A stretch of DNA of 64,000 nucleotides from the NCBI GenBank assembly GCA_001184205.1, contig LBMP01000001.1, positions 1 through 64,000 on the forward strand, written 5' to 3'. Source of the stretch: Desulfocarbo indianensis. GTDB lineage: Bacteria > Desulfobacterota > Desulfarculia > Desulfarculales > Desulfarculaceae. The translations under genes and the position numbers were made by a program. The notes beneath the pieces are model-generated. The model saw nothing but the letters and a program-made list of their open reading frames with translations, had not been told where the DNA came from and ran no database searches. Shown one piece after another: positions 1-64,000 of this stretch (the stretch's first letter is position 1; each line of letters begins with the position of its first letter).

Positions 1-318
<318 letters not shown>

Positions 319-468
319 TGGGGTCACTCCTTGTGACGGTAAAAAGCTCGGGACGAAAAATGTCCGCCCTTATTTTCAGTTAAGGTCGTGGGCTTTTCCG
401 CCGTCCGTCCCGGCCATCCCAGCGGGCTAGGCGCGCCAGGGATTCGCCCATCACCCAAATGAGTTATC

Positions 469-544
469 TGGAGCCCACGACCGGGATTGAACCGGTTACC
501 TCATCCTTACCAAGGATGTGCTCTACCAATTGAGCTACGTGGGC
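469..544 (-). tRNA. tRNA-Thr (anticodon GGT)
   Basis: A complete cloverleaf on the minus strand: acceptor GCCCACG pairs with CGTGGGC, anticodon stem CATCC/GGATG encloses loop TTGGTAA (GGT), the T arm carries GGTTCAATCC, and CCA is encoded. It lies between tRNA-Tyr and tuf, the position of thrT in the classical tRNA-tufB operon. Confidence 0.96.
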
Positions 545-672
545 CGAAAACAACTTTCCCAAATTGCGGCGGTTGTAGCCCCTTAGCAGCCGGCCTCCAC
601 CGCCATCTCATATGTTCCAGCGCCAACGGCCCCCGTGCCATGAGGCGGCGCCTTAACCTAAAATCATATATT

Positions 673-757
<85 letters not shown>

Positions 758-872
758 ACGTGTAAACTAGATCAACTTCGACTATCCGGCCTTTTCCCCG
801 TGACCCGCACCCTAAGGAGGCGCGCTTTGGGCCAACCGGGCCCCACCAAAGCGGAGGCCGCCTTGGCCCCCC

Positions 873-1038
873 CGGCCCCTCTATAATTAACGCGGCCCAG
901 CTCCGGGCTCGCGCGGCCAGGGCGCTTCGTTTGGACTTCACGAAGCCCGCCCCCTCGGCCCCTTTATAATTATGGCGGCCCAGCTCCGGGCTCGCGCGGC
1001 ATGGGCGCCAAGTTGGACTTTTATGAAGCCCGCCCCCC
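873..1038. repeat. Tandem duplication of about 83 bp inside the tRNA operon
   Basis: Two head-to-tail copies (873-955 and 956-1038) begin with CGGCCCCT(C/T)TATAATTA, share the block GGCCCAGCTCCGGGCTCGCG, and end with GAAGCCCGCCCCC. The copies differ at scattered positions. They fill most of the gap between tRNA-Tyr and tRNA-Thr(TGT) (758-1114). Neither copy folds as a tRNA, and I see no gene here. Confidence 0.85.
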
Positions 1039-1114
1039 TTACGCCGCAACTGCCTTGGCGCGGCCCCAAAGGCGGCCCGCCCGTTCATCTCCCGGCTCCG
1101 GCCCGCTTCCAGGC

Positions 1115-1191
1115 TGGAGCTGGCGATGGGAATCGAACCCGCAACCTGCTGATTACAAATCAGCCGCTCTAGCCAATTGAGCTACGCCAGC
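1115..1191 (-). tRNA. tRNA-Thr (anticodon TGT)
   Basis: A complete 77-nt cloverleaf: acceptor GCTGGCG/CGCCAGC, anticodon stem GCTGA/TCAGC around loop TTTGTAA (TGT), T arm CGGGTTCGATTCCCA (outer pair mismatched) and encoded CCA. It is the promoter-proximal tRNA of the tuf operon. Confidence 0.96.
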
Positions 1192-1201
1192 CGAAATTAT
1201 G

Positions 1202-1230
1202 AATATACCGCACCTTACCCACCGGGGCAA
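1202..1230 (-). promoter_or_regulatory. Sigma-70 promoter of the tRNA-tuf operon
   Basis: On the minus strand, TTGCCC (1225-1230) is followed by 17 bp and TATATT (1202-1207), just upstream of the first tRNA. The short distance from the -10 box to the mature 5' end fits a stable-RNA promoter. Confidence 0.65.
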
Positions 1231-1375
1231 GCTCCAGAAAACAAATTTCACGACTCCGGCCCCGCTGGAGTAACGAGCCATGTATATGACACAAAATCTT
1301 GATCCTGACAACCCCTAAAACCTGGCCGGCTCGCCTTGCTTATCCTGGCGGCCTGTCTTATATTTTTAGTACGTA

Positions 1376-1423
1376 AAGGTCCTTGGGTGCAGCGATAGGC
1401 TATTATCGCTCCCCAGGGACCTT
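1376..1423 (+). promoter_or_regulatory. Long hairpin in the leader of the ClpX-like gene
   Basis: An imperfect inverted repeat: AAGGTCC near 1376 pairs with GGACCTT ending at 1423, and the inner AGCGATA pairs with TATCGCT. It is not followed by a T-run, so it is not a simple terminator. It sits 24 bp before the ATG at 1448 and could affect translation or mRNA stability. Confidence 0.45.
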
Positions 1424-1447
1424 AAAACACGAAAGGCTGTTTGCTAA

Positions 1448-3229
1448 ATGAATTCAGACATTAAAAACGAAGAGACCAAGCGCGGCTGCCCGGATCAAAA
1501 AGAGATGGAGCGCGAACTCTCGGATTATATCTCCAAGAAATACGGTGAAAAAACCCGCTTCGTCACCCCGCTGCTTAACCCGCAGCAAGAGTTGGACGGC
1601 GACGGCGAGGAGGGCGGCGTGTGGTCCCGCATCAATTTCGATATGAATCCCGAGGAGTTGGTCGCCTACCTCGACCAGTACATAATCTGCCAGGACGAGG
1701 CCAAGGCCGTCTTGGCCACCAAGATATGCACCCATTTCAACCGTGCGAAATACCTCTCCAAACGCCAGACCGGCGATCCGGCGGACGGCGTGGGGCTCAT
1801 CAAGAACAACGTACTCATGATCGGGCCCACCGGGGTGGGCAAGACCTACATGGTGAAGCTCATCGCCGCCAAGCTGGGCGTGCCCTTTGTCAAGGGCGAC
1901 GCCACAAAGTTCAGTGAAACCGGCTATGTGGGCGGCGACGTGGAGGACCTGATCCGGGATTTGGTGCATGAGGCGGGCGACGACATCGAGCTGGCCCAGT
2001 ACGGCATCGTCTACGTGGACGAGATAGACAAGATCGCCTCCTCCCACAACCTGGTGGGACCCGATGTCTCCCGCACCGGCGTGCAGCGGGCGCTTCTGAA
2101 ACCCATGGAGGAAACCGAGGTGGACCTCAAGGTCCCCCACGACCCCATCAGCCAGATCCAGGCCATAGAGCGCTACCGCAAGACCGGCAAGCGGGAGCGC
2201 CAGACCGTCAACACCCGCCACATCCTTTTTATAATGAGCGGCGCTTTCGGCGATCTGCCCGAGATCATCAAGCGGCGGCTGAACCGCAAGAGCATGGGCT
2301 TCACCTCCGACGTGCGGGCCGACCTGGCCGACCAGGCCTACTTCCAAGAGCTGACCGCCCAGGATTTGGTGGAATACGGCTTTGAAAACGAGTTCGTGGG
2401 GCGCATCCCGGTGCAAGTGGTGCTGGAGGAGCTGACCGCCGAGGATCTCTACCACATTCTGCGCAACCCCAACAACCCGGTGATTATCAGCAAGAAAAGG
2501 GATTTCGCGGCCTACGGCATCGAGCTGCATTTCGAGGACGCCGCCCTCAAGGACCTGGCCGACCGGGCCGCCCGCCTGAAAACCGGGGCCCGCGCCCTGG
2601 TCTCGGTGGTGGAAAAGGCGCTCATGCCCTTTGAGAAGCACCTGCCCAGCACCGATATCAAACGCCTTTTGGTGACCAGCGAATTGGTGGCCGATCCCAA
2701 GGCCGTGCTGGCCCAGCTTCTGGGCGACCCGGAAAACCCCCGCTTGCAGGAGCGCCTGGACGAGGCGGCCAAGGACGAGCGCATGGATTTGCTCAAGATG
2801 GTGGCCAAGCGCGAGCCCCTCTACCGCGGCCGCCTGCGCGGGCCCCTGACCCCGGCCCGCATGGACCTCATCGCCGACGAGTATTACCGGGTGGGCATGA
2901 CCCTGGGCGCGGCCTTTGAGATGGTGCTGGGACGCCTGGCAGAGGTGCACGAGTTCGAGGAGAACTTCTACCAGCGCTACAGCCTCAAGATCAGCTTCAC
3001 CGAGGCCGCCGAGGTGGCCATCCTGGCCGGAGCCGCGGCCGAGGGCGTAGCGGTGGCCACCTTCCTGCAACGGCTCAGCCAGGTGCTGGAGCCCGGCTTG
3101 CGCCTGGCCCGCGATCGCACCGGCCGCGAGGAGTTCGTGCTGCCCGAAAAGGCGGCGCTGGATACCGACGCCTATCTGCGCGAGGTGTTCCAGGAGCATT
3201 TCCAGTCCACCTTGAGCCGCGAGCTGTAA
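1448..3229 (+). CDS. ClpX-like AAA+ ATPase without zinc domain and with a C-terminal extension
   Basis: A protein of 593 residues. Residues about 60-400 align by motif with ClpX: Walker A GPTGVGKT (about 127-134), GYVGGDVEDLI in the place of the GYVG pore loop, Walker B IVYVDEIDKI (about 197), EFVGRIPV for the ClpX EFIGRLPV block, and GARAL for the sensor 2 arginine. SMGF occupies the place of the IGF loop that docks ClpX on ClpP. The N-terminal four-cysteine zinc domain of ClpX is absent and is replaced by an acidic leader. After about residue 410 there are some 180 residues, largely helical in character, that ClpX does not have. The gene is monocistronic, with a leader hairpin upstream and a terminator downstream. 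By family knowledge it should be an ATP-driven unfoldase; ClpP docking and substrates are unknown. I give no gene symbol because it is not the orthologue of housekeeping clpX. Confidence 0.85.
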   Translation: MNSDIKNEETKRGCPDQKEMERELSDYISKKYGEKTRFVTPLLNPQQELDGDGEEGGVWSRINFDMNPEELVAYLDQYIICQDEAKAVLATKICTHFNRAKYLSKRQTGDPADGVGLIKNNVLMIGPTGVGKTYMVKLIAAKLGVPFVKGDATKFSETGYVGGDVEDLIRDLVHEAGDDIELAQYGIVYVDEIDKIASSHNLVGPDVSRTGVQRALLKPMEETEVDLKVPHDPISQIQAIERYRKTGKRERQTVNTRHILFIMSGAFGDLPEIIKRRLNRKSMGFTSDVRADLADQAYFQELTAQDLVEYGFENEFVGRIPVQVVLEELTAEDLYHILRNPNNPVIISKKRDFAAYGIELHFEDAALKDLADRAARLKTGARALVSVVEKALMPFEKHLPSTDIKRLLVTSELVADPKAVLAQLLGDPENPRLQERLDEAAKDERMDLLKMVAKREPLYRGRLRGPLTPARMDLIADEYYRVGMTLGAAFEMVLGRLAEVHEFEENFYQRYSLKISFTEAAEVAILAGAAAEGVAVATFLQRLSQVLEPGLRLARDRTGREEFVLPEKAALDTDAYLREVFQEHFQSTLSREL

Positions 3230-3238
3230 TTTCAAGTT

Positions 3239-3283
3239 GTGGGGGAGCCCGTTTTGTGACACAAAAAGGCTCCCCCACGCTTT
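3239..3283 (+). terminator. Rho-independent terminator of the ClpX-like gene
   Basis: Perfect 11-bp arms GTGGGGGAGCC (3239-3249) and GGCTCCCCCAC (3268-3278) are followed by GCTTTT. It lies 10 bp after the stop codon. Confidence 0.8.
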
Positions 3284-3412
3284 TCCCAAGCCGCTGGGGG
3301 CCGATTGCCTCATCGCGGTGTATAAATGGCCATCCCCCGCCTTTGCAGTTAGGGCATCGGGCCGCCGCCCCAAGGGGTGGGCCGCTGGCCGGGCCCAGGG
3401 AAGAGACGCCAA

Positions 3413-4600
3413 ATGATCGGAATCAGCAAACTTTACTGTGGCACCGTGGAGCCCTCCGACGCCCTGCGCTACGGCCGCCACTCCAAGGAATTGCCCAGCC
3501 ATCTCCTGCAATTCGCCGAGGACAAGAAGCCGGTGGTGGTCTGGAACATGACCAAGGCCTGCAACCTGAAATGCCTGCATTGCTATGCCCAGGCCACGGC
3601 CGGGCCCAGCGCTGACGAGCTTTCCACGGCCGAGGCCAAGGTCATGATCGACGACCTGGCCCGATTCGGGGCCCCGGTGCTCCTTTTCAGCGGCGGCGAA
3701 CCCCTGATGCGCCAGGACCTGCCCGAGCTGGCGCGTTACGCCGTGTCCAAGGGCATGCGGGCGGTGATCAGCACCAACGGCACCCTGATCACCCGCGACA
3801 AGGCCAAGGAACTCAAGGACATAGGCCTATCCTACGTGGGGGTGAGTCTGGACGGCCTGCCCGAGGTGCACGACAAGTTCCGGGGCGTGGCCGGCGCCTT
3901 TGACGACGCCATGGCCGGCATCCGCAACAGCATGGAGGCGGGCCTCAAGGTGGGCCTGCGCTTCACGGTTTACGCCAAGAACGCGCCCGAGGTGCCCGGC
4001 GTGTTCGATCTCCTGGAAAAGGAGGGCATCCCCCGGGTCTGTTTCTATCACCTGGTCTACGCCGGCCGGGGCAGCCGGCTAATGGACGAGGACCTCTCCC
4101 ACGAAGGCACCCGCCGGCTCCTGGACCTCATCATGGACCGCAGCAAGGCGCTCTTTGACAAGGGCCAGACCCCCGAGGTGCTTACCGTGGACAACCACGC
4201 GGACGGGCCGTTCGTATACTTGCGCATGCTGCGCGAGGACCCGGAGCGGGCCAAGGAGGTGCTGGAGCTGCTCAACTGGAACGAGGGCAACTCCTCGGGC
4301 CGGGGCATCGGCTGCGTGAGCTGGGACGGCAGCGTGCACCCGGACCAGTTCTGGCGTCACCTCACGGTGGATAACATTCGCAAGCGGCCTTTCAGCGAGA
4401 TATGGACCGACCTGAGCCACCCCATCCTGGGCAAGCTCAAGGACAAGCGGCCTTATCTAAAGGGGCGCTGCGCCCAGTGCAAGTGGCTGAACATCTGCGG
4501 CGGCAATTTCCGGGTGCGCGCCGAAGCCGCCACCGGCGACCTCTGGGCCCCGGACCCGGCCTGCTACCTGACGGATGAGGAGATAGGGCTCACCGCCTGA
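3413..4600 (+). CDS. ahbC: 12,18-didecarboxysiroheme deacetylase (radical SAM, alternative heme pathway)
   Basis: Catalyses removal of the two acetate side chains of 12,18-didecarboxysiroheme to give Fe-coproporphyrin III, in the siroheme-dependent heme pathway of sulfate reducers and archaea. The 395-residue protein begins MIGISKLYCGTVEPSDALRY, a stretch I recognise as typical of AhbC. It has the radical SAM motif CNLKCLHC (about residues 50-57), the GGEP motif, and a C-terminal cysteine-rich region (GCVSWDG, CAQCKWLNICGG, DPACYL) for auxiliary Fe-S clusters. I chose the ATG at 3413; an ATG 36 bp upstream would add 12 unrelated residues. A second, diverged copy of its last 35 codons occurs at 5781-5894. 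hemB, a heme-pathway gene, lies downstream at 8832, and the two were probably adjacent before foreign genes entered. Confidence 0.93.
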   Translation: MIGISKLYCGTVEPSDALRYGRHSKELPSHLLQFAEDKKPVVVWNMTKACNLKCLHCYAQATAGPSADELSTAEAKVMIDDLARFGAPVLLFSGGEPLMRQDLPELARYAVSKGMRAVISTNGTLITRDKAKELKDIGLSYVGVSLDGLPEVHDKFRGVAGAFDDAMAGIRNSMEAGLKVGLRFTVYAKNAPEVPGVFDLLEKEGIPRVCFYHLVYAGRGSRLMDEDLSHEGTRRLLDLIMDRSKALFDKGQTPEVLTVDNHADGPFVYLRMLREDPERAKEVLELLNWNEGNSSGRGIGCVSWDGSVHPDQFWRHLTVDNIRKRPFSEIWTDLSHPILGKLKDKRPYLKGRCAQCKWLNICGGNFRVRAEAATGDLWAPDPACYLTDEEIGLTA

Positions 4601-4758
4601 GAAACTGACCGGGGGGTATCATCATGATTTCCCGAAGGCGTCTATATCAGGGGCGCAAGAGGTCGCTCAGGCATTTAATTTCCTCGTTTTTGGGACCCAA
4701 TCCATAAAGGCCTTTCTGGAGTAGCGCGCCTGAGGCTTCCGGCAATCAAAACAGATCG

Positions 4759-5463
4759 CTACTCACCGAGTATCCTGACAGCAACTTGCTCGTAAGCATA
4801 AGCAATGTATTCATACGTTATATTATTGTCGCAAACGAACTCTTTAAAGGCGCGATATTCATGATGCTGCCAATTGGGGTAATTGAAATATTCATCAAAA
4901 ACAATGATAGTTCCATTAACGATCCTGTTTCCTAATTGAATGAAAATATCTTTTGCCGAAGAATACACGTCAGAGTCTACATGCATGAATGCGATATTGC
5001 CTTCGTAATTATTCCCCCATAAAGGAATGGTATCGGAAAACCAACCGGGATACAATGTTACATTACTTGGCATTTTGGGGAGCTTTCCTTTTATATCAAA
5101 ACGTTCCTTCTTGATATTCGCGCCCGACCAATCCGATGGCAATCCCTCGAAAGAATCAAAGCCATGAACATGTATGTCCCCTACTTGATTGGCAATAAAC
5201 TTTAAACTATCGCCCTTGTAAACACCAAGCTCCAAGTAATGCCCTTTTATCTTAACCTGAGCCAAAGCATACTCCAATATGTCTTGGCGCATTTGCATGC
5301 CCAAGGCTTTCGGCATATTTTTCTGTATATAGTCTGCTGATTCCTTCAATGCTCTTCGCGACATTTCCTGCATCGGGTGAAGCGAGACCAATTTCACGGT
5401 ATTGGCTACCAAATGCAGGACCCTATAGACCATTTTTCTAATTAAAAAGCTCCTTAAAACCAT
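4759..5463 (-). CDS. TylF/MycF-type class I SAM-dependent methyltransferase
   Basis: A protein of 234 residues with a Rossmann-type SAM site LELGVYKGDSL (about residue 77), HGFDSFEGLP, an acidic metal/SAM patch HVDSDVYSS, and GTIIVFDEYFNYPNW. This motif order is characteristic of the TylF/MycF macrocin O-methyltransferase family, which also has many members in surface polysaccharide and glycolipid modification. The substrate is unknown. The gene is clearly more AT-rich than its surroundings, has no sugar-biosynthesis neighbours, and points against ahbC. It lies between ahbC and the duplicated ahbC tail, so it is probably a horizontally acquired orphan. Confidence 0.8.
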   Translation of the reverse strand: MVLRSFLIRKMVYRVLHLVANTVKLVSLHPMQEMSRRALKESADYIQKNMPKALGMQMRQDILEYALAQVKIKGHYLELGVYKGDSLKFIANQVGDIHVHGFDSFEGLPSDWSGANIKKERFDIKGKLPKMPSNVTLYPGWFSDTIPLWGNNYEGNIAFMHVDSDVYSSAKDIFIQLGNRIVNGTIIVFDEYFNYPNWQHHEYRAFKEFVCDNNITYEYIAYAYEQVAVRILGE

Positions 5464-5780
5464 TTATAACTTCCAATTAAAATGATAGATCACATGTGGC
5501 TTTTAAGCCGCACCCATTTCCATCACCGGCTAAAATAAAGATTTCAGGCTCAGGCGGGTACTTGGTAAATTCTTCCGAGGTGCTGTTGGCCAGGGAGTCG
5601 CGGGGCCGACGGCTTTTGTAACATTAATGTCAATATTCAGTGTTTTGGTGGGCGGCGTCTAAGGAAAAAGAAACCGTGGGCGCTCAAACACCCATCCCGC
5701 GGCATCCGCTTATCAAGCCCCAGACGGGCCACCATGCGTGTTAAAGGGTGGTTCTCTTGCTCCACCTACGCCGTGGCAGG

Positions 5781-5894
5781 TGGCTGAACGTCTGCGGCGG
5801 CAATTTCCGGATGCGCGCCGAAGCCGCCACCGGCGACCTCTGGGCCTCGGCCCCCGCCTGTTGCCTGACGGATGAGGAGATAGGGATTAAATGA
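5781..5894 (+). pseudogene. Diverged copy of the 3' end of ahbC
   Basis: By my hand alignment, 5781-5885 matches 4484-4588 of ahbC with 7 mismatches in 105 bp. It still reads in frame (WLNVCGGNFR... then LTDEEIGIK and a stop at 5892-5894). The upstream 15 bp show weaker similarity with a one-base gap, and then homology ends. There is no start and no radical SAM core, so it cannot be functional. Some mismatches are silent and some are not, so it looks like a fragment from a related genome rather than a recent copy. Confidence 0.88.
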
Positions 5895-5903
5895 TTTCAT
5901 TGT

Positions 5904-6479
5904 CTAATCTAATTTAACCGATTTCAGGAACCTCTTCTCGATGAGTTCAGCAACCTTTTCCTGTATTGTTGAAAGTAAAAAATGCGGTTTGATATCGTAA
6001 ACCAACTGTGCCAAGCGCTCCACTGATAGTAATTGATAACTTAGCGCAGCATTTCTATCCATATATATTATCGTGGTTATCAATTCTAAATCTTTTGCAT
6101 ATAGCCCACCAAATCCATTAATAATAGAGTCGATACTTGCGCGACACTTTTCCAAAAAATCATTTGATCTCTCAATAAGTTCCTTAGATTTGTCAGCAGG
6201 TATTATATTATATCCCCCCTTGCCTGATTCAACATAATTTACAGAAACTCCTCCTATATGCTCTGTAAAGTCAAGGTCGTCTAAGACCTCTGCGCAAAAC
6301 GGTCCATAAGTATACAGCCTATATTCATATCCCAGATCAACTCCTCCTATTTCTTGAATTAGATATATTAATTTCTCCAATGCTGTCTTACCAAACTGCG
6401 GAGATTTACCTAAAAGTGCTTCTGAAAGTTCTGATATGAGGCCATACTTATACCAAGGCATTTCTATCTTTTGGTTCAT
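5904..6479 (-). CDS. Small protein partner of the HD phosphohydrolase (YwgA-like, tentative)
   Basis: A protein of 191 residues in AT-rich DNA. It overlaps the upstream HD gene by 4 bp (ATGA), so the two are almost certainly co-translated. The segment FGKTALEKLIYLIQEIGG followed by YEYRLYTYGPF resembles the N-terminal winged-helix-like part of YwgA and of Panacea/DUF4065-type proteins. In Bacillus, as I recall, ywgA lies next to ywfO, an HD phosphohydrolase; the arrangement here is the same. The function of YwgA is not known to me. The stop lies only 10 bp from the duplicated ahbC tail. A defence or regulatory role with the HD enzyme is inference. Confidence 0.6.
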   Translation of the reverse strand: MNQKIEMPWYKYGLISELSEALLGKSPQFGKTALEKLIYLIQEIGGVDLGYEYRLYTYGPFCAEVLDDLDFTEHIGGVSVNYVESGKGGYNIIPADKSKELIERSNDFLEKCRASIDSIINGFGGLYAKDLELITTIIYMDRNAALSYQLLSVERLAQLVYDIKPHFLLSTIQEKVAELIEKRFLKSVKLD

Positions 6480-7813
6480 GAGAGTCCTCCCTCTTCCTGC
6501 CGAAGGTCCTCTATTTTTCTCCTTACTTCCAGCTTTTTTTCATTGGTTGAATACAGTCTTATTTGGCGGACGGTTGGCAATCCCTTAACCACGCTTGACA
6601 TCTTAGATAGTGGCTTAGCTTTTTCATGCCTACTACCCATGTCATGTATAATATGAATTTCTTCTTCTTTGCTGAATTTATACCAACTTTTATCTGCCTT
6701 ATCGGTAAACTTAATTTGGCTGCCGAGACTTTCAATTATTGTGTTGGCTAATTCCAGATCATTGGGACTTAGCGCTTCTGGAGTTTGATGTACCCACCTA
6801 TAATGGTTTCTATTCCTTATAATTTCTCCATGTTCCCCACCACCGCCTTCTGCAAGTTTGCCTAGTACTTTCCAATCATCCCACCTTAAGTATTGATCCA
6901 AATTTTCAACACTAGTTGGCGGAGGGAAGCAATCCTTTTGTTCTAAATCTGTATTTCTCTGTTCTTCCGCAAGCATATATTTTATAGCCTGTTCTATATG
7001 ATGATCATAAGCTCTGCGAGTCCGCTGGTAATAAACTTGTGTAAACATCATGTAACGTGCGATTATCAATCCCTCTGCTGCATGCTCCCCCCCATTCTCA
7101 ACTGCAATGATAAAACCTTCACCCTCTGGCTGTCTTCCGATCGTCATAGTCACCAATAGTCGGTTCAAATCATATCTGCCATATTCAACTCCGATATGAT
7201 GTGCGTCTCTTAATAAATAATCTGCCCTATCGGCATCAAGTTGGCCCGATAAAAGATCACACCACAAAAGGCTCCTACCAATGGCTGGATTTCTTGTTAT
7301 AAAATTGGCTATATCATCAGATTTAAATTCTCTGTTTTGATTTAAAGGATGGTTTTGGATAACATCTCGCAACAAGAGACTAACTATTGCGCTTGAATAA
7401 TCTTCGTGATTATATGCTTTGCCGGTGTTGTGATTTATTGGCATCAGGTTCTCAGATGCATGTGAAAAGGGGGGGTGTCCTACATCATGCAGCAGAGAGG
7501 CAAGCCTTAGTTTGCATAAATCGCGTATAATGCCTCCTTCATCATAATTCATGTTTTGCTCTAAATATTGCTTACGCTTTGAGACGATTCCATTGAACAT
7601 TTCGGTGGCAACGTGCATTGCCCCTAAGGAATGCTCAAAGCGAGTGTGCTCCGCACCAGGATATACCATATTGGTCCAAGCTAATTGCTTTATTCTTCTT
7701 AGTCTCTGAAAAGCGGGATGATCAACTATCTCCCGCTCCCAGTCATTCAGCTTTACAAAACCATATATGGGATCCCTGAACTCATGCTTTCTTGAGTCTG
7801 CGAAGTTAAGCAC
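6476..7813 (-). CDS. HD-domain phosphohydrolase (dGTPase/YwfO-like)
   Basis: About 445 residues. The core carries HTRFEHSLGAMHVA, LLHDVGHPPFSHASE and DADRADYLLRDAHH, the H...HD...D metal-binding set of SAMHD1/dGTPase-like HD enzymes (about residues 50-225). Conserved family features at the N terminus are DPIYGFV and FQRLRRIKQLA. By family it should hydrolyse a nucleotide, possibly a dNTP; the substrate cannot be read from the sequence. I prefer the GTG at 7813, preceded by AGGGGGG; an ATG at 7837 would add 8 residues, and one at 7879 lies on the predicted -10 box and is unlikely. The DNA is AT-rich, unlike the flanks. The gene is first in a two-gene operon with the 5904-6479 gene. Confidence 0.85.
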   Translation of the reverse strand: MLNFADSRKHEFRDPIYGFVKLNDWEREIVDHPAFQRLRRIKQLAWTNMVYPGAEHTRFEHSLGAMHVATEMFNGIVSKRKQYLEQNMNYDEGGIIRDLCKLRLASLLHDVGHPPFSHASENLMPINHNTGKAYNHEDYSSAIVSLLLRDVIQNHPLNQNREFKSDDIANFITRNPAIGRSLLWCDLLSGQLDADRADYLLRDAHHIGVEYGRYDLNRLLVTMTIGRQPEGEGFIIAVENGGEHAAEGLIIARYMMFTQVYYQRTRRAYDHHIEQAIKYMLAEEQRNTDLEQKDCFPPPTSVENLDQYLRWDDWKVLGKLAEGGGGEHGEIIRNRNHYRWVHQTPEALSPNDLELANTIIESLGSQIKFTDKADKSWYKFSKEEEIHIIHDMGSRHEKAKPLSKMSSVVKGLPTVRQIRLYSTNEKKLEVRRKIEDLRQEEGGLS

Positions 7814-7876
7814 AATCCCCCCTGGACGCCCCTGCATTATATACAATCTACAGTAGCAGACACCTCCAATATGGAC

Positions 7877-7904
7877 CATATATTGTTTCCGACATCTTTG
7901 TCAA
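7877..7904 (-). promoter_or_regulatory. Promoter of the HD/YwgA-like operon
   Basis: TTGACA (7899-7904) is separated by 16 bp from TATATG (7877-7882) on the minus strand. The start site would fall near 7870, which supports the GTG at 7813 or the ATG at 7837 as start codon. Confidence 0.55.
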
Positions 7905-7950
7905 CTAGTAAGCTATACATATGTATATCAACATTATTATTTCCATATCG

Positions 7951-8079
7951 CCTCTCCCATTGACCCCACCCCAGCCTTGCACTGTCACTGAAACATCCCA
8001 TTTGCTACCCCTTGAGCGGAGGCTTTCCCATGGTTCGCATGCGGCGTCTGCGCCGCGCCGAAGCCATGCACGACATGTT
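7951..8079 (+). pseudogene. Diverged copy of the hemB leader and first codons
   Basis: This stretch matches 8754-8894 upstream of and inside hemB: CCTCTCCCATTGACCCCA, ACTGAAACATCCC, then GGTTCG(C/T)ATGCGGCG and GCCGCG. It differs at many positions and lacks about 11 bp that include the hemB start codon. Reading stops at a TAA near 8089. It is a non-functional remnant that includes the noncoding leader, so it came from a genome with the same hemB upstream region. Confidence 0.82.
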
Positions 8080-8089
8080 CTCAAACTAA

Positions 8090-8422
8090 TTACTTGGTAA
8101 TCGCTTCCTCCACCTTCTCCGCCACCCAGGCGTTCAAGCTCTTATTCTCCTGCTTTGCCGCCGCCGCCGCCGCGCGGTGCAGCTCGGGCGTAAGCCGCAA
8201 ATTGAAGCGCCCGGAAAAGGGCTTTTCCGGCTCCCTGCCCATCTCAGCGCAGAACTCCAGATAATCCTCAACCGAATCGGCCAAGGCCTCCTTAAGCTCG
8301 TCAACGGAGCGCCCTTCGAACGTCACCACGTCATTGATGTTCACCACCCGGCCATGGAACAGGTCCGCCTCCGGGTCATAGGAGAACAAACCGACGTAGT
8401 TCTTGTAGCGTAAGTTATTCAT
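8090..8422 (-). CDS. hicB: HicB-family antitoxin
   Basis: A protein of 110 residues. The N-terminal half, YVGLFSYDPEADLFHGRVV to SVDELKEALADSVEDYLEFC, is the degraded RNase H-like fold of HicB antitoxins. The C-terminal part, FNLRLTPELHRAAAAAAKQ with SLNAWVAEKVEEAI, is a ribbon-helix-helix DNA-binding domain. It neutralises HicA and should repress the operon. Its ATG overlaps the hicA stop (ATGA). The stop lies 10 bp from the hemB remnant. Confidence 0.9.
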   Translation of the reverse strand: MNNLRYKNYVGLFSYDPEADLFHGRVVNINDVVTFEGRSVDELKEALADSVEDYLEFCAEMGREPEKPFSGRFNLRLTPELHRAAAAAAKQENKSLNAWVAEKVEEAITK

Positions 8423-8697
8423 TTTCTTGTCTCCGGCGGTGGGATTTGAACCCGCGACCTGATCAAAAACTCGCGCACCGACTCCACCGCGCCCTTGTTT
8501 GTCGTCGGCTGCGGATGCGGCCGATGAAAGACAGCCGCCACGCCATTCAACATGACCCGGACCCGCGATCCCCGGCCTTCGCTTAGCTCCGCGCCCAAAC
8601 CGCGCAAAAGCGATTCAATATCCTTCCAGGCTATGCCCGCTTTGGTCGGTTCATGAAAAATTTCCTCCCAGATGCGGCGATGTTTGCTGTTCACCAT
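8419..8697 (-). CDS. hicA: HicA-family toxin with an altered C terminus
   Basis: Toxin of a type II system; HicA proteins are small double-stranded-RNA-binding-fold mRNA interferases. Of 92 residues, about 1-78 look like HicA, including [29 protein letters not shown] with the catalytic histidine region (FHRPH) and VESVREFL. The last 13 residues, [12 protein letters not shown] and neighbours, are read from DNA that resembles the 3' end of a tRNA (8427-8462), so the native C terminus has been replaced. The order hicA-hicB and the 4-bp overlap are usual. Activity of this variant is uncertain. Confidence 0.85.
8427..8462 (-). repeat. tRNA 3'-tail-like sequence, possible attachment-site remnant
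   Basis: On the minus strand, GGTCGCGGGTTCAAATCCCA followed by CCGCCGGAGACA resembles the T arm and 3' acceptor strand of a tRNA, nearest to tRNA-Leu-type tails by eye. One T-stem pair is mismatched and no 5' half exists. Such tails are the usual targets of tyrosine integrases. There is no integrase in the window. Confidence 0.55.
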
Positions 8698-8715
8698 GCC
8701 CCCCAGGTTTTAATC

Positions 8716-8738
8716 ATGGTACTATAGCTTGGTACCAT
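8716..8738. promoter_or_regulatory. Inverted repeat, probable HicB operator
   Basis: ATGGTAC (8716-8722) and GTACCAT (8732-8738) are separated by 9 bp, just upstream of hicA. TATAGT lies between the arms in the hicA direction. Ribbon-helix-helix HicB proteins usually bind palindromes here. The site also lies about 95 bp upstream of the hemB start codon. Confidence 0.5.
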
Positions 8739-8831
8739 ATGCAACCCCGATCTCCTCTCCCATTGACCCCATCCCAGCCCTGCGGTATTACTGAAACATC
8801 CCGTTTGCGACCCCCCCACCGGAGGCAGCCC

Positions 8832-9806
8832 ATGAGCTTTCCCCTGGTTCGTATGCGGCGCCTGCGCCGCACTCCCGCCCTGCGCGACATGGTGGCCGAG
8901 ACCACCCTCGGCGTGAACGACCTCATCTACCCCATGTTCGTGGTGGAGGGCCAAAACCTGGTGCAGCCGGTGCCCTCCATGCCGGGCATCGACCGCTTCA
9001 GCGTGGACAAACTGGTGGAGGAATGCCGGGCCGTGGCCGGCCTGGGCATCCCGGCCATCATCCTCTTCGGTATTCCCGATAAAAAAGACCCCCTGGGCCG
9101 GGGGGCCTACGACCCCAAGGGCATCATCCCCCGCGCGGTGAGCGCGGTGAAAAAGGCGTTGCCCGAACTGGTGGTGATCTGCGACGTGTGCATGTGCGAA
9201 TACACCGATCACGGCCACTGCGGCATCCTGGATAACCAAGATGTACACAATGACGCCACCATCGAGCTCTTGGCCAAGGCCTCCCTGGCCTACGTCAAGG
9301 CCGGGGCCGACCTGGTGGCGCCCTCGGACATGATGGACGGCCGGGTTCTCGAGATACGCGAGACCCTGGACGAGGCGGGTTTCGACCACATCCCCATCAT
9401 GTCCTACGCGGCCAAATACGCCTCGGCCTTTTACGGCCCCTTCCGCGACGCCGCCGAAAGCACCCCCGCCTTCGGCGACCGCCGCGCCTATCAGATGGAC
9501 CCGCGCAACGTGCGGGAAGCCCTGCGCGAGTGCGAGCTGGACGTGATCGAGGGCGCGGACATGCTCATGGTCAAACCGGCCCTGCCCTACCTGGACGTCA
9601 TCGCCAAGGTGCGCGAGGAATTCGATCTCCCCCTGGCCGCCTACAACGTCTCCGGCGAATACGCCATGCTCAAAGCCGCCGCGGCCAACGGCTGGCTGGA
9701 TTACGACCGGGTCATGCTGGAAACCCTCACCGGCATCAAACGCGCCGGCGCAGACCTGATCCTCACCTATCATGCCAAAGAAGCGGCGGCGCTGTTGAAT
9801 AAGTAG
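8832..9806 (+). CDS. hemB: Delta-aminolevulinic acid dehydratase (porphobilinogen synthase)
   Basis: Condenses two 5-aminolevulinate molecules to porphobilinogen, an early step of all tetrapyrrole synthesis. The 324-residue protein starts [13 protein letters not shown] after a GGAGG site; an upstream ATG at 8739 would add residues read from the leader. The zinc site [14 protein letters not shown] is present, as are the two active-site lysine regions: SYAAKYAS and [11 protein letters not shown]. With ahbC it belongs to heme/siroheme synthesis. Its leader is copied, in diverged form, at 7951-8079. Confidence 0.96.
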
Positions 9807-9826
9807 CAGATAGGAAGTAATAATGA

Positions 9827-9983
9827 CCGGGGGAAACTTTTCTTTTTGCAAAAGAAAAGTTTCCCCCGGACCCCCTTCAAAAGAAACCAACGGGTGAGCG
9901 TCCGCGCCTTTAAGCCCGACGCTGAAGTTTTTTGAAAGGGGGGTTCGGGGGGAAAACTTTTGTCCACAAAAGTGTTCCCCCCG
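9827..9983. repeat. Compound palindromic element between hemB and the YchF-like gene
   Basis: Two hairpins face each other. 9827-9869 pairs CCGGGGGAAACTTTTCTTTT with its complement. 9946-9983 pairs CGGGGGGAAAACTTTT with AAAAGTGTTCCCCCCG. The outer segments CCCCCTTCAAAA (9871-9882) and TTTTTTGAAAGGGGGG (9928-9943) also pair. About 45 bp lie in the centre. It may act as a terminator for hemB, but its size suggests a mobile REP/MITE-like unit. Confidence 0.75.
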
Positions 9984-10012
9984 AGATGACCCCTTAAAAA
10001 AGGATTCCAACC

Positions 10013-11035
10013 ATGAAGCTTGCTTTAGCTGGGCTGCCGACCTCGGGCAAGAGCACCTTGATGCGTGCCTTGGCTGGGCGGCGCATCGCGGTGGGCAAGG
10101 GCTCCAGCGACGCCAGCCAGGCGCTGTTATCGGTGCCCGACGAGCGGGTGGACAAGCTTTCGGCCATGTACCTGCCCCAGAAGACCATCCACGCCCAGGT
10201 GACCTTTGTTGATCCGGCCCCGCCGGTGGCCAAGGCCGACGACCCCACCACCAAGTTGCCTCCGGAGCTGCGCCAGGCCGACGGCCTGGTGGAGGTGGTG
10301 CGCAATTTCGACGGCGGCCTGGGCGCGCCCGACCCAATCGGCGATCATCAGTCCTTTGGCGAAGAGCTGATCCTCAACGATCTCATCACGGTGGAGCGCC
10401 GCTTGGAGCGCATCGCCGAGGAGCGCCGCCGCGGCCGCGAAATCGATCAGGAGGAGATAAGCCTCTTGGAGCAATGCAAGGAGCAGCTCAACGCGGAAAA
10501 GCCCTTGCGCCTTTTGGCGGAGGTGGCGGGCCATGCCAAGCTGCGGGGCTTCGGCCTTTTGACGGCCAAGCCGGTGGTGGTGGTGGCCAATAACGAGGAG
10601 GACGACGACCAGCCGCCGGATTTGGGGCCGGAGGTGAAACCGGTGGTGGCGCGGGCGGCCATCGAGGCGGAGTTGGCCGAGCTTTCCGAGGAGGAGCGGG
10701 CCGAGTTCATGGCCGATCTGGGGCTGACCCAAAGCGCCCTGGACCGGGTCATCGCGGCGGGCTACCAGGCCCTGGACGCCATCAGCTTTTTCACGGTGGG
10801 CGAGGACGAGGTGCGCGCCTGGACCACCCGGCGGGGCTCCCTGGCCCCGCAGGCCGCCGGGGTGATCCACTCGGACATGGAGAAGGGCTTCATCCGGGCC
10901 GAGGTGATGCGCTATCAGGACCTCATCGAGCTGGGCTCCGAGGCGGCCGTGAAAAAGGCGGGGCTTTTTAAGCTGGCGGGCAAGGACTACGTGGTGCAGG
11001 ACGGCGACATCTTCCACGTAAGGTTCAACGTGTAG
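10013..11035 (+). CDS. Divergent YchF/DUF933-type P-loop NTPase
   Basis: A protein of 340 residues with the P-loop LPTSGKSTL near the start and a C-terminal DUF933/TGS-like domain (AISFFTVGEDEVRAW, MEKGFIRAEVMRYQDL, KDYVVQDGDIFHVRFNV) typical of YchF/Ola1. The middle has a long charged coiled-coil as in YchF. It departs from YchF at key sites. The usual NPNVGKST is LPTSGKST. The switch II region DIAGLVKGAS is replaced by DPAPPVAKAD, so the DxxG glycine is missing. It is probably a paralogue with altered or lost nucleotide switching, and I do not call it ychF. It is followed by tRNA-Met. Confidence 0.8.
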   Translation: MKLALAGLPTSGKSTLMRALAGRRIAVGKGSSDASQALLSVPDERVDKLSAMYLPQKTIHAQVTFVDPAPPVAKADDPTTKLPPELRQADGLVEVVRNFDGGLGAPDPIGDHQSFGEELILNDLITVERRLERIAEERRRGREIDQEEISLLEQCKEQLNAEKPLRLLAEVAGHAKLRGFGLLTAKPVVVVANNEEDDDQPPDLGPEVKPVVARAAIEAELAELSEEERAEFMADLGLTQSALDRVIAAGYQALDAISFFTVGEDEVRAWTTRRGSLAPQAAGVIHSDMEKGFIRAEVMRYQDLIELGSEAAVKKAGLFKLAGKDYVVQDGDIFHVRFNV

Positions 11036-11112
11036 GCTTGGGCCTGCGGGGCCTAAAAGCGCCTGCTCACCCTTGACAGAAGCGGCTTCTGCCCATAAAT
11101 TAATGCGGATTT

Positions 11113-11189
11113 GGCGATGTAGCTCAGATGGTGAGAGCATGCGGCTCATATCCGCAGTGTCCGGGGTTCAAGTCCCTGCATCGCCACCA
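11113..11189 (+). tRNA. tRNA-Met (anticodon CAT)
   Basis: A complete 77-nt cloverleaf with acceptor GGCGATG/CATCGCC, anticodon stem GCGG/CCGC around CTCATAT (CAT), T arm GGGGTTCAAGTCCCT and encoded CCA. The overall sequence resembles elongator tRNA-Met; a lysidine-modified tRNA-Ile is a less likely alternative. Confidence 0.93.
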
Positions 11190-11221
11190 GAAAAGCAATC
11201 CGGAGATATCCGGTCAACGTC

Positions 11222-11254
11222 AAAACCCCGAGCCTTGCAGGCTTCGGGGTTTTT
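11222..11254 (+). terminator. Terminator after tRNA-Met
   Basis: AAAACCCCGA-GCC pairs with GGC-TTCGGGGTTTT around a short loop. It is symmetrical, so it may also end transcripts of the oppositely oriented efflux operon. Confidence 0.8.
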
Positions 11255-11349
11255 CGTTGGCCGGGCCCACCATGTTGTTCAGCGGGGCCCATGCCCCGCT
11301 CATTCCACCAGCCGGCCCCAGGTTGCTCCGCGCCCGCCGGCGGCTGCGC

Positions 11350-12855
11350 TCAATTCACTTGCGCCTCGCCGGCCTCGATCTGCCAGCCTCCCCCCAGGGC
11401 CTTGTAAAGCGCTATCAGGTTGGTGACCACCGCCCCGTTGCTGAGCGCCAAGGCGTCCTGGGTGGCGTAAAGCGACCGCTGGGCCTGCAGCACGTTGAGA
11501 AAGTCGGTCTGCCCCTCGGCGTAAAGCAGGGAGGAGATATCCAGGGCCTTGCGGTTGGCGGCCACCGCCGCGGCCAGCTCCCGCCGGTGCTTTTGCTCGG
11601 CGGTGGAAGCCACCAGGGCGTCCTCCACCTCCCGCAGGGAGTTCAGCACCGTCTGGCGATAGGCCAGCAGGGTTTCTTCGGTGACGGCTTCTTGCAGCTC
11701 GATGTTGGCCCTTATCTTGCCGCTGGCGAAGATCGGCCAGCTCAATGACGGGCCGATGGACCAGGAGCGGCCCGCCCCGGCGAACCAGGATTGGAAGGCG
11801 CTGGACTGGTAGCCGCCGGAGCCGGTGAGGTAGAAGCGGGGAAAGAGATCGGCGGTGGCCACCCCTATCTTGGCGGTGGCCGCGTGCAGCCGGGCCTCGG
11901 CCTGGCGGATGTCGGGCCGCCGGCGCAAGAGGTCCGAGGGAACCCCCGCCGGCACCGCGGGCGGCGTTTGGGGAAGGGCGGCGGCGGGACTCAGCTCGGC
12001 GATGAGCGCCGCCGGCTCCAGGCCCAGGAGCAGGCCGAGGCCGTGAATGGTCTGGCGGGCCGAGGCCTCCAACGGCGGTATCTGGGCGGCGGTGGTGGAA
12101 GCCTGGGCCTCGGCGTTGGCGGCGTCCAGACCGCTGACAAAGCCGGCCTCCTGTTTTTGCCTGGTCAGCGAGGCGGTGCGCCGCTGGGCCGCCAGGTTGG
12201 TTCGGGCGATGGCTATGCGCCGCTGCAGGATGCGCAGCTCCAGGTAGTTCAGCGCGACCTCGGCGGTCAGGCTCACCATCACCCCCCGCCTGGCCTCCTC
12301 GGCGGCGCGCAGTTCGGCGTCGGCCGCCTCCAGGCCGCGGCGCAGGCCCCCGAAGATGTCCAGCTCCCAACTGGCGTCAAAGCCCGCCTGGTACAGATCG
12401 CTCACCGAGGAGTCGGAGCCGCCGTACCTGCTGGCAGTGGAGGGCGAGCGGCTGCGCTGATAGGAACCGGATACGCCCAATTCCGGCCCCAGGCCGCCGG
12501 CGGCGATGCCGCGGGAGGCGCGGGCCTGGCGCAGCCGGCTGCGGGCCTGCCTGAGGTCCAGGTTGGACTCCAGCGCCCGCGTCTCCAGCGAGGTCAGGAT
12601 GGGATCGTTGAACACGGTCCACCACTGCGCCAGATCGCGGTCCGCCAGGGAGGCCGCCTTGGCCGCGGGGCCGGCGGTCCACTTTTCCGGCAGGTCGGGT
12701 CGCGGGGCCTGGTAGTCCGGGCCCACCAGACAACCGGCGGCCAGCAGGGCCAGGCAGGCGAGAAGCGACATGACCGCCCGCCGGGGCCAGGGGGAGCGGC
12801 TCCCCTGATGACGGCGGTCTTGCTTGCATTCATGGGGCTTGCTTGTCATTTTCAT
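11350..12855 (-). CDS. NodT-family outer membrane efflux lipoprotein (TolC-like)
   Basis: The outer-membrane channel of a tripartite pump, 501 residues. A lipoprotein signal ends in the lipobox LLAAGC, followed by LVGPDYQAPRPDLPEKW, the usual NodT/OprM start. Two TolC-type repeats follow, including ELDIFGGLRRGLEAADAE, RRRPDIRQAEARLHAAT, LSWPIFASGKIRANIE and LYAEGQTDFLNVLQAQRSLY. The ATG at 12855 overlaps the macB stop by one base (TGATG), showing translational coupling. It is last in an operon with adaptor, ATPase and permease. Confidence 0.93.
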   Translation of the reverse strand: MKMTSKPHECKQDRRHQGSRSPWPRRAVMSLLACLALLAAGCLVGPDYQAPRPDLPEKWTAGPAAKAASLADRDLAQWWTVFNDPILTSLETRALESNLDLRQARSRLRQARASRGIAAGGLGPELGVSGSYQRSRSPSTASRYGGSDSSVSDLYQAGFDASWELDIFGGLRRGLEAADAELRAAEEARRGVMVSLTAEVALNYLELRILQRRIAIARTNLAAQRRTASLTRQKQEAGFVSGLDAANAEAQASTTAAQIPPLEASARQTIHGLGLLLGLEPAALIAELSPAAALPQTPPAVPAGVPSDLLRRRPDIRQAEARLHAATAKIGVATADLFPRFYLTGSGGYQSSAFQSWFAGAGRSWSIGPSLSWPIFASGKIRANIELQEAVTEETLLAYRQTVLNSLREVEDALVASTAEQKHRRELAAAVAANRKALDISSLLYAEGQTDFLNVLQAQRSLYATQDALALSNGAVVTNLIALYKALGGGWQIEAGEAQVN

Positions 12856-14231
12856 CACTCGTAGCGCAGGGCTTCGATGGGGTCCAAACGCGAGGCCCGC
12901 CAGGCCGGGTAGAACCCGAAGACGATGCCCACGCTGGCCGAGACCGCCACCGAGGCGATTATGGCGGCCGGCGAGGTGGCCACCGGCCAGCGTAAAACCG
13001 CCTGCACCAGCTGCGAGCCGCCGTGGCCCAGCAAGATGCCCATGGCCCCGCCCGCCAGGCAGAGCACCACGGCCTCCACCAGGAACTGGCGCAGGATGTC
13101 GCGGCCGCGCGCGCCCACGGCCATGCGCAGGCCGATCTCCCGGGTGCGTTCCGTCACCGAAACCAGCATGATGTTCATGATCCCCACCCCGCCCACCACC
13201 AGGGAGATCATGGCCACGCTGAGCAGGAGGTTGGTCATGAGCTGGGTGGTGGAAGTCAAGGTGTCGGTCATCTCGGTCATGTCGCGGACGCTGAAATCCG
13301 AGGGCTCGCCGGGCCGGATGCGGTGGCGCTCGCGCAGCAGGTCGGTGATCTGGGCGATGGCCTCCTGCACCTGGCCGGCGTTCCTGGCCGCCGCCATGAT
13401 GCGGTCCACGTTCTCGAAGCGCACCGGCATGGGGTTGTCGGCTATCTGCGCCGCCGATTTCTCGGGGTAGAGGCTCGCCTGGCCGGGGTAAAGCTGGCTC
13501 AGGGTGTTTATGGAGCCGCTGGTGTCCTGGCTGCTGGAGCTGCTGGCGCTCTGGTTGGTGCTTTGCAGGGTCGATCCGGTTACCCGGTTTTTTATGGTGG
13601 TCCAGGGAGCCAGCAGGATGTCGTCCTGATCCATGCCCATCATGTTGGCCCCCTTGCCGGCCAGCACCCCCACCACCTTGAAGCTGACGTTCTTGAGCCT
13701 GATTTCCTTGCCCACGGGGGATTCGCCCTGGAAAAGCTCGCGCACCAGGGTCTGGCCCAACACGCAGACCTTGTTGGCGGCCAGCACGTCGCGCTCCGTG
13801 AAGACCTCCCCCTCGGCCATGGTCCAGTTGGCCACCTCCAGGTAGGCCGGGGTGGTGCCCGTCATCCAGAAGGGCACCCAGTTGCGGTTGCCGTAGACCA
13901 CCTGGGTGCGGGCCCTCACCTGGGGCGCGGCCCCGCGCAGGGCCGGGCATTGTTTGATCATGGCCTCGCAATCAGCGGGGCTCAGGGTGGTCACGCTGCC
14001 CGCCCCGAAGCTGATGCCCCCGCTGGAGGCGGTGCCCGGCACCACCATCAGCACGTTGGCCCCCATGCTGGAAATGGCGTCCTGCAGGGCCTGGGAGGAG
14101 CCGGCGCCGATCTCCATCATGGCGATCACCGCGGCCACCCCGATCACGATTCCCAGGGTGGTGAGCAGGGCGCGCATGGGGTTCTTGCGCAGCGCCTTGC
14201 TGGCGGTGAGCAGAATGCGGAAGGCGTTCAT
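12855..14231 (-). CDS. MacB-type ABC transporter permease
   Basis: Inner-membrane mechanotransmission subunit of a tripartite ABC efflux pump. The 458-residue protein has an N-terminal transmembrane helix (RALLTTLGIVIGVAAVIAMM), a large MacB_PCD periplasmic domain with the segment QTLVRELFQGESPVGKEIRL, and three C-terminal helices with the FtsX motifs GIMNIMLVSVTERTREIGLR and GFYPAWRASRLDPIEALRYE. A serine-rich linker lies near residue 225. The ATPase is on a separate gene and overlaps it by 4 bp. Drugs, lipids or peptides are all possible substrates. Confidence 0.93.
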   Translation of the reverse strand: MNAFRILLTASKALRKNPMRALLTTLGIVIGVAAVIAMMEIGAGSSQALQDAISSMGANVLMVVPGTASSGGISFGAGSVTTLSPADCEAMIKQCPALRGAAPQVRARTQVVYGNRNWVPFWMTGTTPAYLEVANWTMAEGEVFTERDVLAANKVCVLGQTLVRELFQGESPVGKEIRLKNVSFKVVGVLAGKGANMMGMDQDDILLAPWTTIKNRVTGSTLQSTNQSASSSSSQDTSGSINTLSQLYPGQASLYPEKSAAQIADNPMPVRFENVDRIMAAARNAGQVQEAIAQITDLLRERHRIRPGEPSDFSVRDMTEMTDTLTSTTQLMTNLLLSVAMISLVVGGVGIMNIMLVSVTERTREIGLRMAVGARGRDILRQFLVEAVVLCLAGGAMGILLGHGGSQLVQAVLRWPVATSPAAIIASVAVSASVGIVFGFYPAWRASRLDPIEALRYE

Positions 14232-14977
14232 GGGGCCTCCGTCAGGGTAAGTTCCGCGCCGGGCGGCTGCGCCGCGGCCGCCGGCCCCCGGCCATAGGCG
14301 CCTTGCACGATCAGGCCGTCCTGGATGTGGACCACGCGCCGGGCGTGGCGGGACACCTCCGCGTCATGGGTCACCAGGATGATGGTGATGCCGCTCTCCT
14401 GGTTCAGCCTTTGGAAAAGGTCCAGGATGTCCTCGCTGGTGCGGGAGTCTAGGTTTCCGGTGGGCTCGTCGGCCAGTATCACCTGGGGCCGGTTGACCAT
14501 GGCCCTGGCGATGGCCACCCGCTGCTGCTGCCCGCCGGATAACTGGCTGGGCTCGTGGCTCATGCGGTCCTGCAAGCCCACCAGGCGCAGCATCTCCCCG
14601 GCCCGCTCCGCGGTCTCGCGCTGGGTGAGATTGGCCGCGCCGTAGGCCAGGGGCAAGGCCACGTTTTCCAGGGCGCTGGTGCGCGGCAGCAGGTTGAAGC
14701 TCTGGAAAACAAAGCCCAGCTTGCGGTTCCTCAGCCAGGCTCTTTGATCGGCCGACAGAACGGAGACCTCCCTGCCTTCCATCCAGTATTCGCCCGAGGT
14801 GGGCCGGTCAAGGCAGCCCAGGATGTTCATCAAGGTGCTTTTGCCCGAGCCCGAAGCCCCCATCAGGGCCACCAGTTCGCCCTGGGCCACCTGGAGCGAA
14901 ACCCCCCTGAGCACCGGCACCGTCATCTCGCCCAGGAAGTAGCTCTTGCATATTTCCTTAAGCTCTATGAGCTCCAT
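14228..14977 (-). CDS. MacB/LolD-type ABC transporter ATP-binding protein
   Basis: The cytoplasmic ATPase of the efflux pump, 249 residues. Walker A GASGSGKST (about residue 38), Q-loop FQSFNLLP, signature LSGGQQQRVAIARA, Walker B VILADEPTGNLD and H-loop VTHD are intact. The C-terminal about 30 residues (RGPAAAAQPPGAELTLTEAP) are a low-complexity tail. It overlaps the permease start by 4 bp (ATGA) and follows the adaptor gene by 29 bp. Confidence 0.94.
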   Translation of the reverse strand: MELIELKEICKSYFLGEMTVPVLRGVSLQVAQGELVALMGASGSGKSTLMNILGCLDRPTSGEYWMEGREVSVLSADQRAWLRNRKLGFVFQSFNLLPRTSALENVALPLAYGAANLTQRETAERAGEMLRLVGLQDRMSHEPSQLSGGQQQRVAIARAMVNRPQVILADEPTGNLDSRTSEDILDLFQRLNQESGITIILVTHDAEVSRHARRVVHIQDGLIVQGAYGRGPAAAAQPPGAELTLTEAP

Positions 14978-15006
14978 TGCTTTCTCCGTCCGCCAGGGGC
15001 CCCGGC

Positions 15007-16383
15007 CTAGCGCTGGCGATTGCGGTTCCTGCCCGGGAAGGGAGGCGCGAAGGGGCTGCTGGTTGCGTCGCGGCGGCTGCCGGCTTCCTCCACGCCGATC
15101 ACCACCCGCATGTCCGCGGTCAACTCCCTGGAGCGGACCGCCGTGTTGGTGCCGTCGCTGGCCAGGGTGATTACCCTAAGGGGCCTGGCCGCCTCGCCAT
15201 CGGGAACCCACACCACGCCCAGGTTCGCCGCTTCCTTTTCCGCGGCCGGGCCCGCCCGGGGGCCGCGCTTGCGGGCGGCGGCGCGCGGGCCTTGTTCAGG
15301 CTCGGCAACCGCCAGCCCCTGGGGCGGCTGCCAGCGCAGGGCGGCGTTGGGCACCAAAAGCGCGTTCTTCAGGCGCTGCACCTCGAACTGCACGTTGGCG
15401 CTGAGATAGGGCAGCAGGCGGCCGTTGGAGTTGTCGGTGACGATCTCCACGGTGTAGGTCACCACGTTCTGGGTCATGGACGCGTTCAGGCGCACCTTGC
15501 CCACCTGGCCGCTGAAGGTCTCTCCCGGAAACGCGTCCACGGTGAAGCTGACCGGCTGGCCGGGGCGGATTCTGCCGATGTCGGCCTCGTTGACCGCCAC
15601 CCACACCTGCATGCGCCGCAGGTCCTTTGCGATCAAGAAAAGGCTGGGCGCGTTCAGGCTGGCCACCACGGTCTGTCCTATGTTCACCCGCCGGTCGATT
15701 ATCACTCCCTCCACCGGCGAGCTGATGGTGCAGTAGCTCAGGCTGCGCATGGCCCGTTTGAGCTGGGCCTCGGCTTGGCCCACCTCGGCGCGGGCCTGCA
15801 CGATGGCGGCCTCGCCCACCGCCAGGTTGGCCTGGGCGCTTTCAAAGGCGGACTGGTAGGAATCGTAGCTGGCCTGGGAAAGGGCCTCGGAAGGCCCCAG
15901 CTTGCGGGCCCGCTGCCAGTCGCGCTCGGCCTGATGCAGCTTGGCCTTCAGCTGCGCCAGGTCGGCCTGGGCGCGCCGCAGGGCGGCCTGGGAGGCCTGC
16001 ACCCGCGCCCGAGCCAGGGCCTCGTCCGCCACGTAGAGCGAATCGTCGATGCGGGCCAGGACGGTGCCCTGCCGCACGGTGGAGCCGTAGTCGACCTGCT
16101 TGCCGTCGGCGTCCCGGCCGAAGGCCAGGATCTGGCCGGCCACCTGGGCCCCCACATCCACCACCTCCTCGGGCTCCACCGTGCCGGTGGCGCTGATGGC
16201 CTCCAAAAGCTCGCCGCGCGCCACCGGGACCGTGCGCAACGCCACCGGCTGGTCATTGCCGGCCAGCGCGTACCACGCCCCTCCGGCGCAGACCAGGAAC
16301 AGGGCCAGCAGAATCAGCAGTCTTTTGCGGGAGCGCCAGCCCTTCTCCGAAGACCGCTCTGCGGCTTCATGGTTGGAATCCAC
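15007..16383 (-). CDS. MacA-like periplasmic adaptor (membrane fusion protein)
   Basis: A protein of 458 residues with one N-terminal membrane anchor (LLILLALFLVCAGGAWYALA), a lipoyl/biotinyl half GTVEPEEVVDVGAQVAGQI, a long helical hairpin (about 105-190) and the second lipoyl half SPVEGVIIDRRVNIGQTV, then beta-barrel and membrane-proximal domains. It bridges MacB and the outer-membrane channel. It is the first gene of the four-gene efflux operon. An unusual basic, Ala/Arg-rich insertion (ARKRGPRAGPAAEKEA) occurs in the C-terminal region. Confidence 0.92.
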   Translation of the reverse strand: MDSNHEAAERSSEKGWRSRKRLLILLALFLVCAGGAWYALAGNDQPVALRTVPVARGELLEAISATGTVEPEEVVDVGAQVAGQILAFGRDADGKQVDYGSTVRQGTVLARIDDSLYVADEALARARVQASQAALRRAQADLAQLKAKLHQAERDWQRARKLGPSEALSQASYDSYQSAFESAQANLAVGEAAIVQARAEVGQAEAQLKRAMRSLSYCTISSPVEGVIIDRRVNIGQTVVASLNAPSLFLIAKDLRRMQVWVAVNEADIGRIRPGQPVSFTVDAFPGETFSGQVGKVRLNASMTQNVVTYTVEIVTDNSNGRLLPYLSANVQFEVQRLKNALLVPNAALRWQPPQGLAVAEPEQGPRAAARKRGPRAGPAAEKEAANLGVVWVPDGEAARPLRVITLASDGTNTAVRSRELTADMRVVIGVEEAGSRRDATSSPFAPPFPGRNRNRQR

Positions 16384-16535
16384 GGGTAACTCCTTGGCTG
16401 TGCATCATGGCTTTCATCTCCACGCCCAGAGCGTTTTGCCGCTTTATAAAGATAATCGCCGCCCGGCGCCGCTTGGTTTCAGGCGGGGGGCGGTTTTTTG
16501 GGCGATTCGTCGTTTGGTGTGGATTTTTCTGGTGT

Positions 16536-16617
16536 CACCCCGGACCGCCCTTGTCAAGGACGGCCCTTTAGGGCCGCCCCTTCGGGGCTTTGTCCTGGAC
16601 AAGGGCGGTCCGGGGTG
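16536..16617. repeat. Palindromic 82-bp repeat with 20-bp arms
   Basis: CACCCCGGACCGCCCTTGTC (16536-16555) is a perfect inverted copy of 16598-16617. Inside, GGGCCGCCCC and GGGGC form further short pairs. It lies 150 bp upstream of macA in otherwise noncoding DNA (16384-16876) and looks like a REP/MITE-type element rather than a terminator, because no T-run follows. Confidence 0.75.
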
Positions 16618-16632
16618 ATGACAATCTAGCCA

Positions 16633-16744
16633 TTGTGTTTTTCGAGGAAAATGATTTAAAGCCGCTTTAGCAGCCACACGCTAAACGAGGGAAACGAGGG
16701 AAAACAGCAACCGCTAACCAAATCATTTTCCCTCGAAAACACAA
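16633..16744. repeat. Second inverted repeat upstream of macA
   Basis: TTGTGTTTTTCGAGGAAAAT and the following GATTT (16633-16657) pair almost perfectly with 16720-16744. The loop contains two copies of AAACGAGGG. The arms of about 25 bp surround about 60 bp. Confidence 0.65.
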
Positions 16745-16876
16745 CCGGTGATCCAAACAATCCCATAGGCAAGGAGACGGGCGCGGCCGGGGTAGCGGCG
16801 GCCCAAGCGGGGGAAGGCAAGGGCGCTTGCCAGATGCGGAAGGCTTCAAAAAGCTTTGTTGGTTGCTCCATGGCCC

Positions 16877-17278
16877 CTAAGGACGGCCGGGGGGCGGCTT
16901 GGGCAGAAGCAGCTTCCATTCGCCGTTTTCCTGGAGCTTGTGGGCCTGCTCCGGCGTGAGCAAAGCGCGGACGCGCTCGGTGGTTTCCTGCATGATGCGG
17001 TCCTGGTGGGGCCTGATCTCCTCCCGCACCTTCAGGGAACTGCGGAAGCCCTCCAGCAAAATCGGCTCGATGCCGGCCTTCTGCTGGGGGCTCAGGTCCA
17101 GGGTCTTCTGCAGGCGGCCCAGCACCAGCCCGGTGAGAAAGGCTCCCTTGTCGTGCCGGATCTGGCGGAAGCGTTCCGCCGCCTGGTGGCGCTCGCAGAG
17201 GCTGCCGCTAACCGCGCCTATGGCCAGACCGCAGGCGAACACCGCCAACAACCCCGCCCACATGCTTGCCCGCTTCAT
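16877..17278 (-). CDS. Spy/CpxP-like periplasmic protein (heavy-metal sensor/resistance family)
   Basis: A protein of 133 residues. The N terminus is a signal anchor (MKRASMWAGLLAVFACGLAIG). The rest is helical with two LTxxQ-like motifs, LDLSPQQKAGIEPIL and LLTPEQAHKLQ, typical of the Spy/CpxP/CnrX group of periplasmic chaperones and metal sensors. It follows the anti-sigma candidate by 16 bp and is probably the third gene of an ECF sigma operon, where such proteins act as the external sensor. Confidence 0.8.
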   Translation of the reverse strand: MKRASMWAGLLAVFACGLAIGAVSGSLCERHQAAERFRQIRHDKGAFLTGLVLGRLQKTLDLSPQQKAGIEPILLEGFRSSLKVREEIRPHQDRIMQETTERVRALLTPEQAHKLQENGEWKLLLPKPPPGRP

Positions 17279-17294
17279 CGCCGGCCTCCCGGTT

Positions 17295-17633
17295 TCAGGA
17301 CCATATCAGTTTTTCCAGCAGCACCGGCGATACCGGCTGCTCCAGGATCACCCCGGCCGCCTGCCGGTTCAGGTCGGGGCCGTAGAGATGGGCGTATAGC
17401 AGCAAGCCCGCCGCCACGAAAGCGCCGGCCATGGCAAAGCGGAACATCAGCCGGGTGAAGGCCCTGATGGGCTCCTCCAACTGGAGCATCCTGGGGGACC
17501 GGCGGCTCAGCTCCGCGATCTCCCCCATGAGTTTGGCCTGCCACTGGGCGGAAAGCTCCAGCTCCGGCCTGGCCGCATGGGCCTTGCGCAGGAAATCGTC
17601 TATTGATTCATGGTTTGGCTTGTGACGATCCAT
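17295..17633 (-). CDS. Single-pass membrane protein, probable anti-sigma factor
   Basis: A protein of 112 residues with a soluble helical N terminus (about 1-60) and one transmembrane helix (MFRFAMAGAFVAAGLLLYAHL), followed by about 30 periplasmic residues. It overlaps the ECF sigma gene by 26 bp and precedes a Spy/CpxP-like gene. There is no HxxxCxxC zinc anti-sigma motif, so the assignment rests on position and topology. Confidence 0.6.
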   Translation of the reverse strand: MDRHKPNHESIDDFLRKAHAARPELELSAQWQAKLMGEIAELSRRSPRMLQLEEPIRAFTRLMFRFAMAGAFVAAGLLLYAHLYGPDLNRQAAGVILEQPVSPVLLEKLIWS

Positions 17634-18231
17634 CCCCCACCTCCCCCGAAAGCAGCTCGTCGATAATCTTGCGCAGCTTGCGGCGGGCCCGAAAGGTCCG
17701 CACCTTAACCATCGCCTGGCTCCAGCCCAGCGCCTCGGCCGCCTCGGCCATGGAGCAGCCTTCCAAATGCACCAGGGTCACGGCCATGCGGTCCGCCGGC
17801 GAGAGCCGGTCCAAGGCCCGGTCCAGGAGTTCCCAGGTTTCAAAGGCTTCATAGGAGTCCGGGGCCTCCCCGCCCCGCTCCGCCTCAGACCTGAACTCCC
17901 GCCCCTTGCCCGACTGCGGCGCAAGCCCGCTAAAGGTGGTCTCCTTGCTGCGGTAGCGCTCCCGCCAGAAATCATGGCAGGTCCGCACCGCCAAGGTGGA
18001 GAGCCAATGGGCAAAAGGCTTCAAGGGCCGGTAGTCCGGCAAGGAAACGAAAACCTTGATGAAAACCTGATGCGCCACCTCCGGAGCCTCCTGCCGGGGG
18101 ACCTTTCGCACCACGATCCCGGCTACCAGCGCCTTGTATCGCTCCACCAGCCTTTCAAAGGCTCGGCCGTCGCCGGCCAGTACCCGCGCGATGATCTCGT
18201 CGTCCGTGGGCGGATTGTGCTCCGGTTCCAA
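17608..18231 (-). CDS. ECF-family RNA polymerase sigma factor
   Basis: A protein of 207 residues. Region 2 includes DGRAFERLVERYKALV and FIKVFVSLPDYRPLKPFAHWLSTLAVRTCHDFWR. Region 4 is LDRLSPADRMAVTLVHLEGCSMAEAAEALGWSQAMVKVRTFRARRKLR. The start codon is TTG at 18231, 6 bp after AGGGGA; the nearest ATG is out of frame. It heads an operon with the membrane and Spy-like proteins and likely responds to envelope or metal stress. The neighbouring efflux operon is a plausible target, which is inference. Confidence 0.9.
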   Translation of the reverse strand: MEPEHNPPTDDEIIARVLAGDGRAFERLVERYKALVAGIVVRKVPRQEAPEVAHQVFIKVFVSLPDYRPLKPFAHWLSTLAVRTCHDFWRERYRSKETTFSGLAPQSGKGREFRSEAERGGEAPDSYEAFETWELLDRALDRLSPADRMAVTLVHLEGCSMAEAAEALGWSQAMVKVRTFRARRKLRKIIDELLSGEVGDGSSQAKP

Positions 18232-18397
18232 TGGTCATCCCCTAGAGGGTGATCTCCGGCCGCACCCACACCCGCCCTGGGCGGCATGAGGGCGGCGATA
18301 AGCGGCAGGTTCATTATAACCGTCTCGCCGCCTGTCACCACCCGGGTTTCCATAACTTCCTCCCGTAAGGTCTCAAACCTATTAGCCAAGGCCTCCG

Positions 18398-19105
18398 CTA
18401 GCCGCTGGCCCCCGGCGCCAGGGGGCTGGTGAAGCGCTGGTCCACCCAACCCAGTTGGCCGCCGGGCGCCTGCACATAGAGCCAGCCGGGCGCGGTGGCC
18501 AGCACGCTCAGGGTCTCGCCCAAAGGCACCACGAAGATCACGGCATAGCCGGCGCCGGGCCCCTGCCGCATGTTCAGGGAGGAGGCGATCACGGTGACGC
18601 TGGCGTAGGCCTGGGCGACGGGAGGATGCGGCGCCGCCCCCACCGGCGGAGCCACCACCATGTAGCCGCTGGGCACCCGCTGGTAATAGACCCCCAGATA
18701 GGTGAAGTAGGTGATTCCCGCGATCATCAGGGTCGCGAAGCCCAAAGGCAGCCTGGGCACCACCATCCGCCTGGGCGGCGGCACCACCGCGTAGCCGCGC
18801 TCATGGGGCCGGTAATAATTCCCGCCATGGTAGAAATAGCGGTCGCCCTTGAAATTTATGCTGCCGTGGCCGGGCGGCAGGCTTTTGACGATCCCCGGCG
18901 CGGGCCCTCTCTGATTGCGGCCCGGCGCGGGGCCTCCCGAATTACGGCCCGGGTTGAATCCCTGTTGCGGGCCGGGCTGGGGCCCCCTGGCCAAGGCCTG
19001 GCCCACCGGCCCCAACCCCGGAACCGCGCAGATTCCCAAGACCAGGAAACCCACCAGGGCTGAAAGCGCTGCCTTGCTCCGGGTCCTTATCATACGACCT
19101 ATCAT
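18398..19105 (-). CDS. Secreted protein with DUF6515-like segment and bacterial SH3 domain
   Basis: A protein of 235 residues. It has a signal peptide (about 1-40), then a Gly/Pro/Asn/Arg-rich linker with PGRN-type repeats. A Tyr-rich block follows (GDRYFYHGGNYYRPHERGYAVVPPP), with a hydrophobic helix (LPLGFATLMIAGITYFTYLG) and a C-terminal SH3_3 domain (SSLNMRQGPGAGYAVI to GWLYVQAPGGQLGWVD). SH3 domains of this type often bind the cell wall. A GGAGGG site 6 bp before the ATG supports the start. It may belong to the ECF sigma regulon by position only. Confidence 0.75.
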   Translation of the reverse strand: MIGRMIRTRSKAALSALVGFLVLGICAVPGLGPVGQALARGPQPGPQQGFNPGRNSGGPAPGRNQRGPAPGIVKSLPPGHGSINFKGDRYFYHGGNYYRPHERGYAVVPPPRRMVVPRLPLGFATLMIAGITYFTYLGVYYQRVPSGYMVVAPPVGAAPHPPVAQAYASVTVIASSLNMRQGPGAGYAVIFVVPLGETLSVLATAPGWLYVQAPGGQLGWVDQRFTSPLAPGASG

Positions 19106-19475
19106 GGTTAACCCTCCGGTTTTGCTTCTATTACCGCCGCTGGCCGCCCCGAGGCCTTCCTCTCGGCCCCCTGGGCCCCGGCCAGCACGGCCTTTGTTGT
19201 TTAAATCGCGCGCCAGCCCCTCAAGGTTTCACCGCGAAAATCGCAAAATTCGTATCCCCAGGCAAGGCCCGCCCCGCGCCATGGCGGCCAAGCGATCATA
19301 CGGCCGTTATAGGGCGCTATCCATAACCTATCATTTATACTGGCTATTGGTAAGGATATATTCGAGGCATGGGCCGTGGCCGCGCCCGTTCTAATATGCC
19401 CCAGATTTGCCCGCCGGCCAAGACAACCGGCTAATATTTGCGCTCTCCTGTTGATCTTTTGGGATAATCTGTAAT

Positions 19476-19733
19476 AATTCTGCGAAGAATGCGGTGGATG
19501 GCGGCCCAGGGCGTGTCAGATAACCGCAGGCGAGGATGGCCGTCGAAACAGACCTCGACGGCGGCAGGAGCGACCCGCGGCGGCAGAGCGATTTTTCAGC
19601 GGGTCGGGTTTAAAAAAGAAAACAGTTCGTCCGTCCGGTTGTAGTTTTCATCGCCGCACGCACTTAAGAACGGCTTGACGGACGCTGGAGGACACGGCCA
19701 CCCTGTCGGCCGTGTCCTTTTTTTTCTTTTTTC
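19476..19733 (+). ncRNA. Candidate intergenic small RNA
   Basis: The gap 19106-19862 contains no convincing gene, yet it has a strong plus-strand terminator at 19690-19725 with no upstream plus-strand gene to serve. Upstream are TTGATC (19451) and TAATAA (about 19472), a weak promoter with short spacing. Between them the sequence folds into GCCGTCG/CGACGGC, CGACCCGC/GCGGGTCG and CGTCCGTC/GACGGACG. A 51-codon reading frame from 19489 has no ribosome binding site and is probably chance. Identity unknown; it does not look like 6S, SRP, tmRNA or RNase P RNA. Confidence 0.35.
19690..19733 (+). terminator. Strong plus-strand terminator
   Basis: GGACACGGCC (19690-19699) and GGCCGTGTCC (19708-19717) form a perfect stem with an 8-base loop, followed by eight T and further T-rich sequence. 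Confidence 0.85.
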
Positions 19734-19862
19734 GTTGCAACGCCGGCCCGCCGCGCAAGCCATGGCCTGCCGGCCCCCTCATGGATCAAGGCCGCAAAAC
19801 GCCTGATGGCCGAATCCTTTGGAGGGACCCGGCCATCTAAAAAATCGGCAGGCGGGCGCGCC

Positions 19863-20114
19863 TCATTGCAGCGGCTGGCAATCGATCCGCCACAAGCATT
19901 CCATAATACCGCAATCCGGAATGCGACTGTAGCAGGCCACATTGCCCTCGGCTTCTTGGATCGCCCAGATGAGTTGGTCTTTTTTCATTTTGGAGTAACC
20001 GCTGACGCCCATGTCCTTGGCCTTGCTTTTAAGATTGGCCAAGCTGGTGGGCTTGCCGCCGGTCGCCTGACGACCGGCGCTCTTTTTGGCCGGAGCGCTC
20101 TTCTTCGCTGGCAT
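19863..20114 (-). CDS. Small basic SAP/Rho N-terminal-domain protein
   Basis: A protein of 83 residues. The Lys/Ala-rich N terminus (MPAKKSAPAKKSAGRQ) resembles histone-like tails. SLANLKSKAKDMGVSGYSKMKKDQLIWAIQEAEGN is a helix-extended-loop-helix of the SAP/Rho_N type, which binds nucleic acid. The C terminus has three cysteines (VACYSRIPDCGIMECLW) and a fourth in RIDCQ. The ATG at 20114 follows AAGGAAGGA at good spacing. A nucleoid or RNA-binding role is inference. Confidence 0.78.
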   Translation of the reverse strand: MPAKKSAPAKKSAGRQATGGKPTSLANLKSKAKDMGVSGYSKMKKDQLIWAIQEAEGNVACYSRIPDCGIMECLWRIDCQPLQ

Positions 20115-20229
20115 TTGAGAATCCTTCCTTCTAAAAAAAAGAACCATTTCGCTAGCATCGCCAGCGCCTCCCTGGTCCCCTTTAGATCAGATTATACACC
20201 TACAGACCCTAGTGCCAACACAAGGCATT

Positions 20230-22065
20230 TCATTCGCACCCCGAGGCTCCGCAAAAGTAACAGGTGCGGCAACCGCCGTCGGTGGCCAGTTGGCCTCCGC
20301 AGCGGGGGCAGCGGTTGGCGCCGGCCTGGGGCAGCGATTCCGGCTCCCGGCCCGGCAGGGGCGCCAGCTCCAAGACCTGACGGCCCCGGCTGCCGTGGCG
20401 GAAAACCGTGACGCCCTTGAGCCCCCAGGCGGCCGCCTGGCGGAAGACCTGGTCCACCGCCTCCACCGGCGCCGACGATGGCAGGTTCACCGTCTTGGAT
20501 ACGCCGTTGTCGGTGTGGGCCTGGAAGGCCGCCTGTATCTCCAAGTGGCGGCGCGGCGGTATCTCGTGGGCCGTGGCGAACAGGCGGGCCTCGTCGGCGG
20601 GCAGGCCGGCGATGGCCGAGGCCATCCCTCCCTGTCTGAGCGCCTGCAGATTGGCCGGGCTGTCCAGGCCCAGCTCGGCCAGGCGCTTGATGAAGCGCGG
20701 ATTGATCTCCACCAGTTCCTCGCCGTCCAGCACCCGGCGGCTATAGCAAAGCGCGAAATGGGGCTCGATGCCCGAGGAGCAGCCCATGAGCAAGGAAAGG
20801 CTGCCGGTGGGCGCGATGGTGGTGACCGTGGCGTTGCGCATGCGGGTGTGGCCCGCCTGGCGCAAACGGCTGTTGGGGAAAGCGGGGAAATTGCCCCGCT
20901 CCTTGCCCAGCCGGGCGCTGGCCGCGCGGGCCGCGGCGCTTATGCGGGCCATGATCTCCCCGCCCAGCTCCACCGCCCGGTCCGAATCATAGGAAACGCC
21001 CAGATCCAGGAGCAGGTCGGCAAACCCCATCACCCCCAGGCCCACCTTGCGGGTCAGCCGGGTGGCCAAGGCCACCTGGGGCAAGGGAAAACGGTTGACC
21101 TCTATGCAATCATCCAGGAAGCGCACCGCCAGCGCCGCGGCTTCTTCCAGGGCCGGGTAGTCCACGGCCCCGCCGCGCGCGAAACGCGGCAGCGCCAGGG
21201 AGCCCAGGGTGCAGGACTCGTAGGGCAGCAGCGGCTGCTCGCCGCAAGGATTGGTGGCCTGGATCACCCCCAGGATCGGGGTGGGATTGGCCCGGTTTAT
21301 GGGCTCGAAGAAAACCAGCCCCGGCTCGCCCGAGGCGTGGGCCTGCTTTACGATAAGGTCCCACAGCTCGCCGGCCGCCACCTGGCGCACGATCCGGTTG
21401 TCGCGCGGGTTGCGCAATGCCCATTGGCCGCCCGCAGCCACGGCCTCCAGAAAAGCCGAGTCGATCATGACCGACAGGTTGAAGTTGCACAGCCGGTCGG
21501 GCCGTTCCTTGGCGCGCACAAAGGTCATGATGTCGGGATGGCTCGCCGACAGGAGGCCCATGTTGGCTCCGCGCCGGGTGCCGCCCTGCTTGATGGCCTC
21601 GGTGGCCACGTCGAAAACCCGCATGAAGCTCACCGGCCCGGAGCTGACCCCGCCGGTGGAGGCCACCACGTCGCCGGCCGGCCGCAACTGGGAAAACGAA
21701 AACCCGGTGCCTCCGCCGGATTTGTGGATGAGGGCCGTGTTTTTCACCGCCTCGAAGATGCTGTCCAGGGAATCCTCCACCGGCAGCACGAAGCAGGCCG
21801 AAAGCTGGCCCAGGGGCCGGCCCGCGTTCATGAGGGCCGGCGAATTGGGCAGGAACAGGCCCTCGCCCATCAAGCCCAGGAAACGCCGGGCCCATTCCTC
21901 CCGGTTTTGGCCATGGGCCTCCTCGGCCAGGGCCACGGCAACGGCCACCCGCTCCAGCATCTGGGCCGGGCTCTCCGCCAGCGCGTCGTTCTCGTCCCGC
22001 GCCAGATAGCGCTTGCGCAGCACGATCTCCGCATGGGGGCCGAAAGGGAAAACATCCTCGGGCAT
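20230..22065 (-). CDS. nrdJ: Adenosylcobalamin-dependent ribonucleotide reductase (class II)
   Basis: Reduces ribonucleotides to deoxyribonucleotides using a B12-generated thiyl radical, so it works with or without oxygen. The 611-residue protein has SACFVLPVEDSLDSIF, KSGGGTGFSFSQLRP, NPCGEQPLLPYESCTLGSL and ATVTTIAPTGSLSLLMG, the usual class II motifs. The C terminus carries a zinc-ribbon with CPRCGG and CRTCYFCGASGCE, which probably provides the reducing cysteines. I chose the ATG at 22065. No cobalamin riboswitch is visible upstream. It follows ogt by 40 bp. Confidence 0.92.
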   Translation of the reverse strand: MPEDVFPFGPHAEIVLRKRYLARDENDALAESPAQMLERVAVAVALAEEAHGQNREEWARRFLGLMGEGLFLPNSPALMNAGRPLGQLSACFVLPVEDSLDSIFEAVKNTALIHKSGGGTGFSFSQLRPAGDVVASTGGVSSGPVSFMRVFDVATEAIKQGGTRRGANMGLLSASHPDIMTFVRAKERPDRLCNFNLSVMIDSAFLEAVAAGGQWALRNPRDNRIVRQVAAGELWDLIVKQAHASGEPGLVFFEPINRANPTPILGVIQATNPCGEQPLLPYESCTLGSLALPRFARGGAVDYPALEEAAALAVRFLDDCIEVNRFPLPQVALATRLTRKVGLGVMGFADLLLDLGVSYDSDRAVELGGEIMARISAAARAASARLGKERGNFPAFPNSRLRQAGHTRMRNATVTTIAPTGSLSLLMGCSSGIEPHFALCYSRRVLDGEELVEINPRFIKRLAELGLDSPANLQALRQGGMASAIAGLPADEARLFATAHEIPPRRHLEIQAAFQAHTDNGVSKTVNLPSSAPVEAVDQVFRQAAAWGLKGVTVFRHGSRGRQVLELAPLPGREPESLPQAGANRCPRCGGQLATDGGCRTCYFCGASGCE

Positions 22066-22105
22066 GGAGGTTCTTTCTGCTAGCAAAGGCGTTAAAAATC
22101 GGAGC

Positions 22106-22627
22106 TCAGAACAAGGGGCTTCCCTGGCTTTCCAGTTCCAAAAGCATGCGCTTGGTGGGGAGCCCCGAGCCGAAGCCGGTGAGCGAGCCGTCGGCGCCCA
22201 CCACCCGGTGGCAGGGCGCGAAGATGGGAACCGGATTGGCCCCCACCGCCCGGCCCACCGCCCTGGCGGCCTGGGGCCGGCCCACCGCCGCGGCCACCTG
22301 GCCATAGCTGCGGGTGCGGCCATAGGGGATGCGGGTCAGCTCCGTGAGCACCGCCCTGGAAAAATCGCTCACCCGCGCCAAATCCAGGGGCGCGGTCAAC
22401 TCCTTGCGCTCGCCCCGGAGATAGGCCAGGAGCTGGCGGCCGCTCTCGGTCTCCTCGGGTTGCACGGAGACGGTCTCGGCGCCCGGCGCCAGGCGGTCCA
22501 GGGCCTGGCCGAAATAGCGCAGATCGTGCGCGGGCAGCACCAGGCTCAAAAGGCCCAACTCGGACTCGGCCCCATAGATGGGGCCCAGGCGAGACTCCAC
22601 CGCGTATACCTTCAACCTGCCGGGCAT
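22106..22627 (-). CDS. ogt: Methylated-DNA--protein-cysteine methyltransferase
   Basis: Suicide repair of O6-alkylguanine in DNA. The 173-residue protein has the active-site motif IFAPCHRVVG (about residue 140), the helix-turn-helix IPYGRTRSYGQVAAAVGRPQAARAVG and the asparagine hinge GANPVP. The ATG at 22627 follows AGGGGGA and overlaps the upstream radical SAM gene by 16 bp. A longer frame to 22807 is only the overlap with that gene. Confidence 0.92.
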   Translation of the reverse strand: MPGRLKVYAVESRLGPIYGAESELGLLSLVLPAHDLRYFGQALDRLAPGAETVSVQPEETESGRQLLAYLRGERKELTAPLDLARVSDFSRAVLTELTRIPYGRTRSYGQVAAAVGRPQAARAVGRAVGANPVPIFAPCHRVVGADGSLTGFGSGLPTKRMLLELESQGSPLF

Positions 22628-23550
22628 AAGTCCCCCTGCCTTAAATCGCGCCGCTCCAGCTCGGCGGCTAGAGCGGCCAAACAAGCCTGCTTGTCGGCGG
22701 CCCAGAGGGGGGCGAGGAGACGGTCGCGCCCCGCATCGGCCGCCAGACGGTGAATCAGGGTTCGCGCGGGGAGGCGGCCCAGGAAATCGGCCGCGGCCCG
22801 GGCCCACTCCTCCCTACTCCAGATGGTCAAACGCCCGGCCCCATGGTCGGCCGCCAGGCGGGCGCCCTCCAGCACCATGAGCTGGTGCAGCTTGACCCCC
22901 CAGACCTTCAGGCCGGCCAGGGCCTGGGCGGTGGCCGCCATCTGCGCGGGCCCCTCGCCGGGCAATCCCAGAATAACATGGGCCGCCACCTTTATGCTCA
23001 ATTCCTGCGCCCGCAGCACCGCCCCGGCGAAGCAGGCGAAATCGTGGCCCCGCCCCAGGGCCGCCAGGGTGGCGTCGCTAGCGCTTTGCAGGCCCAGCTC
23101 CAGCCACAGGGGCTTTTGGCGGGCCGCCCGGGACAATACCTCCCAGCGGGGCTCGTCCAGGCAATCGGGCCGGGTGGAGACTATCACCCCGCAGACCGGC
23201 GCAGCCAAGGCCGGGGCCAGAATCTCGGCCAGGCGCGGGGCCGGAGCGTGAGTGCCGGAGAACGCCTGGTAATAGGCCAGGGCCTTAGGCGCGGGCTTTC
23301 CCTGGCGCTCAGCCTGGCCGGCCAGCCGGGACAGGCCTTCTTCCAGCTGCCTTGCCAGGGGTACGCCGCCGCGGCCGGTTCCCGAGCCCGAGGGCGGGCA
23401 AAAGGAGCAGCCGCCCACCCCCAGGCTGCCGTCCCGGTTGGGGCAGGTCAGCCCGGCGTCCAGGGCCAATTTCACCACCCGGCCGCCGAAGCGCTGCTTA
23501 AGCCAGGGGCCCAACAGATTGACCCGCCGGTTCAAGCGTTCGGAGTTCAC
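22612..23550 (-). CDS. TIGR01212-type radical SAM protein (YhcC-like)
   Basis: A protein of 312 residues. It starts VNSERLNRRVNLLGPWLKQR at a GTG (23550) that overlaps the upstream stop (GTGA). CPNRDGSLGVGGCSFC is the characteristic long-spaced cysteine cluster of the YhcC/TIGR01212 group. Further family features are AYYQAFSGTHAP, LELGLQSASDATL, HVILGLPGEG and VKLHQLMVLEGARLA. The reaction is not established to my knowledge. Confidence 0.9.
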   Translation of the reverse strand: MNSERLNRRVNLLGPWLKQRFGGRVVKLALDAGLTCPNRDGSLGVGGCSFCPPSGSGTGRGGVPLARQLEEGLSRLAGQAERQGKPAPKALAYYQAFSGTHAPAPRLAEILAPALAAPVCGVIVSTRPDCLDEPRWEVLSRAARQKPLWLELGLQSASDATLAALGRGHDFACFAGAVLRAQELSIKVAAHVILGLPGEGPAQMAATAQALAGLKVWGVKLHQLMVLEGARLAADHGAGRLTIWSREEWARAAADFLGRLPARTLIHRLAADAGRDRLLAPLWAADKQACLAALAAELERRDLRQGDLCPAG

Positions 23551-24050
23551 CGGGCCGCCGCCGGGGAGCCGGGGAGCTTGGGCATGATGGGCGCGTCCTC
23601 GCACACCAGCCAGATGCGGTTGGCCCGGCCGGGTATGGGCTGGCCGCGCCCGTAATTGGCCCGCAGGTCCGCGTCCAGACACAGGGCGTGGTATTCGGCG
23701 TCGCCGTAGGGACCCACGAACTCCAGGCAGACGAACCAGCCCCCGGAGCCGTTTTCATGCACCTCGTAGTCGATGAGCCAGTAAGGCGACCAGGCGAGGT
23801 AGCGGTCGTCCAGGCCCTGGGGGCGGTTGGTGAACATGGCGTCGGGCGGGAAGCGGCCCTGGTTCTCGTGGGCGAAGCACTCCAGGGCCTTATGGATGAG
23901 GGGAGCCCTCCCCAGGAAATCGTCGTAGATCCTGGCCTGTTTGCGGCCCTTGCCGGCCACGGCCAAAAACAGGCACAGGGCCAGGATAATGACCAGCAGC
24001 CACCATTCCCACCGGAAAAGCTTATCAGGATTGGGGGATGAGGACGCCAT
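23547..24050 (-). CDS. Membrane-anchored protein of unknown function
   Basis: A protein of 167 residues with one N-terminal helix (WWLLVIILALCLFLAVAG) and a soluble remainder rich in Trp and Tyr (QGLDDRYLAWSPYWLIDYEVHENGSGGWFVCLEF). The organisation resembles a pseudopilin, but there is no prepilin peptidase site. It overlaps the next gene (TIGR01212) by 4 bp, so they form an operon with ogt and nrdJ. It is divergent from the MerR regulator. Confidence 0.65.
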   Translation of the reverse strand: MASSSPNPDKLFRWEWWLLVIILALCLFLAVAGKGRKQARIYDDFLGRAPLIHKALECFAHENQGRFPPDAMFTNRPQGLDDRYLAWSPYWLIDYEVHENGSGGWFVCLEFVGPYGDAEYHALCLDADLRANYGRGQPIPGRANRIWLVCEDAPIMPKLPGSPAAAR

Positions 24051-24231
24051 TAATCAGCAATATAACATAAGCGCCATGCCTTGTCCGCACGGCGCCCCAG
24101 GTGCTATAAAGCTATGGAGGCTGTGGAGGATATCAACGGCCGCGGCAAAAGAGGACAAGTCCCGGACCGGCCCCGCCGGCGGCCCGCCGCAGCCTCCCAT
24201 TGGCCAAAACCAGCATGCGCCAGGAGGGCCC

Positions 24232-24639
24232 ATGAGTGAATCGCAATCCCCCGCCACCCATCTCCTAGGCATAAAGGAAGTATCCCAGAAAACCGGACTG
24301 CCCGCCTCCACCATACGCTATTACGATCAGCAATTCTCCGAGTTCCTGGACGTGAAGCGGGGCGCGGGCCGCCGCCGCCTGTTCAGTCCCGAATCGGTGG
24401 AAAGGCTTTTGGCCGTGCACCGCCTGCTGAAGGAAGAGGGCTTGAGCATGCGTCAGGCGCGCCAGGCCCTGACCGGCGGTCAGGGCGCGCCGGAGGTGGC
24501 CCCGCCCCAGGGGCTGGCCCAGTGCCAGGCCGAGATAAGCCGCCTCAAGGAGCAAGTAGCGGAATTGGATCGCAAGCTGGGGGAGTTGAAGGAGATTCAG
24601 CGCCGCACCCTGACCCTGGTGGACTCGCTGACCCGCTGA
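24232..24639 (+). CDS. MerR-family transcriptional regulator
   Basis: A protein of 135 residues. The winged helix-turn-helix IKEVSQKTGLPASTIRYYDQQF (about 15-36) is followed by RRRLFSPESVERLLAVHRLLKEEGLSMRQARQAL, and a C-terminal coiled coil (about 95-130) gives the dimer helix. No metal-binding cysteines follow, so the effector is not a thiol-bound metal. The start at 24232 follows AGGAGGG. It is transcribed away from the 23547-24050 operon and may regulate it. Confidence 0.85.
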   Translation: MSESQSPATHLLGIKEVSQKTGLPASTIRYYDQQFSEFLDVKRGAGRRRLFSPESVERLLAVHRLLKEEGLSMRQARQALTGGQGAPEVAPPQGLAQCQAEISRLKEQVAELDRKLGELKEIQRRTLTLVDSLTR

Positions 24640-24758
24640 GCCCCTCCGGCCGCCGCAACCGGGCGAGCCGCCCTGGGGTGGGTGAGCACCCCCGTTTGGT
24701 TGGCCCCGCCCCGCGGCCCAGCCGGTCAAGGCTCGGGGCTTGAATCTCCCGCCCTTAT

Positions 24759-24905
24759 CTAGGAAAGATCGGGTTCCCAAGTCTGGCCGCTGAGCACCCG
24801 CCGCCAAAGCCGGTCTTCCGCCCGCTCGCGGCGAATCTCCATCACCACGGCCAGCACCAGGCCGGCGCAGGCCAAACCGATGAAAAACAGATGAGTCAGG
24901 CTCAT
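24759..24905 (-). CDS. Small membrane protein, 48 residues
   Basis: Begins MSLTHLFFIGLACAGLVLAV, one transmembrane helix, followed by a charged cytoplasmic segment (MEIRRERAEDRLWRRVLSG) and ends in EPDLS before a TAG. GAAGGA lies 9 bp before the ATG. The hydrophobic-then-basic layout is that of a true single-pass peptide. It lies 20 bp downstream of the small Cys protein, possibly in one operon. Function unknown. Confidence 0.55.
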   Translation of the reverse strand: MSLTHLFFIGLACAGLVLAVVMEIRRERAEDRLWRRVLSGQTWEPDLS

Positions 24906-24925
24906 GACAAGCTATCCTTCCTCTG

Positions 24926-25105
24926 CTACACCACCAGGCAGTTATAAGACAAGTCCGCGAGAACCTTACGAATCGCCAAAGGGCAACCGCCGATCTCGAA
25001 ATTGGCGCAGGCCCTCTTGTCCTCGTCCCACTCCATGAGCTGGCAACGCAGGCAATAGAGCTCCGGTTCGAATTTCTTGACTTGAGGTTGGGTCTTCACT
25101 TCCAT
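24926..25105 (-). CDS. Small four-cysteine protein, 59 residues
   Basis: Begins MEVKTQPQVKKFEPELYCLRC after a GGAGC site. Cysteines occur as CLRC, ACANF and GGCPL, with one more near the C terminus (YNCLVV), which suggests a small metal-binding fold. The longer upstream frame is not supported. Function unknown. Confidence 0.6.
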   Translation of the reverse strand: MEVKTQPQVKKFEPELYCLRCQLMEWDEDKRACANFEIGGCPLAIRKVLADLSYNCLVV

Positions 25106-25304
25106 CGCAGCTCCAGATTCGGGCCAGGGTTTTTCCGTTGCGCCCCCCAGATTTGCAAGTCCAGTGCCACCGGGGCTCGCATCGCCAATGTGCTGATTTG
25201 ATAGATTTTTTAAGATGAGGCCCCCCATGGCCCCGCTGGCGGGGGAAAGAACTGCCCGCCCCCCAGCCGGCGGCCGGCAAAAGTATGACGTTGGGGGATG
25301 AAGC

Positions 25305-27707
25305 CTAGCGGCGGGGGCAGTCGCGCGGCGGGTCCAGATAGGGGGTGATTCGCCAGGGGCCGCCCGCGCTGGCAAGATGCAGGGCTCCCTGGCGGTCGGT
25401 GCTGAAAAGCCGGGCCCCCGAGGCCTGGGCCCGGCTCAGGGCGTCGGGTCGCGGCATGCGGAAGCTGTTGGCGCAGCCCGCGGAAAACAGCACCGCCTGG
25501 GGCTTGAGGCGGGCCATGAGCTCCCTGGAGCAGGAGCCCACCCCGCCGTGGTGGGGAGCCGCCAGGGCCTGCCAAGCGCCCTCCGGCATTGCCGCGGCCA
25601 CCTCCCGCTCCACCTGGGGGCCGTTGTCGCCGGGCAGCCAGAGCCAGGCCTTGCCCAGGCCGAAGCCCAGCCAGAGCGAGGCGTGGTTTTCCTCCTCGCC
25701 CGGCTCCGGCGGCCGCGGCGGCCACAACACCCGCACGCTGGCCCCGCCCAGGCTAATCTCGCCGGGGAGCGCGCCAGGCCCCTTGACCGGGATGCCCGCC
25801 TGCCCGGCCGCCTCCAACAGCGCCCGGTAATCCCGGCCTTGGCTGGGGCTGCCGTTGGTCCAGACCTCCTTGGGCCCGAACCAGCGCACCACGAAAGCCA
25901 AGCCGCCCGCGTGGTCCGGGTGGGCGTGGGAGGCGGCCACCAGCTCCACCCGGTGGAAGCCCTGGGACCAGAGAAAGGGCGCGATGACCTTTTGGCCGAA
26001 ATCGAAATCAGAGGTTCCCCAGCCGCCGCCGTCCACCACGGCCAGTTGGCCCTGGGGCAGCCGCACCACCGCGGCCGAGCCCTGGCCCACGTCCAAGACC
26101 CAGGCGCTCAGCTTGCCGTCGGGCGGCGGAGGGCCCTGGCCGGCCCAAATGACCAAGGCCGCCGCCGCCGGCCCCAGGGCCAGCCAGCGCCAGTGCCGCC
26201 GGAAAAGCAGGCCGGTCAGGGCCGCGACATACATCAGGAGCACCGGCCAGGGCCCCGGCCCGGCCAGATAGAACACCGCGCCGGGCAGCGCCGCCAGGGC
26301 CTCGGCCAGCCAGGTGGCCAGCCAGGCCGGGCCCAGGGCCAGCCACCACAAAGCCAGGCCCCCGGCCGGCCAGACCAGGCCCACCCCCGCGCCCAGAAGC
26401 GCCAAAGGCAGCAGCGCCAGGCCCACCAGGGGAACCAAAAGCGCGTTGGCCGGCAGGCTCAAAACCGGCACCTGGTGGAAATGAGGGACCGTAAGCGGCC
26501 AAATGGCCAGGCCCACCACCCCGCTGATAACCAGCCAGCCCAGCACGGCCTTCAAAACCCTGGAGCGGCCGTGGTCGCCTTGCAGGCGCTGGATGAGCGG
26601 CCCGGCGGCCAGCAGGATGGAGGCCACCGCCACGAAGGAAAGCTGGAAGGAAAGGGTGAGCGGGGCGTCCGGCCACAACACGCATATGACCAGGGCCGCC
26701 AGGGCCAGGCCTCCGGCCGGGCGGTAGGGCCGACCGATGACCAGGGCCGCCACCAGGCAGGCGGCCATGATGAGGGCCCGCAGGGTGGGGGTGCCGCCGC
26801 CGGCCAGCACGGCGTAGCCCGCGCAGGGCAGCAGCGCGCCGGCGGCGGCGAGCTTGATGACGTTATAACGCAGGGCAAAGGCGGGCCAGGCCGCCAGGCT
26901 CAGCCGCAGGAACAAAAAGCCGAAACCCCACACCAGGCCCATGTGCAAGCCGCTGATGGCCAGAAGGTGGGCGGTGCCGGTGGCGCCGAAGGCCTCGCGG
27001 GTCTGGCCGCCCAGCTCGCCCCGCTGGCCCAGCACCAGGGCCCGCAGCAGGCCCCGGCCCGGCCCGGCGGGCAGCCGGTCCAGCAAGAGCGACAGCCTCT
27101 CCCGCAGCCCGGCCGCCAGGCCGGACAGATAGCCCATCTCGCCCGCGCCCAGGAGCCGCAATCCCGCCCGCTTGCCGGCGTAGGCGGTGACGTATATATC
27201 CTGGCGGGCCAGGTGCTCGGCGTAGTCAAAGCCGCCGGGGTTGGCGAAGCTGGTCACCGGCTTGAGGCTCACCAGGGCCGCCACCCGCTTGCCCGCCGGC
27301 GGCGGCTCCTGACCGCCGCCCAGGCTCAACCGCACCAGGCCCTGGGTCGGCTTGCCCTCCACCTTGCGCGCCTCCGCCAGGAAGCGCCAGCCGTAGCGGG
27401 TGCGCTCCGGCGCGGAGACCACGTCGGCCAGGAGAACCTTGGGGCGCATGGCCGCCTCATGGCGCACGTGGTCCGGCGGCAGCTCCCGGGAGCGGCTCAA
27501 GCCCAAAAGCCCCATGCCCAGAAGCAGGCAGAACAGGGCCACCCCCCAAACCGGCAGCCGCCGGCGGCGCATGGCCCCATAAGCCAGGCCCAGGCCGGCC
27601 AGCACCGCCGCCCCTAGAAAGGGCGGCCAGGGCAGAGCCAGCCAATGGGCAGCCAGCACGCCGGCCAGGTAGGCCAGGGCCGGTATGACCAGGGGGTGCA
27701 GGTTCAT
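25305..27707 (-). CDS. comEC: ComEC/Rec2-family DNA uptake channel
   Basis: An inner-membrane channel for single-stranded DNA in natural transformation. The 800-residue protein has an N-terminal DUF4131 part, then the competence domain with LLAISGLHMGLVWG (about 250) and many transmembrane helices, and a C-terminal metallo-beta-lactamase domain with LDVGQGSAAVVRLPQG, ASHAHPDHAGGL and APHHGGVGSC. All three domains are complete, so uptake capacity is plausible. Other com genes are not in the window. Confidence 0.93.
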   Translation of the reverse strand: MNLHPLVIPALAYLAGVLAAHWLALPWPPFLGAAVLAGLGLAYGAMRRRRLPVWGVALFCLLLGMGLLGLSRSRELPPDHVRHEAAMRPKVLLADVVSAPERTRYGWRFLAEARKVEGKPTQGLVRLSLGGGQEPPPAGKRVAALVSLKPVTSFANPGGFDYAEHLARQDIYVTAYAGKRAGLRLLGAGEMGYLSGLAAGLRERLSLLLDRLPAGPGRGLLRALVLGQRGELGGQTREAFGATGTAHLLAISGLHMGLVWGFGFLFLRLSLAAWPAFALRYNVIKLAAAGALLPCAGYAVLAGGGTPTLRALIMAACLVAALVIGRPYRPAGGLALAALVICVLWPDAPLTLSFQLSFVAVASILLAAGPLIQRLQGDHGRSRVLKAVLGWLVISGVVGLAIWPLTVPHFHQVPVLSLPANALLVPLVGLALLPLALLGAGVGLVWPAGGLALWWLALGPAWLATWLAEALAALPGAVFYLAGPGPWPVLLMYVAALTGLLFRRHWRWLALGPAAAALVIWAGQGPPPPDGKLSAWVLDVGQGSAAVVRLPQGQLAVVDGGGWGTSDFDFGQKVIAPFLWSQGFHRVELVAASHAHPDHAGGLAFVVRWFGPKEVWTNGSPSQGRDYRALLEAAGQAGIPVKGPGALPGEISLGGASVRVLWPPRPPEPGEEENHASLWLGFGLGKAWLWLPGDNGPQVEREVAAAMPEGAWQALAAPHHGGVGSCSRELMARLKPQAVLFSAGCANSFRMPRPDALSRAQASGARLFSTDRQGALHLASAGGPWRITPYLDPPRDCPRR

Positions 27708-27858
27708 GGCTGGGATTGTAACCGGCGGAGGCTCCCGGTTGGAAGCGATGGTTTGCCCGCGTTCTCAAGGCACGGGGCCGGGCCCCCTCCCCGCTCCGGC
27801 CCGACCAACCGCCTGGCCCCTGAAGCCGCCGGCCTCAGCGGAAAGCCGATAGGGGCGG

Positions 27859-29104
<1,246 letters not shown>

Positions 29105-29112
<8 letters not shown>

Positions 29113-29980
29113 AATCTCCCCTCTGGCATACCAATACCCGCGGTATGGAGGCCAAATCCCGCGCCGTTTCCACCCGCTCGAAAATGCCGGCGCGCCCGGC
29201 CAGCTCCAGGGCGGCCTCGGCCTGGCCCTGGCCCAATTCGATGAGCAGCCACCCGAAGGGCGCCAAAAAGGCGCGGGAGCCGGCGATTATCTGGCGCGCC
29301 AAATCCAGGCCGTCCGCCCCGGCCACCAGCGCCCCGCGGGGCTCGTAATCCCGCACCTCCGGCGGCAAGCCGGCCCACTGGTCCTCGCGCACATAGGGCG
29401 GGTTGGCGGTGATGAGATGAAAAAAGCCTCCCGCCGCGGCCACGGGGTCGTACAGTTCGCCGCAGAGCCATTGCGCGCGCCGGCTCAATTCCAGCCTATC
29501 GGCGTTGGCGCGGGCAAAGGCCAGGGCTTGCGGCGAAATATCCACCCCCACCACCTGGGCCTCGGGCCGCTCATGGGCCAGGGCCAGGGCCACGCAGCCG
29601 CTGCCCGTGCACAGATCCAGCGCCCTGGGGGCTTCCACCCCCTGGATGGCATTGAGGCCCTCCTCCACCAGATGCTCGGTCTCCGGGCGGGGCACCAGCA
29701 CCCCCGGCCCCACCAGGAAATCCAGGCCGTAAAATTCGCGGCTGCCCAGGATATAGGCCACGGGCTCATGCGCCCGCCGGCGCAGAAGCAGTTGCTTGAA
29801 GCCGGCCAGCTCCTCGGCCCGCAGGGGCTGGTCAAAACGCAGATAGAGCTGGATACGCTCCAGGTCCAGCGTCTTGGCCAGCAGGAGCTCCGCCGAGAGC
29901 CGGGGGCTTTCCACGCCGTGGCCCTCCAGGTATTCCGACGCCCAGGCGATCAGCCGGCGTATGGTCCAAAGCTCAGACAC
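29105..29980 (-). CDS. prmC: Peptide chain release factor N5-glutamine methyltransferase
   Basis: Methylates the glutamine of the GGQ motif in RF1 and RF2. The 291-residue protein has the N-terminal helical domain, [24 protein letters not shown], the SAM motif [17 protein letters not shown], and the catalytic NPPYV (about residue 189). It lies 30 bp downstream of prfA, whose product it modifies. Confidence 0.96.
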
Positions 29981-30010
29981 GGTCCAACCTGGCTTGGCGG
30001 CGGCCCACGC

Positions 30011-31093
30011 TTACAGCGCGTCTTCCAGGGCCAGGGAACGGAAATGGGTGGCCAGGGGCGGCACCAGCTCGTCCAGGTCGCCGTCCATGATGTTCTCCAG
30101 CTTGTACAGGGTGAGCCCGATGCGGTGATCGCTCACCCGGCCCTGGGGGAAGTTGTAGGTGCGGATGCGCTCGGAGCGGTCGCCGGAACCCACCTGGCTC
30201 TTGCGGGCCTGGGCCTCCTCGGCGTGGCGCTCCCGATCCAGCCGGTCCTTGAGCCGGGCCGAGAGCACCTTCATGGCCTTGGCCTTGTTCTTGTGCTGGC
30301 TTTTTTCATCCTGGCAGGAGACCACTAGGCCGGTGGGCAAATGGGTGATGCGCACCGCGCTCTCGGTCTTGTTCACGTGCTGGCCGCCCGGCCCCGAGGA
30401 GCGGAAAACGTCGATGCGCAGGTCGTCGGACTTGATGTCCAACTCGGCCTCCTCGGCCTCCGGCAGCACCGCCACGGTGGCGGCCGAGGTGTGCACCCGG
30501 CCCTGGCTTTCGGTCTCCGGCACCCGCTGCACCCGGTGCACGCCCGATTCGTACTTGAGCCAGGAATAGGCCCCGTTGCCCTTGATGAGCGCGATGACTT
30601 CCTTGAAGCCGCCGGTGGCGCTCTCGTGGGCCGACATCATCTCCACCTGCCAGCTCTGGCGCTCGGCCAGGCGGTTATACATGCGGAAGAGGTCCGCCGC
30701 GAAAAGCGCGGCCTCCTCGCCGCCGGTGCCGGCCCGCACCTCCAAGATCACGTTTTTCTCGTCGTTGGGGTCCTTGGGCAGAAGGAGGAAATCTATTTCC
30801 TTTTCCAGCTCCGGCAGGCGCTCCTCGGCGGCGGCCACCTCGGCGGCGGCCATTTCGGCCAGCTCCGGGTCCTCGTCGCGCATCAGTTCGCGGTTGTCCT
30901 CCAGCTGGCGCTCCAGCTCGTTGTATTCGTTGAAGGCGTCCACCAGGCGGCTCAGATCGGAATGCTCCTTGGCCACCTTTTGGTAGACCTCGTTGTTGGC
31001 CAATACCTGGGGATCGGCCAGGCGCTCCTCGGCCTTGCGGTGGAGCTCCGTGGCTTCCTTGAGCTTGTCTACTACCTGCTCTCTCAGAGGCAT
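30011..31093 (-). CDS. prfA: Peptide chain release factor 1
   Basis: Recognises UAA and UAG stop codons. 360 residues from the ATG at 31093, the standard RF1 length, with AGGGA 8 bp upstream; an ATG at 31102 is too close to the site. The peptidyl-release motif [17 protein letters not shown] (GGQ) and the codon-recognition region around [17 protein letters not shown] are present. Confidence 0.97.
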
Positions 31094-31232
31094 TTTATTC
31101 ATCCCTGGCAAGGAAAAACGGCGATGACGCGCCAAGGGGGCGCGGCCTTAAAACCGGCTGCGAAGTAGGGGAAAAGCCGCTAGAGAAAGCCCTGGTCCAG
31201 ATGCCGGGACGCTGCATAGGAAACGCCGGGGA

Positions 31233-32165
31233 CTACAGCACGCACAGGCTGGCCTCCTCGCATTCGTCGGTATGCACCGCGGCCCGAAGCGCGGTGAGGG
31301 CGATTTCGATCTGCTCGTCCGTGGGCTCCTTGGTGGTGAGGCGCTGCATCTGCAGGCCGGGCCACAGCATCACCCCCCAGAACCCCTGCCCGCCCCTTTT
31401 GCCGGCCAGCTTGATGATCTCGTAGCTGACCCCGGCGATGGGAAGCATGAGCAGAATCTTGAGCCCGATCTGCGCCATCTGGTTCAGCCAGGCGGCCTCG
31501 GCCAGGCGGGGCAACAGCGGGAAGGTCACCGCGAAAACCAGCATGGAGATCATGAGCACCACCAAAAGAAAGGCGGTGCCGCAGCGGGGATGCAGGCGGC
31601 TGTAGCGCCGGGCGTTGGCCACGGTGAGTTCCTCGCCGGCCTCGAAGCAATAGATGCTTTTGTGTTCGGCGCCGTGATATTGAAAGACCCGCTTGACCTC
31701 GCCCATGAGCGAAATCAGCCAGAGATAGCCCACGAAGATGGCCATCTTGATCACGCCGTCCACCACGTGGAAAGCCAGGCTTTGTTCGTCGAAGCCCCTG
31801 AGGCTGCCCAGCCACAGGGAAAGCAGATGGGGCGCCGCCACGAAAAGGCCGATGCCGGCCAATATGGCCACCAGCATGGTGAGGCCCAGGGCCCAGGAGC
31901 CCATTTCCTCGCCTTCTTCCTCCAGGGCTTGCTGGGCGGAGAAGTTGAGGGCTTTCATGCCCTGCACCAGGGTCTCGCCCAAGACCACCGGCCCCCTGAG
32001 GAAGGGCCAGCCCAAGAAGGGCATCCGGGCGGACAAGGGGCGGAAAGGCTCGTTCTTGACCACGATGCCGCCGGAGCTTTGGCGCACGGCCACGCACAGC
32101 CGCCGGGGGGCCTTCATCATGACCCCCTCGATCACCGCCTGGCCACCGACGTTCATGGAGCCCAC
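31233..32165 (-). CDS. DUF1385 family membrane protein (YqhQ-like)
   Basis: A protein of 310 residues. It begins with GGQAVIEGVMMKAPRRLCVAVR, the family signature, and has two to four transmembrane helices in two groups (about 95-150 and 205-260). Between them is YHGAEHKSIYCFEAGEELTV, the conserved HGAEHK block. The start is probably the GTG at 32165, 5 bp after GGGAGG. Its function is not established. It lies between rpmE and prfA, a common position for the family. Confidence 0.88.
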   Translation of the reverse strand: MGSMNVGGQAVIEGVMMKAPRRLCVAVRQSSGGIVVKNEPFRPLSARMPFLGWPFLRGPVVLGETLVQGMKALNFSAQQALEEEGEEMGSWALGLTMLVAILAGIGLFVAAPHLLSLWLGSLRGFDEQSLAFHVVDGVIKMAIFVGYLWLISLMGEVKRVFQYHGAEHKSIYCFEAGEELTVANARRYSRLHPRCGTAFLLVVLMISMLVFAVTFPLLPRLAEAAWLNQMAQIGLKILLMLPIAGVSYEIIKLAGKRGGQGFWGVMLWPGLQMQRLTTKEPTDEQIEIALTALRAAVHTDECEEASLCVL

Positions 32166-32180
32166 GCCTGCCTCCCGGCC

Positions 32181-32465
32181 CTACTCCTCGCCGCCGTCGG
32201 CGGCTTTCTCTTCGGCTTTGGCCAGGCGCTCGGCCTCCAGCTCGTCGGCCTTGCCGCGGAACTTGTCCAGGTGCGCGTATTTCTTATAGAAACGCTCCAC
32301 GCGCCCCGCCGAGTCCACCAGCTTCTGCTTGCCGGTGAAAAAGGGATGGCAAGCCGAGCAGATTTCCACCTTGATCTCGTCCTTGGTGGAGCCGCTGTCG
32401 AACTCGTTGCCGCAGGCGCAACGCACCTTGATTTCTTTATATTCGGGGTGAATATCGGGTTTCAT
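32181..32465 (-). CDS. rpmE: 50S ribosomal protein L31
   Basis: 94 residues starting [19 protein letters not shown]. The zinc-binding pattern (CACG ... [10 protein letters not shown]) marks the C+ form of L31. After the core [21 protein letters not shown] it has an unusual charged C-terminal tail of about 25 residues ([20 protein letters not shown]...). GGAGCG precedes the ATG at 32465. It begins the gene row through prfA to murA. Confidence 0.95.
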
Positions 32466-32501
32466 TGGAAACGCTCCATAATCATTGGACAACTGGAGGC
32501 A

Positions 32502-32529
32502 AGTATAGCCCCTTCCAGCGCTTTTGCAA
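32502..32529 (-). promoter_or_regulatory. Promoter of the rpmE-DUF1385-prfA-prmC-murA row
   Basis: TTGCAA (32524-32529), 16 bp, TATACT (32502-32507) on the minus strand, about 35 bp before rpmE. The rest of the 32466-32872 gap holds two inverted repeats: ATACGCTTGG/CCAAGCGTAT (32564-32594) and GTCCGGCGCG/CGCGCCGGAC (32759-32785). The second could end the rho transcript. Confidence 0.6.
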
Positions 32530-32872
32530 GCGCCGGCCGGACCGCCCCTCTTCATGCATTGTGATACGCTTGGCCCCTATGGAACCAAGCGTATATATTT
32601 GGCAGCTCGAAGGCTCTTTGTCAAGGCCGTTCCGGCCTGGTCCACCTTACCGTAGTTAGCGCCGGAGACGCGGCCGTTGCCCGCGCGCAAAGGGGGGCCG
32701 GCGTTGCGCCCAATAGCGGTCATTAGCGGGCAGCGCCCAACCGCCCGGCGAACACACGTCCGGCGCGAATGAATCGCGCCGGACTTACGCCCGCCTCGCT
32801 TATCAGCTCGGCGGAGCGGGCGGGCCCGCGGCCCGCAAAGTTGCAGGCCACGCCCCTTAATAATGTTTACAT

Positions 32873-34216
32873 CTAGCGGCTCATGGAGTCCAAAAATTCC
32901 TGATTACACTTGGTCGCCTGCAACTTTTCCAGCAGGAACTCCATGGCGTCCACCGCGGTGAGCGGCGAAAGGAGCTTGCGCAAAATCCAAACCCGGTTGA
33001 GCTCGGTTTCCGAGAGCAAAAGCTCTTCCTTGCGGGTGCCGGAGCGGTTGATGTCTATGGCCGGGAACACGCGCTTGTCGCTGAGCTTGCGGTCCAGGTG
33101 GATTTCCATGTTGCCGGTGCCCTTGAACTCCTCGAAGATCACCTCGTCCATGCGGGAGCCGGTGTCAACGAGCGCGGTGGCGATGATGGTGAGGGAGCCG
33201 CCTTCCTCGATGTTGCGGGCGGCGCCGAAAAAGCGCTTGGGCTTGTGCAGGGCGTTGCTGTCCACGCCGCCGGAGAGGATTTTGCCGGAAGGCGGCACCA
33301 CGGTGTTGTAGGCGCGGGCCAGGCGGGTGATGGAATCCAGGAGGATCACCACGTCGCGCTTGTGCTCCACCAGGCGCTTGGCCTTTTCGATGACCATCTC
33401 CGCCACCTGCACGTGGCGCTGGGCCGGCTCGTCAAAGGTGGAGGAGATGACCTCGCCCTTGACCGAGCGCATCATGTCGGTGACTTCCTCGGGGCGCTCA
33501 TCTATGAGGAGGACGATGAGAATCACCTCGGGGTGGTTCTCTTCCAGGGAGTGGGCGATGCTTTGCAGCAGCATGGTCTTGCCGGTGCGGGGGGCGCTCA
33601 CGATGAGGCCGCGCTGGCCCTTGCCGATGGGGGTCATGAGGTCCATGACCCGGCCGGAGAAGGCCTTGGGCCTGGATTCTATCTCCATGCGCAAGCGCTC
33701 TTCGGGATACAAAGGCACCAGGTTGTCGAAAAGAATCTTCTCCCGGGCCACCTCCGGGGATTCCATGTTGATCAATTCGACCTTGAGGAGCGCGAAATAA
33801 CGCTCGCCTTCCTTGGGCGGCCGAATCTGGCCGCTGATGGTGTCGCCGGTGCGCAGGTTGAAACGGCGTATCTGGGAAGGCGAGACGTAGATGTCGTCCG
33901 GGCCCGGCAGGTAGTTGTAGTCGGGCGCGCGCAGGAAACCGAAGCCGTCGGGCAGAATCTCCAGGACCCCCTCGCCGTAAATATGGCCGTTGCGTTCGGC
34001 CTGGGCGGTGAGAAGCGCGAAGATGAGATCCTGCCGCCGGAGACCCGCCGCCCCTTCGATGTTCAGCTGTTTGGCCAGGGCCGCCAATTCGTGGATCGGC
34101 TTTTCCTTGAGGGCCACGATGTTCATGCTGCCCCCGTCGGGAGCCAGGCTTTTCTTGGCGCGGGGCGAGCTTTTCTTGGTTTCCTTGGTTTCCTTGGTCT
34201 CTCCATTATCAGCCAT
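32873..34216 (-). CDS. rho: Transcription termination factor Rho
   Basis: Hexameric RNA helicase for factor-dependent termination. 447 residues, with a Lys/Glu/Thr-rich N-terminal tail of about 30 residues, then the RNA-binding domain ([30 protein letters not shown]). The ATPase follows with Walker A SAPRTGKT, Walker [17 protein letters not shown] and the Q-loop/R-loop region [35 protein letters not shown]. It is intact. Confidence 0.97.
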
Positions 34217-34493
34217 GATAGTTTCAGTACCTTAGATGTGTTTGATTATGGGTGCATGGCTCCAGCGGGCATGCCGGCGGCTTGTGGATAAGCTCGCCGC
34301 TTGATGGAGCCTGGTTGGGCTGCCTGTTTATGTCGTCTGTAAGGCTGGAACCGGATAGCGGTCAACCTTGGATATTCAAACTATCGAGGGGCAATCCAAC
34401 GATAAACACAGATGGACCCGCGCCCTCCATGATTACGGAACCCGACTGCTTGCCTGATCAAATGCTGGGTCGGATGTTTTCCGGCTGGGTTGG

Positions 34494-35096
34494 TCAGCGG
34501 AGCTTTTCAATGTCTTTCCACACCGCTCGCACCTGTTCACGAGTTTCTTGCAATGTGCCGGAGTTGTCAACTATAAACTGCGCTTTTCGTTTCTTTTCGC
34601 TAAGGGGCATCTGCGCCTGGAGCGACTGTTCCGCCGCTTCCCGGCTCACGCCGTCGCGTTTCATGAGCCGCTGCACCTGCACCTGGGGCGGCACGTACAC
34701 CACCACCACGGCCTGGTAACGGTCCTGGGTATTGGTCTCATACAAAAGCGGCACGTCCACCAGGGCCACGCCCTGGGGGTCGGCTTCAGCGATCCGCGCC
34801 AATTCTTCCCGCACCCGGGCGGCCACAGCGGGATGCACGATGGCGTTCAGTTTGGCGCGCGCTTCCTTGTCCGCGAAAATCAGCTCCCGCAGGCGGCGGC
34901 GGTCCAGGTCGCCGTTTTGATCCAATACCGCGGGGCCGAACTCAGCCACGATGCGCTTTAAAGCGTCTTCTCCCGGAGCCACGGCCTGGCGGGCGATGAG
35001 GTCGGTATCCACCAGGCGAGCGCCCAATTCCGCGAACATGGCGGCCACGGTGCTTTTTCCGCTGGCGATGCCGCCGGTGAGCCCCAGGCTAAGCAC
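34494..35096 (-). CDS. coaE: Dephospho-CoA kinase
   Basis: Last step of coenzyme A synthesis: phosphorylation of the 3'-hydroxyl of dephospho-CoA. 200 residues with the P-loop GLTGGIASGKST, DTDLIARQAVAPGEDAL (substrate aspartate) and VDVPLLYETNTQDRYQAVVVVYVP. It overlaps the upstream pseudouridine synthase gene by 8 bp. Confidence 0.95.
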   Translation of the reverse strand: MLSLGLTGGIASGKSTVAAMFAELGARLVDTDLIARQAVAPGEDALKRIVAEFGPAVLDQNGDLDRRRLRELIFADKEARAKLNAIVHPAVAARVREELARIAEADPQGVALVDVPLLYETNTQDRYQAVVVVYVPPQVQVQRLMKRDGVSREAAEQSLQAQMPLSEKKRKAQFIVDNSGTLQETREQVRAVWKDIEKLR

Positions 35097-36051
35097 GGTC
35101 GTATTCCTCCAAGGCCCGCAGCACCGCCCGGAAATCAGCCGGCAGCGGCGCGGTCAGGCGCAGGCGGCCGCCCCGCACGGGATGCTCGAAGCCCAATTCC
35201 AGGGCGTGCAGCATCTGACGGCCGGCGGTTCGCAGGGCGTCGGCCACGGCTGGCGGCGCGGCGCGCTTCTGGCGGCGGCCGCCATAGGTGGCGTCGGCGG
35301 CCACGGGAAACCCCGCCTCGCTCAGATGGACCCTGATCTGGTGGGTGCGGCCGGTGTGGATGCTCACCCGCAGGAGGCTCAAGCCCGCCCGGAAGCGCCG
35401 CGTCACCACCCAACTGGTCCGCGCCGGTTTGGTGTGGCGTCCCTGGGAGGACATGCGCTTGCGGTCCACCGGATGGCGGCCGATTCCTGAATCAGCGTTC
35501 CCGGTGAGAGGCGGGGCTCCCCAAACCAGGGCCAGGTACACCTTGCTCACCTTGCCGGCGGCAAAGGCGGCCACCAGGGCGCGATGGGCCTGGTCCGACT
35601 TGGCCGCCACCAGGGCCCCGGAGGTGTCCTTGTCCAGCCGGTGCACGATGCCGGGCCTCAATTTGCCGCCCACGCCGGAAAGCCCGTTCCGGCAATGATG
35701 CAGCAGGCCGTGCACCAGGGTGCCCCGGCCGTGGCCGGGGGCGGGATGCACCACCAGGCCCGGCGGTTTGTTCACCACGACGAGGTGCTCGTCTTCATAG
35801 AGCACGGCCAGGTCCATGGCCTGGGGAATCAATTCGCTGGGCTCGGGCTCGGGCAATTCCACGGCGATGGCCTGGCCGGCGCGCACCTTGACCGCCGCCC
35901 TGGCGGGGCCGCCGTCAAGGGTGATGTGGCCTTGGCGCAGAAGCCGTTGCACCTGGCTGCGGGAAAACTTTTCTCCCAAAAGCTCCTGCGCCACCACATC
36001 CAGCCTGCGGCCCTCGGCCTCGGCCGGAACGCTGATCGCCTGCTCATCCAT
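35089..36051 (-). CDS. rluD: RluA-family 23S rRNA pseudouridine synthase (RluD-like)
   Basis: Converts uridines of helix 69 in 23S rRNA if it is RluD; the family also has RluA and RluC. 320 residues from the ATG at 36051. An S4 domain (RRLDVVAQELLGEKFSRSQVQRLLRQG) is followed by the catalytic motif GIVHRLDKDTSGALVAAK with the aspartate nucleophile, and RTHQIRVHLSEAGFPVAAD. A longer frame to 36273 is possible but unsupported. The upstream gap 36052-36415 holds no gene that I can see. Confidence 0.88.
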   Translation of the reverse strand: MDEQAISVPAEAEGRRLDVVAQELLGEKFSRSQVQRLLRQGHITLDGGPARAAVKVRAGQAIAVELPEPEPSELIPQAMDLAVLYEDEHLVVVNKPPGLVVHPAPGHGRGTLVHGLLHHCRNGLSGVGGKLRPGIVHRLDKDTSGALVAAKSDQAHRALVAAFAAGKVSKVYLALVWGAPPLTGNADSGIGRHPVDRKRMSSQGRHTKPARTSWVVTRRFRAGLSLLRVSIHTGRTHQIRVHLSEAGFPVAADATYGGRRQKRAAPPAVADALRTAGRQMLHALELGFEHPVRGGRLRLTAPLPADFRAVLRALEEYDRA

Positions 36052-36415
36052 GTCTTTCACGATGGCGTGGTAAATATCCGCCCGGATTCCCTTGTCTAAG
36101 AGGTTAGGCCCCAGCCGGGCCAATGAGCGCGCGGACCGCCCGGCGGGCCGCTGATAAACCAGAATCGAATTTACCCTAAAATTTTCGGGCTGTGAATATC
36201 GATACTCGCAGGCTTCGGCGGCTCGTTCATGAACCAGGGAGGCCGCCGGCTTAAAGCTGTGTTTGTCAGGCAATCCGGCGTGAGTGCCAAGCGCGGCTCT
36301 TGGTTTGAGCTCCGGCGGCGGTTCGAATTGGCTTGACCGGATTCCTTCCCCCGGTTTTCTCGGAAAGAGCCCCTTGCCCGATCAGCCAACCGCTTCGGCG
36401 TCCTTGAGCTGGCGG

Positions 36416-36904
36416 TTAGGCGCTGGCCCCGAAAAAGCTTTCCACCTCTGCTTCGATGGAAGCTTCCGAAGCCTTGCGGGCTATGGAAATCTCCTTGACC
36501 AGGAGATTGCGGGCGGTATCCAGCATTTTGCGTTCGCCAAAGGAGAGTTCTTTGTCCAGGCGCAGCAGAAAGAGATCGCGGAGGACATGGGCGACCTCGA
36601 ACACCGAGCCGGTCTTGATCTTTTTCATGTAGTCGCGGTAGCGGCGGTTCCAGGTCTGATTTTCGATGACCACGTCATGGTCCTTGAGGATCGCGTAGAC
36701 CTTTTTCACTTCCCGGGAGGTTATAACCGGGCGGAGTCCCACTTGTTCCGCGTTGGTAGTGGGCACCATGATGACCATCTCATTTTCCATGATGCGCAGT
36801 ATGTAAAACTTGAGCGCCTCCCCGTTTATCCGCTTTTCCTCCACCGCTTCTATCACACCCACACCGTGGGCGGGATACACTGCAAGCTGTCCCACCTTGA
36901 ACAT
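36416..36904 (-). CDS. CarD family transcriptional regulator
   Basis: 162 residues from MFKVGQLAVYPAHGVGVIEAVE, the Tudor-like RNA polymerase interaction domain (CarD_CdnL_TRCF), followed by a helical C-terminal DNA-interacting domain (RRYRDYMKKIKTG to FGERKMLDTARNLLVKEI). Such proteins bind the RNAP beta subunit and stabilise open complexes, often at rRNA promoters. GGGAG precedes the ATG. Confidence 0.93.
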   Translation of the reverse strand: MFKVGQLAVYPAHGVGVIEAVEEKRINGEALKFYILRIMENEMVIMVPTTNAEQVGLRPVITSREVKKVYAILKDHDVVIENQTWNRRYRDYMKKIKTGSVFEVAHVLRDLFLLRLDKELSFGERKMLDTARNLLVKEISIARKASEASIEAEVESFFGASA

Positions 36905-37043
36905 GGGTTGCTCCCAAAACAATGCCACTGGGGGTTAATACTGGATAACTCTCTTGAATTGCTATTTTATCACTTTTAGGCCCGCTGTCAACGCGAAAGC
37001 GTGCGCCAATTGTAACAATACTCTCGGGGGATTATTTTCAGCC

Positions 37044-37080
37044 TCAAAAAAGGGGGGCCGGTCGTCTGGACCGGCCCCCC
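37044..37080 (-). terminator. Terminator of the hppA transcript
   Basis: Perfect 12-bp arms GGGGGGCCGGTC and GACCGGCCCCCC. On the minus strand the stem is followed by TTTTTTGA. It lies 30 bp after the hppA stop. Confidence 0.88.
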
Positions 37081-37109
37081 ATTCAGGCGATTATGCTGGG
37101 TTGGCTAGG

Positions 37110-39179
37110 CTAGTTGAGCAGGCCGGAATAACCCGCCAGCACCGGAGCCAACACCAGGCTCACCACGCTCATCAGCTTGATGAGGATGTTCATGGCCGGA
37201 CCCGAGGTGTCCTTGAAGGGGTCACCCACGGTGTCGCCCACGACCGCGGCCTTGTGGTTGTCGGAACCCTTGCCGCCATGGTGGCCTTCCTCGATGTACT
37301 TCTTGGCGTTGTCCCAAGCGCCGCCGGCGTTAGCCATGAACAGCGCCAGGAAGGCGCCCATCACGGTGGCGCCCAGAAGCATGCCGCCCAGGGCCTTGGG
37401 GCCCAGCACGAAGCCCACCACCACGGGAGCCAGCACGGCCATCAGGCCGGGAGCCATCATTTCCTTGATGGCGGCGCCGGTGGCGATGGCCACGCAGGTG
37501 GCCGGGTCGGGCTCGGCGCCAGGCTTGCCTTCCAGCAGGCCGGGAATCTCGCGGAACTGGCGGCGGATTTCCTCCACCATCAAGAAGGCGGCGCGGCCCA
37601 CGGACTCCATGGTCATGGCGGCGGCCATCATGGGGATGATGGCGCCCAGGAACACGCCGATGACCACTATGGGGTTGGTCATGTTGATGGAGTCGATATT
37701 CGCGGCCTGGGTGAAGGCCACGAACAGGGCCAGGGCGGTAAGGGCGGCGGAACCGATGGCGAAGCCCTTGCCGATGGCCGCGGTGGTGTTGCCCAGGGCG
37801 TCCAGGGAGTCGGTGATCTTGCGGGTCTCCGGTCCCAGGCCGGCCATCTCGGAGATGCCGCCGGCGTTGTCGGCGATGGGACCGTAAGCGTCAACGGTCA
37901 TGGTGGCGCCCACCGTGGCCAGCATGCCCACGGCGCTCATGCCGATGCCGAAGACGCCGGCGACCTTGTAGCCGATGAAGGTGGCCACGCATATGCCCAG
38001 GATGGGCAGGTAGGTGGAGCGCATGCCCACGGCCAGGCCGGCGATGATGACCGTGGCCGGTCCGGTCTGGGTGTTCTCGGCGATGTGCTTCACCGGCGCG
38101 GCGCTGGTGTAGTACTCAGCCAAGAGGCCGATGGCGATGCCGCAAAGCAGACCGCTGACCACCGCCCACCAGGGTTTGGCGCCCAGGCCCAAGCCGGTGG
38201 TGACGAAGTAGGTCAGGATGGCGAAGATGATGGCCGCCACGAAGGTGGTGTAGCGCAGGGCGCCGGCGGGCGAGCCCTTCTCGAACACCTTGATGGAAAG
38301 CACGCCCACGAAGGAGGCCAAGAGGCCCGCCATGACCGTGAGCAAGGGGCAAGCCATCAGGGCCAGCTTCAGGCTGACCGCGTTGGCGGGATCCAGGCCC
38401 ATGGCCGTGAGGTCTTCCAGGCCGATGGTGGCGCCGATGGCGATGGTGGCGATGACCGAGCCGCAATAGGACTCGAAGATGTCCGCGCCCATGCCCGCGA
38501 TGTCGCCCACGTTGTCACCCACGTTGTCGGCGATGACGCCGGGGTTGCGGGGGTCGTCCTCGGGAATGCCGGCCTCGACCTTGCCCACCAGGTCGGCGCC
38601 CACGTCGGCGGCCTTGGTGTAGATGCCGCCGCCCACGCGCGCGAACAGCGCGATGGAGCTGGCGCCCATGGCGAAGCCGTTGATGTACTGGGCGGTGGTG
38701 GGATCACCACCGAACTTCCAGAACCAGAAGCCCACGCCCAAAAGGCCCAGGGAAGCCACGGACAGGCCCATGACCGAGCCGCTGAAATAGCTGACGTTCA
38801 AGGCCTTGGCCTGGCCGGACTTGTTGGCGGCCTCGGCGGTGCGCGAGTTGCCGCGGGTGGCGGCGGTCATGCCGGAGTAGCCGGCCATGATGGAGCACAA
38901 CGCGCCGGTGACAAAGGCGATGGCGGTCCAAGGTACGGTCGAGGTGGGGATCTTGCTATCCACCACCAGCCAGAGCAGAACGAACACGGCGGCGATGAAG
39001 ATGGAGAGCACGGAGTACTCTTTCTTCAAGAAGGCCATGGCGCCGACGTGGATCTGATGCTCCAGTTTCTGCATGGTCTCGTTGCCATTGGGCTGCTTTT
39101 TCACGTATCCGTAGATTAGATACGCGATGACCAACCCTAGGATGGCCAGATAGGGCGCGTATACGGTAAGTCCTTGCAT
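37110..39179 (-). CDS. hppA: Membrane-bound ion-translocating pyrophosphatase
   Basis: Couples hydrolysis of pyrophosphate to H+ or Na+ export across the inner membrane, saving energy in a sulfate-reducer-like metabolism where sulfate activation releases PPi. 689 residues with about 16 helices. The acidic substrate motifs [40 protein letters not shown] and [16 protein letters not shown] are intact. [10 protein letters not shown] carries alanine where K+-independent enzymes have lysine, so it should be K+-dependent; the pumped ion cannot be decided from this. The ATG at 39179 overlaps the pth stop by one base. Confidence 0.96.
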
Positions 39180-39808
39180 TACCCCTCTCCTCCTCCTGTA
39201 GAAGCTCTGTGGAACTGTTTCATGGCCTCTGCAACCCCGCGGGTTAGGATTGTCTCCAAGCAATCCGCAGCCATGTCGACCACTTTTTCAACTAACTCGC
39301 GCTGGTCGGCATACCAGCCGTTCAGCACGTACTCTTCAACCGGTTCAGCATAACGGGGCCGGCCGATGCCCACCTTGAGCCGCGTGAAATTATCGCCGCC
39401 CAGGTGCTGGAGCACGGATTGAATGCCCCGGTGGCCTCCCGACCCTCCCTTGCGGGCTATTTTCAGCCGGCCCAGGCTCAGGTCCAGATCGTCATGGACC
39501 ACCACCAGCGAGCCGGGGTCAATATCGAAATAGTGCATCAAGCTCGCGGCGGCCTGGCCACTCAAGTTCATGTAGGTCTGAGGAAAAGCCAGGATGGCGT
39601 TCACCCCGGCCACTCGTCCTCTTTCCCATAACGAGTTCAGGCTTTGCCGTCGCAGGCTTATGCCATGGCGGCGGCCCATCTCCCGGACCACGTCCGCGCC
39701 CAGGTTGTGCCGCGTGCCTTCGTATAGCGGACCCGGGTTCCCCAGGCCCAGCACCAGAACCGCTCCCGAGCCTCCGGGCCTCGAGCCGTCGGATTCCAGA
39801 CCCGGCAA
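39179..39808 (-). CDS. pth: Peptidyl-tRNA hydrolase
   Basis: Releases peptides from prematurely dropped peptidyl-tRNAs. 209 residues with [22 protein letters not shown] (active-site asparagine and histidine), [49 protein letters not shown] and RLKVGIGRP. Gene order rplY-pth matches many Deltaproteobacteria. A short extra N terminus (about 15 residues) precedes the first strand. Confidence 0.96.
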
Positions 39809-39814
39809 GGCGGC

Positions 39815-40471
39815 CTACTCTTTGGCTTGCTCGTCGGCCTCCGCCTCGCCTTCTTCGTCGGCGGCGCCTTCGCCTTCCTCGGCTTCCCCGCCTTCCTCTT
39901 CCAAACCCGGCGCGGCGGGACGCAGGCAAGACGCCACGGTGAAGTCTTCCTCCCAGGCGGCTTCCACGCCGGCTGGCAAGGGAATCTCGCCGGCCAGGAG
40001 GGAATCGCCCAGGCCCAGATGGCCCACGTCCACGCTGATCGAGTCGGGGATATCCGTCACCAGCCCGGTCACCATGATGCCGTAGGCGGCCTGATTCAAC
40101 GATCCGCCTTCGCTCAGGCCTTGGGGTTCGCCGGTGAGCTCCAGGTAGACTTCCACCGTCAGTTTCTTGTCGGGCCGGATCTCCAGGAAATCAACGTGGC
40201 GGAACTTGCGCCCCACCTGGTCCAATTGCAGCTCCTGCAACATGGCCATGCGGGGAGTCGGATCGCCCTCCACCTTGAGCTCCAGGAACGCCACGTCGCC
40301 AGCCACCTGGCTTAAGACCTTCTTGAGGTCCGCCGTGGCCACCTCCAGGCATTCGGCTTGTTCCTTGGTGCCGTATAACACGGCGGGGATCAAGCCCCTC
40401 GCGCGCAGGCGGCGCGCCGCGCCCTTACCGGTTTCTTCCCGGCGGGCAACCGCCAGGGGTATCTGCTGCAT
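39815..40471 (-). CDS. rplY: 50S ribosomal protein L25 (CTC/TL5 type)
   Basis: Binds 5S rRNA. 218 residues: the L25 domain (LAVARREETGKGAARRLRARGLIPAVLYG, LQELQLDQVGRKFRHVDFLEI), the C-terminal beta domain of the longer CTC form, and a very acidic tail (EEEGGEAEEGEGAADEEGEA). It lies 6 bp upstream of pth. Confidence 0.95.
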   Translation of the reverse strand: MQQIPLAVARREETGKGAARRLRARGLIPAVLYGTKEQAECLEVATADLKKVLSQVAGDVAFLELKVEGDPTPRMAMLQELQLDQVGRKFRHVDFLEIRPDKKLTVEVYLELTGEPQGLSEGGSLNQAAYGIMVTGLVTDIPDSISVDVGHLGLGDSLLAGEIPLPAGVEAAWEEDFTVASCLRPAAPGLEEEGGEAEEGEGAADEEGEAEADEQAKE

Positions 40472-40593
40472 GGTTTAAGTCTCCTCCCTCCGGTGCCGCA
40501 TCTTGCCGGCGGCGGTAGCCGGAGTCAAATGATAATAATGCATTATTTCACAAAAGGCAAACAATTTCCTGCCACGGTTGCATGGCTAAATTG

Positions 40594-41535
40594 TTACACA
40601 AATAAGGAACTTACCGAGTCCTCCATATGTATGCGCCTAATGGCCTCGCCCAATAGGCGGGCCACCGAAAGGCTGATTATTTTGCTCTCCCCCACGGGCT
40701 GGTCCGCCAGGGGAATGGTGTTGGTGACCACCACCCTGGAGATGGGGCTCTCCTTGAGGCGGGCCATGGCCGGGCCGCTCAAGACCGCGTGGCTGGCGCA
40801 GGCCCAGACCTTGCGGGCCCCGTTTTCAATGAGGGCGCGGGCGGCCTCGGTCAGGGTGCCGGCGGTGTCGATCATGTCGTCCAGGACCACGGCCAGCTTG
40901 CCTTCCACGTCGCCTATGATGTGCATGGCCTGGGCCACGTTGGCCTTCTCGCGGCGCTTGTCGATGATGGCCAGGCCGCATTGCAGCCGGGTGGCTATGG
41001 CCCTGGCCCGCTCCACGCCGCCGGCGTCCGGGCTCACGATCACGGTGTCGCCCTCGATGTGGGTGCGGAGATAATCCAGGACGACCGGCGCGGCGAACAG
41101 GTGATCCACCGGGATATTGAAAAAGCCGCCGATCTGACCGGCGTGCAGGTCCAGGCACAGCACCCTGCCCGCTCCGGCCACGGAGATCAAATCCGCCACC
41201 AGCTTGGCGGTGATGGGCACCCGCGGAGCCACCTTGCGGTCCTGGCGGGCGTAGCCGTAATAGGGAATCACCGCGGTTATGCGCCGGGCGCTGGAGCGGC
41301 GGAAAGCGTCCACCATGATGAGAAGCTCCATGAGGTGGTCGTTCACCGGCGGGCTGGTGGACTGGATCACGAACACGTCCGCGCCGCGCACGTTCTCCCC
41401 CACCTCCACGAACACCTCGCCGTCGGAAAAACGGCGCACCATCACCTGGCTCAGCGGCAGATGCAGGTATTGGCAGATCTCCTCGGCCAGCTGCGGATTG
41501 CTGTTTCCGGTGAAGACTTTGAGCTTGTCAAACAT
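40594..41535 (-). CDS. prs: Ribose-phosphate pyrophosphokinase
   Basis: Makes PRPP from ribose 5-phosphate and ATP for nucleotide, histidine and tryptophan synthesis. 313 residues with [60 protein letters not shown] and the PRPP motif [13 protein letters not shown]. It is intact and lies near tRNA-Gln, spoVG and ispE, a row common in this group. Confidence 0.97.
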
Positions 41536-41622
41536 GGGTCACCCAAATCTTATAAGCGCCAAAAAGACCCGCCCCATCGGCCTCTTGGGCCAGGGGCGCC
41601 TGATCGGCACATAGAAATACAT

Positions 41623-41697
41623 TGGCTGGGGTGGCAGGATTCGAACCTGCGAATGCGGGTTCCAAAGACCCGTGTCTTACCACTTGACGACACCCCA
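41623..41697 (-). tRNA. tRNA-Gln (anticodon TTG)
   Basis: A complete 75-nt cloverleaf: acceptor TGGGGTG/CACCCCA, anticodon stem CGGGT/ACCCG around CTTTGGA (TTG), T arm GCAGGTTCGAATCCTGC and encoded CCA. It lies between spoVG and prs. Confidence 0.96.
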
Positions 41698-41731
41698 GCT
41701 CGTCGGCGGGCCAAAGCCAGCCGGACAAAAG

Positions 41732-42013
41732 CTATATTTGATCCACCGCTTTATCTCCTGCGGCTAGCATTCGATGGTACTCCCCCAGCACCTGGTCTTC
41801 AATCATTTGTCGCGTTTCCCGGTTGAGAGGATGCGCCGTATCCTGGTAAGTGCCATCTTTGCGCTTTTTGCTGGGCATCGCCACAAACAGGCCCTTATGT
41901 CCCATGATGATCTTGAGATCGCGCACCAAGAAACATGAGTCAAAGGTGATCGTAGCGTATGCTTTAAGACGGTCCTCTTCAACAGGGAAAACTCTGACCT
42001 CTGTCACCTCCAT
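41732..42013 (-). CDS. spoVG: Septation protein SpoVG
   Basis: 93 residues beginning MEVTEVRVFPVEEDRLKAYA, with FVAMPSKKRKDGTYQDTAHPL, the family's nucleic-acid-binding region. SpoVG proteins bind RNA and DNA and act as site-specific regulators; in non-sporulating bacteria the role is not settled. Its position between ispE and tRNA-Gln/prs is conserved in related bacteria, to my knowledge. Confidence 0.95.
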   Translation of the reverse strand: MEVTEVRVFPVEEDRLKAYATITFDSCFLVRDLKIIMGHKGLFVAMPSKKRKDGTYQDTAHPLNRETRQMIEDQVLGEYHRMLAAGDKAVDQI

Positions 42014-42037
42014 GCTGGCCCCCTAACCAAGTTCTCC

Positions 42038-42883
42038 CTAAGGCCCATGATAGCCTCTGCAGGAGCATACCCACCATTCATCTCGGGCAGACAGGCGCTC
42101 CGCTGCCGTAGCGGCGGCCCCGGCGTCCGCGAAAACTCCAAACACCGTCGGTCCGCTACCCGACATCAGGGCACCCCTTGCCCCTGCCTCCCAAAGCGCC
42201 TTCCGCAGGTCTTCCAATTGAGGAAAGGCCTTTGGCGTGGCCAACTCCAGGTCGTTTCTCAGGAGCCCCCCCAGGGGCGGTGCTGCCTTGGGCGGGCGGT
42301 ATATTGTATTAACTGCTGAAGGATTTGTCCACGCCAAATCCCACTCCGCGTATATGTCGGCCGTGGAGACCGGAAAGCCCGGATTGAGCAACACGTAATC
42401 CAACAAAGGAAAATCGGGCCACGGTTCCACCTTTTCTCCCACGCCGGCGCAGTAACCAGTGGCGCCGGCCAAAAAAAACGGAACGTCGGCTCCAAGGGAA
42501 AGAGCCAGCTCCACCAGTTTCTGCGGGGGCAGGAGCCCGTCATGCAGGGCGTTCAAGCCCAACAGAGCCTGGGCCGCGTCAGAGGAGCCGCCCCCCAGGC
42601 CCGCCGCCACCGGCACCTTTTTCTCCAGATGCAGCGACGCCCGCGGTTCCAGTCCGGCCGCGGCGAACCAAAGCCTGGCCGCCTTCTCCACCAAGTTCCC
42701 CTTGGCCAGCTGTGAATCATTGCACGAAAATAGCAGACCGGCGGCCTCGCCGTCTATGGCCAATTCATCGCCGATGCTCAAAGGCTGCATGAGGGTGGCC
42801 AGGTCATGGTAGCCGTCGGCCCGCCTGCCCAACACGCGCAGGTGCAGATTCACCTTGGCGGGGGCGAACAGATTCAGGCGCAT
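42038..42883 (-). CDS. ispE: 4-diphosphocytidyl-2-C-methyl-D-erythritol kinase
   Basis: A kinase of the MEP isoprenoid pathway. 281 residues of the GHMP fold: APAKVNLHLRVLGRRADGYHDL near the start, the ATP loop KKVPVAAGLGGGSSDAAQAL and GADVPFFLAG with the catalytic aspartate, and the C-terminal GALMSGSGPTVFG. It is intact. Confidence 0.96.
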   Translation of the reverse strand: MRLNLFAPAKVNLHLRVLGRRADGYHDLATLMQPLSIGDELAIDGEAAGLLFSCNDSQLAKGNLVEKAARLWFAAAGLEPRASLHLEKKVPVAAGLGGGSSDAAQALLGLNALHDGLLPPQKLVELALSLGADVPFFLAGATGYCAGVGEKVEPWPDFPLLDYVLLNPGFPVSTADIYAEWDLAWTNPSAVNTIYRPPKAAPPLGGLLRNDLELATPKAFPQLEDLRKALWEAGARGALMSGSGPTVFGVFADAGAAATAAERLSARDEWWVCSCRGYHGP

Positions 42884-42962
42884 GACACGGCTCCATCCCT
42901 GGCGGCGCTCAAAGCGCCAGGGGGGCCGTCGCCGACCCCCCTGGCGGGTTACCCCGCTTAAA

Positions 42963-44411
42963 TTATTTCTCTTTTTTCACCACAACGAACAGGGTGCCCT
43001 CGCGGCGCTGAATCAGCAGCAAAAGACCCTCGCCGGATTTAAGGCCGGCGACCAGCTTCTTGAACTCCCGCACGCTGACGACCGCCTTCTGGGCCGCCTC
43101 CAGGATGACGTCGCCGCGCATGAGCCCGGCCTCGGCCGCGGGGCTCGCCGGCTTCACGCCGGTTATCACCAGGCCCTTGGCCTCGGGTATGCCCAGTTGC
43201 TTGGCCAATTCCGGGGTCAGCTCCTGCAGGCCCATGCCCAGATCGACCTCGCCGCTTTCGCCGGGGGCGGCCTCGGCCATCTGCTCATCCTGGAGCTCGC
43301 CGATGGTCACGGTGATCTTCTTTTTCTCGCCGCCGCGGATCAGCTCCAGCTCGGCCTTTTGGCCCACCGGCGTGGCCGCCACCATGCGCGGCAGGTCGTG
43401 GGTGTCCTTGACGGTGTTGCCGTTGTACTCCACGATCACGTCGCCGCGCTTAAGCCCGGCCTTTTGGGCGGGGCTGCCCTCGATCACGTCGGCCACCAGG
43501 GCGCCTTGATCTTCCTTGAGCTTGAATTTCTCGGCCAGCTCCCTGGTCACCGGCTGGATATAGACTCCCAGCCAGCCGCGCACCACCTTGCCCTTTTCGC
43601 GCAGTTGGTTCACCACGTTCTTGGCCAGGTCGATGGGAATGGCGAAACCGATGCCCTGGCCCTGGGCCACGATGGCGGTGTTGATGCCCACCAGGCGGCC
43701 TTCCATGTCTATGAGCGCGCCTCCCGAGTTGCCGGGGTTGATGCTGGCGTCGGTCTGGATGAAATCGTCATAGGGGCCGGCGCCTATGATGCGGCCCTTG
43801 GCGCTGACGATGCCGGCGGTAACCGTGTTCTCCAGGCCGAAGGGATTGCCCAGAGCCAGCACCCAATCGCCCACGCGCAGCTTCTGGGAGTCGCCCAGCT
43901 TCAAATAGGGAAACTCCTTTCCCACCTTTATCTTGATCAGGGCCAGGTCGGTCTTCTTGTCGCGCCCCTTGATCTCGGCCTCGTATTCATGGCCGTCCTT
44001 CAGCTTGACCATGATCTCGTCGGCGCCGGCGATCACGTGGTTATTGGTGAGCACGTAGCCATCTTCGTCGATTATCACGCCGGAGCCCAGCGAGCGCTGC
44101 TTGAACTCCTTGGGAGGCATGCCAGGGCCGCCCGGGGCTCCGGGACCGCCGAAGAAGCGGCGGAAAAAGTCGTGCAAATCGGGCGGGCCTTCGTTCTCGT
44201 CCGAATCCGGCCGGCCGCGGAAACCGAACATCTCGGCCATGGGACCGCCCTTGACGGTCTTCACCGTCCTTATGTTGACCACCGCCGGCGAGACCTCCTC
44301 CACCAGATCGGCGAAGGAGCCGGGGCGGTCCTGGGCCAGGGCCGGCGCCGCCCCCAGGCCCGCGAGCAGGCAAAAGGCGGCCAGCAATGCCATCAGTTTG
44401 GACAATTTCAT
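42963..44411 (-). CDS. Periplasmic serine protease/chaperone of the HtrA (DegP/DegQ) family
   Basis: 482 residues from the ATG at 44411, 8 bp after AGGAGG; a GTG nine bases upstream is less likely. It has a signal peptide ending at ALAQ. The trypsin-like domain has histidine in TNNHVIAG, aspartate in KKTDLALIKI and serine in NPGNSGGAL. Two PDZ domains follow (about 285-375 and 395-475). The segment before the protease core (MFGFRGRPDSDENEGPPDLHD and a Gly/Pro-rich stretch) is the LA loop region. It degrades or refolds damaged envelope proteins. Confidence 0.94.
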   Translation of the reverse strand: MKLSKLMALLAAFCLLAGLGAAPALAQDRPGSFADLVEEVSPAVVNIRTVKTVKGGPMAEMFGFRGRPDSDENEGPPDLHDFFRRFFGGPGAPGGPGMPPKEFKQRSLGSGVIIDEDGYVLTNNHVIAGADEIMVKLKDGHEYEAEIKGRDKKTDLALIKIKVGKEFPYLKLGDSQKLRVGDWVLALGNPFGLENTVTAGIVSAKGRIIGAGPYDDFIQTDASINPGNSGGALIDMEGRLVGINTAIVAQGQGIGFAIPIDLAKNVVNQLREKGKVVRGWLGVYIQPVTRELAEKFKLKEDQGALVADVIEGSPAQKAGLKRGDVIVEYNGNTVKDTHDLPRMVAATPVGQKAELELIRGGEKKKITVTIGELQDEQMAEAAPGESGEVDLGMGLQELTPELAKQLGIPEAKGLVITGVKPASPAAEAGLMRGDVILEAAQKAVVSVREFKKLVAGLKSGEGLLLLIQRREGTLFVVVKKEK

Positions 44412-44441
44412 GCGAAGCACCTCCTAGGTTCCGCGGACGCC

Positions 44442-44930
44442 CTATCGGTTAAGGCGCACGTAGGCCAGGCGCAGCTCGGTGAGCGCGCTGTCGATTAAGC
44501 GTTGCTCGTCGGGCGTCAGATTGCCCGCGGTTTTCTCCTTTATCATGCCGAGGGTGTCTATGGCGTGGCGGGCCATTTCCCGGTCCATCTCGGCCTGGCC
44601 GGTGTGGGGGTCCGGAATTTGGCCCAGGTGCATCATGGCGGCGTGGCTCAGGGAAAGCACCAGGCCGCTGAACTCCACGGGCGGCAGGGGGGGCCTGGCC
44701 TTGACCTCCCCGGCCTCGGCGGCCCGGTCCTCGGCCTTGGCCTTGGCGAATTGGGTTTCGGTTTGCGCCTCCTCGGGGGCTGGCGACTGGCCGCCGGGCC
44801 CGCTTTCGCTTTGCGTCCGGGCCTCCCCGTAGGCCTGGGCGGCCGGCTCCTCCGTTTCCGCCCGCGGCGAGCCGTCGGGATTGAAGCGGCGGTGATCCTT
44901 TACCGAAAAGCTTTTTTCCTCTTCGCTCAT
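44442..44930 (-). CDS. DUF1844 domain protein
   Basis: 162 residues from MSEEEKSFSVKDHRRFNPDG. The first 90 residues are charged and disordered in character. The rest, PPVEFSGLVLSLSHAAMMHLGQIPDP to KTAGNLTPDEQRLIDSALTELRLAYVRLN, is the DUF1844 helical domain common in Deltaproteobacteria. Function unknown. It is 30 bp upstream of the HtrA gene and probably co-transcribed. Confidence 0.88.
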   Translation of the reverse strand: MSEEEKSFSVKDHRRFNPDGSPRAETEEPAAQAYGEARTQSESGPGGQSPAPEEAQTETQFAKAKAEDRAAEAGEVKARPPLPPVEFSGLVLSLSHAAMMHLGQIPDPHTGQAEMDREMARHAIDTLGMIKEKTAGNLTPDEQRLIDSALTELRLAYVRLNR

Positions 44931-45082
44931 AAAATGCGAGCCTCCCTCGGGGGCAAACAATAATACGGGCGGATTCCACCACATGGCCGCCCCTCGTTTG
45001 GGTAGCGGCCCCTCCCCTTTGGGGAGAGGCCCCGTTGCCAGCTTTGTTATCTAATATAAGGCGACGCCGCGCGGGCCGCAAG

Positions 45083-45118
45083 CACTAGGCCCGGCCTGTC
45101 GCCAGGCCGGGCCTAGTG
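45083..45118. terminator. Perfect 15-bp inverted repeat after serA
   Basis: CACTAGGCCCGGCCT (45083-45097) pairs with AGGCCGGGCCTAGTG (45104-45118) with a 6-base loop. It lies 20 bp beyond the serA stop. It has no T-run, so it may be a processing or attenuation hairpin rather than a classical terminator. Confidence 0.55.
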
Positions 45119-45138
45119 GGCTAGATTAGCATGCGGCG

Positions 45139-46086
45139 TTATTTGGGAGCGTTGACCGCGTTTTCCGCCACGCCGGTCTTGAGGTATTTGGCCATTTGCT
45201 TGGCCACGGCCACGGCCACGTTTTCCTGGGCCTCGTGGGTGTTGGCGCCCAGGTGGGGGGTGCAGCACACGTCGCCGGCCGCCAATATGCGGCTGTCGGC
45301 GGGCAGGGGCTCCTGCTCGAACACATCCAGGGCGGCTCCGGCCAGCTGGCCGGCGGCCAGGGCGTCGCAAAGGGCTTCCTCGTCCACGATGCCGCCGCGG
45401 GCGCAGTTGATGAGATAAGCGCCCTTTTTCATCTTGCCCAGGTTTTCCGCGCTGAAAAGGCCGCTAGTCTCCTTGCTCTTGGGCACGTGGATGGAGATGT
45501 AGTCCGCTTTGGCCAGGAGGTCCTCGAATCTCACCGGCTCGGCTCCCCGCTCCTTGATCTGCTCGTCGGAGAGGAAGGGGTCGAAGCCCACCACGTTCAT
45601 CTTCACGCCCTTGCCCAGCTCGGCCAGGATGCGGCCGATGTTGCCCAGGCCCACGATGCCCAGGGTCTTGCCCTTGACCTCGCGGCCCCGCAACTGCTTC
45701 TTTTCCCATTTGCCCTGGGCCATGCCGGCATGGCCGCGGGCGATATGGCGGCTGAGCGCGAAGATGTGGCCCAGAGCCAGCTCGGCCGCGGCGTTGGAGT
45801 TCTGGCCGGGGGTGTTCATCACCACCACGCCGTGCTGGGTGGCCTCGGGGATGTCCACGTTGTCCAGGCCTGTGCCGGCCCGGCCCACCACCTTCAGATC
45901 GTCGGCCGCGTCCAATAGCTCCTTGGTCACCTTGGTGGCCGAGCGGATCACCAGACCCTGCACGCCCTTGATGGCCTGATACAGCTCCTCGGGTTTGAGG
46001 CCGGTCTTGATCTCCACCTCAAAGCCCTCTTCCTTGAATATCTGGACCCCCACGTCGCCGATGGGGTCGGATACCAGTATTTTCAT
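45139..46086 (-). CDS. D-3-phosphoglycerate dehydrogenase-type 2-hydroxyacid dehydrogenase (short form)
   Basis: First step of phosphorylated serine synthesis is the best guess. 315 residues with NAD-binding GIVGLGNIGRILAE (about residue 145), the catalytic arginine in NCARGGIVDEEAL, a glutamate in VFEQEPLP and the histidine in CTPHLGANTHEAQENV. It lacks the C-terminal ACT serine-sensing domain of long SerA, so it may not be feedback-inhibited. It lies 2 bp downstream of a class V aminotransferase, which could do the next step. Other 2-hydroxyacid dehydrogenases cannot be excluded. Confidence 0.85.
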   Translation of the reverse strand: MKILVSDPIGDVGVQIFKEEGFEVEIKTGLKPEELYQAIKGVQGLVIRSATKVTKELLDAADDLKVVGRAGTGLDNVDIPEATQHGVVVMNTPGQNSNAAAELALGHIFALSRHIARGHAGMAQGKWEKKQLRGREVKGKTLGIVGLGNIGRILAELGKGVKMNVVGFDPFLSDEQIKERGAEPVRFEDLLAKADYISIHVPKSKETSGLFSAENLGKMKKGAYLINCARGGIVDEEALCDALAAGQLAGAALDVFEQEPLPADSRILAAGDVCCTPHLGANTHEAQENVAVAVAKQMAKYLKTGVAENAVNAPK

Positions 46087-46088
46087 GA

Positions 46089-47231
46089 CTACATGCCCTC
46101 CCCGAACACGCGCTGGGCCGCGGCCACGCCGGCGCCCATCTCAAAGGAATAGCCCAAGCCGGCCAAGGCCATCTCGATGGCGCTGATTGCCTGCAAGGTG
46201 TCAAATTCGTTGATGTAACCCATATGGGCCACCCGGAAGATCTTGCCCTTGGCCTGATCCTGGCCGCCGGCGATGAAGATGCCCCATTTGTCCTTGAGCC
46301 ACTTCACCACGTCCTGGGCGTCCATGTTTTCCGGCACCTTGACCGCGGTGAGGGCGGGCGAGGCGTTCTCCTTGGAGAACAATTCCAGGCCCCAGGCCTT
46401 GACCGCCGCCTTGAAGGCCTTGGACTTGACCTCGGTCTCGGCCCAAAGCGTCTGCATGCCGTTTTCCTCTATGAAATTGAAAACGTCCAAGAGGCCGATG
46501 AACAGAGGCACCGGGCTGGTGAAGGCGCCCTTGTTCTGGCCCTGGCTCTTCAGCTCCTTGGCCCAGGAGAAATAGAACTTGGGCAGGGTGCTGGTTTTCA
46601 TCATCTCCAGGGCCTTGGGGCCGATGGAGACGAAAGCCAGGCCCGGAGGCATCATGAGCGCCTTTTGCGAGCCGGAAACCACCACGTCCAGGCCCCACTC
46701 GTCGCTGGGAATGTTGTAGGCGCCCAGGGCGCTCACCGCGTCCACCACCAGCACCGCGCCGGTGTCCTTGGTCACCTGGGCCAGCTCGCGCACGGGATGA
46801 TCCACGCCGGTGGAGGTTTCCAGGGCCTGTACGTAGACGGCCTTGATGGAGGGGTCCTTGGCCAGGAGTTCCTTGATCTCCGCGGGCTTTACCGCCCGGC
46901 CCCATTCCACGTTCACGTCGATGGGCTGGCAGCCGTAAGCCTTGAGAATGTCGGTCCAGCGCTCGCCGAACTTGCCACCGCGGATGGCAATGGCCTTGTC
47001 GCCGGGAGAAAGCAGGTTGGCCACCGAGGACTCCATGGCGCCGGTGCCGCTTGAACAGAAGGTGAGCACTTCGTTCTTGGTCTGGAATACCTTCTTTAAA
47101 CCCTCGCGCACTTGACCGATCAGGGCCATGAAGTCAGCCGAGCGGTGATGAATCAAGGGCTGGGCCATGGCCAAAAGAGTGCGGGGAGGGACCGGCGTGG
47201 GTCCGGGCGCCAGGAGAGAGACCTTTTTCAT
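46089..47231 (-). CDS. Class V aminotransferase (alanine-glyoxylate/serine-pyruvate type)
   Basis: A PLP enzyme of 380 residues, from the ATG at 47231 after AAGGAG. Features: LAPGPTPVPPRTLLAMAQPLIHHRSADF, FCSSGTGAMESSVANLL, VDAVSALGAYNIP and the PLP lysine in VVSGSQKALMMPPGLAF. It is not the standard SerC type, but in several anaerobes and archaea a protein of this class next to serA makes phosphoserine. Here it precedes the short SerA in a two-gene operon, which supports that role. Confidence 0.85.
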   Translation of the reverse strand: MKKVSLLAPGPTPVPPRTLLAMAQPLIHHRSADFMALIGQVREGLKKVFQTKNEVLTFCSSGTGAMESSVANLLSPGDKAIAIRGGKFGERWTDILKAYGCQPIDVNVEWGRAVKPAEIKELLAKDPSIKAVYVQALETSTGVDHPVRELAQVTKDTGAVLVVDAVSALGAYNIPSDEWGLDVVVSGSQKALMMPPGLAFVSIGPKALEMMKTSTLPKFYFSWAKELKSQGQNKGAFTSPVPLFIGLLDVFNFIEENGMQTLWAETEVKSKAFKAAVKAWGLELFSKENASPALTAVKVPENMDAQDVVKWLKDKWGIFIAGGQDQAKGKIFRVAHMGYINEFDTLQAISAIEMALAGLGYSFEMGAGVAAAQRVFGEGM

Positions 47232-47492
47232 GGGGTAGCTCCTTACAGTTGACAAGTGACTAGACGCTGGTTTTCACCTAACCGAAGACAAAAGGACTTA
47301 ACAGCCCCACCAACGCCACGGCCGCCGCGGCAAGGTTAAAACAGCCAAGTCCTTGCTCCAGCTAAGCAAAAGGCCCGTCTTTCCAGACGGGACCGGGGCT
47401 CCTATGTCTCCGGATTCACAATCCCTATCCGAAACCACTGATATTGTCAAGGGTTTTATCCGGTCCCAGCAAATATACCCCAAGCTGGGCGG

Positions 47493-47527
47493 AAAAAAAA
47501 GAGAGGCCGGGCCAGGCCCGGCCTCTC
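47493..47527 (-). terminator. Terminator of porin gene 1
   Basis: Arms GAGAGGCCGGGC and GCCCGGCCTCTC are perfect. On the minus strand they are followed by TTTTTTTT. On the plus strand a short T-run also follows, so it may be bidirectional. The gap to 47232 is the leader of the aminotransferase and includes a hairpin CCCGTCT/AGACGGG near 47375-47391. Confidence 0.88.
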
Positions 47528-47556
47528 TTTTGACAAAAGAGTTATTTCAAGTCGTC

Positions 47557-48690
47557 CTAGAAAATAAAGCGGAACTGCATGCCCAGCATCCACTCGTTGC
47601 CCGCGTCCTTGCCGGTCTCCGGATTGTCGCCGTAGTCGAAGTAGGAGAACTCGGGATGGATGCCGAAGTACTTGTTGATCTGGTAGGGCACGGCCACGAA
47701 GTAGGCCTTGCGGTCGGCGTTGTCATCTTTCCAGCCGTTGCGCTTCCAGGAATCGTTTTCGAACTTCTCGTAGCCCACGCCGCCGACCAGGGTGACGGCG
47801 CCGATCTGGTATTCCAAGCTCAAGAAGCCGCCGGTGGTGAAGGTATCCTGAATCTTCAGGCTGTTGAGGGAATGGGTGGGCTGGCTCAGCTCGGGATAGA
47901 AGGGATACTCGCCGTAGAAGTTCTTGCCGTAATGCGCCTGGAATTTCACGGTGAAGGCGCCGGCGGTGAACTTGACGGGCAGCACGAAGGCGATGGTGTC
48001 GAACTGGTCGTCGGCGTCGCCGGAAATGCCTTCATAGGAGTGCCGCACGTAGCTCACGCCGGGGTGGGTCTGGAAACCGCCGGCCTTGAACATGCCGGTC
48101 AAGCTCATGCGAGGCACCACGAAGTAAACGTCATGCCCGCTGTGGGCGAACTTGTTGCGCGGCTCCTCCACGGCGAACTGAACGCCCCAGGTATCGGTGT
48201 TGATGGTCAACTGCACCTGGGGAACGCGGTGGGGCCACAAAAAGCCCCAGCCGAACAGCAACAAGTGGCTGTTGTTGTTCAGGCCCACGTACTGCTTGGG
48301 GTGGTACTGCAGGGAACCGAACCAGTTGTCGGTCTGGCCGGCCAGGATGCGGCAGCGCCCGTAGCGATACCAGCCGTAGGCGTAGCGCAGGCTCACGCTG
48401 GCGTCCGGCTGCAGGCTCTTGAGGCCCAACTCCACCATGCCGCCGGTCATGGCGTCGGAGGTGCGCCAGCGGGCCCGCAGGAAGGAATGGCCCGGCACGT
48501 TCACGAAGGAAGTGGTTACGTCGTCCTTCTGGTTGGCGGTCATTTCCTTGGATTTGTTCCACCAACCGAAGTCGGTCAGCATACGGCCATTGATGACTAC
48601 CCGGGAGCTGGGGGACTCGGCCGCCAACGCCGCGCCCGCGAAAACCACCAGCGCCATGACAGCCAACACGGCCACCATTAGTTTTTTCAT
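47557..48690 (-). CDS. Outer membrane porin, copy 1
   Basis: 377 residues. The signal peptide MKKLMVAVLAVMALVVFAGA ends near ALA. Rich in Tyr, Trp, Gly and alternating residues, ending in RFIF with a C-terminal phenylalanine typical of outer membrane beta-barrels. Motifs shared with the next two genes are INGRMLTDFGWWNKSKEMT, YHPKQYVGLNNNSHLLLFGW and YFGIHPEFSYFDYGDN. It is the most diverged of the three copies in the middle loops. No substrate can be read. AAGGAG precedes the ATG at 48690. Confidence 0.82.
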   Translation of the reverse strand: MKKLMVAVLAVMALVVFAGAALAAESPSSRVVINGRMLTDFGWWNKSKEMTANQKDDVTTSFVNVPGHSFLRARWRTSDAMTGGMVELGLKSLQPDASVSLRYAYGWYRYGRCRILAGQTDNWFGSLQYHPKQYVGLNNNSHLLLFGWGFLWPHRVPQVQLTINTDTWGVQFAVEEPRNKFAHSGHDVYFVVPRMSLTGMFKAGGFQTHPGVSYVRHSYEGISGDADDQFDTIAFVLPVKFTAGAFTVKFQAHYGKNFYGEYPFYPELSQPTHSLNSLKIQDTFTTGGFLSLEYQIGAVTLVGGVGYEKFENDSWKRNGWKDDNADRKAYFVAVPYQINKYFGIHPEFSYFDYGDNPETGKDAGNEWMLGMQFRFIF

Positions 48691-48862
48691 TACCTTTTCT
48701 CCTTTGTATTGTCTTTCTTGCGGCCCCTGGGGGTTGGTAAGGTTTCCGCCGGCGACCAGCCAGCGCACGAAAACCCTTTCCCTCCGTCCACTCGCAAAGC
48801 CTTGGGGAACCCACCCCCTCGGCCGTTGCCGCCCCCATGAAGGCGCGCGGTTTTATGGTTCC

Positions 48863-48890
48863 AAATTAGCACATTGACCCTCATCTGCAA
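48863..48890 (-). promoter_or_regulatory. Promoter of porin gene 1
   Basis: TTGCAG (48885-48890), 16 bp, TAATTT (48863-48868) on the minus strand, giving a leader of about 165 nt. Confidence 0.5.
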
Positions 48891-49011
48891 ACTGCCATGT
48901 AGGCAATAAATAAAGCCCTGGCGAAATCTGGCGGGGCGGCGGCCAAGCTTCCGTTCCGGAGCCACTTTTAGGGTCGGGCATGTTGGGCAGATGAAACCGG
49001 CGGCCGGGGGG

Positions 49012-49046
49012 ACAAACAAAAAGGGGCCGGGAATTCCCGGCCCCTT
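49012..49046 (-). terminator. Terminator of porin gene 2
   Basis: A perfect 26-bp palindrome (AAGGGGCCGGGAA and complement, 49021-49046) followed on the minus strand by TTTTTGTTTG. It lies 25 bp after the stop. Confidence 0.85.
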
Positions 49047-49070
49047 GGGGTGCTTTAGCTTGGGGTTGAC

Positions 49071-50204
49071 TTAGAAGATGAAGCGGAACTGGATGCCCAG
49101 CATCCACTCGTTGCCCTGCTCCTTGCTCGTCTCCGGATTGTCGCCGTAGTCGAAGTAGGAGAACTCGGGGTGGATACCGAAGTACTTGTTGATCTGGTAG
49201 GGCACGGCCACGAAGTAAGCCGTACGGGTGTAGCTGTCATCCTTGTAGCCCAGCTTGTTCTTCCAGTCGTCGTTCTGGATGTTCTCGTAGCCGAAGCCGC
49301 CGACCAGGGTCACGGCGCCGATCTGGTATTCCAAGCTCACGAAACCGCCCATGGTCTGGGTGTCGTAAACCTTGCCGTTCACCCAGATGGGACCGGTGTT
49401 GGCGGGGTAGAAGGGAATTTCAGTCGCGATGTTGACGCCGTAGTGAGCCTGCAACTTGGCGGTGAAGGCGCCGGCAGTGAATTTCATGGGCAGCACGAAG
49501 GCCCAGGTAGCGTAGGAGTCGTCTTCGCTGCTCTGGTTGCCCAGCTCGTACTCGTGATTCACCCACAGCACGCCGGGGTGAGTCTGGAAGCCGCCGGCCT
49601 TGAACATGGCGGTCAAGGTCAGGCGGGGGATGGTGGTGTAGAAGTCAATGCCGGCCTCGGAGGTCTTGGCGCGGGGCTCTTCAATGGCGAACTGGAGGCC
49701 CCAGGCGTCGGTGCTGTAGGTGAACTGCACCTGCGGCACACGATGAGGCCACATAAGGCCCCAGCCGAACAGCAACAAGTGGCTGTTGTTGTTCAGGCCC
49801 ACGTACTGCTTGGGGTGGTACTGCAAAGAACCGAACCAGTTGTCGGTCTGGCCGGCCAGGATGCGGCAGTTGCCAACCTTGTACCAGCCGTAGGCGTAAC
49901 GCAGGCTGACGCTGGCGTCAGGCTGCAGGCTCTTGAGGCCCAACTCCACCATACCGCCGCTCATGGCGTCGGAGGTGCGCCACCGGGCGCGCAGGTAGGA
50001 GTGGCCCGGCACGTTCACGAAGGAAGTGGTTACGTCGTCCTTCTGGTTGGCGGTCATTTCCTTGGATTTGTTCCACCAACCGAAGTCGGTCAGCATACGG
50101 CCATTGATGATGACCCGGGAGCTGGGGGACTCGGCCGCGAACGCCGCGCCCGCGAAAGCCACCAGCATCATAAGGGCCAGCATGGCCACCATGAATTTCT
50201 TCAT
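49071..50204 (-). CDS. Outer membrane porin, copy 2
   Basis: 377 residues, the same length as the other two copies. The signal peptide is MKKFMVAMLALMMLVAFAGA. It differs from copy 3 at few positions and from copy 1 mainly in surface-loop regions (for example ISGDADDQFDT against LGNQSSEDDSYATWAF). The barrel strands and the C-terminal IQFRFIF are conserved. Own promoter and terminator suggest independent control. Confidence 0.82.
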   Translation of the reverse strand: MKKFMVAMLALMMLVAFAGAAFAAESPSSRVIINGRMLTDFGWWNKSKEMTANQKDDVTTSFVNVPGHSYLRARWRTSDAMSGGMVELGLKSLQPDASVSLRYAYGWYKVGNCRILAGQTDNWFGSLQYHPKQYVGLNNNSHLLLFGWGLMWPHRVPQVQFTYSTDAWGLQFAIEEPRAKTSEAGIDFYTTIPRLTLTAMFKAGGFQTHPGVLWVNHEYELGNQSSEDDSYATWAFVLPMKFTAGAFTAKLQAHYGVNIATEIPFYPANTGPIWVNGKVYDTQTMGGFVSLEYQIGAVTLVGGFGYENIQNDDWKNKLGYKDDSYTRTAYFVAVPYQINKYFGIHPEFSYFDYGDNPETSKEQGNEWMLGIQFRFIF

Positions 50205-50412
50205 TACCTTTTCTCCTTGGTTCGCCCCTTGAGGGCGGCTGATAAAAATCGTGACCAGGAACCCTGAAACCAACCCGGTCACGTTTGTGACGACCCCTTG
50301 TGAACCCGGCGCACCCCAGGCCCGGTATTTGGAAAGGGAGCTTATTCACGCGGCCCGACCCATGGGCCGACTTAACACTCGTCCTTCCTCCGGGGTCGCT
50401 ACCCTGCATACC

Positions 50413-50441
50413 TAATTAGCAAAACTTGACTGGCCTGTCAA
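50413..50441 (-). promoter_or_regulatory. Strong promoter of porin gene 2
   Basis: TTGACA (50436-50441), 17 bp, TAATTA (50413-50418) on the minus strand. The start would lie about 200 nt before the ATG, so the mRNA has a long leader. Confidence 0.65.
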
Positions 50442-50450
50442 CCATCTTTA

Positions 50451-50491
50451 CTTAAAAAAGTAAGGCGGCCCGAGGGTTTCCTCGAGCCGCC
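50451..50491 (-). terminator. Terminator of porin gene 3
   Basis: GGCGGC-CGAGG pairs with CCTCG-GCCGCC with one mismatch and a TTT loop. On the minus strand it is followed by TTACTTTTTT. Confidence 0.82.
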
Positions 50492-50518
50492 CCAGGGGGT
50501 GCTTTGGATCAGATCAAA

Positions 50519-51652
50519 CTAGAAGATGAAGCGGAACTGGATGCCCAGCATCCACTCGTTGCCCTGATCCTTGCCGGTCTCCGGATTGTCGCCGTAGTCG
50601 TAATAGGAGAACTCGGGGTGGATGCCGAAGTACTTGTTAACCTGGTAGGGCACGGCCACGAAATAGGCCAAACGGGTGTAGCTGTCATCCTTGTAGCCCA
50701 GCTTGTTCTTCCAGTCGTCGTTCGAGGTATCCTCGTAGCCGAAGCCGCCAATCAGGGTCATGGCGCCGATCTGGTATTCCAAGCTCACGAAACCGCCCAT
50801 GGTCTGGGTGTCGTAGACCTTGCCGTTCACCCAGATGGGGCCGGTGTCGGCGGGGTAGAAGGGAATTTCAGTCGCGATGTTGACGCCATAGTGAGCCTGC
50901 AACTTGGCAGTGAAGGCGCCGGCGGTGTACTTGAAGGGCAGCACGAAGGCCCAGGTGGCGTAGGAGTCGTCTTCGCTGCTCTGGTTGCCCAGCTCGTACT
51001 CGTGATTCACCCACAGCACGCCGGGGTGAGTCTGGAAGCCGCCGGCCTTGAACATGGCGGTCAAGGTCAGGCGGGGCACGGTGGCGTAGAAGTCGGTGCC
51101 GGCCTCGGAGGTCTTGGCGCGGGGCTCTTCAATGGCGAACTGGAGGCCCCAGGTGTCGGTGCTGTAAGTGAACTGCACCTGCGGCACACGGTGGGACCAC
51201 ATGAAGCCCCAGCCGAACAGCAACAAGTGGCTGTTGTTGTTCAGGCCCACATACTGTTTCGGGTGATAGGCCAAGTCGCCGAACCAGTTGTCGGTCTGAC
51301 CGGCCAAGATGCGGCAGTTGCCAACCTTATACCAGCCGTAGGCGTAACGCAGGCTGACGCTGGCTTCCGGCTGCAGGCTCTTGAGGCCCAACTCCACCAT
51401 ACCACCGCTCATGGCATCGGAGGTGCGCCAGCGGGCGCGCAGGTAGGAGTGGCCCGGCACGTTCACGAAGGAAGTGGTTACGTCGTCTTTCTGGTTGGCG
51501 GTCAATTCCTTGGATTTGTTCCACCAACCGAAGTCGGTCAGCATACGGCCATTGATGATGACCCGGGAGCTGGGGGACTCGGCCGCGAACGCCGCGCCCG
51601 CGAAAGCCACCAGCATCATAAGGGCCAGCATGGCCACCATGAACTTCTTCAT
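50519..51652 (-). CDS. Outer membrane porin, copy 3
   Basis: 377 residues, nearly identical to copy 2, including an almost unchanged signal peptide. The few visible changes include MSGGMVELGLKSLQPEAS against ...PDAS, ATVPRLTLTAMF against TTIPRLTLTAMF, VNKYFGIHPEFSYYDYGDN against INKYFGIHPEFSYFDYGDN, and WFGDLAYHPKQ against WFGSLQYHPKQ. It is the first of the tandem array in transcription direction, with AAGGTA-type spacing before the ATG at 51652. Confidence 0.82.
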   Translation of the reverse strand: MKKFMVAMLALMMLVAFAGAAFAAESPSSRVIINGRMLTDFGWWNKSKELTANQKDDVTTSFVNVPGHSYLRARWRTSDAMSGGMVELGLKSLQPEASVSLRYAYGWYKVGNCRILAGQTDNWFGDLAYHPKQYVGLNNNSHLLLFGWGFMWSHRVPQVQFTYSTDTWGLQFAIEEPRAKTSEAGTDFYATVPRLTLTAMFKAGGFQTHPGVLWVNHEYELGNQSSEDDSYATWAFVLPFKYTAGAFTAKLQAHYGVNIATEIPFYPADTGPIWVNGKVYDTQTMGGFVSLEYQIGAMTLIGGFGYEDTSNDDWKNKLGYKDDSYTRLAYFVAVPYQVNKYFGIHPEFSYYDYGDNPETGKDQGNEWMLGIQFRFIF

Positions 51653-51951
51653 TACCTTTTCTCCATCTACTAGGTTTTAACGCGCACCGGCCGCACAAGC
51701 TTGAACCAACTTCTTCTTTTTTTGTGGGCCGCCACAACGCAATAACGCCGACCCTTTTTTCAAGCCACGATGATCATCGCAACCCAAATAAGGCCGGCGC
51801 CGCCGACTCGCCTCCAACCGGCAACGGCAGCACCCCCTTAAAGCGATAACCGCGCCGGCTAAAGACCGGACCGGGTAACCCGATCCATGTCATGTTGTTT
51901 TCTCGATCGTGTTCGGCAACGCTGCCCAAACATCGATCCTAGTCTGCCCCG

Positions 51952-51980
51952 ATTCTCTCCTGTTCCTCAAATCGTGTCAA
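51952..51980 (-). promoter_or_regulatory. Possible promoter of porin gene 3
   Basis: TTGACA (51975-51980), 17 bp, GAGAAT (51952-51957) on the minus strand, giving a leader of about 290 nt. The gap 51653-51999 otherwise shows no gene. Confidence 0.4.
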
Positions 51981-51999
51981 GCCAAATATTACTTTTAAG

Positions 52000-52560
52000 T
52001 TACATGGTTTTTCCCCTGGATCGCCCCTCCCTCACCGCCTTCCAGAGCTGGCGCGACCTTTCCCCCAGGCCCAAGCGCTTTTTGGCCAGGCCCCAAGCCA
52101 GGCGGACCGCCAGATAGAGCGGCACGAAACCGGCCAGGTAGGTTATCCGGCTTTCCAGGCCGGGCAGCACGATGGGCACCCCGCCAAAGCGCAACTCCAG
52201 CCAGCCGGCGGCCAAAAAGGCCGGCCACAGGGAGGAGGCCCCCATGGCGATCTGCAAGAAAAACGCCTTGCCATGGGCTTCGTTGGCGAGCTTGTTTATG
52301 CCGCGATAGGCCGCCTTGTCGCCCGCCTGGAGCGCGTTCATGGCCTGCTGGTTGCGCTTAACCATATCCCGGGAGAGCTCCTCCACGTAGCGGCGGTTCA
52401 GGCGAAAGACCAGGGCCAGGGTCAGCTCGCCCCAAAACACGGCCCAGCCGGCCAAAACCAGGCTGCCCAGCCACCAGCCCCAAACCGGATCGGAAATCAG
52501 GCGGTAGGGCGCGATGAGAATCGGGTCCAGGTTGAGCCAAAGCCAGGTTACGGGGTCCAT
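52000..52560 (-). CDS. Three-helix membrane protein, possibly EMC3/DUF106 (Oxa1 superfamily)-like
   Basis: 186 residues. One helix (WWLGSLVLAGWAVFWGELTLALVF) is followed by a charged amphipathic stretch (RLNRRYVEELSRDMVKRNQQAMNALQAGDKAAYRGINKLANEAHGKAF), then two helices (LQIAMGASSLWPAFLAAGWLELRF and YLAGFVPLYLAVRLAWGLA) and a basic tail. The helix, cytoplasmic coiled-coil, helix, helix layout and the basic-then-methionine-rich pattern recall the DUF106/EMC3 insertases. The similarity is by topology only. It lies downstream of TauE/SafE. Confidence 0.55.
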   Translation of the reverse strand: MDPVTWLWLNLDPILIAPYRLISDPVWGWWLGSLVLAGWAVFWGELTLALVFRLNRRYVEELSRDMVKRNQQAMNALQAGDKAAYRGINKLANEAHGKAFFLQIAMGASSLWPAFLAAGWLELRFGGVPIVLPGLESRITYLAGFVPLYLAVRLAWGLAKKRLGLGERSRQLWKAVREGRSRGKTM

Positions 52561-52682
52561 GTCTTAAGCCAATCGGTTTTATCGGCCATGCCGGGCCGGC
52601 CAAATGAAGGGAGGCCCTCCCCGCGGAAGGCCTCCCCTTTTCATTCTCCGCCGCTATCGTCCTGCCATCGCCCCGCTATCGC

Positions 52683-54104
52683 CTAGAAGGGCGGCAGCCA
52701 ACTGGTGCCGGTGAAGCCCTTGCTGGCGTAGCGGATGCCCACGTAGAAGGCCAGGATGATGAAAATGATCTTGAGCCACTTGTCCGGGATGTACTTGGAG
52801 GTGCGCGGCCCGATCATGGAGCCGATGAAGATGCCCACCAGCTCGGCCCCGATGAGGCCCCACTGCACCACCACGCCCTTGGCCGTCATGTAGGTCACGA
52901 TGCTGGCGATCATGCCCACCAGCACCGCCAGGGCCGAGGTGCCGGCCACCAGGAACATGGGCAGCCCCGCCACCGAGGTGAGGAAGGGCACATAGAGGAA
53001 GCCGCCGCCCACTCCCAGGAAAGAGGCCAGGGCCGCGATGACGATGCCGCCCAGCATGGGCACCCAGGCCTTGAATTTGAACTCCTGCCCGAAGAAGGTG
53101 AAGCGTATGGTGCCCAGGAAGAAGGTGAGCGCCCAGCCGGCCAGCACCAAGACATAGGCCACCCACAGGCTGCCCAACTGCAAGTTCACCCAGACGGCGC
53201 TCAACACCACCAAGGCCACGGCCAGCCACATGAGGCTCTTGGCGCCTTCCACGATTTTCACGCCCTGGTCGGCGGTGTCGCCGCCTTCCTTGGCCGCCTT
53301 TTCAAAGGCCTGGGCCGCGGCCTTGGCCTCCTTCTTTTTGGCCTGTCCCCTGGGCGTGGTTTCGTAGAGCAGGATGCAGCCCAGGGCCAGCACGCAAAGC
53401 CCGAAATAGCCGATATAGGCCTTCAGGCTCACCTTGCCCGCCGTAAGCTCGGGCACCAGCCAGGAGCCGCCCACGCCGCCGATGGCCAGGCACACGCCCA
53501 AGGGCAGCACCAGGCGGCCCATCTTATAATAGTTGATGCTGGAGATAAGGCCCGACAGGCCCACCAGCCATTGGTTGGACACCCGGATGCTGTCCGTTAT
53601 CAAGTTATTGACCGGATGCCCCTTGCCGAACTTGGAGGCGTAGTCGCCCAGGCCGAACACGGTTATGTGCCCCACGCCGGCCATGATGCCGCCGAAGGCC
53701 CCCACCGTGGAGAAAATCCAGCCCACCCAGATGGCCCACAGCAAGCCCACCCACCAGGGAGTGGCGGGCGCGCCCTTGACCCCCAGATAGCCAGGTTGCG
53801 CGTCGGTTTTGATGACAGCCGCCGTCTTGGCCGCCTGCTTGGGGTCGGCCAGGCTCTGGGCGATGGCCTCCTTGATGCGCTCAGGCGCGTCCGCGGCCAC
53901 GAACACCCCAGGGTCCGCCGCGGGGGGAACGGTGGCGGCGGGGGGCGCGGCCGCGCTGTCCGGGGCCGGAGCGGAGGCGGGCTTATCCGCCGCGGCGGCG
54001 CCGGCCTGGGCGGGTTGCTCGCTCGCCAGCACGCCCGAGAGCCAGGCCAGGCTCAATAGCGCCGCCATCAGGAAAACCAATACAGCCTTTCGTTTGCCGA
54101 GCAT
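52683..54104 (-). CDS. TauE/SafE-family anion exporter with periplasmic N-terminal extension
   Basis: 473 residues from the ATG at 54104, after GGGAGCG. The family exports sulfite, sulfoacetate or similar anions. Conserved blocks are GGIMAGVGHITVFGLG, VGGGFLYVPFLTSVAGLPMFLVAGTSALAVL and GAELVGIFIGSMIGPR. It has a signal peptide and then an Ala/Pro-rich stretch of about 55 residues before the first core helix, and a cytoplasmic loop (about 245-275) rich in Lys/Ala. In a sulfate reducer, sulfite export is a plausible but unproven role. Confidence 0.88.
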   Translation of the reverse strand: MLGKRKAVLVFLMAALLSLAWLSGVLASEQPAQAGAAAADKPASAPAPDSAAAPPAATVPPAADPGVFVAADAPERIKEAIAQSLADPKQAAKTAAVIKTDAQPGYLGVKGAPATPWWVGLLWAIWVGWIFSTVGAFGGIMAGVGHITVFGLGDYASKFGKGHPVNNLITDSIRVSNQWLVGLSGLISSINYYKMGRLVLPLGVCLAIGGVGGSWLVPELTAGKVSLKAYIGYFGLCVLALGCILLYETTPRGQAKKKEAKAAAQAFEKAAKEGGDTADQGVKIVEGAKSLMWLAVALVVLSAVWVNLQLGSLWVAYVLVLAGWALTFFLGTIRFTFFGQEFKFKAWVPMLGGIVIAALASFLGVGGGFLYVPFLTSVAGLPMFLVAGTSALAVLVGMIASIVTYMTAKGVVVQWGLIGAELVGIFIGSMIGPRTSKYIPDKWLKIIFIILAFYVGIRYASKGFTGTSWLPPF

Positions 54105-54288
54105 ATTCTTCGCTCCCATGGGCTTTGGTTTAGGCAGGCCCCCCCAACAAAGCGGCCCGCTCTGCGCGCGGGCCCGTCACTGTTTTCCTAAAAATAGCAC
54201 AAAACCCGAAAGCCATCAAAATGACGACTTAAAGCCGGCTTAAAACTCCCCGCCCCCGCGGGGGGGGCGGCGCCGCCGGCGCGGGCCG

Positions 54289-55608
54289 CTAGCGTTTTTT
54301 CTTTTTCGCCCGGCCGGCGTTTTCCATGAGCGCCTGCACCGGCTTCATGCCATAGGGCGAGTTCTGCTCGATGGCGGTGAGCACGCTGCCGCCGCCGGTG
54401 AAGAAATAATAATCCGCGTCGTCCTGCACCGAGAGGTAGAGCCCCGGATTCAAGTCCTTGAACTCCTGCAGGGTGTCGCCGCCGCCGTAGAGCTTGGTGG
54501 CCTGCCGGTTGCGGTCGATGGTGGTGTCCAGGGCCCGGGAGCCGTCGGTGAAGTGCGGCGTGAAGCCCATGACCGCGTTGACGAAAATGGTTTTGGCCTC
54601 GTTGATGACCTTGGTCACCGCCGGATCGTCGAAACTCTCGGCCGTTATATCCAGCACGTAGCCCAGCTCCTGGCCGGGTTTCAGGTCCCCCACCGCCACC
54701 GTGCGGTATTTGCCTTCCTCGCGGCCCAGGACCTCGCTCTCGACCAGATAGGGCAGCTCCACGATTTTCTTGGCCTTTTTATCCATGCTCACCAATTTCT
54801 TGGCGGCCTGGATGTCCTCTTCGGCCACGCCCTTTATGCGCACCCCGTATTTGGCGCAAAGGTAGGTGTTGTAGATGACGCCGCCCAGGATGAGGTTGTC
54901 CACCTGCTTGTACAGGGCGTTTATGGGCCCGATCTTGGTGTCGTATTTGGCCCCGGCCACCACCGCCACCAGGGGACGCCGGGGGTTGAGCACCTGTTCC
55001 AGGTTGATGAGCTCGGCCTGCAACAGAAACCCGGCGTAGGAGGGCAGATGCTCGGTCACCTCATAGGTGCTGGCGTGGGGCTGCCAGGAGCCGAAGGCGT
55101 CGTTGACGTAGATATCGGCCAGGCCGGCCAGTTGCAGGGCCAAATCCTCGCGGGCCTGGCCCTTGGCCTCCTCGCCGGCGAACCAGCGGGTGTTGGGCAG
55201 ATAGATGCCGGCGATCTCCCCGGCCCGCAAGCGCTTGATGGCCAGGTTCACGCTGGTGTCGATGGCGGTGATGCCGCGCCCGCCGTCGGCCGCGAACTGG
55301 GGGATGAAAAACTGGCAATGCAGCTTGGATTCCAGATAGGCCACGATGGGCTCCACGCCGGAGGAGGGGCTGACCTCGATGGCGCCGGTTTTCTTGTCCA
55401 GGGGCCGGCCCACGTGGGTCATGAGGATGGGCTTGCCGCCCTGGGCCACGATGTAGAACAAGGTGCCGATGGTGCGGTCGATGCGGAAAGGATCCCTGAT
55501 CTCGCCCTTTTTTACCACGTTGTGGTCGAAACGGACCAATACCACCTTGCCGTGCAAATCCGCGTCCTGCAAAAGCGGCAGGCGCTTGTCCAACTTGCTG
55601 ATGTCCAT
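54289..55608 (-). CDS. pgk: Phosphoglycerate kinase, divergent
   Basis: Interconverts 1,3-bisphosphoglycerate and 3-phosphoglycerate. 439 residues, about 40 more than usual. It keeps VVLVRFDHNVVKKGEI for the RxDfNvP motif, LMTHVGRP, VNDAFGSWQPHAST, AGAKYDTKIGPI for the GGaKvsdKI motif, and LYGGGDTL. Several are altered from the consensus, and extra residues occur in the middle and at the basic C terminus (AGRAKKKKR). All key positions seem to be present. It may be a second or replacement PGK. Confidence 0.9.
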   Translation of the reverse strand: MDISKLDKRLPLLQDADLHGKVVLVRFDHNVVKKGEIRDPFRIDRTIGTLFYIVAQGGKPILMTHVGRPLDKKTGAIEVSPSSGVEPIVAYLESKLHCQFFIPQFAADGGRGITAIDTSVNLAIKRLRAGEIAGIYLPNTRWFAGEEAKGQAREDLALQLAGLADIYVNDAFGSWQPHASTYEVTEHLPSYAGFLLQAELINLEQVLNPRRPLVAVVAGAKYDTKIGPINALYKQVDNLILGGVIYNTYLCAKYGVRIKGVAEEDIQAAKKLVSMDKKAKKIVELPYLVESEVLGREEGKYRTVAVGDLKPGQELGYVLDITAESFDDPAVTKVINEAKTIFVNAVMGFTPHFTDGSRALDTTIDRNRQATKLYGGGDTLQEFKDLNPGLYLSVQDDADYYFFTGGGSVLTAIEQNSPYGMKPVQALMENAGRAKKKKR

Positions 55609-55773
55609 GGGCTCCCCTCCTGTTGGTATGGATTGCTCTTATTATATTCTGCGCCGGCCCGTTGCGATAGAAAAACCAAGCGGGCGGGTGTGACAATCGC
55701 AGAGCCCAGGCCTTCCTTGACCCCAAAGCCAAGCGTTTATAAGATGTAGCCCATCAACCCTCTGGGGGACGGC

Positions 55774-56421
55774 ATGATCGCTCGCAACGACTTCGCCCTG
55801 GCCCGGCGCCGCATGGTGGAAGAACAGATAATGCGCCGCGGGGTGCGCGACCAGCGCCTCTTGAAGGCCATGAACGAGGTGCCCCGCCACTTGTTCGTGG
55901 ACGAGGCCTTCTGGAGCCAGGCCTACAACGACCACCCCCTGGCCATCGGCGAGGGCCAGACCATAAGCCAGCCCTTCATGGTGGCCTTGATGACCGACGC
56001 CCTGGGGCTCACGGGCGGCGAAAAGGTGCTGGAGATAGGCACCGGCTGCGGCTACCAGACCGCCATCCTGGCCCGCCTGGCCGACTGGGTCTATTCGGTG
56101 GAGCGCCTGGCCGGGCTCTCCCGCCGGGCCCAGGGCAATCTGGAAAAGGTGGGGGTGTTCAACGTGAACCTGGTGGTCGCAGACGGCACCAAGGGCTGGC
56201 CGGCCGAGGCCCCCTATGACGCCATAATCGTCACCGCCGGGGCCCCGGCCACGCCCCGGCCGCTGAGGGAGCAATTGGCCCAGGGCGGCCGGCTGGTGAT
56301 TCCGGTGGGCGACCGCCGGGTGCAGACTCTCTGGCGCATCACCAGAAAGGGCGAGGAGTTCGTGCAGGAAGACCTGGGCGGCTGCCGTTTCGTGGACCTC
56401 ATAGGGGAGCATGGCTGGTGA
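55774..56421 (+). CDS. pcm: Protein-L-isoaspartate O-methyltransferase
   Basis: Repairs isomerised aspartyl residues in damaged proteins. 215 residues with EGQTISQPFMVALMTDAL, the SAM loop VLEIGTGCGYQTAILARL and VTAGAPATPRPLREQLAQGG. GGGGGA precedes the ATG. Its stop overlaps the next gene's GTG start (GTGA). Confidence 0.95.
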   Translation: MIARNDFALARRRMVEEQIMRRGVRDQRLLKAMNEVPRHLFVDEAFWSQAYNDHPLAIGEGQTISQPFMVALMTDALGLTGGEKVLEIGTGCGYQTAILARLADWVYSVERLAGLSRRAQGNLEKVGVFNVNLVVADGTKGWPAEAPYDAIIVTAGAPATPRPLREQLAQGGRLVIPVGDRRVQTLWRITRKGEEFVQEDLGGCRFVDLIGEHGW

Positions 56422-56882
56422 AAAGTTTTCCGCGAAAGCTCATAAGCGTCATCGGAGCGGGCTCGCCCGACGCCCAGGCCCGCCAATGGGCCCAGGAGGT
56501 GGGCGGCCTGGTGGCCCGGCGCGGCTTCGGGCTGGTGTGCGGCGGCCTGGGCGGGGTGATGGAGGCGGCCTGCCGGGGTTGCGCCGAGGCCGGCGGCCTC
56601 ACGGTGGGCATCCTGCCCGGCGTGGACGCGGCCCAGGCCAATCCCTGGGTGCAGGTAGTCATCCCCACCGGCCTGGGCCAGGCCCGCAACGTGCTGGTGG
56701 TCATGGCCGGCTGCGGGGCCATCGCCGTGGCTGGCGGGCCGGGCACCCTTTCCGAGATCGGCCACGCCATCAAGATGGGCCGGCCGGTGGTGGGCCTGGG
56801 CACCTGGGCGCTGCCCGGACTGGCCGAGGCGGACACCCCCGAGGAGGCGGTGGAGCTTTTGTTCGACAGGCTGCATTGCTAG
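56418..56882 (+). CDS. TIGR00725-type LOG-like protein
   Basis: 154 residues from a GTG. It has a Rossmann-like fold with SVIGAGSPDAQARQWAQEVG, LVCGGLGGVMEAACRGC and GGPGTLSEIGHAIKMGRPVV. These motifs put it in the TIGR00725/LOG-related group (nucleoside monophosphate phosphoribohydrolase or DprA-like fold). The GGxGTxxE of true LOG proteins is here GGPGTLSE. The substrate is unknown. It is translationally coupled to pcm. Confidence 0.85.
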   Translation: MKSFPRKLISVIGAGSPDAQARQWAQEVGGLVARRGFGLVCGGLGGVMEAACRGCAEAGGLTVGILPGVDAAQANPWVQVVIPTGLGQARNVLVVMAGCGAIAVAGGPGTLSEIGHAIKMGRPVVGLGTWALPGLAEADTPEEAVELLFDRLHC

Positions 56883-56898
56883 CCCGCCGGCCGCATCA

Positions 56899-58560
56899 TT
56901 ATTTTTCACGCACCACCCTCATGAGCCGCGCCGCGCCGCCGTCGGGCAGAACCCACTGGCCCGCCGGTTCCAGGCGGCGGCGCCCCCCCGGATCGCCCGC
57001 GGCCAGCATGTCCCGCGCCAGGTAATAGTCCGGCTCGCTGCCCAGGTCCCCGGTCTTGAGCGCCAGGAAATCGGCCTTGCCCACCTCTTCCCAGAAATCG
57101 GCCGCCGCCTGGCCGGGCCGCCAGCGGCCGGGCTCCAGCACGGAAATCACCTCCAGCGGCACGCCTGCCGCCTCGGCCACGGCCTGGAAGGCGCTTTTAT
57201 GATAAGTCGGCAGGCTGGCCAGCACCCCCAGGCGCACGGGCCCCGCCCCCGGCCGGGAGCCCACGGCCCGGCCCAGGATGTCCCCCAGCCGCCAATCGCT
57301 ATTATCCGGGGGCCGCAGATATTCGGTGCGGCCGGCGCTCAGGACCAGGCGCAGGGGCCCCCACTTGAACTCCCGGTCTTGCGCCAGGGGCCCCAGGCCG
57401 AAGCCGGCGCCCGCCAGGCTCAGGGCCGCCGCCAGCAAGGCCAGCGAAACGCCCCCGGCCCGCAGCCAGGAAGGCTTGAGCGCCTGCAACCAGCCGCCCA
57501 GGCAAAGCAGGAAGGCCGGCAGCAGGGGAAACAGAAAGCGGCTGTCCTTGTTGCCCATGAGGGTGATGAGCAAAAGGCCGCCCCCCAGCCAGGCCAGGAT
57601 CAGGCCGGCCTGGCGGCGGCGCGCCGCGACCGCCCAGGCCACACCGGCCAGGGTCAACAGGGCGAGAGGCAATAAAAGCTGGTCATTCGCCAGCAGCGAG
57701 GGATAGAACCACAGCCCGTCCAGGGAAAAGACCGGCGGGTGGCCGTGGGCCGCGCCATAGGCCCAGGCGTCGCCCAAGAGAATCTTGAACAGCGTGACCG
57801 GCGAGTGCAGGTACCAGGGAAGCGCTAAAGCCAGGCAGATGACCAGCGCCAGCCAGAGCCCCCGGCCATCGCGTCCGGCCTCTTCCCCGCGGCCCTGCCG
57901 CCAGGCGATGAACCAGGGCGCGGCCACGTACAGGGGATAGGTCCATTTGGCCAAAAGGCCCAGGCCGGCCAGGACGCCCAGGGCCAGCACCCAGCCCCGG
58001 CGCGAAAGCCCCCGGCTTTCCCACAGGGCCAGCACGGTCCAGGCGATCACCGCGGCCAGGCAGGTTTCCAGGAGCACCTGGCGGCCCAGGCCCGCCGTCA
58101 CCGGCGCGGCCGCGCAGAGCCCGGCGGCCCAGACCCCGGCCCAGCCCCCGAAAACCCGGCGGCCCAAATGCCATAGCGCCAGCATCAGGGCCAAGAGCCA
58201 GAACAGGTTGATTGCGGCGGCGAAGCGCAGGCTGGGGCCGGTTATAAGAAACAGCTTGGCCAGGCTCAGGTGAAACAGATAGGGGTATTTGATGGCCACC
58301 GAAAAGATGTCCGGCCAGGTCAGCGGGCTTCGCAGGGCCTCCAGATAGCGCAGGGCCAAAAGAAAATGGTGGGACTGGTCCCAGGCCAGGGGGCGCTGGT
58401 CCGCGGCCAGCCAGAGCAATTGCAGGACGGCCAAGCCGGCCCAGGCGCAAAGCACCGCGGCCAGTTGGCCCCACAGCGGGGTCAAGGTTTTCCAGATATG
58501 CGCCGGCAACAGGCGGGGACCGCTGGGCAGGCAGGCCGGGCCGTTGTGCCAGCGCGCCAT
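56899..58560 (-). CDS. ArnT-like glycosyltransferase, GT39/GT83 type
   Basis: 553 residues, mostly hydrophobic with about 10-12 helices. The first periplasmic loop has ADQRPLAWDQSHHFLLALRYLEAL with the acidic-residue region typical of dolichyl/undecaprenyl-phosphate-sugar transferases. RRVFGGWAGVWAAGL and GNKDSRFLFPLLPAFLLCLGGW (positions about 150 and 340) match ArnT/PMT-like proteins. The substrate is unknown; lipid A or glycoprotein modification is possible. Its start codon overlaps the stop of the amidohydrolase gene by 1 base. Confidence 0.8.
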   Translation of the reverse strand: MARWHNGPACLPSGPRLLPAHIWKTLTPLWGQLAAVLCAWAGLAVLQLLWLAADQRPLAWDQSHHFLLALRYLEALRSPLTWPDIFSVAIKYPYLFHLSLAKLFLITGPSLRFAAAINLFWLLALMLALWHLGRRVFGGWAGVWAAGLCAAAPVTAGLGRQVLLETCLAAVIAWTVLALWESRGLSRRGWVLALGVLAGLGLLAKWTYPLYVAAPWFIAWRQGRGEEAGRDGRGLWLALVICLALALPWYLHSPVTLFKILLGDAWAYGAAHGHPPVFSLDGLWFYPSLLANDQLLLPLALLTLAGVAWAVAARRRQAGLILAWLGGGLLLITLMGNKDSRFLFPLLPAFLLCLGGWLQALKPSWLRAGGVSLALLAAALSLAGAGFGLGPLAQDREFKWGPLRLVLSAGRTEYLRPPDNSDWRLGDILGRAVGSRPGAGPVRLGVLASLPTYHKSAFQAVAEAAGVPLEVISVLEPGRWRPGQAAADFWEEVGKADFLALKTGDLGSEPDYYLARDMLAAGDPGGRRRLEPAGQWVLPDGGAARLMRVVREK

Positions 58561-59876
58561 CAGCCGTGGCCCATCACTTGCCGGGCCAGGCTCTTGACCC
58601 GGGCCATGACCTCGGGCAGATCGAAGCCCAGCACCTGGCGGTCGCGCACCGCCGGGCGGCCGGCCACCACGGCGTGGCGCACGTCCGAACCCCGCCCGGC
58701 GTAAACCAGGGCCGAGGCGGCGTCGAAAAAGGGCGTGAAGTGAGGCTGGTCAAGATCCAGCACCACCGCGTCGCCGGCGAAGCCGGGGAGCAGCCTTCCC
58801 ACCCGCCCCTGCAGGCCCAAAGCCCGGGCCGAACCCTCCCAGGCCATATCCAGGGCCTGGGAAGCCGGCAGGGAGGCCGGGTCCAGGTTCTTCAGCTTGT
58901 CGCCCAGGGCCGCGCTTCTCACCTCGGCGATCATGTCGAGGTCATTGTTGGAGGCCGCGCCGTCCGTGCCCAGCCCCACGGCCAGGCCGGCCCGCAGCCA
59001 GCCGGCCACGTCGGCCAGGCCGCTGGCCAGCTTGCGGTTGGATTCGGGACAATGCACCAGGGACACGCCGCGCGCGGCCAAGAGTTCGAGCTCCTCCCGG
59101 TCCAGCCACACCCCGTGCGCCGCGGCCTGCAGGCCGGAAAGCAAACCCAGCGTCTCCAAATGCCTGGCCGGCGTGGCGCCGTAAGTCTGGCGGACCTGGG
59201 CCACCTCGTCCCTGGTTTCGGAGAGGTGGGTGAACCAGGGCGCTCCGGTTTCCCGGGCCAGCGCGGCCACTCCCTTCAGCTTTTCCGGCGAACAGGTGTA
59301 GACCGAGTGGGCGAACAGGGCCGGGCGTATGAGGGGGCTTCGCTCCTGCCATTCCTCCACGAAGCGCCGCGCCACCTCCAGGCCCCGGCCGGGGTCCGGC
59401 GCGCCGGGAGCCGGGAAATCGATCACCCCCTGGGCCACCACCGCCCGCAGGCCGGCCCGCTCAAAGGCCCTGGCCGCGCCTCCCGCGCAGAAATAGGCGT
59501 CGCCCACGCAGGTGGTGCCCGACAACAACATCTCGGCCGCGGCCAAAAGGCCGCACAACTCGGTCATCTCTTCGTTAACCCACCGGGCCTCGGCCGGGAA
59601 CATGTGCTCGTTCAGCCAGACCGCCAGGGGCAGATCGTCGGCCAGGCCCCGAAAAAGGACCATGGGCGCGTGACAATGGGCGTTCACCAGGCCCGGCATG
59701 ATCAGGCCGCCGCCGGCGTCCAGGCGCGGGCCCACGAAGCCCTCGCGGCCCCGGTAGCTCTCCGCCGGGCCGGCGAAGCTGACCTTGCCGTTTCTGATCT
59801 CCAATACCCCTTTAGGCCAGTAATAGTCGGGTCCGGCCCAGAGGGCGCCGTTTTCCAGCAGCAGGCTATCCGACAT
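58560..59876 (-). CDS. Amidohydrolase, MTA/SAH deaminase family, copy 2
   Basis: 438 residues from MSDSLLLENGALW. The metal site is MPGLVNAHCHAPMVLFRG, followed by HLSETRDEVAQV and CPESNRKLASG with GTDGAASNNDLDM. Compared with copy 1 the N-terminal strand domain differs and the shared core is moderately diverged. The family deaminates 5'-methylthioadenosine, S-adenosylhomocysteine, adenosine or related compounds; the exact substrate cannot be told. It is in a row with a second family member, 14 bp apart. Confidence 0.82.
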   Translation of the reverse strand: MSDSLLLENGALWAGPDYYWPKGVLEIRNGKVSFAGPAESYRGREGFVGPRLDAGGGLIMPGLVNAHCHAPMVLFRGLADDLPLAVWLNEHMFPAEARWVNEEMTELCGLLAAAEMLLSGTTCVGDAYFCAGGAARAFERAGLRAVVAQGVIDFPAPGAPDPGRGLEVARRFVEEWQERSPLIRPALFAHSVYTCSPEKLKGVAALARETGAPWFTHLSETRDEVAQVRQTYGATPARHLETLGLLSGLQAAAHGVWLDREELELLAARGVSLVHCPESNRKLASGLADVAGWLRAGLAVGLGTDGAASNNDLDMIAEVRSAALGDKLKNLDPASLPASQALDMAWEGSARALGLQGRVGRLLPGFAGDAVVLDLDQPHFTPFFDAASALVYAGRGSDVRHAVVAGRPAVRDRQVLGFDLPEVMARVKSLARQVMGHG

Positions 59877-59890
59877 TTTTCCGAGGACTC

Positions 59891-61204
59891 CTAGGACGCC
59901 CGGCCGTTCAAGCGCGCCGCTTGCTCGCGGGCCTTGGCCATCACCTCGGCCAGGTCCATGGTTTTCAGCTTCCGGTCGGCCATGAGCACCTTGCCGTGGC
60001 ACACCGTGTGAATCACGTCCGCGCCCCTGGCCGCGTAGACCAGATGGGAATAGGGATTGTACATGGGCGTCAGGTGGGGCTGGTCAATGTCGATCACGAT
60101 GACGTCGGCCAGCATGCCCTCGGCCAGGATTCCCAAATCCAGGCGGCCGAAGGCCTCGCCCCCCAACCTGGTGGCCAGGGCGGCCACGGTCTCGGCCGGC
60201 GCGGCGGTGGGGTCCAGGGCGCTGGCCTTGTGCAGCTTGGCGCAGGAATCCATCTCGCCCAGCAGGTCCAGGTCGTTGTTGCTGGCGCAGCCGTCGGTGC
60301 CCAGGCCCACCTTCACCCCGGCCTCCAGCATGGTCATGAGGGGAGCCACGCCGCTGGCCAGCTTCATGTTGGATTCCGGGCAATGGGCCACCCGCGCCCC
60401 GGCCCGGGCCAGGCGCGCCACTTCATCCGGAGTCAAATCCACCGCGTGCGCCGCCACCAGGGCGCGGTTCAGGAGGCCCAGGCTCTCCAGGTGGTCCAGG
60501 GGCCTTTTGCCGTAGCGGCTCACCACCTGGGCGGTCTCCTCCCGGGTCTCGGCCAAATGGATGTGCAAATCCGCCCCGGTTTCCCCGGCCAGCCGGCCGG
60601 CCCGCTCCAGGAGCGAAGGCGAGCAGGTATAGAGCGCGTGGGGCATCACCGCGGCCTTGATGCGGGGATGGCTTGCGTAGCCCGCGATAAGTTCCCTGGT
60701 CACCGCGAAGCCGTTTTCCAGTTCGCCGTAGGACGGCGAGGGGAAATCGTAGATCACCTCGCCCACCATCGCCCGCAGGCCGGCGGCGTCGGCGGCCTTG
60801 GCGGTCTGGCGCTCGAAGAGATACATGTCGCAGAAACTGGTGACCCCGTTTCTGATCATCTCGGCGCAGGCCAGCATGGTTCCCCAGTAAACCGCCTCGC
60901 CGGTGAGCTTGGTTTCGGCGGGGAAAATATGCTCGGTGAGCCATTTTTCCAGGGGGAGGTCGTCGGCCATGCCCCGCAGGAGGGTCATGGCCGCGTGGGT
61001 ATGGCCGTTGATCAGGCCGGGCATGATCAGGCCGCCGCGGGCGTCCAGTTCCTCGCACCCCTCGCGGGGAGGGGCGTCCGCGGCATGGCGGGGGCCGCAA
61101 TAGGTTATGCGCCCGTCTTCGATGCAAAGCATTCCGTCGGGGATCACGGTGCCCGCCTGGTCCATGGTCAAGATGGTTCCGCCGCTGATGCAAAGCTCCC
61201 GCAT
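59891..61204 (-). CDS. Amidohydrolase, MTA/SAH deaminase family, copy 1
   Basis: 437 residues from the ATG at 61204, just after GGGAGAGACC; a TTG 12 bp upstream is possible. Metal-binding MPGLINGHTHAAMTLLRGMADDLPLEKWL, HIHLAETREETAQV, HCPESNMKLASGVAP and GTDGCASNNDLDLLGEM are the family motifs of MtaD. It is closer to the 5-methylthioadenosine/S-adenosylhomocysteine deaminase consensus than copy 2 and may be the true MtaD. Confidence 0.87.
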   Translation of the reverse strand: MRELCISGGTILTMDQAGTVIPDGMLCIEDGRITYCGPRHAADAPPREGCEELDARGGLIMPGLINGHTHAAMTLLRGMADDLPLEKWLTEHIFPAETKLTGEAVYWGTMLACAEMIRNGVTSFCDMYLFERQTAKAADAAGLRAMVGEVIYDFPSPSYGELENGFAVTRELIAGYASHPRIKAAVMPHALYTCSPSLLERAGRLAGETGADLHIHLAETREETAQVVSRYGKRPLDHLESLGLLNRALVAAHAVDLTPDEVARLARAGARVAHCPESNMKLASGVAPLMTMLEAGVKVGLGTDGCASNNDLDLLGEMDSCAKLHKASALDPTAAPAETVAALATRLGGEAFGRLDLGILAEGMLADVIVIDIDQPHLTPMYNPYSHLVYAARGADVIHTVCHGKVLMADRKLKTMDLAEVMAKAREQAARLNGRAS

Positions 61205-61334
61205 GGTCTCTCCCAAAGAGTAATGGCCGCTTTACCGATGGCCGCCGCCGGCTGCTGAGCGCCGTTCGGCAAGCTTATCACGTCCCGCCAGGCCGGGCGC
61301 GGCAAGGCCGGGACGGCCTGCGCCCCCCAAGGCT

Positions 61335-62549
61335 CTAATAATGAAAACGCCCCCGCACCAATTGGATAAGATCATAAACCGCGAAGAAGGCGTCCACCAC
61401 CTCCGGATCGAACTGAGCGCCTCTTTCCTGGTTTATTAAATCCAGGACCCGGCTTTCGGGCCAGGCCTCCTTGTAGCTCCTGGCCTCGGTCAGGGCGTCG
61501 TAAACGTCGGCCAGGGCGGTGATGCGCGCCTCCGGCGGCGATTCTTCCCCCTTCTTGCCCGTTGCCGGGCCGCGCCAGGTTGCCTCCAGGCCCGGCAGGC
61601 GGCCCGGATAGCCCTTGCCGTCCCAGCGCTCGTGGTGGTTCAAGGCGATATCCCTGGCGACCGAATCCAGCTCCGAGCCGGTCTCCTTGAAAAGCCGCGC
61701 CCCGGCCACGGTGTGGTATTGCATGGCCTGGAACTCCGCCGCGTCCAGACGGCCGGGCTTCTTTAATATGTTGTCGCTCACCGCCACCTTGCCCACGTCG
61801 TGCAGCATGGCCGCCACCCGGATCAGGTCCTTGCGCTTTTTTATCTCCTCCGCGCCAGCGCCCCGGGCCGTGGCCCAGGCCTCGAAAATCTCCGCGGCGT
61901 AGCCGCCCACCCGGTTGACGTGGGCCCCGGTCTCCTGGGGGTCCCTCAGCTCGGCTATGCTTATCATGCGCAGAATCAGCTCGCGGGTCAGTTGGGCCCT
62001 TTCCACGGCCATGGCCGCGTGGTGGGCGTAGAATTTCACCCAGAGCTTCTCCCGCTCGCCAAAGGGAACCACCTCGCCCTGGGCGTTTTTGGCGTTGATG
62101 ATTTGCAGCACCCCCACGTTGCGCCCCTGGGAGGTGGTCAAGGGGGCCACCAGCATGGAACGGGTGCGGTAGCCGCTGGCCTCATCGAAGCTGCGGTTGA
62201 ACACGTAGGGCCTCTCGGGGCCGAGGAGATACACGTCGTCTATGACCAGGGTCTCGCCGGTGGCGGCGGCGAACCCGGCCAGGGAGCTCTGGTCCACCGC
62301 CATCTCCTCGCCCACGTATTGCCGGGCCGGGGCCGAGCCGGGATAGAGCAAATCGTTCTGCACGTAGCAGAAACGCAGGCGGCCCTCCTGCAAAAGGAAT
62401 ATGCTGCCGGCCTCGGCCGAGGCCAGTTCGCGGGCCTCCGACAGGATGCGGTTCAGCAATAGATCCAGATCGTGGGTGGCGCTCAAGTCTCCGGACAGGG
62501 CGGTGAGCTTGGCCAACAAGGGGGGGCTGACTTCCAAGGCGGCGGACAT
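61335..62549 (-). CDS. GAF and HD-GYP domain protein, probable c-di-GMP phosphodiesterase
   Basis: 404 residues. A GAF sensor domain (about 20-195; ASAEAGSIFLLQEGRLRFCYVQND, APLTTSQGRNVGVLQIINAKN) is followed by an HD-GYP domain with VAAMLHDVGKVAVSDNILKKPGRLDAAE, NHHERWDGKGYPGRLPG and ITALADVYDALTEAR. All metal ligands appear intact. AAGGAT precedes the ATG at 62549. It should respond to a small ligand by lowering c-di-GMP. A short insertion (ATWRGPATGKKGEESPPEA) follows GYPGRL. Confidence 0.92.
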   Translation of the reverse strand: MSAALEVSPPLLAKLTALSGDLSATHDLDLLLNRILSEARELASAEAGSIFLLQEGRLRFCYVQNDLLYPGSAPARQYVGEEMAVDQSSLAGFAAATGETLVIDDVYLLGPERPYVFNRSFDEASGYRTRSMLVAPLTTSQGRNVGVLQIINAKNAQGEVVPFGEREKLWVKFYAHHAAMAVERAQLTRELILRMISIAELRDPQETGAHVNRVGGYAAEIFEAWATARGAGAEEIKKRKDLIRVAAMLHDVGKVAVSDNILKKPGRLDAAEFQAMQYHTVAGARLFKETGSELDSVARDIALNHHERWDGKGYPGRLPGLEATWRGPATGKKGEESPPEARITALADVYDALTEARSYKEAWPESRVLDLINQERGAQFDPEVVDAFFAVYDLIQLVRGRFHY

Positions 62550-62732
62550 GAATCTATCCTTGATGCGCGGGGGGTGAGTTAACGGGGCGGGCCTCGCCAA
62601 CGCCGGTGATGGCGGGGCCGGCCCCGCGCCATGTTGAAACCGGGGCCGCCCGCGCCGGCGCCATAATTAAGAGCGATTATTAAAGCATCATGCCCGGCCT
62701 TGCCCGCAAAGGCAAGGCCCGCATCCGGCGGC

Positions 62733-63557
62733 TCACATGGCCTTGGCCACCGCCGCGATCAAACGGACCAGGTCCTCCCCAGCCTTGGCGGCGTTTTCGA
62801 TGACCAGGTCTATGGGCGCCGGCTCCATGGCCTCCGGCCGGTTCACGTTGCTGATGGCGGAAAGGGCCAGCACCTTGAGGCCGTGATGCCGGGCGGCGAT
62901 GACTTCCAGCACCGTGGACATGCCCACCGCGTCGGCTCCGAAGCCGCGCAGCATGCGGGTTTCGGCCGGGGTCTCCATGGAAGGGCCCTTCAGCCCCACG
63001 TACACCCCTTCGTACATCTCCACCCCCAGTTGGGAGGCGGCCCGCCGGGCCAAGGCCAGGAGGCCGGGGTCGTAGACCTGGCTCATGTCGGGGAAACGCT
63101 CGCCCCATTCCTCCACGTTGTCGCCCACCAGGGGGTTCTCGCCCGTGAAATTGATATGATCGGCGATGAGCATCACCCGGCCCGAGGTCATGGCCGGGTC
63201 CAGGCCGCCGGCGGCGTTGCTGAAAATGAAAGCCTCCACCCCCAAAGCCGCCAACACCCGCACCGGCAGGGTGACTTTCTGGGGGCTGTAGCCCTCGTAG
63301 AGGTGAAAGCGCCCGGCCAGGGCGGCCACGGGCTTGCCCTCCAGCCAGCCCAGGATCAATTCTCCGGCGTGGCTCTGCACGGTGGAGACGGGAAAGCCGG
63401 GAATCTCTCCGTAGGGTATGCTGTCCAAGACCTTTATTTGGTTGGCCAAACCGGAAAGACCCGTGCCCAGGGTGAGGCCCAGGCGGGGCCGGAAGTCTCT
63501 CGGCAGCCTGTTGGCCAGCCAGGCGGCAGCCTGCTTAACGCTTTGCAATTGTTCCAT
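62733..63557 (-). CDS. Purine-nucleoside phosphorylase (trimeric type)
   Basis: 274 residues with GTGLSGLANQIKV, the phosphate/substrate regions VSTVQSHAGELILGWLEGKPVAALAGRFHLYEGY, FSNAAGGLDPAM, YVGLKGPSMETPAETRMLR with the key glutamate, and SAISNVNRPEAM with the asparagine of 6-oxopurine-specific enzymes. So it should cleave inosine and guanosine, and methylthioinosine if deaminases upstream supply it, but not adenosine. Its stop lies about 180 bp upstream of the HD-GYP gene. Confidence 0.88.
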   Translation of the reverse strand: MEQLQSVKQAAAWLANRLPRDFRPRLGLTLGTGLSGLANQIKVLDSIPYGEIPGFPVSTVQSHAGELILGWLEGKPVAALAGRFHLYEGYSPQKVTLPVRVLAALGVEAFIFSNAAGGLDPAMTSGRVMLIADHINFTGENPLVGDNVEEWGERFPDMSQVYDPGLLALARRAASQLGVEMYEGVYVGLKGPSMETPAETRMLRGFGADAVGMSTVLEVIAARHHGLKVLALSAISNVNRPEAMEPAPIDLVIENAAKAGEDLVRLIAAVAKAM

Positions 63558-63713
63558 TAATCAGTTATGACCTCCCGGAGAATTCCTTTTTGCCTTTTTA
63601 TCACCCTGAAACCTAGCCATTCGGCGGCCGGGGTGTCAATTTTTTTCGGGTCCTAAGCATTGTGAAAGTCTTACCATAACCAGATCGGCCCCGTTGGGGG
63701 GAGCCACCCCGTC

Positions 63714-63742
63714 TTGACACGCCCCCCCACCCCCTTCATAGT
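63714..63742 (+). promoter_or_regulatory. Promoter of the final gene
   Basis: TTGACA (63714-63719), 17 bp, CATAGT (63737-63742) on the plus strand, about 100 bp before the ATG at 63846. The C-rich spacer is unusual. Confidence 0.5.
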
Positions 63743-63845
63743 TGGCACCAAGACGTAACCCAGGCATCACCCCAGAGGCGGCCCGCCGTGGTCCCCAAGG
63801 GCACAGCGGTTGCCGAAGAATATCCTCAACGAGGAGCCCCGGGCT

Positions 63846-64000
63846 ATGTATTTAACCGCCCTGAAACGAACATCCAGTTGCCTTTTGGTGCCCGGCTTTT
63901 TCTTATGCCTGATCGCGGTGGCGGTGCTGGCTGTTTTGTGTTTCGACGCTCCGGCCTACCGCCGGGTGGAATACGATCCGCCTTTCAGCCCCATGCCCCT
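63846..64000 (+). CDS. Membrane-anchored protein, 5' end only
   Basis: The first 51 codons begin MYLTALKRTSSCLLVPGFFL and continue with a hydrophobic helix (CLIAVAVLAVLCF), then DAPAYRRVEYDPPFSPMP. This is a signal anchor or signal peptide followed by a soluble part that continues beyond the window. AACGAGGAG lies upstream at good spacing. The family cannot be told from this piece. Confidence 0.6.
   Translation, partial: MYLTALKRTSSCLLVPGFFLCLIAVAVLAVLCFDAPAYRRVEYDPPFSPMP

Follow-up and report, generated by a model that had tools for sequence, protein, structure and literature searches.

By sequence comparison with its relatives, we show that core genes bound a defence-gene hotspot at the ahbC-hemB junction in the family Desulfarculaceae. 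The locus was analyzed in the window, i.e., the whole stretch of 64,000 nucleotides of Desulfocarbo indianensis DNA, and lies on a single 1.54-Mb contig (assembly sequence only). As presented in Table 1, the gene order proposed in a preliminary description of this DNA was borne out: ahbC, a TylF-like gene (minus strand), a copy of the ahbC tail, a 191-aa gene and an HD-domain gene (both minus), a copy of the hemB leader, hicB and hicA (both minus) and hemB. The GC content is 0.40 for the TylF-like gene, 0.36 and 0.42 for the HD pair, 0.58 for hicA and hicB and 0.65 for each of ahbC and hemB, which confirms AT-rich DNA in two of the three slots. In aligned upstream regions, the sequence conserved among relatives resumes at the -35 of the likely hemB promoter.

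Table 1. Features of the ahbC-hemB locus and its neighbours (positions in the window).
Feature	Position	Strand	Role or remark	Evidence
clpX-like AAA ATPase	1448..3229	+	conserved left neighbour of ahbC	Pfam AAA_2
ahbC (12,18-didecarboxysiroheme deacetylase)	3413..4600	+	left core flank	TIGR04546, 726 bits
TylF-like methyltransferase gene	4759..5463	-	outer left cargo, GC 0.40	Pfam TylF 1.2e-14
ahbC tail, remnant copy	5776..5894	+	last bases are an in-frame stop	blastn vs 4479-4588
191-aa partner of HD gene	5904..6479	-		PADLOC DarG 2.6e-7 (weak)
HD-domain phosphohydrolase, dNTPase/SAMHD1-like	6476..7879	-		Pfam HD 1.9e-8
hemB promoter/leader and first codons, remnant copy	7947..8077	+		match to 8750-8891
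hicB antitoxin gene	8090..8422	-		Pfam HicB 2.3e-23
hicA toxin gene	8419..8697	-		Pfam HicA_toxin 3.7e-10
Likely hemB promoter, TTGACC - 17 bp - TATTAC	8763..8791	+		by eye, aligned upstream regions
hemB (porphobilinogen synthase)	8832..9806	+	right core flank	Pfam ALAD 1e-152
ychF	10013..11035	+	conserved right neighbour of hemB	Pfam YchF-GTPase_C

Variable cargo between conserved neighbours

We searched 20 genomes of the family, one per species, for ahbC and hemB. In 9 of the 20 genomes, both genes share a contig and a strand, whereas they are on different contigs in G010, G013 and G016; only one of them was found in G001, G005, G014 and G019, and matches were weak or missing in G006, G015, G017 and G018. 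The core order in the family relatives is clpX-like gene, ahbC, hemB, ychF. The clpX-like gene lies directly 5' of ahbC in 12 of the 14 family loci that have 1 kb or more of upstream sequence (exceptions: G001 and G016), at about 87-192 bp between match ends, and ychF follows hemB in all 12 family loci with enough sequence, with a gap of 9-410 bp between match ends. Variability is confined to the ahbC-hemB slot, the control junctions on either side being stable. Outside the family, hemB lies downstream of ahbC in 50 named loci, at a distance of at most 349 bp in 42 of them, and the two genes are adjacent in 8 of the 15 class loci read. The adjacency of ahbC and hemB expected in relatives is thus supported outside the family, although in G020, the sole other genome of the same order, no hemB was found in the 2.3 kb after ahbC. 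In G013 and G016, the sequence read beyond ahbC contains no hemB, and the two genes may be separated there.

Nine family intervals are fully spanned (the window and G002, G003, G004, G007, G008, G009, G011 and G012). They measure 1.2-19.5 kb and their cargo differs between genomes; the cargo seen at this junction in the family includes R-M, TIR, DUF5131+TcmP, Abi-alpha and capH/capP-like genes and an integron integrase. We observed matches to defence, candidate-defence, toxin-antitoxin (TA) or R-M families in seven of the nine spanned intervals, among which the HD match of the window is weak and the match of G004 is a broken gene, and in all three split loci (G010, G013 and G016). DUF5131+TcmP are listed in PADLOC as candidate systems only. 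No defence match was obtained for the cargo of G009 (Pfam, PADLOC and NCBIfam) or for the three ORFs of G011 (Pfam only), and in G014 the gene adjoining ahbC encodes a GGDEF protein. Taken together, the defence-type cargo in seven of nine intervals, the synteny within the family and the adjacency outside it identify a core-gene-flanked defence hotspot, and the differing cargo of the nine intervals strongly supports the earlier suggestion of a repeated landing place. Among the literature matches listed, no title concerned a Desulfarculaceae hotspot, and nothing to the point was found on DUF5131/TcmP and ahbC/hemB/ahbD.

Several pairs of relatives differ by clean swaps of cargo. G007 and G008 share 92% identity in ahbC, 89% in DUF5131 and 93% in hemB, yet their TcmP genes are very different; G012 and G013 have common blocks on either side of DUF5131+TcmP in one and Abi-alpha in the other; and G003 and G009 (ahbC 93%, hemB 90%) carry TIR and an uncharacterised gene, respectively. 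These swaps suggest that the cargo, bounded by the final ahbC codons and the -35 of the hemB promoter, is replaced chiefly through homologous recombination within the two genes beside it.

Two side observations concern the cargo and its edge. The motif CCATACA is present in 4 of 11 cargo upstream regions, versus a mean of 0.31 and a maximum of 3 in 2000 shuffles; it was picked post hoc and can be read as an extended -10, and we make no claim for it as a shared cargo promoter motif. In addition, the last 18 codons of ahbC agree with those of G005 at 94% of third positions, versus 66% gene-wide; as the best of 13 comparisons, this is only suggestive of a homogenisation of the ahbC tail.

Gene-end remnants around the HD pair

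Using blastn, ahbC positions 4479-4588 matched 5776-5885 over 110 bp at 92.7% identity (8 mismatches, ungapped, E 2.7e-41), and the hemB upstream region and head (8750-8891) matched 7947-8077 over 142 columns at 76% (E 5e-25). In the hemB copy, one 11-bp gap removes the start codon, and the -10 is lost. Both remnants reported earlier are therefore real and diverged from the intact genes, although the ends first given for them (5781-5894 and 7951-8079) were off by a few bases. The ahbC remnant closes with its in-frame stop at 5894 and, as described, lies 10 bp from position 5904, where the 191-aa gene has its stop. The copies adjoin the HD pair much as cargo adjoins ahbC and hemB in other genomes, and they are nested around it in the order A-A'-B'-B, not A-B-A-B, which rules out a tandem duplication.

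In trees, the ahbC remnant is sister to the resident ahbC (98.5/100) and the hemB remnant to the resident hemB (88.6/91), so that the copies group with the resident genes and not with those of another lineage. The ahbC branches are asymmetric (resident 0.009, remnant 0.094), and the resident hemB branch measures 0.074, against 0.009 for the resident ahbC. The ahbC remnant and resident gene have in common three bases absent in 14/14 relatives, and their hemB counterparts two bases absent in 12/12. Conversely, the ahbC remnant keeps the common base at site 4482 (as do 14/14 relatives) that the resident ahbC has lost, and the hemB remnant keeps common bases in codons 7 and 14 lost in the resident hemB. 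The trees and site patterns rule out a donor in another sampled genus, and they point to none beyond the lineage of the resident; the remnants may still come from an unsampled donor very close to it, the contig of the same-genus G001 ending inside ahbC.

The grouping of the remnants with the resident genes, and the unique bases they have in common, are also what would be expected if the gene ends had been duplicated locally, in the course of repair or by replication slippage and with no foreign DNA involved, and cargo had come between the copies afterwards. We consider this quite improbable, since it accounts neither for the position of each copy at an edge of the HD pair nor for the comparable arrangement in G008 and G010. 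G008 has a single remnant, an ahbC tail inside the interval, which matches its own ahbC in 70 columns and those of G005 and G014 in 70 and 72, and is thus no nearer to its own gene than to these two. G010 also has a single remnant, a hemB leader behind two different cargos, which in this draft genome could be a strain mixture. A gene-end remnant thus lies beside cargo on both sides in the window, on the ahbC side in G008 and, with the reservation on its assembly, on the hemB side in G010, as would be expected of an array built by homology-facilitated illegitimate recombination.

The possibility that the ahbC 3' end or the hemB 5' end serves as an attachment site, or that the slot is an integron array, appears very improbable. 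Elements often attach at gene 3' ends, and the G004 interval holds an integron integrase (TIGR02249, 490 bits), the only one found; however, this gene is joined to a truncated tcmP, as if it had inserted into cargo. In the window, the five interval genes gave no match to integrase or transposase families, and the repeats differ in sequence, one of them being a gene head. A strict attC-like scan of 11 intervals, which would miss divergent sites, found nothing. Integron cassettes were rejected, with no integrase in the interval of the window and no attC-like site in the 11 intervals.

The preliminary description had proposed that the HD pair arrived as one block carrying the ends of a donor's genes. 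An ahbC tail - HD pair - hemB head segment from a close relative would then have entered an ahbC-TylF-HicAB-hemB locus between TylF and HicAB, with illegitimate joining at both ends. A single event would account for both remnants, the nested order fits, and so does the retention in both of bases lost from the resident genes. Nevertheless, the segment would have to be joined illegitimately at both ends within a small interval and to land in the correct orientation by chance, and no donor was seen. The remnants are moreover unequal (92.7% vs. 76%, with the unequal resident branches given above), which hints at two events, although the sequences are short (110 and 131 bp). The single remnants of G008 and G010 are better explained by one-sided additions than by a block insertion, which we regard as unlikely and which, with both remnants sister to the resident genes, found no support over them.

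We therefore favor, as the probable history, a hotspot with flank-driven exchange in which an older HD unit was followed by one-sided additions of TylF and HicAB. We infer which cargo is the older: the unit in the middle, made up of the ahbC tail, the HD pair and the hemB leader, most probably occupied the slot earlier and had gene ends of its own. TylF would have been added later at the ahbC edge and HicAB at the hemB edge, pushing the HD slot inward. Each incoming fragment would have had a homology anchor in ahbC or hemB, its other end being closed by illegitimate recombination; the incoming end would complete the resident gene, and the old end would stay as a remnant beside the older cargo and decay afterwards. 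The direct repeats could also allow the outer cargo to be deleted again. Against one-sided additions, two events are needed here, versus one for a block insertion, the remnants are short, and the intermediate ahbC - HD pair - hemB was not found in any genome examined.

The HD gene and its partner

The HD protein is, by homology, a dNTPase/SAMHD1 homologue, matching PDB entries 2hek (3e-41), 2o6i (3e-35) and SAMHD1 (about 1e-21); the true start of its gene may be downstream of 7879. The homology with 2o6i (EF1143) extends over residues 33-336 of the HD protein. Unlike these dNTPases, the HD gene is paired with a partner gene, and its dNTPase activity is predicted. This pairing was observed in 12 of the 13 loci inspected.

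The match of the 191-aa partner to DarG (Table 1) concerns the C-terminal part of DarG, and relatives of the partner match NF048014 DarG far below its curated cut-off; Pfam SocA_Panacea matched at 0.029 only. In contrast to DarG of DarTG, the partner has no macrodomain and no adjoining DarT, and its neighbour encodes an HD protein. It had no match in PDB up to E 1 and no relative among viral contigs, and a single-sequence structure prediction (mean pLDDT 36) was unusable. The conserved adjacency and weak homology suggest a candidate toxin-antitoxin pair. Among the literature matches listed, nothing to the point was found on ywfO/ywgA or on HD plus DarG.

HD relatives occur in 39 plasmid records and 11 phage records, all below 60% identity. 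In 21 genomes of the order, relatives at E<=1e-20 were restricted to the genome itself, G010 and G019, the latter two being 31-35% identical and on other contigs, away from ahbC and hemB. A relative in which the HD pair separates ahbC from hemB, as had been postulated, was not found in these genomes.

Comparison with known hotspots and arrays

The closest parallel is with cDHS1 and cDHS2 of P. aeruginosa, where core genes likewise flank variable, largely defence cargo of lower GC; these loci are not tied to one mobile-element class, and their transfer is suggested to proceed through homologous recombination between flanks (PMC10250203). The ahbC-hemB slot differs in spanning genera of one family, in its size (1.2-4.2 kb, one 19 kb, versus a median of 26 kb for cDHS1; PMC10250203) and in its flank remnants, which give sequence traces of additions. 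Homology-facilitated illegitimate recombination has been proposed for the T6SS effector-immunity arrays of V. cholerae (PMC5361080). These arrays resemble our proposal in having one homologous anchor, one illegitimate end and an old part displaced beside the new module. The Vibrio anchor, however, is the upstream region of the module, whereas the anchors proposed here are housekeeping genes, and the extra Vibrio alleles come from other strains, whereas the remnants here are core-gene ends close to those of the resident. The extra Vibrio alleles also do not cluster together (PMC5361080) while the remnants here do, which counts against one-sided additions.

This slot bears on how core-gene-bounded defence hotspots are filled without integrases, and the P. 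aeruginosa paper names hotspot construction as future work (PMC10250203). Tentatively, such hotspots could be built without mobile elements by entry at the outer edge, completion of the core gene, inward displacement of the older module with its gene end, growth of the slot at both sides and repeat-mediated shrinkage; the displaced HD pair would then be a SAMHD1-like dNTPase with a DarG-C/Panacea-like antitoxin, possibly an uncharacterised defence or TA module. Candidate defence genes of the slot are the HD pair, DUF5131+TcmP, the 198-aa gene of G009 and the TIR-matching proteins of G003 and G016. Overall, in an understudied family of sulfate-reducing bacteria, a small slot between two heme-making genes combines traces of additions, clean swaps and stable neighbours as controls, which makes the recombination model testable.

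Partial copies and the HD pair

As previously described, parts of ahbC and hemB recur around the HD pair, and both partial copies (hereafter remnants) are real: the end of ahbC is repeated over 110 bases with 8 mismatches and no gap, and the promoter and head of hemB are 76% identical over 142 columns. Between them lie the HD-domain gene and the 191-aa partner gene, overlapping by 4 bases, and outside them the TylF-like gene and hicA/hicB. This nested order (A-A'-B'-B, A being ahbC) rules out a plain tandem duplication. The promoter-like sequence of the resident hemB (TTGACC-17-TATTAC) is intact; the leader copy has lost its -10, and its start codon through an 11-bp deletion.

Features of the window and of the other ahbC-hemB and HD loci (G, family genome; L, single locus record)
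Genome or locus	Position	Feature	Detail
Window	3413-4600	ahbC, resident	end copied: 4479-4588
Window	5776-5894	ahbC remnant	copied part 5776-5885
Window	5904-6479	191-aa partner gene	minus strand
Window	6476-7879	HD-domain gene	minus strand
Window	7947-8077	hemB remnant	copy of 8750-8891
Window	8832-9806	hemB, resident	
L138	1486-3395	HD pair	
L080 (labelled Desulfovibrio)	11253-12960	EcoRV-family REase + D12 methylase	
L103 (labelled Actinomycetota)	5248-6721	AbiEii toxin gene	borderline AbiEi match
G002		BglII-family REase + MT-A70 methylase	8.5e-20; 1.7e-32
G003		TIR effector match	2.2e-11
G004 (L037)	2558-3853 (native)	tcmP start fused in frame to integron integrase	TIGR02249, 490 bits
G007, G008, G012		DUF5131 + TcmP partner	TcmP: TIGR04474 in G007 and G008; G012 52% to G007's
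G009		198-aa AT-rich gene	no defence match
G011		PrkA/SpoVR genes	three ORFs, Pfam only
G010 (split)		beside ahbC, HTH + capP-like genes; beside hemB, tcmP stretch	stop in tcmP stretch
G013 (split)		Abi_alpha	adjoining ahbC
G016 (split)		TIR match + DUF5131	near hemB
G014		GGDEF protein	
G005, G019		76-aa ORF; 111-aa ORF	no Pfam match

Homologues of the HD protein include HD proteins of solved structure (e.g. 2o6i) and SAMHD1. Thirteen HD loci were inspected, 11 from a search of 395 genomes of the phylum at 1e-40 and two from a search of the order, and the partner gene lies directly downstream of the HD gene in 12 (exception, L134). The closest relative of the pair found (L138; 56% and 42%) is flanked by DUF6079 and DNA methylase genes, and the pair of L143 by NOV_C and DUF1156 genes, all of which we take to be defence-island families. 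Partner proteins of all four relatives tested matched the C-terminal half of DarG, far under the curated cut-off; the window's own partner matched it in PADLOC only, NCBIfam giving nothing up to 0.01. A homologue of the partner also accompanies an HD gene of Priestia (hhalign 97.6%), the two being presumably the ywfO-ywgA pair of Bacillus. We hypothesize that the HD protein would be a dNTPase controlled by an antitoxin-like partner.

The ahbC-hemB junction in the family and beyond

A match was obtained in 19 of the 20 family genomes (the window's own included), and ahbC and hemB share contig and strand in nine: the window's, G002, G003, G004, G007, G008, G009, G011 and G012. They are on different contigs in G010, G013 and G016; because the sequence read after ahbC in G013 and G016 contains no hemB, the pair may be separated there. 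The ahbC of G016 (L161) is intact except for a single in-frame TGA, either a sequencing error or a pseudogene. G001, G005, G014 and G019 yielded one of the two genes, the contig of G001 (same genus, nearest relative) ending inside ahbC and being uninformative on the slot; matches in G006, G015, G017 and G018 were weak or absent. The interval is about 1.2-4.2 kb long in eight genomes and 19.5 kb in G011, with a GC content of 0.44-0.61 (eight intervals measured) versus 0.65-0.69 in ahbC and hemB.

As for the adjoining junctions, clpX-like/ahbC spans about 87-192 bp in 12 of the 14 family loci whose sequence extends 1 kb or more upstream of ahbC (in G001 and G016, ahbC was not preceded by a clpX-like gene), and hemB/ychF 9-410 bp between match ends in 12/12. 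Outside the family, hemB follows ahbC in the same orientation in 50 of 75 named loci, 42 of them with a gap of at most 349 bp; within the class, the available sequence has hemB after ahbC in 9 of the 15 loci read (of 32 non-family ahbC loci), eight at no more than about 335 bp. No hemB was found within 2.3 kb after ahbC in G020, of the same order. Since most outgroup and class loci have a short gap, the close pair is likely the ancestral state. Among the eight larger non-family gaps, that of L080 represents a separate, independent insertion of defence genes between ahbC and hemB, and L103 carries an AbiEii gene. Tested ORFs of L074, L090, L094 and L105 were heme-pathway, HDOD or mannosyltransferase-like, L071 has no ORF of 90 aa, and L057 contributes one further ORF.

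Probable exchange of cargo between relatives

The near relatives G007 and G008 (hemB 93% identical) have homologous DNA at a hexapeptide-transferase-like gene and DUF5131; their TcmP genes, though both TcmP by NCBIfam, are unlinked by tblastn at 1e-3. Common blocks of G012 and G013 surround DUF5131 and TcmP in one and Abi_alpha in the other, and the entire cargo differs between G003 and G009. On the hemB side, conserved sequence restarts, by eye, at the -35. PADLOC assigns the DUF5131/TcmP-type genes tested (both of G007, the G008 TcmP, the G004 fusion) to the candidate systems PDC-M30/M41. The preliminary description had proposed a repeated landing place for cargo, a hotspot reading strengthened by these differences among relatives; the likely function of the hotspot is defence.

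Two further observations were made. A TGTATGG motif, which probably belongs to an extended -10 promoter, lies on the minus strand upstream of differing hemB-side cargo in G002, G007, G008 and G010. In G004, what look like an inverted repeat of attC type and the end of a DUF5131 gene lie beyond the fusion, as read only by eye; a strict scan detected no attC-like site there, and tblastn at 1e-3 no DUF5131.

Origin of the remnants and assembly of the slot

In the trees suggested by the preliminary description, each remnant grouped with its resident gene (support 98.5/100 for ahbC, 88.6/91 for hemB). The ahbC remnant and resident share three bases (sites 4481, 4490 and 4525) absent in 14/14 relatives, G001 included; at site 4482 the remnant keeps the common base and the resident alone deviates, and 5 of the 8 differences are unique to the remnant. 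Similarly, the hemB remnant and resident share two bases found in these alone among 12 relatives, at codons 7 and 14 only the resident deviates from the common bases, which the remnant shows, and at several further sites the base of the remnant is also present in some relatives. On this sequence evidence of grouping, private shared bases and retained common bases, both remnants are lineage-specific, neither coming from another sampled genus nor copied from the present-day genes. This weakens the earlier proposal that the HD pair entered as one donor fragment with ahbC and hemB ends, which we now consider rather unlikely. The unequal branches (ahbC, resident 0.009 and remnant 0.094; hemB, 0.074 and 0.132), measured on short sequences, hint at two events.

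One-sided additions at each edge, the reading we moderately favor, predict one remnant at a time, as observed in two relatives. G008 has an ahbC tail piece of about 95 bp, missing in G007, between the hexapeptide-like gene and DUF5131; its own ahbC is no closer to it (70 matching columns) than those of G005 (70) and G014 (72). In G010, two contigs each carry the hemB leader (101 bp, 99%), each time behind a different cargo; a strain mixture is possible.

Two mechanisms proposed elsewhere suffice to explain the slot. Swaps would occur by homologous replacement between conserved flanks, and the rarer additions by homology-facilitated illegitimate recombination, the same mechanism as that put forward for Vibrio T6SS arrays (PMC5361080). 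Overall, the ahbC-hemB slot is a hotspot of a known kind, in which the traces of its own assembly are unusually clear.

Follow-up and report, generated by a model that had tools for sequence, protein, structure and literature searches.

Depletion of dNTPs is an antiviral strategy common to humans and bacteria, and how a bacterium that uses it protects itself matters. Among the closest described systems is Clover, which consists of the dNTPase CloA and the nucleotidyltransferase CloB; the latter makes p3diT, a nucleotide inhibitor that holds CloA in check, an unrestrained dNTPase being toxic (PMC12265719). Here, we describe an HD-domain gene and a small partner gene in a 64,000-nucleotide stretch of Desulfocarbo indianensis (contig LBMP01000001.1; hereafter, the window). 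We read the pair as a two-gene anti-phage module in which a dNTP-depleting effector would be restrained by a directly binding DarG-type protein, and we give this reading a probability of about 0.58. Our literature search found no paper on YwgA together with an HD protein or on Panacea together with one, and the terms HD-domain, phosphohydrolase, dNTP and YwgA were not found in the text of a 2026 BREX survey. Provisionally, then, the pair is apparently undescribed in the literature searched, most subscription papers lying outside that search.

A cassette between ahbC and hemB

The pair lies between ahbC and a gene that we take, from its sequence, to be hemB. The features of this region are as follows.

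3410..4600, plus strand: ahbC (12,18-didecarboxysiroheme deacetylase), bounding the insertion site on the left (TIGR04546, 726 bits, cut-off 650)
5766..5885, plus strand: scar, a copy of the ahbC 3′ end (original at 4468-4588; local alignment, ~93% identity)
5904..6479, minus strand: partner, a putative stand-alone DarG C-terminal-domain-like protein of the YwgA/Panacea superfamily, 191 aa (DarG model, AlphaFold2/PDB match, homologues)
6476..7813, minus strand: predicted HD-domain dNTP triphosphohydrolase of the EF1143/SAMHD1 type (phmmer, Foldseek, invariant residues)
7875..7904, minus strand: candidate promoter TTGACA-N18-TATGGT (TTGACA at 7904, TATGGT at 7875; consensus scan 10/12)
7947..8077, plus strand: scar duplicating the 5′ end of hemB and the region upstream of it (original at 8750-8891; 76% over 142 columns, E 6e-26)
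8829..9806, plus strand: presumed hemB (porphobilinogen synthase), bounding the insertion site on the right (homologues in 19 of the 21 genomes searched)

From ahbC to hemB, the order is a TylF-like methyltransferase gene, the ahbC scar, the partner gene, the HD gene, the hemB scar and hicB-hicA. The partner ORF (5904-6479) and the HD ORF (6476-7879) are both intact on the minus strand, with the 4-bp overlap between an HD gene and a 191-residue partner that the first-pass annotation had reported. The longest HD ORF extends to an ATG at 7879 (467 aa), and reading from the GTG at 7813 gives 445 aa. The latter is the probable start, since the starts of homologues cluster near residue 25-30 of the longest ORF (alignment of 27 homologues), a ribosome-site-like GGGGGG run precedes the GTG, and the -10 box of the best-matching promoter sequence shares bases with the ATG. 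That match supplies a candidate for the promoter that had been claimed for the cassette, but it is a weak one, as the consensus scan returned 6 promoter-like sites in the region against 6.0 in shuffled sequences, without excess. An odd palindrome, ATATGGTCCATAT (7870-7890), lies on the candidate -10 box; it may be an operator or could be due to chance.

The region is compositionally foreign to its surroundings, in agreement with the earlier description of it as AT-rich: the 2 kb with the pair have a GC content of 0.40, below all 310 sampled 2-kb segments (mean 0.64, sd 0.06), and the GC3 values of the two cassette genes are 0.32 and 0.37, compared with 0.87-0.89 in hemB and ahbC. The flanking remnants mentioned in the same annotation are also present, with the ahbC and hemB scars on either side of the cassette. 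Left of the ahbC scar, the methyltransferase gene (4759-5463), likewise AT-rich, forms a separate insert, and a HicB-HicA toxin-antitoxin pair (8090-8697) lies between the hemB scar and hemB, the only classified defence system beside the window copy.

In six relatives of the same family (L182 and L186-L190), ahbC likewise follows a 1448-type gene and is separated from hemB by a gap of 1.2-3.5 kb. The cargo of this gap differs and is mostly AT-rich: a DUF5131 gene with an AT-rich neighbour in L182 and L186, a DUF5131-like gene and another gene in L189, and unrelated genes elsewhere. The HD pair is absent from the gap in all six, and the gaps of two relatives contain short copies of the ahbC 3′ end that stop near the same point as the window scar. 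In a class-level relative, ahbC directly abuts hemB. The simplest reading is that the gap is a recurrent, family-wide insertion hotspot, where the copied gene ends may have come in with the inserted pieces or been left by them; we conclude that the HD gene and its partner were recently inserted there as one unit.

The HD protein and its partner

Searched against the PDB with phmmer, the HD protein matched 2hek from Aquifex (3e-41), 2o6i (EF1143; 3e-35) and SAMHD1 (1e-21), and its best Foldseek matches were EF1143 with dGTP bound and SAMHD1. Across 27 homologues, residues H83, H131-D132, H140, E143, H158 and D217 do not vary, which bears out the complete HD metal motifs seen earlier; we assign metal-binding and catalytic roles to them from the SAMHD1 alignment. 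With the HD motif, the metal ligands, the catalytic His and Glu residues and a matching predicted fold all in place, the protein is probably, by sequence and fold, a dNTPase of the EF1143/SAMHD1 type, and we infer its activity from that family. The earlier label 'dGTPase-like' was too narrow: the nearest relatives are of the EF1143/SAMHD1 type, all dGTPase equivalog cut-offs are missed by far, and the antiphage dGTPase model NF041026 gives 29.2 bits against a cut-off of 400 bits.

The AlphaFold2 model of the partner (pLDDT 95) has as its best PDB match chain B of the DarTG complex 7YK3 (probability 1.00, TM 0.64, 16% identity), the only PDB entry below E 0.01. The PADLOC DarG model is matched by the partner at positions 160-305 of 329, its C-terminal part, and by all 27 members of the partner family (best 5e-14). 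PDB sequence searches with the partner alone returned chance-level matches only, and those with a partner profile returned a weak match to DarG. Neither a macrodomain within the 191 residues nor a match to nucleotidyltransferase families was found. The suggested link to PF13274 (Panacea/SocA, DUF4065) is weak: some match was detected in 16 of 27 homologues (best E 9e-6), and the partner itself reaches 15.7 bits, below the gathering score of 25.7. On sequence and modelled structure, the partner appears to be the C-terminal domain of DarG in free-standing form. This domain binds DarT in DarTG, and the name is more informative than YwgA. The invariant residues of the partner are K36, G59, L131, E132, T136 and K164.

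Among 297 sampled genomes of the window's phylum, partner-profile matches fell into two groups, stand-alone proteins mostly of 130-210 aa and longer proteins. An HD gene adjoins 12 of the stand-alone partners, including that of the window, and none of the long proteins, which are mostly of the DarG type. Seven of seven tested long homologues of DarG-like size combine a macrodomain with the partner domain, i.e. are DarG; an eighth, of another size, carries DUF488, and DarT was confirmed upstream of DarG in both loci tested. A few short matches have non-HD neighbours. At L086 (1086-1893), the overlapping neighbour of a partner-type protein resembles, by eye, a RelE-type toxin gene, hinting that the partner domain serves other toxins too.

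Recurrence and genomic context

Given that HD peptides were the sole query in our genome scan for relatives, the scan did not select for the partner. The partner nevertheless lies directly downstream on the same strand, at -14 to +24 bp relative to the HD stop codon, in all 21 relatives with both genes complete, and is also found at two further loci, L020, which is truncated, and L038, where the HD frame is broken. About nine phyla are represented in the close family, and they are interleaved in the HD tree; many branches are weak, and therefore no formal transfer test is claimed. Two viral contigs carry close pairs: on one (L192), the pair adjoins a terminase that shares 65% identity with its counterpart in Geobacillus phage GBSV1, and the genes flanking the second pair gave no phage match. 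No plasmid or isolate phage carried a close pair above 60% identity, and the partner had no plasmid match. The cassette had been called mobile from the window alone; the scattered phyla, the variable insertion site and the copy on a phage are in keeping with this, although its surroundings in the window showed neither an integrase nor a transposase.

A defence neighbour could be identified by name at 4 of the 23 genome loci, many of the contigs being short MAG pieces. In two unrelated genomes (L018 and L022), the pair is embedded in type III BREX operons with the order brxF-brxC-[HD-partner]-pglXI, all on one strand; at L020, brxC overlaps the HD gene in an operon seen as far as the contig reaches, and at L016, DpdA is downstream of the pair. 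At a threshold of 1e-10, 122 neighbour proteins matched 72 PADLOC families, compared with 13, mostly generic, for 122 control proteins from the same genomes, figures that represent a contrast rather than a significance test because the matches are not independent. The first-pass annotation had asked whether the pair recurs in defence islands, which the constant pairing and the BREX and DpdA contexts answer positively; the adverse outcome that it had named, in which the partner is unrelated to YwgA and the two genes co-occur nowhere else, was not observed.

In the window's own phylum, the pair was within 1.5 kb of none of ~21 type III brxC genes, so that it can be regarded as an optional accessory of type III BREX, and the idea that these systems usually carry it was rejected. 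In 9 of the 12 loci of this phylum where the gap between brxC and pglXI was fully read, it holds another gene, usually of about 600 aa. The window copy is outside any brxF-brxC-pglXI operon, and the type III BREX of its own genome is not beside it but on another contig (L150), where a HATPase-domain gene is located between brxC and pglXI, and genes for an OLD-TOPRIM ATPase and a UvrD helicase, reminiscent of Gabija, follow the operon. L212 (3764-4210) holds a short piece of HD sequence with 71% identity over 59 residues, and its neighbours look like the type I restriction-modification genes hsdM and hsdS.

Relatives of a different character are found in Bacilli. Priestia megaterium has a YwfO-like HD gene followed by a gene for a 170-aa protein, upstream of tautomerase and site-2-protease genes, and this pair matches both the HD and the partner profiles (170-aa protein, E 8e-14). 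We take the 170-aa protein to be YwgA from the gene order in Bacillus; the earlier proposal of a YwgA-like partner holds because the protein following the YwfO-type HD gene matches the partner profile. In Bacilli, related HD genes are found at stable chromosomal positions, the Priestia pair being part of a gene order of this kind, and in Listeria and Staphylococcus aureus the HD gene has no partner. These observations fit housekeeping control of the nucleotide pool, in which trimming of dNTPs would serve replication fidelity or quiescence and the partner would be an allosteric regulator with no link to phages. YwfO-YwgA of Bacillus may work in this way, and a cell-cycle role has been published for a bacterial dNTPase (PMC12186491). 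However, the close family spans about nine phyla, with members inside BREX operons and on a phage, and the pair in the window occupies a variable AT-rich insertion site, so that we consider such a role unlikely. The partner's DarG toxin-binding fold, the 4-bp coupling of the genes and the HicAB genes in the same insertion site would also suit a plain addiction module, an HD toxin and its antitoxin stabilizing mobile DNA without a phage trigger. Yet the effector gene comes first and the regulator second, the enzyme exceeds 440 aa and is substrate-allosteric in known relatives, and placement inside BREX operons favours defence over simple retention, making this a rather improbable explanation. 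Production of an inhibitory nucleotide by the partner, on the Clover logic of an HD dNTPase with a small partner gene (PMC12265719), seems very improbable, as nucleotidyltransferase families gave no match to the partner, whose model resembles DarG, not a Pol-beta nucleotidyltransferase.

Proposed mechanism and comparison with known systems

We therefore return to the anti-phage module as the preferred reading. The product of the upstream gene, of the SAMHD1/EF1143 type, would split dNTPs into deoxynucleosides and triphosphate, and the downstream, translationally coupled partner would bind the enzyme and keep it inactive in the healthy cell, as the DarG domain holds DarT. Infection would relieve this inhibition, either through a phage protein or a change in the nucleotide pool sensed via the partner, or through loss of the partner, and the ensuing dNTP depletion would block phage DNA synthesis. 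The module may spread with phages and with type III BREX operons, in which the pair is an optional component, and may have entered the present genome through the ahbC-hemB hotspot. Several points weigh against this reading, namely the four named defence neighbours among 23 loci, the 0 of ~21 own-phylum brxC loci with the pair, the chromosomal stability of the HD genes in Bacilli, the window copy having no classified defence system beside it except HicAB, and the modest resemblance of the partner to DarG (TM 0.64, 16% identity).

The Bacillus YwfO-YwgA pair has the same gene order, and the Priestia protein in the YwgA position matches the partner profile, but the stable chromosomal position and low identity set it apart from the cassette. 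Single-gene antiphage dGTPases (PADLOC dGTPase; NF041026) share the HD dNTPase superfamily and dNTP depletion with it, whereas the cassette enzyme (29 bits vs 400) belongs to the SAMHD1/EF1143 branch and has a constant partner gene. Enterococcus faecalis EF1143 and human SAMHD1, its best sequence and structure matches, agree with it in fold and in metal and catalytic residues; SAMHD1 differs in its added SAM domain, and neither is known to have a DarG-like partner gene. The partner has a weak profile match to Panacea (SocA/DUF4065), whose related antitoxins pair with many toxin types in PanAT systems (PMC8832971, PMC10440598), but is below the Pfam cut-off, and membership was left unclaimed; a text search of these two papers found no HD-hydrolase or dGTPase partner. 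DarTG has in common with the cassette the toxin-binding C-terminal domain of DarG, but here there is neither a macrodomain nor DarT, and the paired gene encodes an HD hydrolase rather than an ADP-ribosyltransferase. Clover is likewise a two-gene module with an HD-domain dNTPase effector, a likeness judged from the conserved HD motif, and in it the second gene restrains the first, as the partner would here. CloB, however, is a Pol-beta nucleotidyltransferase, whereas the partner, with no match to such families and a fold like that of the DarG C-terminal domain, would inhibit by binding, and membership of Clover was accordingly rejected. We tentatively suggest, although we would sooner bet against it than for it, that the cassette represents a third way to regulate dNTPase immunity, beside effectors with no known restraint and the nucleotide signal of Clover. 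In it, a SAMHD1-type effector would be restrained by a DarG-type inhibitor, and it would occur as a stand-alone pair, as a back-up effector embedded in BREX and on phages. If so, one toxin-binding scaffold, the DarG domain used against DarT, has been re-used on an unrelated effector, which would give a likely meaning to many pairs annotated as 'HD domain protein' and 'hypothetical protein'.
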